In this document: positions 1 to 28,117 of the stretch, piece by piece | How positions within the stretch are numbered: the stretch's first letter is position 1 | How the letters are laid out: each line of letters begins with the position of its first letter | IMG/VR virus record: IMGVR_UViG_3300002488_000052 | Coordinates: 1-28,117 of that record | Direction: 5' to 3' (one strand) | DNA: 28,117 bases | Origin: a virus | The notes under the pieces: generated by a model | What the model saw: the letters and a program-made list of their open reading frames with translations, nothing else | Told to the model about the DNA's origin: nothing | The model's database searches: none | Position numbers and translations under genes: made by a program

Positions 1-206
1 TCGCCAGTAAGTGACAATATCAAGTAGACGTTCCCTAGAACCGTGATTGGCTCAACTGCTACCAATGTGCTACCGGGTGTGTTTTCTGCTGCATCCGTCA
101 TTGCTTTGCTGACAGAGCCAGCAGTATTGTACGCACCGAGATTAGCCGTATTGAAATCAGCGGGTGAAAAAGGGCCGATAACTTGTATCTTGGGACTTAC
201 TGCCAT
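1..206 (-). CDS. Partial small beta-rich virion-like protein, cut at left edge
   Basis: The reading frame is open from an ATG at 206 to the window edge, giving at least 68 residues, beginning MAVSPKIQVIGPF. A good ribosome-binding site (GGTGA, about six bases before the ATG) supports the start. The visible part is rich in Thr, Ala, Val and Gly, alternates like beta strands, and has no recognised motif. It follows a run of capsid-module genes on the same strand, so a head-completion, connector or other virion role is an inference from position. The C-terminus lies outside the window, so length and family cannot be judged. Confidence 0.6.
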   Translation of the reverse strand, partial: MAVSPKIQVIGPFSPADFNTANLGAYNTAGSVSKAMTDAAENTPGSTLVAVEPITVLGNVYLILSLTG

Positions 207-223
207 CTAGGTCACCGCCTCAA

Positions 224-466
224 TCAGCGACTTCCCAGTGCAGACCATACTCCGCCGTCACTACCGCTCTCCGTAAAGTGGAGGGTAGTCCCAACTATAC
301 TGATTGGGTTCGCTTGTTCGGTCGTCGTTGATGGGCATACCATAGCCATCATGACGGTGCTGAGATGGCTTGACAAATCAATCGATGAGTCTCCATTTTC
401 CCATGTTCCCGTCACTAACATTAAATCGCCCATTACGTGTACTCTTGTGTCAAATCCTACTGCCAT
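224..466 (-). CDS. Small beta-rich protein of the head module (80 aa), unknown
   Basis: This 80-residue protein has short hydrophobic stretches alternating with Gly/Ser/Thr-Asp turns (for example MLVTGTWENGDSSIDL), which fits a small beta-sandwich. Such proteins are common after the capsid genes of tailed viruses. The ATG overlaps the stop of the upstream 133-aa gene (TAATG), and its ribosome-binding site AGGAGATGA lies inside the last codons of that gene, so the two are translationally coupled. The 15 bases AAATAATAGGAGATG in front of it also occur in front of the major capsid gene. I do not recognise a family; a virion surface or connector protein is possible. Confidence 0.65.
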   Translation of the reverse strand: MAVGFDTRVHVMGDLMLVTGTWENGDSSIDLSSHLSTVMMAMVCPSTTTEQANPISIVGTTLHFTESGSDGGVWSALGSR

Positions 467-867
467 TATTCATCATCTCCTATTATTTCTGTTTTTGTTT
501 CTATTACTTCTGCCGGTTCTTCAACTGGTGCTTCCTCGACTACTGGCTCTGCTACAGGGGTTGGGTTCAAAACACCTTCTACCATTTCTAGCAGCGTGGT
601 CTTGGTTTTGAAGCCGCCACCCACTTGTGTGCCTTTACCTGTTAACCACTCTGTGATTTTCGCCTTCGTCCATGCGGAGTCAGGTATACCGTCGTTTCCT
701 AGGTCTTCATGAGCGCCTTCTATCACGAAATCAGCGCCAAGCCTCTTTCCCCATGTAGCAAGCCATTCATCAGACACCGTACATGGTTTTCTTCTAACCC
801 AATCGGGCATAGATGTATCCAAGTTACGGCGTCTGTGCGATGACCCGATGTATGTTACAGTAGGCAC
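466..867 (-). CDS. 133-aa protein with HeH/SAP-like C-terminal helix pair, acidic tail
   Basis: The start is GTG at 867 with GAGGTGG just upstream, which overlaps the end of the preceding gene. Residues about 60-100 (SAWTKAKITEWLTGKG followed by KTKTTLLEMVEGVLN) fit the helix-extension-helix (HeH/SAP/LEM-like) pattern, in which a first helix xKxxIxxWL is followed by a short extended stretch and a second helix KxxLLxxV. Short HeH domains occur in phage head-tail joining and DNA-binding proteins. The last 30 residues are Pro/Glu/Val repeats and look disordered. In the capsid module, downstream of the decoration-like gene, a connector or DNA-contact role is plausible but inferred. Confidence 0.65.
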   Translation of the reverse strand: MPTVTYIGSSHRRRNLDTSMPDWVRRKPCTVSDEWLATWGKRLGADFVIEGAHEDLGNDGIPDSAWTKAKITEWLTGKGTQVGGGFKTKTTLLEMVEGVLNPTPVAEPVVEEAPVEEPAEVIETKTEIIGDDE

Positions 868-876
868 TTAGCCACC

Positions 877-1266
877 TCAGTTGTACATTACCAGCATTTG
901 TCCGGCTGTCACAGTTCCAGCAGTCTCCAATGTGACTACTAGTCCGCTGAAGTTTGCTCCCATTGCTACACCTGCGTTGGCTGTGCCGTTCTCGGTAAAT
1001 ACTGCTAGAATTGCACTTGCTCCACCGCTTAGTGTCACTGTTGCGCCATCCGTTGTTGAACCCAATGTGATTAGGGCCATCTTTGGTGCTGGGTCGTATC
1101 CGTTTGCTGCATCTGCGTTGATTGGATGAAATCCATCAAGTCCGCCGGGGTATGTACCACCTCGTGCTAGGTGTTCTGTTGTGTCATGCGAACCCGCTCT
1201 GAGTTCCCATGCCCCTACTAGGGTTGCTGTCGTACTGCTTCCTGCTACAATTAATTGTTCTGCCAT
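877..1266 (-). CDS. Probable capsid decoration / small beta-rich virion protein
   Basis: This 129-residue protein begins MAEQLIVAGSSTTATLVG and is rich in Gly, Ala, Thr and Val with alternating hydrophobic residues. It ends with ...VTAGQMLVMYN, a strand pattern like that of small beta-barrel decoration proteins. It lies directly after the major capsid gene, 38 bases away, the usual place for a decoration (lambda gpD-like) protein in HK97-type viruses. It has its own strong ribosome-binding site within a 20-base leader identical to that of the capsid gene, which suggests similarly high expression. No specific family was recognised; the decoration role rests on position, composition and the shared leader. 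Confidence 0.65.
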   Translation of the reverse strand: MAEQLIVAGSSTTATLVGAWELRAGSHDTTEHLARGGTYPGGLDGFHPINADAANGYDPAPKMALITLGSTTDGATVTLSGGASAILAVFTENGTANAGVAMGANFSGLVVTLETAGTVTAGQMLVMYN

Positions 1267-1280
1267 ATCTTTTCATCTCC
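1261..1280 (-). promoter_or_regulatory. High-efficiency ribosome-binding leader shared with the capsid gene
   Basis: The minus strand reads GGAGATGAAAAGATATGGCA, containing the GGAGATGA ribosome-binding site, an A-rich spacer and the ATG of the decoration-like gene. The same 20 bases occur at 2478-2497 over the start of the major capsid gene. The AT-rich stretch just before it (ATAATATAAACG) could also hold a promoter element, but this is unproven. Confidence 0.6.
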
Positions 1281-1304
1281 GTTTATATTATCTCCAAGAC
1301 AACC

Positions 1305-2483
1305 TCACTTAAGGTCTCTTATGCTCCCTTGTGCTCCGAAGAAAGTAGTCCATAGTTCTCCCATGGTTCTGTATAGCCCTTCTTGGCCCAATCTGTTTAT
1401 TGCGAATGGGTCACCAGTTTCGATGCCGCTTTCGAAGTATTGTGTTGGAATTGCTGTGCTGAAGTATAGATAGTCAGTATCTAGGTAGTACATTCTGCTG
1501 ATTCCATCAGGAAGCATATCCTTGGATGGAATGATTGGAACACCGTTGTATGTTGCTACGATGAATCCAGCCTCGATACCGGGTACACCCTTCACACCGT
1601 TGTATGTTGGGGTGATTCTCTTCTCTTCCATGAACCTCTGCTGGGATTGTAGCAGTTGCTGAATCCTCATTAGAGTGTCGTATCCAGTTAGGATGACTTT
1701 CGGGTTTCCACCACGTTTCCACATCTTTTGGAACATTTCGTCCATGATGTCTAGTGTTAGAACTCTTTGATTTCCTGCTGAAGCGTCTGCTCCACAGGAT
1801 ACTTCTGCATTTGCCCAATCGTTTGAACCTGCTGTCCTAGAAATCGAGTAGATGTCTAGGTCTCCTGCTGCATCGACGTGTGGTGTACCACCGCTTGTTC
1901 TTAATCCAGTCAAACCGTTGGTTGTACCGTCTGCTGCGGTCACTCTGTCTAGAGACTCGAAGTTGTTTCCTGCTTTATCGTTAACATCTGTTAAGAGCAT
2001 CTTGTTAACCATTTCAGCGTGGTGCTTACCCATCTCTTCTTTCATTACAGAGCGGATATCTCCCATTCCATCATCCTTGTCAGAAAGGAAGATAGCAGTT
2101 TCAGACATATCGAATGTGTGAGCGATTGTCTTTGGTTTTGCTGCTACATGCTGGAATTTTGGCCTAACTGTCTCAGGTAGTGTTGCGTTTTCTGCAACTC
2201 CGCCGTGTAGCGTACCGTCGTTGTTAGGTCTCTCGGTTATGACACGCCATCCTGACCTGTCCCAAGGTTTCTTTGGTAGTATAGAGAAGGCGTTGAACTC
2301 TTGGTTCAGTTGTGACCAAACTTTGCGCCCATAGATTGCTTGGTATGTACCAGCAGTCGTAGACAGCATAGGGCTGTCAGCCTTCAACAATTCGCTACCA
2401 CTGTATGAGTAGCCCATTGCGTTTCCTGCGCCATAGTAGTAGCGCTCCATGTCTGTTATTGTTCGTACGTAATTTCTTGCCAT
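1305..2483 (-). CDS. Major capsid protein, HK97-fold type
   Basis: This 392-residue protein is the predicted shell subunit of the virion. It lies directly downstream of the protease-scaffold gene and is followed by a decoration-like gene, the standard HK97 order. Visible features fit a capsid subunit: an N-terminal arm (residues 1-50), a segment with a hydrophobic start and a PKKPWDRSGWRV strand that resembles the E-loop/spine-helix entry, a long central region ending in the helix LTLDIMDEMFQKMWKRGG followed by PKVILTGYDTL (typical of HK97 A-domain sheets), and a C-terminal stretch YYLDTDYLYFSTAIP. The ATG has an excellent ribosome-binding site. I place it by context and fold-like pattern, not by a signature motif. 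Maturation may remove part of the N-terminus, since a protease is encoded next to it. Confidence 0.85.
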   Translation of the reverse strand: MARNYVRTITDMERYYYGAGNAMGYSYSGSELLKADSPMLSTTAGTYQAIYGRKVWSQLNQEFNAFSILPKKPWDRSGWRVITERPNNDGTLHGGVAENATLPETVRPKFQHVAAKPKTIAHTFDMSETAIFLSDKDDGMGDIRSVMKEEMGKHHAEMVNKMLLTDVNDKAGNNFESLDRVTAADGTTNGLTGLRTSGGTPHVDAAGDLDIYSISRTAGSNDWANAEVSCGADASAGNQRVLTLDIMDEMFQKMWKRGGNPKVILTGYDTLMRIQQLLQSQQRFMEEKRITPTYNGVKGVPGIEAGFIVATYNGVPIIPSKDMLPDGISRMYYLDTDYLYFSTAIPTQYFESGIETGDPFAINRLGQEGLYRTMGELWTTFFGAQGSIRDLK

Positions 2484-2497
2484 ATCTTTTCATCTCC
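2478..2497 (-). promoter_or_regulatory. Ribosome-binding leader of the major capsid gene
   Basis: GGAGATGAAAAGATATGGCA on the minus strand, identical over 20 bases to the leader at 1261-1280. Upstream of it, AATAAATAATA is AT-rich and could hold a promoter element within the 37-base gap after the protease-scaffold gene; that part is a guess. Confidence 0.6.
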
Positions 2498-2520
2498 TAT
2501 TATTTATTCTTGAGTAGTAT

Positions 2521-3906
2521 TCACTCGAACGTCTTAGACGCCAAGTTGTGTACTTCCTCCCATGTCATTGTTGCTAAGTCTTCAGTCGAAGGAACGACCA
2601 CGGATGGTGCGCTCTCGGACTTGCGGATTTCGCCTCCTTCGGAAGGAGTTGCTATTTCATCGATTCTTGCACCTAGTGCTTCGATGGATTTCTGTATCTC
2701 ACCAAGAGGGCCACGTGCATCGAAGGCTAATGCCTCTGATTTTGCTACCTCGTCTTGTCTCTCAGCAGCGAAGCGAGTAGCGAATTGCTTCTCTAGGTTA
2801 GCCTTGAACTCCTGTTCTAGTGCTGCTGCTTTGTATACTTCGTATGCAGATTCTACATCTGCGTCGGATGCTGATGTCACGAAGTCGGATTTTTCGACTT
2901 TGCCACCGCTTCCAGTTGTTTTGCCGATAGCATTGGTAGACGGACTTCCGTTTTCCTGCACTCGACCTTTGACTTGACCTGTGTGCTGCTCGTATCCAGC
3001 ATCCCACTCTTCAGGAGTAGAACCTAGATTGGCTTTCTCCAAGTCATCGAAGTGTGCTCGTGCAGATTCAGTGTCTACACCGCCACTCTTCAAGGTGTCT
3101 TCCATCCAGTTTAGGTACTCGGATGTAATGACGTCTGAGTACTCTGAAGATTTCTCGACAGTTGCTTCTGCGTCTGCCACTACTTCTTCAGTATCCTCGG
3201 ATTTCTTACCCTCGTCTTTCTCGTCGGCTTTCTTGTCCTTCATTGCTGCTGCAAGTGCCGGTGGCATGGCTTTCTCCATGTCATCCAGTCTTCCCTCAAG
3301 GCGCGATAGAACATCGCCAAGTTGTTTCATCATTTCATTATCGTTCTCTGCTTCTGTCATTTTTGTCACTTCCGTGTTGTTTTTATCTTCTTTTAATATG
3401 CTGAATGTTGCTTCGGGATTGATGCCTTTTTCACAAATCGTTATTTCGTGTAGTTCCAGTTTGCTAATTTCTTGGTAATCGCCTCTTTTAGGGTCTGATT
3501 TTCTGACTCTCTTAAACGCTTGACCACCGATACTGAATCCTCTGAGAACGCCTTTTCTGATTTCTGCTGAAACCTCTTTTGCTTTCTCGATGTCGTTACG
3601 TAATTGTACTACTACAAACATTCCGACATCATCGACTTCGCTTTTCCACAACCTCCCTTCGCTATCTGTGTAATTCGGTACTACATCTCCAACTTGTATA
3701 TTACTGTGAGCCAATTGAACGTTTCTGTATGACGGATTTTCCATGAATTTCCGAAATGCGTGTTTCAATGCCTCCTTTGTTATTACGTCGCCTTGCTTGT
3801 CTACAACTTCCACACTGGCATAGCCAGCGACAATGAGGTCGTTTCCTCCCTTGAGTACGACCAGTGGGTCGTCATCCTGTCTGAAAAGTTGTCTACTTCC
3901 GAGCAC
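2521..3906 (-). CDS. Prohead protease (S78/XkdF-like) fused to scaffold
   Basis: Residues about 20-170 match the XkdF-like branch of herpesvirus-type prohead proteases: the opening VDKQGDVITKEAL, the catalytic histidine in QLAHSNIQVGDVV (H67), the serine in LRGFSIGGQAF (S125) and the closing strand LELHEITICEKGINP, with E154. Residues about 180-461 are charged, with coiled-coil stretches (190-215 and 355-420), and probably form the internal scaffold that the protease degrades during head maturation. The last 22 residues contain MTWEEVHNLA, which is repeated in a 116-aa protein at 9958-10308. No ATG is available upstream, so the start is GTG at 3906 or, less usually, an ATT at about 3945, because the frame stays open and protein-like (IEVVKHYVPTDS) for 15 codons before the GTG. 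It lies directly upstream of the capsid gene. Confidence 0.85.
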   Translation of the reverse strand: MLGSRQLFRQDDDPLVVLKGGNDLIVAGYASVEVVDKQGDVITKEALKHAFRKFMENPSYRNVQLAHSNIQVGDVVPNYTDSEGRLWKSEVDDVGMFVVVQLRNDIEKAKEVSAEIRKGVLRGFSIGGQAFKRVRKSDPKRGDYQEISKLELHEITICEKGINPEATFSILKEDKNNTEVTKMTEAENDNEMMKQLGDVLSRLEGRLDDMEKAMPPALAAAMKDKKADEKDEGKKSEDTEEVVADAEATVEKSSEYSDVITSEYLNWMEDTLKSGGVDTESARAHFDDLEKANLGSTPEEWDAGYEQHTGQVKGRVQENGSPSTNAIGKTTGSGGKVEKSDFVTSASDADVESAYEVYKAAALEQEFKANLEKQFATRFAAERQDEVAKSEALAFDARGPLGEIQKSIEALGARIDEIATPSEGGEIRKSESAPSVVVPSTEDLATMTWEEVHNLASKTFE

Positions 3907-3967
3907 ACTATCGGTAGGAACGTAATGCTTTACTACTTCAATGCTCCGGGACTACCAATCAAGGTTT

Positions 3968-6900
3968 CTACGAGGCATTTTCGTTATACTGCTTGGCATT
4001 TCGTGCCATCTTTTTCCTTCTTCCCGGATAATCATCAGGTTTCTCGGGGTCTTGCTCCGGGCGCTCTTTCATATCCCAATCAGGAAGACTCTCCTCGGCT
4101 ATAAGGGACGTAGGGCCTCTAGGACTCTCAGTGCCATCTCCGACGTCTATGCCCAATCCCCTTCCTCCACTCATGGGGTAATGACCTGCGAAACCCTTGT
4201 CGAGTTTGTCTAGTGTCTTCTCTATCAGTAGCAGCGCCTTTAGTGTGTCCTTCGGTTTCAAGATTATGCTGCTGTCTTTCTTGGGTTTCAGTATCCCAGC
4301 GCTCTGATGCTCTATCCTGCGGGCGCGGTCGTCTGTCATACCATCATCAATCGCCTCGTCCTTCTCGCTTTTGAGGTATGCAAACCCATTCTCCCAGTAT
4401 GGTTGTAGGCTCTTCGCCAATCTCACTGAGTAGTTGGAGTCTGATATCGAGCCTATCGCTGCTACTGGATTAATTGGGCCTTCTTCGCTTATTTCGTACT
4501 TCACTAGGTCTTCGGGCAATTTTATTATGAAATGCTTCTCTTCAATCTCCATCGTGAAAGGAACATGGTACAATATATCCTCTTTTGCTAGCATCACCCA
4601 CTTTGGATGTTTCTCCTCCCCTTTCATGTAGGTTGACTTCGCATCCCTAAGTAAAATCATCTTGTTCTCCTTTCCTAGGGATTCTACCGCATTCTTCAGA
4701 CCTACCTCGTCTGTCACTCGTATATCTGATGGACTTGGCACATGTACTGGGTGATAACTATCGAACTGGCCTCTCAGTAACTTAACTCTCTCACGAGTGG
4801 TCAGTTCCATAACTTGGTCATTATCATACATGAGAATGTCTGTTATGAATAAATCACCATCCACTAATGTGGCATCTACGATGTAGTTTTTCTTACATGA
4901 CGAGCGTAATGAAGACCTCATCTCGTCGCTGGTGGATTGAACTTCACCATCTTCGTTTTCTAATTTTATATTGTTGCCCTTCTTGGTTACCTTGCATCTT
5001 ACGCCTTCTCTATGAGCAGAGACTACCCATTCTCCTGTGAATCCTCTCAATTGCGCCATATCTTCCAAATCGAATATCCTATGCATAGGTTCAATCAATG
5101 GTACTTCTTTAGGGACATCCGATTTACCAAATAACTGCCAATCGTTTTGATGAGGCATAGTTCCTTCAATACCGGGAGTATTCATAGGAGCACTGCCCAT
5201 AGGTTCATGAGAATCATATATCATCTGCATATGTTCGGGGCTGTGTGTATCTGAAAGCAACTGCTGTACAGAAGTTCTTGGAATGGGGTTGTAGTTAGTA
5301 GGTTGTGGATAATTGCCCACTACTGGCACACCTCCATCGAATTCTAGACCAAATTCCGCGATTCCCTCCTCACCTGTGTGCATTGCACCATCGTTTATCA
5401 CATCCATCGGCACTACTCCTTGTTGACTCTCTATCGAGGCTATCTTTGCATCTCGCCGCATTCCCACTCTGTTTTCAGTAACAGTAGGCATGTCAGAAGA
5501 TATCTGCTCAGGCACTGTTGCTGTGTCTAGCATCATGATGTGGCTGGCGATGTCTTTCACGCGATTATGCCTCTGCGCTTCTCTCCAACCTGTTGTACCT
5601 TCGAATACAGGATGTAAGAGCGTTTTACCGCTTCTAGATTCAACTTTGCCGCTCCTGCTCTTCTTCTGCTTGGGAGGCTCGTGTATTGCTAATCCATACG
5701 CATCTAGTTGTTTTTCGCTCACTGGTCTATTCCTCTCTGCTGTCTTGAAGTGATTGCCTATCCAAGATATAGCATTGTGTAGCGGTATTCTCTGTGCGAA
5801 TGTCTTCAATGCATTCTTTCTACCGGGGTCGTTGCTTCCCTTTGGCCAGTTCATCTTATCGTTCATCAATGCTGTATCCAGTGCATCATGTGTGCTGTCT
5901 AATCCTAATGCGGAACTGAACATGTCCGGGTTATCGTTGTTCCAAGGTACTCCAAGTCCTGCTAGTTTACCAAATGACATAGCGACTACATCCGAGTTCA
6001 GGCCGGATAGCCAATCCTTGACGTACTCTCGGTGAGCCTTATCTTTAGGTAGCCCTAGTTTCTCTAGGGTCATGTCTGCTTCTTGATTACTGGCATTTTG
6101 AATTGGGCTTATAGTATGCCCCTGTTTAACCGCGTCTTGCTGAAGCAATGTTGAGAGGGTTGAGAACTTGTTGCTCGTAGTATCCAATTCTACTTCTCTG
6201 TCCTCATAACCATGAGTCACTCCCCCGTCTCCTCCGGTATGGTGTAGAGAGCGTTGTGCACCGGATATCAGAGCATGGGCATTTAACAACGCTTTAGGAT
6301 TCTCAGGGTGAAAAGCAAGAGGAAACTTCTCTTCTATGATGGGTCTGAGTCTTTTGGCTTCTTCAATGACGGCATTGTGGTCTGATAGGAGCATTCTCTC
6401 TATTTCATTATTTACACCGAAATTCTGTGCGTCCATAGTGTCTCTTTCTGCTGCACTTCTCTGCTGAATCATTGTCCTGATTCTTTCTCCTATCTCTTGT
6501 AGTTGCCCTTTAGGAGTGTTAGGGTCATTAAGAGCCTCTTCAGCAGCCAGCAGTTCATCTTCGAAACCTTGCCCCATTGTGTCTATCGGTTTAGTGAACA
6601 TTGGTAGATTACCCATGACCTGACCAACGTCTAATCCTTCAGGCATCATTCTATCTGCGTTCTTGACGAATTGCGTAAATGGTATAATCGAGTGGATTGC
6701 GTCTTTCAAACCTCTGTTGACTCTACCATTCAACAATGACATCAAATGTGTTTGAGATGCATTTCTACTGATAGACACATCTCCTCCGGCTTCTCTTCTC
6801 CCTTTGTTTCCCTGCTTATTTCTTATTACGTTCGTCTCTACGTATGGATTATGATGAGAGAATGTGTTTTTAGATAAATCTAATTCTCTTTTTCTAGGGT

Positions 6901-9397
6901 GTATTTCTCTGTCTATTTTCATATTTTTAGGCAGACCGTTTTTAGTCTTCCTGTAAATTTCAGGATGTCTGCTGGATATGTGCATGTCACTTGAGTTCTT
7001 GATGTTCCTACCCCTACTTGTTCTTCCCGATGAGAAAGTATCTGTCTTAGCGGCTATACCGTGAGCGGTATGATGAGATTTCACTTTGCTAGGTAGGTAA
7101 TGAGGCATCAATTGAGATATGAGTCCAGTGGTATCGGATGACGGGTTGATTGAGCCGTCTCTAGTTTTGTCTCCAATCCATGATGACTCTCCCCCAACTA
7201 GATTAGAATATCTCTTTACTTTTAGAACCCCATCATCATCTATGACCTCTCTCGGCCTGTATTCAAACTTGGATGCATCCGCTAGGTGGTCGTGTATCAG
7301 TTCCGCATGGGTGGTTTTCTGCATGTTAGCACCGCTTCTATGGGTGAAGGGTTTGGAGAATGGCCATGCGAGACCTCTCAGTTTACCATTATCCTCATAG
7401 TAATGAGCGTGCTCTTCTTCAGGTAGTTCTTCTTTGTGAGGTGCGTTGATTCCAGTCCTATGTGCCATCATCGCATTTCTGATTGCTTTACTTCTCTTTG
7501 CAGCACCTACTCTGCTTTCTATTTCCTCTAGAACTGTATTCATTATATTCTTTGGTAACAGTGGCCCACTCTGTCCACCAAAAATTGGATGAAGGGAGTC
7601 TTGGCTTCCTACTAGTGCCAACAGCCCCTCCTTGCTGAGAAGAGCATCACTGTCTTTGCGAACCATTCCTTTGAGCGCTTGCTTCAAGTCCATTCCCTTG
7701 TTCATTCTTTCCAGTATTTTGTCCCTGTCTGATTGCTGGAATGGGAAGAGGTTTCGATTGTCCTTCTTCTTCTCAGGGTCTTCGTCCGCTGCACCGTGAT
7801 GTAGTAGGTCGTCTCCCTCGTACATCGCCTCTAGGTTCTCCATGAGTTCGTCGAATGCGGTATTGTCGAACATCTTGATTTTGTTGTCGTTGCTGTCGTA
7901 CTCGTAAGGCTCATCATTCCATATCTTACCGTCTTTGATGTATGTGCTTTTCAGGGCTGCTGACACAAATCCCTCATCTCCGCTAATTTGCACATCTTCA
8001 GGATTTTCGATATTGGCATGCACATTCGCTCCTGTGTATCCTTGTCTTCGTGAGAAGTAATCATCCTCAGCCCCGTTTCTATGCATGAAGTTCTTCTTGA
8101 TTCTAGTCATGCTTATCTTGTGACCGTCATCTAACTCAACGCTCTGATGTTTGGGATTGTCAGTACCGTACTTGTCTATATGGTCTAGAACCATGCTTCT
8201 CTCTTTCGGAGATAGAAACTCAAGACCGTAGTTGTACGTTTCCCATCCCATACCATGCGCATGCGTTTTGCTCACGGGGTCACCCATCAGTTCTCTCTTG
8301 GCTTCTTCTTCGTTTTCAAGCGGGGGTAATGTGATATCCATCAGTCTACCCATGATTTCCTCTTGGCTCGGCTCTTTACCGACTATTCCTTCTTCAGTCA
8401 CATTATGGCTGTCGAGCAGTTTCATTCTCCAATCGAAGTGAGCCTTCTCCATGTCCGTACCGGCTCGTTCCAGTTTGTCCAAGTCTCTGACGAATGCTTC
8501 TCTTTCTTCGTCTCCCTTGATATGAGTGCCTCTTCTCCATCTGTCCATGTCTCTCATTCTGAGAGTATGCTGATGCGTGGTCTCTTCTCCACCAGCAAAC
8601 GAGTATTTATGCCCCGGTCTGTCATGATGCATTCCTTTGTAGAATCCATGTTTGTGGGCTTCCTCTTCCTTTGTGTGGAACTCCTTGTGAGCATCCTCGA
8701 TTCCCATGGACTTCTCTGCTAGGGATTGTCCACCATTCTTATCGAAGTAGAAGTTTCTGAGCACGTGTTCCCATTCAGGCATATTGGTATCTGTTCTCCT
8801 CCTTCTAATTGGGTGGTGCTTTTCGCTGAATGGGTCTACATCGAGATAGTGACCCTGTTGTATTTGCTCGCTATCTGATTCCGTTGGTTCTGTAATTAGG
8901 GTCTCGGGGTTGTCTCTGTCTAATTTGTATGTGAATGGTGTTATTTCAGGCCAAAGCCCGTGCCTCATCTCTCTAGGAATTTCATTCTCCTTGAGGTGGT
9001 CTGAGGCTGTTTGTCCGGGTTTCTGCTCTGAGTGAAATTTGTATCCGTGCTTCTTGTTATCCGCTTTTGTCCAATGCCTCTTGACTCTACCCTCATATGC
9101 GTGCATTGCTGGTATGGGCATCAGCATGGCAGGACGATAGTCGGCCATCGGGTTACCTTGGCTTCCGCCTTCGCCCCCGCCTTCTTGCTTCAGTATGAAA
9201 TTACTGTAAGAGAGACAGATTATATCCTCGTCTCTGAGTTCGTATTCTATATTATGGTTTTTTAGATTAATAGTAGATAGTAGAAAATCGCCTACTTCCT
9301 GAGATGGGTCTGAACCGTTGTATATTGCTTTCAAGAGTTCATCCCGGTGTCTCAGATAGACATCGACTGAATCCTCTCGCATATCATCACCGCTCAT
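3968..9397 (-). CDS. Giant 1809-aa virion-associated protein with degenerate DNA-ligase-like C-terminal domain
   Basis: Most of this protein is unrecognised: it is hydrophilic, rich in His, Asp, Glu and Lys, largely helical and free of membrane segments. Residues about 1435-1610 follow the ATP-dependent DNA ligase adenylation domain in order. There is an EPMHRIFDLEDM lead-in, a motif I position reading HREGVR (1462-1467) where active enzymes have KxDGxR, KKGNNIKLENEDGE, a motif III/IIIa region (IVDATL at about 1506, then FITDILMYDNDQVMELTTRE) and a motif IV/V-like ILLRDAKSTYMKGEE with PKWVMLAK (K1587, W1600). The nucleophilic lysine is replaced by His and the motif III Glu by Thr, so it is probably catalytically dead. 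The gene lies between the portal cluster and the protease-scaffold, which suggests an internal or injected virion protein. Its ATG overlaps the upstream stop (ATGA). A second ATG five codons on has the better-placed ribosome-binding site. Confidence 0.8.
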   Translation of the reverse strand: MSGDDMREDSVDVYLRHRDELLKAIYNGSDPSQEVGDFLLSTINLKNHNIEYELRDEDIICLSYSNFILKQEGGGEGGSQGNPMADYRPAMLMPIPAMHAYEGRVKRHWTKADNKKHGYKFHSEQKPGQTASDHLKENEIPREMRHGLWPEITPFTYKLDRDNPETLITEPTESDSEQIQQGHYLDVDPFSEKHHPIRRRRTDTNMPEWEHVLRNFYFDKNGGQSLAEKSMGIEDAHKEFHTKEEEAHKHGFYKGMHHDRPGHKYSFAGGEETTHQHTLRMRDMDRWRRGTHIKGDEEREAFVRDLDKLERAGTDMEKAHFDWRMKLLDSHNVTEEGIVGKEPSQEEIMGRLMDITLPPLENEEEAKRELMGDPVSKTHAHGMGWETYNYGLEFLSPKERSMVLDHIDKYGTDNPKHQSVELDDGHKISMTRIKKNFMHRNGAEDDYFSRRQGYTGANVHANIENPEDVQISGDEGFVSAALKSTYIKDGKIWNDEPYEYDSNDNKIKMFDNTAFDELMENLEAMYEGDDLLHHGAADEDPEKKKDNRNLFPFQQSDRDKILERMNKGMDLKQALKGMVRKDSDALLSKEGLLALVGSQDSLHPIFGGQSGPLLPKNIMNTVLEEIESRVGAAKRSKAIRNAMMAHRTGINAPHKEELPEEEHAHYYEDNGKLRGLAWPFSKPFTHRSGANMQKTTHAELIHDHLADASKFEYRPREVIDDDGVLKVKRYSNLVGGESSWIGDKTRDGSINPSSDTTGLISQLMPHYLPSKVKSHHTAHGIAAKTDTFSSGRTSRGRNIKNSSDMHISSRHPEIYRKTKNGLPKNMKIDREIHPRKRELDLSKNTFSHHNPYVETNVIRNKQGNKGRREAGGDVSISRNASQTHLMSLLNGRVNRGLKDAIHSIIPFTQFVKNADRMMPEGLDVGQVMGNLPMFTKPIDTMGQGFEDELLAAEEALNDPNTPKGQLQEIGERIRTMIQQRSAAERDTMDAQNFGVNNEIERMLLSDHNAVIEEAKRLRPIIEEKFPLAFHPENPKALLNAHALISGAQRSLHHTGGDGGVTHGYEDREVELDTTSNKFSTLSTLLQQDAVKQGHTISPIQNASNQEADMTLEKLGLPKDKAHREYVKDWLSGLNSDVVAMSFGKLAGLGVPWNNDNPDMFSSALGLDSTHDALDTALMNDKMNWPKGSNDPGRKNALKTFAQRIPLHNAISWIGNHFKTAERNRPVSEKQLDAYGLAIHEPPKQKKSRSGKVESRSGKTLLHPVFEGTTGWREAQRHNRVKDIASHIMMLDTATVPEQISSDMPTVTENRVGMRRDAKIASIESQQGVVPMDVINDGAMHTGEEGIAEFGLEFDGGVPVVGNYPQPTNYNPIPRTSVQQLLSDTHSPEHMQMIYDSHEPMGSAPMNTPGIEGTMPHQNDWQLFGKSDVPKEVPLIEPMHRIFDLEDMAQLRGFTGEWVVSAHREGVRCKVTKKGNNIKLENEDGEVQSTSDEMRSSLRSSCKKNYIVDATLVDGDLFITDILMYDNDQVMELTTRERVKLLRGQFDSYHPVHVPSPSDIRVTDEVGLKNAVESLGKENKMILLRDAKSTYMKGEEKHPKWVMLAKEDILYHVPFTMEIEEKHFIIKLPEDLVKYEISEEGPINPVAAIGSISDSNYSVRLAKSLQPYWENGFAYLKSEKDEAIDDGMTDDRARRIEHQSAGILKPKKDSSIILKPKDTLKALLLIEKTLDKLDKGFAGHYPMSGGRGLGIDVGDGTESPRGPTSLIAEESLPDWDMKERPEQDPEKPDDYPGRRKKMARNAKQYNENAS

Positions 9398-9537
9398 CTC
9401 CTCATCGCCGAAACACGACTAGGGCAATTTGCCATTGGCAAACCTTGATGCATTTTACACATCTCATGCACAGTCGCACCGCAAGTCATGCAAGGAGACA
9501 TATCTGCTACGCCTTTCAAGACTTTGACTATGCCCAA
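9394..9537 (-). CDS. Cys-rich microprotein (47 aa), zinc-knuckle-like
   Basis: A frame from TTG at 9537 runs to a TGA that overlaps the start of the giant gene as ATGA. The TTG is preceded by a strong GGAGGGG five bases upstream. The product contains PCMTCGATVHEMCKMHQG and a further Cys (ANCPS), giving C-x2-C ... H-x2-C ... H ... C, a plausible zinc knuckle. An ATG start at codon 13 (9501) is the alternative and keeps all the cysteines. It fills an otherwise unexplained 142-base gap exactly, with coupled ends on both sides. Function unknown; DNA or protein binding is a guess from the metal-binding pattern. Confidence 0.55.
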   Translation of the reverse strand: MGIVKVLKGVADMSPCMTCGATVHEMCKMHQGLPMANCPSRVSAMRR

Positions 9538-9539
9538 GT

Positions 9540-9956
9540 CTACCCCTCCACAAGACGATTGATGTTATCATGTGGGTTTCTTGATGAGGATTCTGCTTCC
9601 ATGTTAACTGATGATGATGATGCGCCTTTGTTAGCAACATCATCTGAATCTAGTAGAGATTGGTTAGTTTGATACTGAGCGTTGAAAGTTTGACCTCCTG
9701 ACTCTGACACGAATTGAACTCCACTGGGTCGTGTGTCGAATGAAGTTTCTTTATGGTGTTCTCCCTTCTCTACTTTATCGACGCTCTTGTCGCATTGTGA
9801 TTTTTGCTCTGAGGAACACTCGGAGTATTTCTTACCGAAGCGCTTCATGCAGTATTTGTCTTTCATACTCATATCTGCTTTCTTCAATAGTTCTTGTGCT
9901 TTTGCTAACATCTCGTATGCTTCACTTGATGCTTCTTCGTATCTTGGTCTAACCAT
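9540..9956 (-). CDS. Unknown hydrophilic 138-aa protein
   Basis: The N-terminal 40 residues form an amphipathic helix region (EASSEAYEMLAKAQELLKKA). A small Cys-containing stretch follows (KYCMKRFGKKYSECSSEQKSQC), and the last 80 residues are Ser/Asn/Asp-rich and probably disordered. The Cys stretch (YCMKRFGKKYSEC...) is reminiscent of small phage proteins with a C-x(2)-[KR]-[RK]-[FY]-G-x(2)-[FY] pattern, but I cannot name a family. It sits in the small-gene run between the portal and the giant gene, separated from its upstream neighbour by one base, and is presumably co-translated with it. A minor head component or assembly factor is inferred from position only. Confidence 0.65.
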   Translation of the reverse strand: MVRPRYEEASSEAYEMLAKAQELLKKADMSMKDKYCMKRFGKKYSECSSEQKSQCDKSVDKVEKGEHHKETSFDTRPSGVQFVSESGGQTFNAQYQTNQSLLDSDDVANKGASSSSVNMEAESSSRNPHDNINRLVEG

Positions 9957-9957
9957 T

Positions 9958-10308
9958 TTAGTACATCTCCTTTACTTCTTTGTGCTGCTGAGCCATGTCG
10001 TGTATTTCTTCCCAACTCATTTCATGAATCTGCTCATTGCTGTATTTGTCTAGATTTTCAGCATCTATACCTTGACCCTTTAGTATGTTAGTGTCCATAT
10101 CATTGCGAAACGCATCTACTGAGACATCTTCCGACAAAGGCGTACCGTAAGGAACGAAACCTGCTTTTCTAAGTATATGACTTGGGTTTTGTATGAGTTT
10201 TCTCAGAGAGGCGTTCTCAGCCTTGATGAGTTGCATGTCTGAATCCATTGACTCCATTTTTGTGATGAGTGTAGTCATCAGTTTTCCTGCGTCGCCTTCA
10301 TCTGACAT
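9958..10308 (-). CDS. Scaffold-like 116-aa protein sharing a C-terminal motif with the protease-scaffold
   Basis: Residues 8-45 form a coiled coil (LITKMESMDSDMQLIKAENA), followed by a linker and a C-terminal helix with NEQIHEMSWEEIHDMA (residues 91-106). This matches TEDLATMTWEEVHNLA at the end of the prohead protease-scaffold protein, so both proteins appear to carry the same short helical docking element. A coiled coil plus such a tail is the build of a small scaffolding or capsid-binding protein. The gene is nine bases downstream of the 121-aa gene and directly upstream of the 138-aa gene, between portal and capsid genes. No family name is known to me. Confidence 0.7.
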   Translation of the reverse strand: MSDEGDAGKLMTTLITKMESMDSDMQLIKAENASLRKLIQNPSHILRKAGFVPYGTPLSEDVSVDAFRNDMDTNILKGQGIDAENLDKYSNEQIHEMSWEEIHDMAQQHKEVKEMY

Positions 10309-10317
10309 TTCTTTCCC

Positions 10318-10683
10318 TCAAACTCTTCTTCCAAAAGTGCTACGTGCTTTTCTCATTGAGGGGTTACTTCTAGCAGAGAAGATTGTACCGGGTAGTTGCC
10401 TGTCTCTCATGCTTGGGTCAAATTTTGCTCCTGTCTCGTTGTATTTGATGACTGGGCTTTGTTGTTGCCAGCCGTTGTCAGGAGTCACTACGTTAGAGAA
10501 GTCTGCTTTCTTGATTGCTATAACTAGGTCGTCTTCAAGGGTAGATGCGTACTTTAGAATCTCAGTTAGATGCAATCTTGCAGCATCTGCATTTCCGTCT
10601 TCTATCGCTTTATTCAAACCTTCATTATGGGAGTTCATTTTCCTCGCCATAGGGTGCATTTTGATTAAGTCCATGGTCGTCAC
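10318..10683 (-). CDS. Unknown 121-aa protein next to the portal gene
   Basis: Residues 1-70 are helical (AIEDGNADAARLHLTEILKYASTLEDDLVIAIKK). The rest is polar, with a basic C-terminus (SMRKARSTFGRRV). There are no cysteines, membrane segments or recognised motifs. It follows the portal gene after 32 bases and is followed nine bases later by the scaffold-like 116-aa gene, so it belongs to the head-assembly block. The basic tail could contact DNA or the capsid interior, but that is speculative. Confidence 0.65.
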   Translation of the reverse strand: MTTMDLIKMHPMARKMNSHNEGLNKAIEDGNADAARLHLTEILKYASTLEDDLVIAIKKADFSNVVTPDNGWQQQSPVIKYNETGAKFDPSMRDRQLPGTIFSARSNPSMRKARSTFGRRV

Positions 10684-10715
10684 TTACCTGTTGCGAAGTC
10701 GCCTTTGTTCTTTAA

Positions 10716-12440
10716 TCATGCGCCTCTTAAGCGTCTTGCGTTCAATAATGCGCGACTATTGTTCTGCGCTTGAGAATTTTCAGGCCCTCGCTGTTGTACC
10801 GATGATACTGGTGCTCCGCTGCCGAATGATGTTCGATTCTGAGGAGATGCTGGCCCTCTCGGTGTTCTGATGCCCATTCCCTCTCCTCCGGGTTGCGATG
10901 GTGGCATCATTCCGGGTGGAATTGCGCCCATCTGAGCACCCATCGCACCTGCTGTCGCTGCACCCGGCAATCCGGGTGGTGGTGTCATTCCGGGAGGCAT
11001 TGGTGGTGGGCCGTCTTGCTCAGGGTTTATTTCTCTGTAAGTGAATCTTATGTCCCTGTCTCCCTGCTCCATGAGTTCAGGCTTGTACCCTAGCATAGCC
11101 ATTCTCTGCGCTAGGTTGACTTCCATCTCATCTCTTCGTAGGCGAGTTATCTCATCTTCCTCCTCGTTCGGATACAGAGTTATTTTCCAATCAGTCACGT
11201 CCATCTGCTTTAGCATCCTAGGAAATAGAACTTGAGTGTACACTTTCTGTCCAAATTCAACTGCTCTGTTGGTTACGAGTATCTGCATTCCTTCGTTATT
11301 AAGACCGCCGCTCTTACCGCTGTCTACCATGAAGATGCTGCTGACACCGTAGAATGCCGCTATTCTGTTTCTCATCTCATCGCGAACTGCGATATACTGC
11401 ATTTCTTCTAGAGTATCCATGAACTTGACCCAATTCACTCCACCACGTCCGGTTGAGGATTCTATGCCAACTTTAGGAATGTAGTGAGGGTCTCTCTCCA
11501 TCTTCTCATCGACTGATTTCCAAAACGACTTCATCGATTCTAGGTTATCGGTGGTGACAGAGATGATTCCTTTCGGACTTCTTCTCTTCTGATATGCGGT
11601 GTACATGTAGTTGTCCATCGCTGTGAGTGTCATCGCCTGTCTCCACATCGTGTTGACCGGGCTTCTACCGTAGAGTTTGGATGGGTTGTACTTACTCAGA
11701 TGAATTACCTCGCCTTCCAAGTAGTACTGTGTTTTTCCACTACCGGCCATATTGGCATAATGAGCCTCCTGCATATTATTACCGCACACTTCGCACTTGT
11801 CGTCTTGGCCGGGGTACGATACTTGGTCTCGATGTAGTGGACACACTTTGTATCTACCACCACGTACTCCCCTCTTGTCTGAGATGATTCTCATGAAGAT
11901 AGGGTCTGCTCTGATAATTTCTTTAACTTTGAAGAACTGTATCTGTGACGTTTCGGGTTCTACGTAATACTCTTTGATGAGAATCAAGAATGCATCATCT
12001 ACCACATTCAAGTCTCTTTCAATCTCAAACAGAACATGCATGAAGTTCTGCTCCATTGAGTTGACTTGTTCCAATAGATACTTTGGGTAGATGAGTTGGT
12101 TCACATCAGGCGCTCTAGTAGGAGAGCCACATAGATTGCATTCATTGACATCGTGATTATACTCTTCACCGCAACCAGTGCATTTCTTTTGGAACTTCTT
12201 CTCCCAGTAGTATCCTCTCCTAAAAATCTCCTGACTGAGTTTGGCAAGCACCGTTCTCAATATGAGGTTCTCTTGAGAGACTGCGTATAATGCTGGTAAT
12301 GTGATACCTTGTGCTAGAACTGGCTCTTGTATACCAGTTGTATACAGAGGCATTTGCGGCTCAGGAGTGGTTCTGCTGCGAAATGGGCTGCTTATAGCAG
12401 ACAAAAATCGTCCTACTGGGCCTTTTTCTTCATCTGCCAT
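10716..12440 (-). CDS. Portal protein with two inserted zinc-binding loops
   Basis: This is the predicted dodecameric vertex through which DNA is packaged. Portal-like features include the stretch EGEVIHLSKYNPSKLYGRSPVNTM (split by the usual loop; residues about 242-264), the helix-rich stem (TAYQKRRSPKGIISV), FYGVSSIFMVDSGKSGGLNNEG and a Pro/Gly-rich disordered C-terminus. Its gene follows those for the terminase and the LAGLIDADG protein. Unusually, it carries two zinc-ribbon-like insertions: C87-x2-C90...C101-x2-C104 and C200-x2-H203...C216-x2-C219. I start it at the ATG that overlaps the upstream stop (TAATG at 12440), which has AGAGG about seven bases upstream. A start six codons earlier, at 12458, is possible. 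It is 574 residues long, within the usual portal range. Confidence 0.88.
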   Translation of the reverse strand: MADEEKGPVGRFLSAISSPFRSRTTPEPQMPLYTTGIQEPVLAQGITLPALYAVSQENLILRTVLAKLSQEIFRRGYYWEKKFQKKCTGCGEEYNHDVNECNLCGSPTRAPDVNQLIYPKYLLEQVNSMEQNFMHVLFEIERDLNVVDDAFLILIKEYYVEPETSQIQFFKVKEIIRADPIFMRIISDKRGVRGGRYKVCPLHRDQVSYPGQDDKCEVCGNNMQEAHYANMAGSGKTQYYLEGEVIHLSKYNPSKLYGRSPVNTMWRQAMTLTAMDNYMYTAYQKRRSPKGIISVTTDNLESMKSFWKSVDEKMERDPHYIPKVGIESSTGRGGVNWVKFMDTLEEMQYIAVRDEMRNRIAAFYGVSSIFMVDSGKSGGLNNEGMQILVTNRAVEFGQKVYTQVLFPRMLKQMDVTDWKITLYPNEEEDEITRLRRDEMEVNLAQRMAMLGYKPELMEQGDRDIRFTYREINPEQDGPPPMPPGMTPPPGLPGAATAGAMGAQMGAIPPGMMPPSQPGGEGMGIRTPRGPASPQNRTSFGSGAPVSSVQQRGPENSQAQNNSRALLNARRLRGA

Positions 12441-13582
12441 TATATCGCCTCTGCCCACTTCGTTACGTCGTCAGCCTGTACGCCCCACTCGTCTAGGAGG
12501 GCGGTGGCCTTCTTGGTATCATCGCTCCAATTGTAGTATCTCACTACTTTGAGCAACTCGTTCTTTCGCAAGGAATCATCTTCTTGTATGAATGCTAATA
12601 CTGCTTTGGCTTGGGTTTTCTTCATCTCTAGGAATGGTAGGATGCCCTTCAGCAGTTTGGATATGTCCGCTTTGGAGTAGAACTGCAATCGATGCTGGCT
12701 TCTCTGAGTATCACTGTATATCTTTTGGTCTAGTTGCAGAATCCCACATCCCAGTGTTTTCTGCAATTGCTCGCAGTGTATCTTGCCTCTACTGCCTGTT
12801 GCTATGAATCCTGCTCTTGGCTCTCCTCTTTTTGTGATTGTTATGTATCCATCTGCATCTAGGAATCCAGCAGCATACGCCCAAGGGTCTTTGATTATCA
12901 ATCCGGTCTTATCCATCTTGACAAAAGTACCACGACTGTTACCGCTTATGACATCGACTTCCTCGCCATACATCGATAGTAGTTTAGATAGTTTAGTGGA
13001 TGTCATGCTTTTGTGCAGTACTCCCTGCTCCATGAGTTCCTCGTGAATGGTTCTACCTGTCATTTCACCTCTATGTTGTAGTAATTCTGCTGTTTTCTGT
13101 ATGGATTCCTGCTCTTTGTCTGTTAGTCTGTCCATTTGCTTGAGGGTGCTCTTCCATATTTTTCTAGCATCCCTCTTGGATTGCATGGCATCCACCCAAG
13201 ACTTCTTTTCCTCATCTCCCCAAACATCCTCATATTCATTTAGCATCTTCAGAGTGTCATCTGCTTGCTCCCATTGATGACAGGCTCTTTGCAGACTCAC
13301 TCTCCTGCTATCTCCAAATTTTCTAAGGGCTTTCAAGTCGTTATCGTTGATACCTATGTCTCTTATTGTATCTGAGTATTTCAAACACCAGTCGTGCATC
13401 TTCAAGGTTGCTTCCATCTCCATCGATTTCAATGACCTTATGTCGTTTATCGCTTTGTCTATGAAATCTTTCTCATCCTTGTTGTGCCTTCTAACGTTTT
13501 TTAGCCTCTTCACTAAATCAGTTGCAGAATAGCCCAAGTTAGTTTCAAACCACCCTTCTCCATTTGCGGGAAAAGCACTCAT
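12440..13582 (-). CDS. Winged-helix plus LAGLIDADG protein between terminase and portal
   Basis: The protein has about 380 residues. Residues 1-170 are helical and unrecognised. Residues about 173-230 look like a winged helix (MTGRTIHEELMEQGVLHKSM, then TKLSKLLSMYGEEVDVI). Residues about 236-340 form a single-motif LAGLIDADG domain: AAGFLDADGYITI, with the metal-binding Asp (D244) present, followed by the beta-rich half and a GILPFLEMKKTQA helix. Free homing endonucleases usually sit in introns or inteins. Here the domain is fused to other parts and occupies the slot where HK97-type phages often carry an HNH protein that aids DNA packaging. A role in genome cleavage or as a small-terminase substitute is therefore possible. 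ATG 13582 has GGAGTGA upstream; a GTG at 13594 is the alternative. Confidence 0.78.
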   Translation of the reverse strand: MSAFPANGEGWFETNLGYSATDLVKRLKNVRRHNKDEKDFIDKAINDIRSLKSMEMEATLKMHDWCLKYSDTIRDIGINDNDLKALRKFGDSRRVSLQRACHQWEQADDTLKMLNEYEDVWGDEEKKSWVDAMQSKRDARKIWKSTLKQMDRLTDKEQESIQKTAELLQHRGEMTGRTIHEELMEQGVLHKSMTSTKLSKLLSMYGEEVDVISGNSRGTFVKMDKTGLIIKDPWAYAAGFLDADGYITITKRGEPRAGFIATGSRGKIHCEQLQKTLGCGILQLDQKIYSDTQRSQHRLQFYSKADISKLLKGILPFLEMKKTQAKAVLAFIQEDDSLRKNELLKVVRYYNWSDDTKKATALLDEWGVQADDVTKWAEAI

Positions 13583-13639
13583 GTTACTTATCACTCCAAA
13601 ATGTCGTATTCTCGTTATGCGATTCTATGTAAGTATTAT

Positions 13640-15115
13640 TCATGGTATCATCCAGTTCCCTTTGCTTCCGCCGCTAACCCAAGAATCGAAGCCGGGCATG
13701 TAATCGTCTAGTAAGACGACGCTTCCCTTGAACTCCTTAGATGCCCAATTAGCCAAAGCCAAACTCATAGCCAAGTCATCATGCACACCCACACTCTCCA
13801 GTTTTCCATTCTTCTGCATACCGAATCTGTTGAGTTCTTCCTCAAGCAGATGCGTGTACTTCCTGCTACGCTCGTCTCCATATGGGGTTTTTATATTACC
13901 CTGCTCGAAAGCCAGTAATAGAGACATAAAAAGCGATTCTTTCTTGGTTCGCGTGGTCATGAAAACTCTGATTGGCATATCGGATGCCATCTCTCTCATC
14001 TCCTGTTCAAGCATTCTTTGGAAGTTGTTACCCTCAAGTTCTATCAGTTCAGGCGTGAACTTGTTGTTCAGCATGACCATCATTCTCTTCTGAGCCATGG
14101 ACGACATGCCTCTTTGATGAACGACATGCACTATCTCTTTCATCTGCTCATCGGGTTTGATTCTCATGACGGTCATCGCTGTGAAGTCAGCGTTCTTGTC
14201 AGATGCGATAGCGGGGTCATGACCGATGAAGTGCTGTCCGAAGACGCCATCTGCTTCACCTTCCTCGTTGTAATTGGTCTCAGCCCTGTCTATCATTACT
14301 AGATTAGGGTCTCTAGCAGCCTCCAGTATGCTCATTGGGAACATACTCGCTACGTCATGTATTGGCTCACACAGGTATTCACGTGTGAATTGTATCGCTG
14401 GCATGGACATTCGCCTCTCATCCAAAGCCTCCTTATTCCACCTCTCAGGCCAAAGAGCGACACCTTCAGCATTGATAGCCGGATAAGTTTCTACTCTAAA
14501 CGTATCTTTCTGCTCCAACTCAGCATACAGGTCGTTGTAACTGAATGGTGTTCCGACCATCATCAGTTTGCTGCTGTGGTGAAGAACAGGTAGAAGAACA
14601 CCATAGAACCAATCCGCCGTCTTGGCTAACTCGCTTGCAGTCGTTCCCCATAGAATATCATCGCACACCACGACGTCGGGGTGGAAACCACGAGTCGCTC
14701 CCCCAACTGATTTTGCCATCATACGACTTCCGTTGGAGAACTCAAAGTATGATTTAGCCCAAGGCTTGCCTTGAGGTTTGAGATGCCTGAGTTCATCATG
14801 CCCTTCTATCAAGTTGCGAACAAACCTCATGTGCTCAAGGGTCTGCTCAAGAGAATGGGAGAAAATCATGATGTGCTTACCGGGATTAAATGCTGCGAGC
14901 CATAATGCATATGTCATGAAGAATACGGACTTTCCGTGGTCACGAGACGCTTTCACGCAATAATACTGCGATTCCTCAAGACCCTCTTTCCAAGAATCAT
15001 GATGATGATTGTACATGAATCCTAAAATATCCACGAAGAAATATTTGAATGACTTCCTGCACATCTCCCTGTCTGTGTTCAGGATGAACTCACGCATCTC
15101 CTCGTTCGTCTTCAT
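13640..15115 (-). CDS. terL: Terminase large subunit (packaging ATPase/nuclease)
   Basis: This 491-residue motor protein pumps DNA into the prohead and cuts the concatemer. The ATPase half shows a deviant Walker A (ASRDHGKS, 56-63), a Walker B with acidic pair (DVVVCDDILW, 147-156) and the coupling motif VGTPFSYNDLY (187-197). The RNase H-like nuclease half shows its acidic residues in FIGHDPAIASDKNADF (D300), ELIELEGNNF (E361) and SVGVHDDLAMSLALA (D446/D447). All expected motifs are present, so it should be active. Its ATG overlaps the upstream stop (ATGA), and the LAGLIDADG and portal genes follow, the usual packaging order. Confidence 0.96.
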   Translation of the reverse strand: MKTNEEMREFILNTDREMCRKSFKYFFVDILGFMYNHHHDSWKEGLEESQYYCVKASRDHGKSVFFMTYALWLAAFNPGKHIMIFSHSLEQTLEHMRFVRNLIEGHDELRHLKPQGKPWAKSYFEFSNGSRMMAKSVGGATRGFHPDVVVCDDILWGTTASELAKTADWFYGVLLPVLHHSSKLMMVGTPFSYNDLYAELEQKDTFRVETYPAINAEGVALWPERWNKEALDERRMSMPAIQFTREYLCEPIHDVASMFPMSILEAARDPNLVMIDRAETNYNEEGEADGVFGQHFIGHDPAIASDKNADFTAMTVMRIKPDEQMKEIVHVVHQRGMSSMAQKRMMVMLNNKFTPELIELEGNNFQRMLEQEMREMASDMPIRVFMTTRTKKESLFMSLLLAFEQGNIKTPYGDERSRKYTHLLEEELNRFGMQKNGKLESVGVHDDLAMSLALANWASKEFKGSVVLLDDYMPGFDSWVSGGSKGNWMIP

Positions 15116-15744
15116 TGTCCGTACTCCCTCGCTATGGCGTCATAGGAATTCTTCGGTCTGCCATACTCATCCATCATAGCGTTATACGTATTGCGTACTC
15201 CCACTTGTCCAGCAGTGTTATTCACAGTAGGTGGTGCGAGTAGCCTCTGTTCGTCATCATGCTCCCTTTCGGTAAACTCAACGTCTATCATCGGTTCGTT
15301 TTGAGTTGGCGCTGCTAATAATCCGGTCGTATTGACTGGTGCTGTTGTAGTTGTATTGACTGGTTTATCCCTACCTAGTTTCTTACCATGCTTTTGACCT
15401 GCTCTCGCTGCGAAGTCCTCAAGCCCTGCCGAGCCGTAGAATCCCTGCATAGCACCTGAGCCGGCAGCGCCGAGAACGCCCGGCTGACCGCTGGATGTTT
15501 GATTGTAAGCAGAGTTGAAGGCGCTGAGTCCAGCAAGGCCGTACCTACCCATGCGACCTAGATTCTGCATCCTCATTGCCCTATCGTGACTGGGACTGCC
15601 CTCTTCTCCGTACATGGATATGAACTCCTTGCTACTGGGATTCATGACTTTCTCGCCCCCTACCATGAACGCTATTCCCGGCCCTCCCGAACCTACGTTC
15701 ATACCTACTTGAGGGCCACTAGACTTTACGAGTATCTTGCTCAT
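15112..15744 (-). CDS. Unknown Gly/Ala-rich 210-aa protein with C-terminal tandem motif
   Basis: The N-terminal third is Gly/Ser/Met-rich (SSGPQVGMNVGSGGPGIAFM). The middle is Ala/Gly-rich and weakly hydrophobic (YGLAGLSAFNSAYN), and residues 125-140 contain a Thr-rich duplication (PVNTTTT/PVNTT). The last 30 residues hold two adjacent copies of a short unit, NTYNAMMDEYG and NSYDAIAREYG. The gene overlaps both neighbours by four bases and lies directly before the terminase gene. No known family; the tandem tail could be a partner-binding peptide. It is not an obvious small terminase, because no helix-turn-helix is visible. Confidence 0.65.
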   Translation of the reverse strand: MSKILVKSSGPQVGMNVGSGGPGIAFMVGGEKVMNPSSKEFISMYGEEGSPSHDRAMRMQNLGRMGRYGLAGLSAFNSAYNQTSSGQPGVLGAAGSGAMQGFYGSAGLEDFAARAGQKHGKKLGRDKPVNTTTTAPVNTTGLLAAPTQNEPMIDVEFTEREHDDEQRLLAPPTVNNTAGQVGVRNTYNAMMDEYGRPKNSYDAIAREYGQ

Positions 15745-18155
15745 TCCACCCCTCCGAATGCCACCTTGACGACCTTGACGACCACATCGTCATAGCCATA
15801 GGTTTTGGATATTCTCTGCCAGTCGCCTTGACTGTGTAGTATCGTCCTGACGTCGAGAGGGGTGATTCCCATCATCTCGGATATGTGGTTTATGTCGTTG
15901 ATTGAGTGTGAGTTGAATGTGCTATTCGGAATGTGCTTCATGACCGCACCATCTAGCCTAGCCTCTCGCAATTGCAGTAGTTCCACGACCTTGGCCACGT
16001 TCTCGGACTTGCCGAAGTCGAATAGCCTAGTCTGATACGGGTCACCCGCCAGTTCTTGGAACTGCCTGAGCCTCCTCTCCTGCTCGTACTCAGGCGTGGT
16101 CATGCCTGTGCTCGCGTAGGTCTGCAACTCCGCTGGCGTCATTCCGCGCTGTGGCTCTTCTATCTGTCTGCCCGCAGTGGGCAGGACGCCCACGTTCCTC
16201 GTGTAGAAGTCCCTGACGTTCTCAAGCGGGGCTTGTGCGAATCTCGCTCTTGCTTGCTGCTCGGCGCTGAGTCCGGGCGTGGCCGGGTCGACTGGTCTCC
16301 TGACTCCTATTCTCTGCCTGTCCTCCATCATGCCGGGGTATCGAGGGGATGCTGGTTGCGGTGGTGGCGATGTCTGAGTCGCGGTCTCGCGCATTGGCGC
16401 ACCTGCCGTTCCCCTAGGCTCACCCGTCAATGTGGTAGCGCTCTGTCGTTCTCCTACTGGGGTGATTGGTTGTAACTCATCCGAGTAAGGGATGTGCGCT
16501 GGAACACCTAGTAACATTGCATCATCAGATTTGCCTCCCTGTATAACGTGGTCTAGTAGCGGTTGAATTGCTGCCAGTTCATCTTGATTCGGAAGTTCTT
16601 TGACCTCATGGCCGAAGGCAAGTGAGTTTGCTGCGTATATCTGATTTAGGATGTTGGCGACCCTAGGTGCATCTGCCCTAGTCTCAGGGGTGTCGTGCAG
16701 CCTGATTCCCGCTGCTCTGAGTTCCTCCGGCTCAGGCATGTCCTCAATATGATTCACACCTAGGGACTGTGCGAGTACAGCATTGCTCCAAGCATCTTTT
16801 GCTCTGACGTGGTGCGCTACATCCTTGTTCGCTTGATGTTCACGATAGTTACCCACTCTTCCTGAATGAGTCATAAATAGGTCTAATCCTCTCCCTTCCT
16901 CAGCATCATCCCCATATCTCTGTCCGAAGAAGTGATGTAACTTACCCACTGTGTTGACTCTGCGTTTTAACTTGCCTTCTTCATCGAACTTAGGCATTCT
17001 ATTTTCTCCATATACGTGCTGGAATGAGGGATATCTAGACAGATACTGCCCTAGTTCTCTTATCCCATCAACGCTGGTGAAGTAAGACTTTAGGGGTTTG
17101 CCATTGACATCTCCCTTCATCTGCGCTAGCATCTTCTGCGCTCCTGCGCTGTTGACGACGAGGTTGTTGGTAACTGCCTCTCTGTCTTGTCCGAGTACTC
17201 TGAGCATCTGAGTGACGAACGAGTCCACGGTTTTTCGTCTAGGTTGAGGACTACCCTTGTATTCCGGGGAGTGGTCTATCTGCGGTAGATTGTATATCAG
17301 CGATTTCTGATGACCAGTGCCCCATGATGTGATTCCTTGGAAGGCTCTAGTATCTTCGGCTCTACCTCCTAATCTTCTAATCGAATCTCTATCTAACTCG
17401 CCTTTGTCACCTAACTGTCCCTTTGGCACGCTGTTAGCACCGAACATCATCCCTCCTTCTCCATCAGGGACTAGGTTCAGCCTATGTGGTTTGATGTACG
17501 GTTTTTTGACCCAACTGTGCTGCTGCGGGTTGGGGTGTCCGCTCTCTGCCATTATCTGACCGAGTTCCTCGTTGAATGGTATGGCATATGACTCTAGGAA
17601 AGTCCCGTACGCATGACCATCACCGTGATTGTTGCTGTATGTGGTGATGAGTCCGTGCTTGTTGCGGTTGCTTCTAACCTCCCCATCCTGCTCAGTCAGT
17701 CTTCCTAGGTTTATCTTTCTCCAGTCTAATGCGTCTGAATTGGGAAGATGGTTGCTGTCATTATGTCTACTGTTATGTAGTTCTATGGCGCGGTCGACTA
17801 TCTCCTTGCCTGAAATATTGATTCCGGCTTGAAGCATCGATTGCCCTACTGCTCGAATCACACCATCTATACCATGCATGTGATGACCGCCAGCCTCGTC
17901 GACATACAGTTCCTCGCCATGTGACCCGCCACCCTCGACGAATTGCCCCGGCATGACATGTCCCACTCCCGGTATGCCACTCTCACCCTCACCATGTCCG
18001 CCAGTATGGGCGAAAGCGGGGATATCCATCTCATCAGGGCCTCTGATTGACTCAGGTGGTGGGTGTCTGATTTTGTGAAGTGCACCACCGTGCAGAACGT
18101 AGTTTCCGTCTCCCTTCCTTAGTAGAACTGCTTTGATGATAGAATCGGTGTTCAA
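15741..18155 (-). CDS. Unknown 804-aa His-rich protein upstream of the terminase
   Basis: The N-terminal 90 residues are Gly/His-rich (HTGGHGEGESGIPG; EAGGHHMHGIDG). The middle is helical and hydrophilic, residues about 600-680 are Pro/Thr-rich linker, and the C-terminus has a helix-turn-helix-like stretch (SINDINHISEMMGITPLD, then VRTILHSQGDWQRI). That tail could bind DNA or a partner helix. There are no membrane segments and no enzyme motif I can name. It overlaps its neighbours on both sides by four bases, so it is translated in a chain with the 460-aa and 210-aa proteins ahead of the terminase. Its size and composition resemble the giant protein at 3968-9397, suggesting another virion-internal protein, but I see no clear sequence similarity between them. 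Confidence 0.7.
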   Translation of the reverse strand: MNTDSIIKAVLLRKGDGNYVLHGGALHKIRHPPPESIRGPDEMDIPAFAHTGGHGEGESGIPGVGHVMPGQFVEGGGSHGEELYVDEAGGHHMHGIDGVIRAVGQSMLQAGINISGKEIVDRAIELHNSRHNDSNHLPNSDALDWRKINLGRLTEQDGEVRSNRNKHGLITTYSNNHGDGHAYGTFLESYAIPFNEELGQIMAESGHPNPQQHSWVKKPYIKPHRLNLVPDGEGGMMFGANSVPKGQLGDKGELDRDSIRRLGGRAEDTRAFQGITSWGTGHQKSLIYNLPQIDHSPEYKGSPQPRRKTVDSFVTQMLRVLGQDREAVTNNLVVNSAGAQKMLAQMKGDVNGKPLKSYFTSVDGIRELGQYLSRYPSFQHVYGENRMPKFDEEGKLKRRVNTVGKLHHFFGQRYGDDAEEGRGLDLFMTHSGRVGNYREHQANKDVAHHVRAKDAWSNAVLAQSLGVNHIEDMPEPEELRAAGIRLHDTPETRADAPRVANILNQIYAANSLAFGHEVKELPNQDELAAIQPLLDHVIQGGKSDDAMLLGVPAHIPYSDELQPITPVGERQSATTLTGEPRGTAGAPMRETATQTSPPPQPASPRYPGMMEDRQRIGVRRPVDPATPGLSAEQQARARFAQAPLENVRDFYTRNVGVLPTAGRQIEEPQRGMTPAELQTYASTGMTTPEYEQERRLRQFQELAGDPYQTRLFDFGKSENVAKVVELLQLREARLDGAVMKHIPNSTFNSHSINDINHISEMMGITPLDVRTILHSQGDWQRISKTYGYDDVVVKVVKVAFGGVE

Positions 18156-19534
18156 GGTGTTCTGCCTCCCTTGCCTGTTAGATGGTCAAGGGGATTCACG
18201 CCAAAAGTCCTAGGGTCGTTATTGGCATCCTCTGTTGCTCCTGATGGATTGGTGGTCTCCTTGGTAGGAGCATTGTTATGTCTAGGTAGGTTGCTACCTG
18301 CACCTCCAGTGTCTTTGCTTCCCATTCCCTTCTTCTTGGTGTCCTTTCTTTTCAGCGCTTGCCTCGCCTCGTTGATTAGTTGTCTGAGTTCTGAGGCGTC
18401 ATAGTAAGACATACCCCTCTTCTGCAAGTCGCTCCCTTCTCCCAGTTCACTGGTCATTACCATAGATGGGCCACCTTGTACTGTAGCAGATGGCATTCTA
18501 TTGGGATTATACTGTGCTCCACCTGCCATACTCTGATTGGCATATCCTGATTGATATTGAGGTGATGGGGTAGAGGGCATGTTAGGCACTCTAGGCATTG
18601 TGGGTCGTCTTAGTGTTTGAGAAGGTATCATTCTAGGTCTTGCTGGTCTTCTTATGGCTGGTCTTCTAGCAAGAGCCGCTTGTCCGGGAAGTTGTCTAAG
18701 CGCTCCTCCTCCGGTGCTACCGGCTCTATAGGAACGTGCTCCGAATCTCTGAGGTATGGATGTGACAGACCTAATGTTGCCCAGTCTTCTCTGCGCTTCC
18801 TGCTGACCTAGATACTGCCTATATTTCCCTACGTCCTTGGAGGTGGGTTGCTTATTCCTCCCCACTGTGCGATGTCCCATCTCTACTGACAGATGCGCTC
18901 TACCGAGTCCAGTCCTCTTACCTCCTTTGATTCCTCTCATCCTCGCCTTGGCTCTCCTATTAGTAGCGCCCGATATGTCGAATCCTCCGGGTGGCTTCTT
19001 GAACATCCCAGTAGATGGCCTCCACTTCTTTCTCTCTTCTCTCTTGGTTTTCTTATCCTTCTTCTTGGATTTCTTCGATTTCAATAGTTCAGACCAAGCA
19101 TTATCCATCATTTCACTGGAGTACTTGTAGCCTTCTACACCTTCACCACCAGCGAATCCCGGCCCTCGTGCTTGCGTTGCTAGGCTAGTCAATGCTCCGA
19201 AGTTTCCACTTGTTCCAGTTTGTAGAGATGTTTCTTTCTCTCCTTGTCTAGAATCATATGATTCATCCTCATCGTCCTTATCTTCTATGATATCCTTCGG
19301 AGTGATTGAAACGTGCTTGAGTCTCTTAATTTCATTCGCTCTTTCCTTTTTCTGTTTCTTTTTCTTATCAGCGAGTTGGTCTCTGAACTTTGGGTCTTCG
19401 ACTCCAGTGTAAGTAGATTCATCCTCATTGTTCGCACGATACATGTGAGAAGACTCGCTGCGAGGCGCATACATTCGAGTATCAGAAGAACGACCCATCA
19501 TGGTAGATGATTTTTTGATGTACACTTTATCCAT
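18152..19534 (-). CDS. Unknown basic, Pro/Arg-rich 460-aa protein
   Basis: A charged N-terminus (residues 1-120) contains the Lys/Glu-rich stretch DKKKKQKKERANEIKRLK. A strongly basic centre (150-330) has KSKKSKKKDKKTKREERKK and then Arg/Pro repeats such as ARRPAIRRPARPRM. The C-terminus has one helix (YYDASELRQLINEARQALKR) and a polar, disordered tail. Such a protein would bind nucleic acid or membranes non-specifically; condensing DNA inside the virion is one possibility. No domain is recognised. It overlaps both neighbours by one to four bases. Confidence 0.65.
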   Translation of the reverse strand: MDKVYIKKSSTMMGRSSDTRMYAPRSESSHMYRANNEDESTYTGVEDPKFRDQLADKKKKQKKERANEIKRLKHVSITPKDIIEDKDDEDESYDSRQGEKETSLQTGTSGNFGALTSLATQARGPGFAGGEGVEGYKYSSEMMDNAWSELLKSKKSKKKDKKTKREERKKWRPSTGMFKKPPGGFDISGATNRRAKARMRGIKGGKRTGLGRAHLSVEMGHRTVGRNKQPTSKDVGKYRQYLGQQEAQRRLGNIRSVTSIPQRFGARSYRAGSTGGGALRQLPGQAALARRPAIRRPARPRMIPSQTLRRPTMPRVPNMPSTPSPQYQSGYANQSMAGGAQYNPNRMPSATVQGGPSMVMTSELGEGSDLQKRGMSYYDASELRQLINEARQALKRKDTKKKGMGSKDTGGAGSNLPRHNNAPTKETTNPSGATEDANNDPRTFGVNPLDHLTGKGGRTP

Positions 19535-19947
19535 TAATGGTCTACCCCCGCATAGTCACAAGATATTGAAAGAACCATTCTACCTAGTTCCTCATAGAAC
19601 CTCCCAATAGAAGCAGGTTGTTGAAACCTACTCTTCATGTAGCAGCAGTATTCCATAAATTCATAGCATGATTCTCTGATTGACTCTCTCAGTTCGAATA
19701 CGTCTTCAGGCTCATCGGTCTCTGATATAGCCTTCAAGCAGTCAATGACCTTCATGAGACTGTTCTCAGACACTATGATATCTGAAAGTGTAAAGGAGTG
19801 CTCGTTAGCATGTTTTTTGAAAGTGTCACATACTCTAACGCAATAATCGAAGAATACAGGATGATAAACTTCCTGCATGCTATCTCCTAAACAGAACGCT
19901 CGATAACCGGGATGGTGTTGTTGCATGAGGTCACCGACTGGTATCAT
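19534..19947 (-). CDS. Unknown helical 137-aa protein
   Basis: The sequence is helical throughout (LMKVIDCLKAISETDEPEDV; FELRESIRESCYEFMEYCCY), with eight cysteines scattered rather than in C-x2-C pairs, so metal binding is not obvious. It overlaps the candidate small-terminase gene upstream by four bases and the 460-aa gene downstream by one base. The tight coupling to the zinc-HTH protein suggests the two may act together. Function and family are unknown. Confidence 0.62.
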   Translation of the reverse strand: MIPVGDLMQQHHPGYRAFCLGDSMQEVYHPVFFDYCVRVCDTFKKHANEHSFTLSDIIVSENSLMKVIDCLKAISETDEPEDVFELRESIRESCYEFMEYCCYMKSRFQQPASIGRFYEELGRMVLSISCDYAGVDH

Positions 19948-20639
19948 ACCTGCTCCTCCATCTCCGCCTCTAACTTAGACTTAATCCTCTTCCAACTCTC
20001 AGGGCTTTCCTTGGCAATCTCTACTTGCAGGATGTTTATCGTCTGATTCACTTGAGAACCTTCACCCATTGTACCCCATTCTTGCTGAACCTTAGTCAGG
20101 TCTTTGATTGTCTCACGAACTTCCTTATGGAGAGTGACTGCGTTTCTCACGAAACCCTCATCATGGACATCCCCCTCGTCCATCAATTCTGTCAGTTTAC
20201 TGTTCAGTTTCCCAACATTGCTTCTCAAGACGTTTATCTCATTGCCTACAGTAATAGCCACAGTAGTTGCTGCTGATTTCTGAACTAGAGGTTGGAAGTG
20301 ATGCTTCATGTGATGGTAGACTGTAGCCTCTTTTATCCCCAGTTCTTCCGCTATTGCATCGGATTGCGACCCATCTGAGAAGAACCTCTCTTCATACTCG
20401 CTTCTCTTCTCGCTGGTGCATATGACGCAGGAGGGGTTGGATGCCATGTGATACTGACCCATGTGATTTCTGAAATGGCGGTCTGCTGTATTAGCCCTCC
20501 ATCCCATGTCCTTGTCTATCTGAGTACATGACATTTCACCGTTAGTGATGGCTTCTTCTAGAGTTTCTCTCATGTCGCTTTGACAGAAAGAACAAGACCG
20601 TTTCATCACTGGCTGCCGCTCAACCATGCAGGATGCCAC
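19944..20639 (-). CDS. Duplicated zinc-HTH DNA-binding protein, candidate small terminase
   Basis: The N-terminal half contains two similar modules. Residues 16-60 have CSFCQ, a helix-turn-helix (CTQIDKDMGWRANTADRHFRNH) and a His pair (H55, H59). Residues 71-114 have CVICT, a helix-turn-helix (AIAEELGIKEATVYHHMKHH) and a His cluster. Each could hold one zinc as CxxC...HxxxH. Residues 125-205 form a coiled coil (INVLRSNVGKLNSKLTELMD), and the C-terminus is a charged helix. DNA-binding N-terminus, oligomerising coiled coil and C-terminal helix is the plan of small terminase subunits, and the gene lies upstream of the large subunit, though four genes away. A transcription regulator is the alternative. 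GTG 20639 is the longest start; ATG at 20627 or 20606 is also possible. Confidence 0.68.
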   Translation of the reverse strand: MASCMVERQPVMKRSCSFCQSDMRETLEEAITNGEMSCTQIDKDMGWRANTADRHFRNHMGQYHMASNPSCVICTSEKRSEYEERFFSDGSQSDAIAEELGIKEATVYHHMKHHFQPLVQKSAATTVAITVGNEINVLRSNVGKLNSKLTELMDEGDVHDEGFVRNAVTLHKEVRETIKDLTKVQQEWGTMGEGSQVNQTINILQVEIAKESPESWKRIKSKLEAEMEEQV

Positions 20640-20663
20640 TACGGGTCGCTTAATCAGCCTTCT

Positions 20664-20921
20664 CTAAAGACCACGAGTTATTCTCTGATAAATCTGAGTC
20701 AAGAGAATAAAAGAAACAAAGATTCCAACCATGTATATGCTCATGTCAGATTGGCTTATATCGCCATTCTTGAAAATGAGTATTCCCATGAATACTAGAA
20801 TTGCACTGATAAGTTGAACCATCACCATATCGACTACTACTTGCCTCTTCGGTGAGAAGAAATGCATTGACATATTTGCTACTTGTCTTGGTATTAGGTT
20901 ACTTGGGTCGTTGTTCATCAT
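20664..20921 (-). CDS. Small two-helix membrane protein (85 aa)
   Basis: Two membrane segments are visible: about residues 29-50 (VVVDMVMVQLISAILVFMGI) and 61-80 (IYMVGIFVSFILLTQIYQRI), joined by a short polar loop (FKNGDISQSDMS). Small two-helix proteins in viruses can be holins, envelope or membrane-docking proteins. No lysis enzyme is visible nearby, so holin is only one option. Its ATG overlaps the stop of the Met-rich 229-aa gene by one base. It is one of three short membrane proteins flanking the GTPase gene. Confidence 0.7.
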   Translation of the reverse strand: MMNNDPSNLIPRQVANMSMHFFSPKRQVVVDMVMVQLISAILVFMGILIFKNGDISQSDMSIYMVGIFVSFILLTQIYQRITRGL

Positions 20922-21610
20922 TATGCTCTACCTCCGAATAGCATGTTCCTCATAAAAGAACCACCTGCTTCTGCTGCTCCTGTCATTAGACCGGGGTCAG
21001 ACATTGCGTTTGCCAACTGCGCTTGCAGCATGCTGTTGCTAGCATTTTGCATAGTCTGCATTTTTACCGCATTTGCTTGGTTGATTACTTGAGTTAGTTG
21101 AGCATTCATCGATGCCAGTTGTGCGCTTACGTTCTCAGAACTCATCGTTTGTAGTTCTACTGGTAATGACGATACGTCCAATGAGAACTTTCCAGCATCT
21201 TCATCGAATGTGTAAGTTGCGTTCTTCATCAGGTTCAATACTGAGAATGTGGTTATCATACCCATCATCTCAAGTAGTTGACTGAAAAAGGGTGTAGCCA
21301 AGAAACGCTCTACTGGATATGCGTTATCTAACATCGTCATGAGTATCTCAGTATCGCTTGGTGGTAATACCGCTTGTTGCTGATAGGGGTCTTGCCCAGT
21401 GAATCCTGATAACATCGCATTCATCATAGAAGGTTGCTGTTGCATACCTCCCATCATAGGATTCATTCCGCTTTGTGGTTGCATTCCCATTCCTGCGCCC
21501 ATACCCATATTAGGTAATGCGTATGGATTTCCCATGTTGGTCAAAGGTGCTCCCGATTGACTTAGGTTAAGGCTCAAACCGTTGTTTTGGTAAGGATTTC
21601 CCATGCTCAT
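20921..21610 (-). CDS. Met/Gln-rich 229-aa protein, unknown
   Basis: The first 75 residues are low-complexity Met/Gly/Gln/Asn/Pro with a repeated MGNPY. Residues about 80-135 form a helical, fairly hydrophobic core (RFLATPFFSQLLEMMGMITT, then FSVLNLMK). The rest is a long Ala/Gln/Asn-rich amphipathic helix (QLASMNAQLTQVINQANAVK). It has few charged residues and no recognised family. The gene overlaps its upstream and downstream neighbours by four and one bases. The low-complexity head resembles that of the zinc-binding protein encoded just upstream (Gln/Met/Asn), so the two may assemble together; this is speculative. Confidence 0.65.
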   Translation of the reverse strand: MSMGNPYQNNGLSLNLSQSGAPLTNMGNPYALPNMGMGAGMGMQPQSGMNPMMGGMQQQPSMMNAMLSGFTGQDPYQQQAVLPPSDTEILMTMLDNAYPVERFLATPFFSQLLEMMGMITTFSVLNLMKNATYTFDEDAGKFSLDVSSLPVELQTMSSENVSAQLASMNAQLTQVINQANAVKMQTMQNASNSMLQAQLANAMSDPGLMTGAAEAGGSFMRNMLFGGRA

Positions 21611-22596
21611 TGTTGTGCCTCCATGTTCATCTCAGGTGTGACGGGAAGGGGTGGGGTGTTTTGGTGTTGTTGGTGCATAGCCGCTTGCTGTCTTAACACG
21701 TCTTGGAACGCTGGGGTGGGATTCGCCATCTCAAGGAGTTCCTGTTTGAACATCCGATTATCGAAGGTGATGACGGTCAAGTCGTTCTCCTCGGTCTGCG
21801 GATTAGTATAGAACTGTACATTTATGCCTTTAGACTTTCTAGAATCAGCCATAATCTCCGCAAAGAATGATTCATATTTCGATACCATAGGATGCGCTGG
21901 TGCTGTACTAGTCGCTGCTGCAATCGGCACACTCACTATACTGACCCCTTTTCTCACTTTATCTCTGAATCTACTGGGTTTCATCTCGTCTTCCCTATCT
22001 TGCTCAGCCTCCCATTTACATAGCAGATGGTACAGATGGAGGTGCTCGGGGCAATATGTTGCTCTGAGTTTTCTACCGCTAGTGACTCCTTCTCTTGCTA
22101 CGAAGGCTTCAGGCTCGCCAGTTACTGGGTTTTGCCAATATAGTTCCCATAGGCTCTTGCCGGTGTCTTCATCACATATCTTTGCGTATAGATTGTCGTG
22201 CTGTATAAGTTCCATGACATTGCAGCCATCCACGCAGCAGACTGCTGTGTCCTTGTTATACCTGTATTTGCTTATCCATCTTCTTGGGTCTAGTATAGAC
22301 CTCTTTGTGGGTTTGAGTAGTCTGTATGCCTGTTTGATGTCCTTTCTTCTTGCTTTTCTAGGGTCAGGATGTCTAGAAGGGTAGAAGTTCACCTTGGGCA
22401 CTTCTAGGTTTCTTTGAATTGCTATCTGCTGCATTTGCTGCTGTGCGGCGGCTTGCTCAAGCAAAGCAGCGTGTGTGAATTGAGGGTTGCCTTGTTGGGC
22501 TAGAGCCATTAGAGTGGCTTCATTCATTGAGCCGAGTGTTTGTTGCTGTTGTTGGTTAGCAAATGGGTTTACCGCGTTCATTACCATGTTAATCAT
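21607..22596 (-). CDS. Zinc-binding 329-aa protein with Gln-rich N-terminus
   Basis: Residues 1-65 are Gln/Ala-rich and probably disordered or coiled. Residues 68-115 are basic (RHPDPRKARRKDIKQAYRLL). Residues 119-195 hold a metal-binding candidate, with VCCVDGCNVM (C120, C121, C125), a Cys at 141, and YCPEHLHLYHLLC (C182, H185, H187, H190, C193). The C-terminal third has the pattern VITFDNRMFKQELLEM and a Pro/Gln-rich tail. The basic patch plus zinc site suggests nucleic-acid or phosphate binding. The gene overlaps the AbrB-like gene by eight bases. The first ATG has a poor ribosome-binding site; ATGs at codons 4 or 6 are better spaced from AGGATGA. Confidence 0.65.
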   Translation of the reverse strand: MINMVMNAVNPFANQQQQQTLGSMNEATLMALAQQGNPQFTHAALLEQAAAQQQMQQIAIQRNLEVPKVNFYPSRHPDPRKARRKDIKQAYRLLKPTKRSILDPRRWISKYRYNKDTAVCCVDGCNVMELIQHDNLYAKICDEDTGKSLWELYWQNPVTGEPEAFVAREGVTSGRKLRATYCPEHLHLYHLLCKWEAEQDREDEMKPSRFRDKVRKGVSIVSVPIAAATSTAPAHPMVSKYESFFAEIMADSRKSKGINVQFYTNPQTEENDLTVITFDNRMFKQELLEMANPTPAFQDVLRQQAAMHQQHQNTPPLPVTPEMNMEAQQ

Positions 22597-22774
22597 CCTG
22601 TGGGGTGACGATTATGGACATTCCCCCATTTTCCACATGGATGTTCCAATTTATCTTATCTCCTGATTTCAATCCAAATTGTTCTATAATCCACATTGGA
22701 ACAGTAGTTCTAAGAGAATTACTGCCCCCTGTTGAGACTAAAGATGTAGTGGAACTCCCCCTCGCCATGTGCAT
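22589..22774 (-). CDS. AbrB/SpoVT-like DNA-binding protein
   Basis: This 61-residue protein matches the swapped-hairpin AbrB pattern: SLRTTVPMWIIEQFGLKSGD followed by KINWNI and a closing strand (MSIIVTP). The key features are a T-x-P turn, then I..xFGLKxGD. AbrB-type proteins dimerise and bind DNA as regulators or antitoxins, and they are especially common in archaea. No toxin is visible beside it; its neighbours are the GTPase gene 37 bases upstream and the zinc protein downstream. It could bind the palindrome at 24474-24505, but nothing in the sequence shows this. ATG at 22768 (codon 3) is an alternative start. Confidence 0.8.
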   Translation of the reverse strand: MHMARGSSTTSLVSTGGSNSLRTTVPMWIIEQFGLKSGDKINWNIHVENGGMSIIVTPQDD

Positions 22775-22811
22775 CCCACTATGTTATCAGTCAAAAAGGT
22801 CACTCATGAGG

Positions 22812-23522
22812 TCAATAATCTATCATATCCATTAGAGACTGTTCTACGTTCCAACCTATCCTAGTTGCCATGAAGTTTCTCTGAGTCGGTATTCCCGCTT
22901 TTTGTAAACGAATCAAGTCGTCTCTGAACGGGTCGAATATCTTATGTTCTGCTATTCTACCCTCTTGCCAAAGTTGAGCGGCTTTCTTGTCGAAGAACCT
23001 ATCAGCCTTGTTAGCAACAAGCAAGACTAGTCTAGGGGCATATTTCTTACCTTTCCACCAACTCTTCATGTTTCTATATCTATATTGCCTCTGTATCAAT
23101 GAGTCAACTAGGAATCTGAATCCTCCTATTTGGTCGATTCCTTGACCTGCAAATGCTCTATCATCGAACATGAAAACCACATATTCACATTGTCTAGCGA
23201 CCATATCATCTATCCATAGATTCCAAAATCGGTCTTCACCACCGATATCAGCAGAATGCACTACTCTTCTTTCGCCTTTGTATCTGAGTCTCTTTCTAGT
23301 TGGTTTAGGTAGAATGTACCTAGTTAGTAATTTGAAGTGGTCTGTTCTTTCGTCAATCGCTATTTCTTCCATCTCACCGGGAGTCGTCATGTATCTGTCG
23401 AGAGTGGTTTTACCAACCATGCTAGCCCCATATATGCCTACACGCCTAGATTTCCAGTTATTGTATATCTGCTGTCCCCATAGGGCTGCGCCAACCAGTG
23501 CACTTCCTGCCATTGCAGCCAT
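22812..23522 (-). CDS. Membrane-anchored small GTPase (Ras/Arf/SR-beta-like)
   Basis: Residues 1-20 are a hydrophobic anchor (AMAGSALVGAALWGQQIY), and the rest is a single GTPase domain. G1 is GASMVGKT (32-39), G3 is DIGGEDRF (D92-G95), close to the DTAGQERF of Ras-like proteins. G4 is NKAD (171-174), after the strand LVLLVA. G5 may be ATR (219-221), after NFM. The residue after the G3 glycine is Glu instead of the usual Gln, so intrinsic hydrolysis may be altered. The N-terminal anchor plus Arf-like domain resembles the signal-recognition-particle receptor beta subunit. A small GTPase is unusual in a tailed virus. It is encoded just after two small membrane proteins, with a six-base gap, which suggests a membrane complex. 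Confidence 0.85.
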   Translation of the reverse strand: MAAMAGSALVGAALWGQQIYNNWKSRRVGIYGASMVGKTTLDRYMTTPGEMEEIAIDERTDHFKLLTRYILPKPTRKRLRYKGERRVVHSADIGGEDRFWNLWIDDMVARQCEYVVFMFDDRAFAGQGIDQIGGFRFLVDSLIQRQYRYRNMKSWWKGKKYAPRLVLLVANKADRFFDKKAAQLWQEGRIAEHKIFDPFRDDLIRLQKAGIPTQRNFMATRIGWNVEQSLMDMIDY

Positions 23523-23528
23523 AAGGCA

Positions 23529-23816
23529 TCAACTCACCAAATTAATCAGCCAATTACCCAAATCTCTCAGTTGCTGGTATGACCATTCGACAGTCCATTC
23601 CCAAAGCGAGAAGTCGCTATTGGTTTCTATTGCAGATACTGCTAGAGCAGCACCGACTGAGCAGAGTAAGGTTCGTATCCAACCGATTCCCCATTCATAT
23701 GTATTATCCACTGTATTTGCTAAATGCATTGCTCTGAGCGTTTCCTCAACGGAATCGTCTTTCACATTACGAAATATTCGTATGGGCGAGGGTATGAGTT
23801 GTCCGGGTAGCACCAT
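23529..23816 (-). CDS. Small membrane protein (95 aa) next to the GTPase
   Basis: One membrane segment lies at about residues 45-62 (GWIRTLLCSVGAALAVSA), preceded by a polar helix (DDSVEETLRAMHLANTVDN) and followed by a Trp-rich amphipathic region (SLWEWTVEWSYQQLRDLGNW) that could lie on the membrane surface. No family is recognised. Its start overlaps the upstream stop as TGATG, and the GTPase gene follows after six bases. The three proteins (194, 95 and 236 aa) are therefore made in a chain and are all predicted membrane-bound. Confidence 0.7.
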   Translation of the reverse strand: MVLPGQLIPSPIRIFRNVKDDSVEETLRAMHLANTVDNTYEWGIGWIRTLLCSVGAALAVSAIETNSDFSLWEWTVEWSYQQLRDLGNWLINLVS

Positions 23817-24400
23817 CAGTTACCGCCACGCTTCGCCTTATATCTTAAATCCGGCGACCCGTCCTTTTTTCTAGGAATGTCTTTTTTGGTGTCATCTGTC
23901 GCCTTGTTCATACCTAGATTCAGAGGTTTCTCGTTCTCAGCATTGTGTAGAGGTATTCCGGGATTGAACGTATTGTGATAATCAACACCAGTACCGCTGA
24001 CAGCAGAGCCATTGAAACCATTGCTTATTCTAGATGGGTCTGCTTGGAGCATCCTTAGTTCATTCTCCAACTGCATCTCTTGTACTCTGAGTTCCAAATC
24101 CATTCTTCTTTGGTCGAATCCCATCTGCTGGCTTCTGAACTGCTCAGACCTCTGCCTCTGCATTTCCGCTATTTGCACCTTTTCCTTCATTCCTTGCTCA
24201 AAGAACATCTTGAATATGTAGTACGCTATTGTTTGAACAGCCAATGCTCCCATAGCATACGTCATGCCGTTTATCGTTGAGTCAGCATCACTTCCAGTAG
24301 GAAGCCATAGCCCTGCACTGAATACTCCAACTGCTATCCCTACTAATGCTGACTGGGCCAAAATAAGCCCCGTCATTTTCATCTCATCTGTGTCGCTCAT
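23816..24400 (-). CDS. Two-helix membrane protein with coiled coil (194 aa)
   Basis: Two membrane segments are visible, at about residues 9-33 (MTGLILAQSALVGIAVGVFS) and 44-66 (GMTYAMGALAVQTIAYYIFK). A long coiled coil follows at about 70-125 (MKEKVQIAEMQRQRSEQFRS; LELRVQEMQLENELRMLQ), with a polar, basic tail. The build suggests a membrane-tethered spacer or scaffold. It is the first gene after the only regulatory gap on this strand, and its ribosome-binding site GAGGT, seven bases before the ATG, lies inside the 3' arm of a hairpin. It is probably the first gene of the GTPase transcription unit. Confidence 0.72.
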   Translation of the reverse strand: MSDTDEMKMTGLILAQSALVGIAVGVFSAGLWLPTGSDADSTINGMTYAMGALAVQTIAYYIFKMFFEQGMKEKVQIAEMQRQRSEQFRSQQMGFDQRRMDLELRVQEMQLENELRMLQADPSRISNGFNGSAVSGTGVDYHNTFNPGIPLHNAENEKPLNLGMNKATDDTKKDIPRKKDGSPDLRYKAKRGGN

Positions 24401-24404
24401 CTAT

Positions 24405-24436
24405 GTGACCTCGCATCAGCCCACGGCGGAGGTCAC
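24405..24436 (-). promoter_or_regulatory. Hairpin masking the ribosome-binding site of the 194-aa gene
   Basis: In the minus-strand RNA, GTGACCTC pairs perfectly with GAGGTCAC across a 16-base loop. The 3' arm contains GAGGT, the ribosome-binding site seven bases before the ATG at 24400. A formed stem would hide this site, so translation of the membrane/GTPase unit may depend on melting it by protein, ligand or upstream ribosomes. The alternative is a DNA inverted repeat for a regulator. Confidence 0.5.
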
Positions 24437-24473
24437 TTTAAGCATTCTCTTTCCGATTATTCTTCTTTCTTGT

Positions 24474-24505
24474 CTATACTAGTAGACTATATTATACTTG
24501 TATAG
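24474..24505. promoter_or_regulatory. AT-rich 32-nt imperfect palindrome, candidate operator/promoter
   Basis: The outer arms CTATAC and GTATAG are perfect, with most inner positions also symmetric (for example AGTA/TACT; about 26 of 32 positions match). It lies in the 119-base gap between the 53-aa gene and the 194-aa gene. It contains TATA-like sequence (AGTATAATATAG), as expected of an archaeal or phage promoter overlapped by an operator. No T-run follows on either strand, so a simple terminator is unlikely. Confidence 0.5.
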
Positions 24506-24519
24506 AATAATACTAGGAA

Positions 24520-24681
24520 TTATCGTACAAAGACCATTTTACTTACGCTTTGCTGTGCATGCAGTAGTTTGTAGCATGGGCATTTTGGCGCTCTAGGGGA
24601 ACATTGTCTACCTAGTTCCATGCATTTGCATGGGTTCTTGCTAGTAGCACCACAACAGCACTTGTCTTTCTTAAGAGCCAT
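24520..24681 (-). CDS. Cys-rich microprotein (53 aa)
   Basis: The start ATG overlaps the stop of the upstream gene as TAATG, and the frame ends at TAA. The product begins MALKKDKCCCGATSKNPCKC and continues with CS and CPCYK motifs, giving eight cysteines in 53 residues, with CCC, C-x-C and C-x-C spacing. This is metallothionein- or zinc-cluster-like. The tight overlap with a gene whose product is also small and Cys-containing supports it as a real gene. Function unknown; metal binding is inferred from the cysteines. Confidence 0.65.
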   Translation of the reverse strand: MALKKDKCCCGATSKNPCKCMELGRQCSPRAPKCPCYKLLHAQQSVSKMVFVR

Positions 24682-25034
24682 TAGCAGTTCCACCTTTTCA
24701 GTGCTGCACCTTTCGGGGTTAGTTTGCCATCCTTGCTGGTTGGCCCTTTACTGCCGCCCATTCTAGCGCAGAATGATTTTCTCCTCTTCGCTGCTTTGCT
24801 TCCGGGTTTGAGTTTCGAAGGTTTCTTGGTGACTGGCCTCTTCAGGTTAGCACCTGTTTCCCTCTTGAACTTTGCACGCCCTGCTGCATTGAGACCGCCG
24901 CTTCTGCTGTGTCTCTTGGGATTATAACCGTGGAAGGGCTTTGACTTGCTCTTCTCAAACATGGAATCCATCAATGACATAGTGGCTTGTTGCATAGGTG
25001 TGCAACAGTCGCATGTGTCTGTGGACATGCTCAT
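24681..25034 (-). CDS. DUF6321-like small basic protein
   Basis: This 117-residue protein has an N-terminal Cys cluster (TCDCCTPMQ). Its conserved C-terminal half contains SGGLNAAGRAKFKRETGANL, then KRRKSFCARMGGSKGP and KLTPKGAALKRWNC. I recall this pattern as DUF6321 (named from memory), found in marine phages and viruses and in some giant viruses, with no known function. It is strongly basic. Its ATG overlaps the upstream stop (ATGA). It lies next to a DUF5872-like gene; such short basic proteins often cluster in marine viral genomes. Confidence 0.78.
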   Translation of the reverse strand: MSMSTDTCDCCTPMQQATMSLMDSMFEKSKSKPFHGYNPKRHSRSGGLNAAGRAKFKRETGANLKRPVTKKPSKLKPGSKAAKRRKSFCARMGGSKGPTSKDGKLTPKGAALKRWNC

Positions 25035-25342
25035 GCGAGTACACCCACCATCTTAACGATTGTTGGTTTTCCACCAACTCCTTGCTTCTTAGACCGCTTT
25101 CTCTTCGTCGCTGCTTGCTTTTGCCCACTCGACATGCTTCCAGAGGTCTTCGGAGTCTTGCTTGATACTTTGATAGATGGACGGCACTTCGGATATCCTT
25201 TGCCACTTAATTTCGCCTTGCTTCTTCCACAAGGGGGATGTTTCCCATCTTTTCCAGTTCGTGACACATCTACCCACTTCTCCTTGAACCATCGATTCAA
25301 GTTCTTCACCACTAATGTATTGTGGCAGGTGCATCGCGTCAC
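25031..25342 (-). CDS. DUF5872-like small basic protein
   Basis: This 103-residue protein contains NLNRWFKEKWVDVSRTGKDG, then HPPCGRSKAKLSGKGYPKCR and KRKRSKKQGVGGKPTIV. I recall this as the DUF5872 pattern (name from memory), common in marine phages and giant viruses and functionally unknown. The start is GTG, overlapping the stop of the 55-aa gene as GTGA. A CTC pair near the start (TRCTCHN) adds possible metal ligands. It is strongly basic, so DNA or RNA contact is plausible. Confidence 0.78.
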   Translation of the reverse strand: MTRCTCHNTLVVKNLNRWFKEKWVDVSRTGKDGKHPPCGRSKAKLSGKGYPKCRPSIKVSSKTPKTSGSMSSGQKQAATKRKRSKKQGVGGKPTIVKMVGVLA

Positions 25343-25506
25343 TTCTTCTTCCCCCTGAACTTACCTCTACAATACTGTACGGCCCATCCGTTAGCATAGG
25401 CAGATGGATAGACTTTGAATTTTCTTTTCGCAGCCGCTTTACCTGCCGGACATAGTTTCTTCCAAACTTTATCCATACCGACGCAGTGTCCACACTCACA
25501 GGTCAT
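25339..25506 (-). CDS. Small Cys-containing protein (55 aa)
   Basis: The frame runs from ATG at 25506, overlapping the previous stop as ATGA, to a TGA that overlaps the next GTG start. The product reads MTCECGHCVGMDKVWKKLC, then PAGKAAAKRKFKVYPSAYAN, GWAVQYCRGK and a basic tail. The AAAKRKFKVYPSAYAN stretch matches a short conserved block I know from marine phage proteins, again with no assigned function. The N-terminal C-x-C-x2-C could bind metal. The gene is too short for common ORF cut-offs but is exactly fitted between its neighbours. Confidence 0.75.
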   Translation of the reverse strand: MTCECGHCVGMDKVWKKLCPAGKAAAKRKFKVYPSAYANGWAVQYCRGKFRGKKK

Positions 25507-26651
25507 CTCACTCTCACTCTCCGTAGCGTGCCTCTGTTTTTGAAATGTCTTGCCCGGTTCGCGTGCTCCCCCTCTAACGTGAGCCTCCCACCTTGGGTGT
25601 GGCTGACATCCTTGTGGTTGTGCGAGCCGTATATTCCCCTGCGTTTTCTCTCCCTATTGAGTTCTTCACGGTACTTGACGCGCTCCGGGCTTGACTCGTA
25701 TTTCGTATCGTACTCCTTCTTCCGCCTCATGGCTTCAGGGGACTTGCGCTCCTTGAGCAACTGGAAGGTGATGTCCATCGGCTCGCTACGGGTAAAACCA
25801 GTACGAGGGTTATATGAGAATCCATAGAAAGACGGGCCTTCATTATCTTGTATTCTAGCCTGTTGAACTCTTATTGGTAGTTCGTTAAATCTTCCTGAGA
25901 ACGCCAGCATAGTCGCCATATCACTAACAGACACATTTCTATTCATTGGGTTTTCCAATCCCCGTTCGAGAGCATTGATGTGACCTCGTGTGAACTCGAC
26001 GTCGCCTTTGGGTGTGCCAGTTGTTTGCCACCGCTTAGGCAATCCTTGCCACCATGGTTTATCTTCGCCGGGGTCGTATCTCCCATCGATGTACGCCTCT
26101 CTGTAAGCGTTTGCTCTTCGAATAGATTCATCGGATAAAGATGAGTCGCCTTCCAAACCTATCTCCGATACGTGACCCGGATGAGTATCGGGAGCGCGTT
26201 CACCGAATACTTCCTCATATGATTCACGGGGGAAATCATCTTCTTTGAGCAACTGGAGGGCTATTTCCATCGGCTTGCCGGTAGAGACATTGTAATACTC
26301 ATTGTACATCTCATCATACGGTTCGTCCGCATTTGGATTCACTGGTGGCTTTGAAGGAGTATAGAAACCATGTTCATCAACTTCCCCTCCCTCTATCGCT
26401 TCACGATGCTCAGGGGTTTCATATTGTCGACCGGATGCACCAAGGAGTACCCCTCTTCTTTTATCTCTAGCACTCAATGTCGCTCTAGGGTCATCTTTTC
26501 TATACCTGTAGTAGAAACCCTCGGCAGGGTCTGACTCAGGGTTGGCAAGGATATTTCTGAAGTTTTCTTCAGCGAGTTCTCTCGTATATCTAAGCCGAGG
26601 ACTCTTGACAATTATTAAACGAGACACGCTCTCAACGCTCCTCGATATCAT
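25503..26651 (-). CDS. Two-repeat protein with HNH-like basic C-terminal block
   Basis: The protein has 382 residues. A short unit occurs twice: YNVSTGKPMEIALQLLKED (120-138) and YNPRTG...EPMDITFQLLKER (280-302). The C-terminal block (304-382) contains SPEAMRRKKEYDTKYESSPE and RERKRRGIYGSHNHKDVSHT, then EHANRARHFKNRGT. The D-V-x-H ... N-R-A-R order resembles small HNH-like phage proteins, with the usual zinc cysteines absent. I know this block from marine viral contigs but not its role; an endonuclease or a structural derivative are both possible. It overlaps the zinc-ribbon gene by 20 bases. A GTG at 26627 with GAGGAG ten bases before it is a credible later start. Confidence 0.7.
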   Translation of the reverse strand: MISRSVESVSRLIIVKSPRLRYTRELAEENFRNILANPESDPAEGFYYRYRKDDPRATLSARDKRRGVLLGASGRQYETPEHREAIEGGEVDEHGFYTPSKPPVNPNADEPYDEMYNEYYNVSTGKPMEIALQLLKEDDFPRESYEEVFGERAPDTHPGHVSEIGLEGDSSLSDESIRRANAYREAYIDGRYDPGEDKPWWQGLPKRWQTTGTPKGDVEFTRGHINALERGLENPMNRNVSVSDMATMLAFSGRFNELPIRVQQARIQDNEGPSFYGFSYNPRTGFTRSEPMDITFQLLKERKSPEAMRRKKEYDTKYESSPERVKYREELNRERKRRGIYGSHNHKDVSHTQGGRLTLEGEHANRARHFKNRGTLRRVRVR

Positions 26652-26886
26652 AACTCCCTAGGTAAGTGACGTCCACTAGTCTCTCCCACGCCTTCATCAT
26701 AGGAGCAGAACCGTACTTCTTCTTCTCGTCCTTCTTCTTGCCCTTGACGCCAATCATGATGACCATGCCCGGCTTGCCAGTCCCTGCTCGTGGGTCGTAG
26801 TCCGCTTTGTGAGTGCCGCAACTTGCTTTTGCTAAGCAAGAGCCTTTCTCCATCTTGCCACCGCACTTGGGGCATTTATCAGCCAT
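26632..26886 (-). CDS. Small zinc-ribbon protein (84 aa)
   Basis: The N-terminus reads MADKCPKCGGKMEKGSCLAK followed by ASCG, giving C-x2-C...C-x4-C, a zinc-ribbon-like arrangement. A basic loop follows (VKGKKKDEKKKYGS), then a C-terminal helix with PMMKAWERLVDV. That helix resembles the P-[MF]-x-x-[AT]-x-x-x-L-[LV] motif of the neighbouring proteins. The ATG at 26886 overlaps the upstream stop as TGATG; GTG at 26889 would add one residue. Function unknown. Confidence 0.7.
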   Translation of the reverse strand: MADKCPKCGGKMEKGSCLAKASCGTHKADYDPRAGTGKPGMVIMIGVKGKKKDEKKKYGSAPMMKAWERLVDVTYLGSYDIEER

Positions 26887-27161
26887 CACTCACCATCTCC
26901 GTTCATAAATGAATGAAACCACTCAGGGTGGTTGTCTTTGTAGTATCTCATGACATCGGCGTCTTCCTCGTGGTCGCTAATCATCTCTCTGAGTTTGCTC
27001 GCCTTGGTTTTCTTCTTGCGCTCATCGTTGCGGTTCTTCTTCTTCTGATTCAGAGCCTCTTCCATGTACGCGGGAAGGTCGTGCATCATGGCAGTCTGCA
27101 TGTTTCCACCCATCTTCAGGACTTCCCAAGCCCCATCAAAAGGTCGTCCGCTCGCCACCAT
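26886..27161 (-). CDS. Unknown charged 91-aa protein, first gene of the leftward block
   Basis: From ATG 27161 it begins MVASGRPFDGAWEVLKMGGN, followed by a charged helix (EEALNQKKKNRNDERKKKTK) and an acidic C-terminus (DHEEDADVMRYYKDNHPEWF). A GTG at 27176 would add five residues, but its AGGTG site would overlap the start; AGGTG lies 12 bases before the ATG. The GRPFDGAWEVLKM stretch resembles the repeated LLKE motif in the 382-aa protein two genes downstream. It is the most upstream gene on this strand and faces the divergent plus-strand gene. Confidence 0.65.
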   Translation of the reverse strand: MVASGRPFDGAWEVLKMGGNMQTAMMHDLPAYMEEALNQKKKNRNDERKKKTKASKLREMISDHEEDADVMRYYKDNHPEWFHSFMNGDGE

Positions 27162-27176
27162 CGTGTCAAGCCACAC

Positions 27177-27214
27177 CTGCGATACGTCTAATATGTTACG
27201 CTCGATGGCGGTGC
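27177..27214. promoter_or_regulatory. Divergent promoter region (boundary between strands)
   Basis: Leftward genes start at 27161 or 27176 and rightward genes at 27215 or 27260, so initiation in both directions must occur in or near this gap of 38-98 bases. AT-rich sequence (TCTAATATGTTA at about 27187-27198) is the only TATA-like stretch. No clear palindrome was seen. The call rests on gene arrangement. Confidence 0.35.
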
Positions 27215-28021
27215 GTGTCGTCGGACAACGCTGGCTTCTTCCATTCTGATTCCACTCCCATGCGTTATGTTACCGTAAGGAAGTCCGACGGCACACTGAA
27301 TGCTCCTGTTTTGGTTGTAAAGGCATTACCTTTTGCGGCATTGGCTGGTAGAATAGCAACAAGTGCGTTAGGCAAGAAGACGCTCGGCAAATTAGGCTCT
27401 AAAACCGCAACTGCTAGCACTACCGCTCCTGCTGGCAAGTCCTCTCTAAGCCAAGCGATGGACTTGGCGACCGATAGCAATCCGACTCCAGCCGCTGGCT
27501 TTGGCACTAAGCCATTGGAGAACACAGCCACATCGGCGGGCAAGCAGAGCATGACCAACCTAGACGGTGGCGGCGCAGTCGGTGTAAAACCGCCAACAGA
27601 TATGGGTAGCCTAAGCGCAACCGATACTACCCCTGTTTCACCACCCAAAGAAAAACCCAATCCACTTATGCGAGATAGAAACGCTGCACCGGAACAGTCT
27701 ACCCTCAAGCCCGATGACCCGACCCTCTCAGCAGCAGTGGAGGAAAGTGCAGAAAGGCAAGCACAAGCCGCAGCGGATAAGAAACTAGAGGATGCTACTA
27801 CATACAACGTTCCCAAGCCACTTCAGAGGGTATTCGGAGAGAAGATAGACAGAGACAAGGCACAGCACCTTGGTGCGGCTGGTATGGTGGGAGTAAAGCA
27901 GATGAAAGTAATGGCTGCTCAGAAAGACGCGGCACGCCAGCAGGAGGCGGAACGCATCGAGAGAATCGCCGAGGACGGAAGGGCTAAAGCCAATACGGGC
28001 GCGAAAGTGGCTGTGGCGTAA
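27215..28021 (+). CDS. Unknown Ala/Thr/Pro-rich protein, first plus-strand gene
   Basis: The frame opens with GTG at 27215. ATG at 27260 (MRYVTVRKSDGTLNAPVLVV) may be the real start and would leave a larger divergent promoter. Residues about 30-50 are weakly hydrophobic (VVKALPFAALAGRIATSA). The middle is low-complexity Ala/Thr/Pro/Gly/Lys, and residues 170-255 are helical and charged (VEESAERQAQAAADKKLEDA). Lys, Glu and Asp content and the helical tail make this strand more credible than the Leu/Val-rich frame opposite it. No family was recognised. It starts a transcription unit that leaves the window. Confidence 0.6.
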   Translation: MSSDNAGFFHSDSTPMRYVTVRKSDGTLNAPVLVVKALPFAALAGRIATSALGKKTLGKLGSKTATASTTAPAGKSSLSQAMDLATDSNPTPAAGFGTKPLENTATSAGKQSMTNLDGGGAVGVKPPTDMGSLSATDTTPVSPPKEKPNPLMRDRNAAPEQSTLKPDDPTLSAAVEESAERQAQAAADKKLEDATTYNVPKPLQRVFGEKIDRDKAQHLGAAGMVGVKQMKVMAAQKDAARQQEAERIERIAEDGRAKANTGAKVAVA

Positions 28022-28022
28022 T

Positions 28023-28117
28023 ATGATAGCAACGACATTCAAGAAATTAGTCAAGCAAGTCGTACAGGTAGTGATAACCGACCTTCTGATGGCATTGGCG
28101 CTACTGTGCTTCATAGC
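28023..28117 (+). CDS. Partial membrane-segment protein, cut at right edge
   Basis: An ATG one base after the upstream stop opens a frame that runs to the window edge (31 codons). It has a basic start (MIATTFKKLVKQVVQV) and then a hydrophobic stretch (ITDLLMALALLCFI), so it is likely a small membrane protein co-transcribed with the preceding gene. Too little is visible to say more, and the frame opposite is also open, so confidence is low. Confidence 0.4.
   Translation, partial: MIATTFKKLVKQVVQVVITDLLMALALLCFI

Follow-up and report, generated by a model that had tools for sequence, protein, structure and literature searches.

The locus and its virus

The window, by which we mean the whole stretch of DNA analysed, is a 28,117-base virus record from IMG/VR and represents a fragment. 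Terminase, portal, protease and capsid genes lie on its minus strand in one co-directional cluster, which also contains an open reading frame of 236 codons running from an ATG at position 23522 to a stop at 22812 (Table 1). Read on the plus strand, the same interval contains 10 stops. We refer to this open reading frame as the GTPase gene. An earlier reading, made from the letters alone (the sequence-only reading), had placed it inside a tailed-virus structural module, and its position in a co-directional late/structural cluster bears this out.

The window's capsid protein is related to those of HVTV-1 and other tailed viruses of haloarchaea (Table 1). The twelve relatives of 92-118 kb all encode a family B DNA polymerase (PolB) and a Cpn60_TCP1 chaperonin (12/12 for both), the window itself being only a 28-kb fragment. 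The magrovirus family Aoguangviridae is described with the same pair of genes (PMC10768690), and Poseidoniales are the hosts of magroviruses (PMC10160649, PMC10768690). We conclude from the capsid, PolB and chaperonin genes that the window derives from a tailed virus of the magrovirus type. Its host is presumed, from the magrovirus literature, to be Poseidoniales archaea.

Gene order around the GTPase gene is strongly conserved. In nearly all of 152 loci, the genes for the 194-aa and 95-aa proteins, the GTPase, the 61-aa protein (where present), and the 329-aa, 229-aa, 85-aa and helix-turn-helix proteins follow one another towards TerL, and exceptions are mostly at contig ends. Two of these neighbours, the 194-aa and 85-aa proteins, have transmembrane segments by KD19 hydropathy. 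In the 329-aa protein, C120, C182 and H185 are found in 50/50 relatives and C125 in 44/50. A GAP-like fold was considered for this protein and rejected, its model having no recognisable PDB match (none below E 1.6 with Foldseek). The 61-aa AbrB/MazE-like gene (22589-22774), directly downstream of the GTPase gene, overlaps the next gene.

Table 1 Features of the window that bear on the GTPase gene, in order of position
Feature	Position	Strand	Basis
Major capsid protein, Druskaviridae-related	1305-2483	-	phrog_24667 E 4.2e-56; HVTV-1/HCTV-1/HCTV-5 at about 32% identity over 99% of length
Terminase large subunit (TerL)	13640-15115	-	Terminase_6C E 1.5e-10; phrog_38 E 2.1e-62; anchor for prevalence test
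231-aa helix-turn-helix protein, conserved, syntenic; candidate small terminase (putative role)	19944-20639	-	HTH_20 E 6.8e-7; gene order
85-aa protein, two transmembrane segments, syntenic	20664-20921	-	KD19 2.65 and 1.82; gene order
229-aa Gln/Met-rich protein, syntenic	20921-21610	-	Gene order
329-aa protein, C120-x4-C125 ... C182-P-E-H185, probable zinc site	21607-22596	-	Conserved residues; closest always-present downstream neighbour
61-aa AbrB/MazE-like protein, in only part of the clade	22589-22774	-	PF04014 E 5e-5, just below cut-off; gene order
Predicted Ras/Arf-like small GTPase gene, 236 aa	22812-23522	-	Open reading frame; family alignment; AF2 and Foldseek; weak small_GTP/Roc/Arf profile matches
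G5-like MAT, residues 218-220, after last strand; compare CAT in Arf1	22863-22871	-	Invariant in 117 relatives; preceded by AF2 strand 213-217
G4 NKAD, residues 171-174	23001-23012	-	Invariant in 117 relatives
G3 DIGGE, residues 92-96; catalytic-Gln position is 96	23235-23249	-	D92, G95 invariant
Candidate G2 (switch I) Thr60	23343-23345	-	Invariant in 117 relatives; assigned from spacing
G1/P-loop GASMVGKTT, residues 32-40	23403-23429	-	G37, K38, T39 invariant wherever sequenced, 117 relatives
N-terminal helix, residues 2-23; about 12 hydrophobic residues (AGSALVGAALWG), then KxRR	23454-23519	-	AF2; putative membrane contact
95-aa protein, directly upstream of the GTPase gene (6-base gap), syntenic	23529-23816	-	Gene order; no transmembrane window over threshold
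194-aa membrane protein, probable coiled coil (judged by eye), syntenic	23816-24400	-	KD19 1.94 at residues 9-27

GTP-site motifs are invariant across the family

The G1, G3 and G4 motifs quoted in the sequence-only reading are present (GASMVGKT, residues 32-39; DIGGEDRF, 92-99; NKAD, 171-174), and their core residues do not vary. Among 117 non-identical relatives, G32, G37, K38, T39, T60, D92, G95, W100 and W103 are invariant wherever sequenced, as are N171-K172-A173-D174 and M218-A219-T220. In the aligned sequences G1 reads GxxxxGKTT, G3 reads DxGG, and G5 is an Arf-like MAT. The NKAD motif predicts specificity for guanine. Compared with its two nearest relatives, the gene gave dN values of 0.04-0.05, with dS values of 1.6-2.3 that are near-saturated or saturated. 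A six-frame search of the twelve 92-118 kb relatives with the NCBIfam small_GTP profile picked out the GTPase gene in 10/12, below the cut-off. Given the invariance of the motifs, the dN/dS values and the selection of the same gene by small_GTP, we conclude that the GTPase motifs are not due to chance.

Position 96 corresponds to the catalytic Gln of Ras and Arf. The sequence-only reading had taken Glu at this position as a distinctive change, but the family alignment does not sustain this: Gln is commonest (67 of the 117 relatives, with Glu in 39, Asp in 9 and His in 2), and at least 8 changes among these four residues are required on the GTPase family tree. Hence, Glu is a recurrent state rather than a mark of the window's protein. 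Position 96 is never hydrophobic in the 117 relatives. Sar1 likewise departs from Gln at the catalytic position.

The predicted fold is Ras-like, and profile matches are weak

An AF2 model of the GTPase (pLDDT 72.7, pTM 0.73) has a Ras-like order of strands and helices, with G1 after strand 1, G3 at the end of strand 3, G4 after strand 5 and G5 after strand 6. When the model was compared with the PDB using Foldseek, all 50 matches listed were Ras/Rab/Rac/Rho-type GTPases (best E 3.9e-7, prob 1.00), with target-normalised TM-scores of about 0.5-0.6. Among viral structures, giant-virus Rab/Ran-like proteins matched best, and there was no tailed-virus GTPase among the best 50 matches. Structure prediction, which the sequence-only reading had put forward as a check, thus came out in favour of a small GTPase.

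Profile searches, the other check put forward, gave a mixed outcome: small-GTPase families were matched, but every score fell below the curated cut-off. In a Pfam scan of 37 family members, Roc reached a best E of 0.001 and Arf a best E of 0.02 (12/37), all under cut-offs; at E 10 the Arf profile matched nothing in the window. The best small_GTP E in per-protein scans was 0.002, and all small_GTP matches with a reported bit score lay below the 42.5-bit cut-off. Profile comparison of the GTPase family with HRAS gave a probability of 91, and with ARF1 a probability of 25, each from a single comparison with a hand-entered sequence. A single-sequence search of the PDB returned chance matches only. 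Since no curated family cut-off in Pfam or NCBIfam was reached, a cut-off being a recognition threshold and not a structural feature, the small-GTPase assignment is founded on the motifs and on a medium-confidence model. Together, motifs and model confirm, at the level of prediction, that the product of 22812-23522 is a diverged small GTPase of the Ras superfamily, which would bind GTP.

We also considered an acyl-CoA dehydrogenase-like local match, seen in NCBIfam scans of 5/37 members (best E 4.2e-6) and in the PDB at E 0.46, and judged it to be probably a local chance similarity. When six members were rescanned singly, the best-scoring one being left out, there was one such match (E 0.16, residues 112-169).

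Likeness to known small GTPases

The viral protein shares with the Ras superfamily (Ras, Rab, Rac/Rho) the order of G1, G3, G4 and G5, the beta-alpha topology, the Foldseek matches and the profile similarity to HRAS. It differs in falling below curated cut-offs, in having an extra N-terminal helix, in long insertions at switch I and between strands 4 and 5, and in its own invariant TPGEM and WNLW blocks. Arf/Sar1 proteins offer further parallels: DxGGQ with a Trp at +7 from the catalytic position (W103 aligns to Arf1 W78, the Arf1 Gln being Q71), MAT compared with CAT at G5, and a helix ahead of the G domain. However, the viral protein lacks Gly2, and its Arf profile score is weak.

ArvA is a small GTPase that drives vesicle formation in haloarchaea (PMC10927574). 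In general features it resembles the viral GTPase: an archaeal setting, an N-terminal helix and a zinc-type protein encoded nearby (ArvC beside ArvA; PMC10927574). However, none of the neighbours scanned in the viral locus carries an ArvB (DUF2073) or ArvC (DUF2072) domain. Similarly, no roadblock domain (MglB-type) was detected in ten neighbours scanned. The Rab/Ran-like GTPases of giant viruses, the top viral structural matches, are also virus-encoded small GTPases, but they come from viruses of eukaryotes and are named as Rab, Ran or Ras.

A single-copy core gene inherited with the terminase

Searches of viral contigs identified 118 relatives with one protein query and 205 with an alignment query. 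Consistent with the sequence-only reading that such GTPases are rare in tailed viruses, tblastn against 50,697 phage records returned no relative with the GTPase protein and no match at E 0.01 with ARF1; the ARF1 query matches four plasmid records. Two related archaeal viruses, HVTV-1 and a Methanofastidiosa virus, had no match to the GTPase family profile or to small_GTP. We found no literature linking magroviruses with GTPases, although tables of the founding magrovirus paper or of a 2025 paper on Poseidoniales viruses may contain an earlier annotation.

In 84,980 cellular genomes the GTPase had two matches, both on contigs with the window's viral gene order; the scans were based on short conserved peptides, so that more distant GTPases of cells would escape them. 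The two contigs were assigned to a Maricaulis MAG (L160) and a Cytophagaceae MAG (L161); because they share the viral gene order, we read them as viral contigs binned with bacteria.

Among TerL-anchored loci with at least 9.3 kb upstream, the GTPase was present in 48/48 and 23/23 (71/71 in all); since both TerL queries came from GTPase-bearing genomes, this prevalence says nothing about more distant magroviruses, and the TerL-anchored and GTPase-anchored sets share many contigs and so are not independent samples. Each of the twelve 92-118 kb relatives carries one copy. Median pairwise identity is 62.6% for the GTPase, 68.1% for TerL and 33-51% for the neighbours, and GTPase identity correlates with TerL identity (r = 0.92). 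We conclude that the GTPase is a single-copy core gene of the magrovirus-type viruses sampled, inherited in step with the terminase. The suggestion of a captured host regulator is not supported as a recent event, given that the gene is universal in the sampled clade, tracks the terminase and is matched in cellular genomes only within viral gene order. An ancient capture from a host may have taken place.

The N-terminal helix is not clearly a transmembrane anchor

The sequence-only reading had likened the N-terminus to the membrane anchor of the SRP receptor beta subunit. Its KD19 maximum is 1.11, and by hydropathy 0/37 family members reach the transmembrane threshold of KD 1.6; AF2 confidence is low at residues 1-6 of the helix. 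The N-terminus is therefore better described as a short hydrophobic helix that is not clearly a transmembrane anchor, and because no member reaches the hydropathy of a membrane span, it may just as well lie peripherally or insert shallowly as form an anchor.

A possible membrane-associated switch in virus assembly or exit

We propose that this core GTPase of magrovirus-type viruses acts in late assembly or exit as a GTP switch associated with the membrane, a reading to which we give a probability of about 0.45. The protein would bind GTP and, along with the small membrane proteins encoded next to it, would contact the cytoplasmic membrane through its N-terminal helix. Late in infection, the GTP cycle might then recruit or order virion parts at the membrane, or remodel the membrane for exit. 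The N-terminal helix, the neighbouring genes and the cluster are the grounds on which we infer membrane association, a GTP cycle and a role in assembly or exit. The best candidate for a partner or regulator is the 329-aa protein with the probable zinc site; having no recognisable fold, it is only a candidate for the latter.

A Ras-like GTPase might instead act on host pathways, as an agonist or decoy of a host small-GTPase system (ArvA-like vesiculation or protein targeting) rather than as an assembly factor. Haloarchaea make vesicles via ArvA (PMC10927574), and the 63 near-invariant residues of the GTPase suggest tight protein partners. However, a gene that sits in a late co-directional cluster beside terminase and capsid genes, and that tracks the terminase closely, has more in common with morphogenesis genes than with accessory genes for host takeover, and we regard a host-directed role as unlikely. 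We extend the same low credence to a structural protein of the virion or of its assembly, in which nucleotide binding would be retained chiefly to aid folding or assembly and turnover would be low. The gene's place in the structural cluster and the drift of the catalytic position among Q, E, D and H would both fit such a protein. Against it, the P-loop, DxGG, NKAD and the candidate Thr of switch I are invariant and position 96 is never hydrophobic, which suggests selection on nucleotide chemistry.

Targeting of viral membrane proteins to the membrane by an SRPRB-like or similar GTPase seems improbable. The hydrophobic N-terminus and the synteny with small membrane proteins are in keeping with it, but hydropathy gives no transmembrane anchor in 37/37 sequences and the Pfam matches of the 37 members include no SRPRB family. 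Least credible of all is a generic packaging or replication P-loop ATPase, the alternative that the sequence-only reading had itself set against a GTPase. Although a P-loop close to terminase genes invites this assignment, it is strongly disfavoured by the invariant NKAD and DxGG, by Foldseek matches that, among those listed, are small GTPases, and by a profile comparison of the family with the window's TerL that gave a probability of 0.3 (single comparison).

The membrane switch, if it exists, would have wider meaning. In eukaryotes, membranes are organised by small GTPases of the Ras/Arf type, as they are in some archaea by ArvA. Here, a switch of this kind, known from cells and essentially unknown in tailed viruses, appears fixed beside the capsid and packaging genes of common marine viruses whose hosts are probably archaea; if our reading is true, tailed viruses too can depend on a small-GTPase switch. 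A stronger version, which we advance tentatively and consider doubtful as a whole, is that a Ras/Arf-like membrane switch, dedicated to this task and passed on vertically, is essential to abundant tailed viruses of archaea when their virions assemble or leave the cell. Small GTPases are not known to serve in this way in any tailed virus, and such a use might shed light on how GTPases remodelled membranes early in archaea. The GTPase, its membrane neighbours and its zinc-site neighbour form a compact, testable system for virus assembly at, or exit from, the archaeal cell.

Other genes of the window

Three further minus-strand genes were noted. The product of 24681-25034 is a DUF6321 protein (E 3.7e-17), with further matches to the C-terminal ends of several PHROG families whose function is unknown. 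Between terminase and portal, 12440-13594 encodes a 384-aa protein whose C-terminal part is homing-endonuclease-like (phrog_5046 E 1.5e-7, weak LAGLIDADG); in HVTV-1, an HNH gene follows the terminase. An 1809-aa protein is encoded at 3968-9397, between the prohead protease and the portal region, and resembles DNA ligase weakly near its C-terminus (E 0.013); it may be compared with a 1313-aa HVTV-1 gene, annotated as a zeta toxin, between head-assembly and protease genes.
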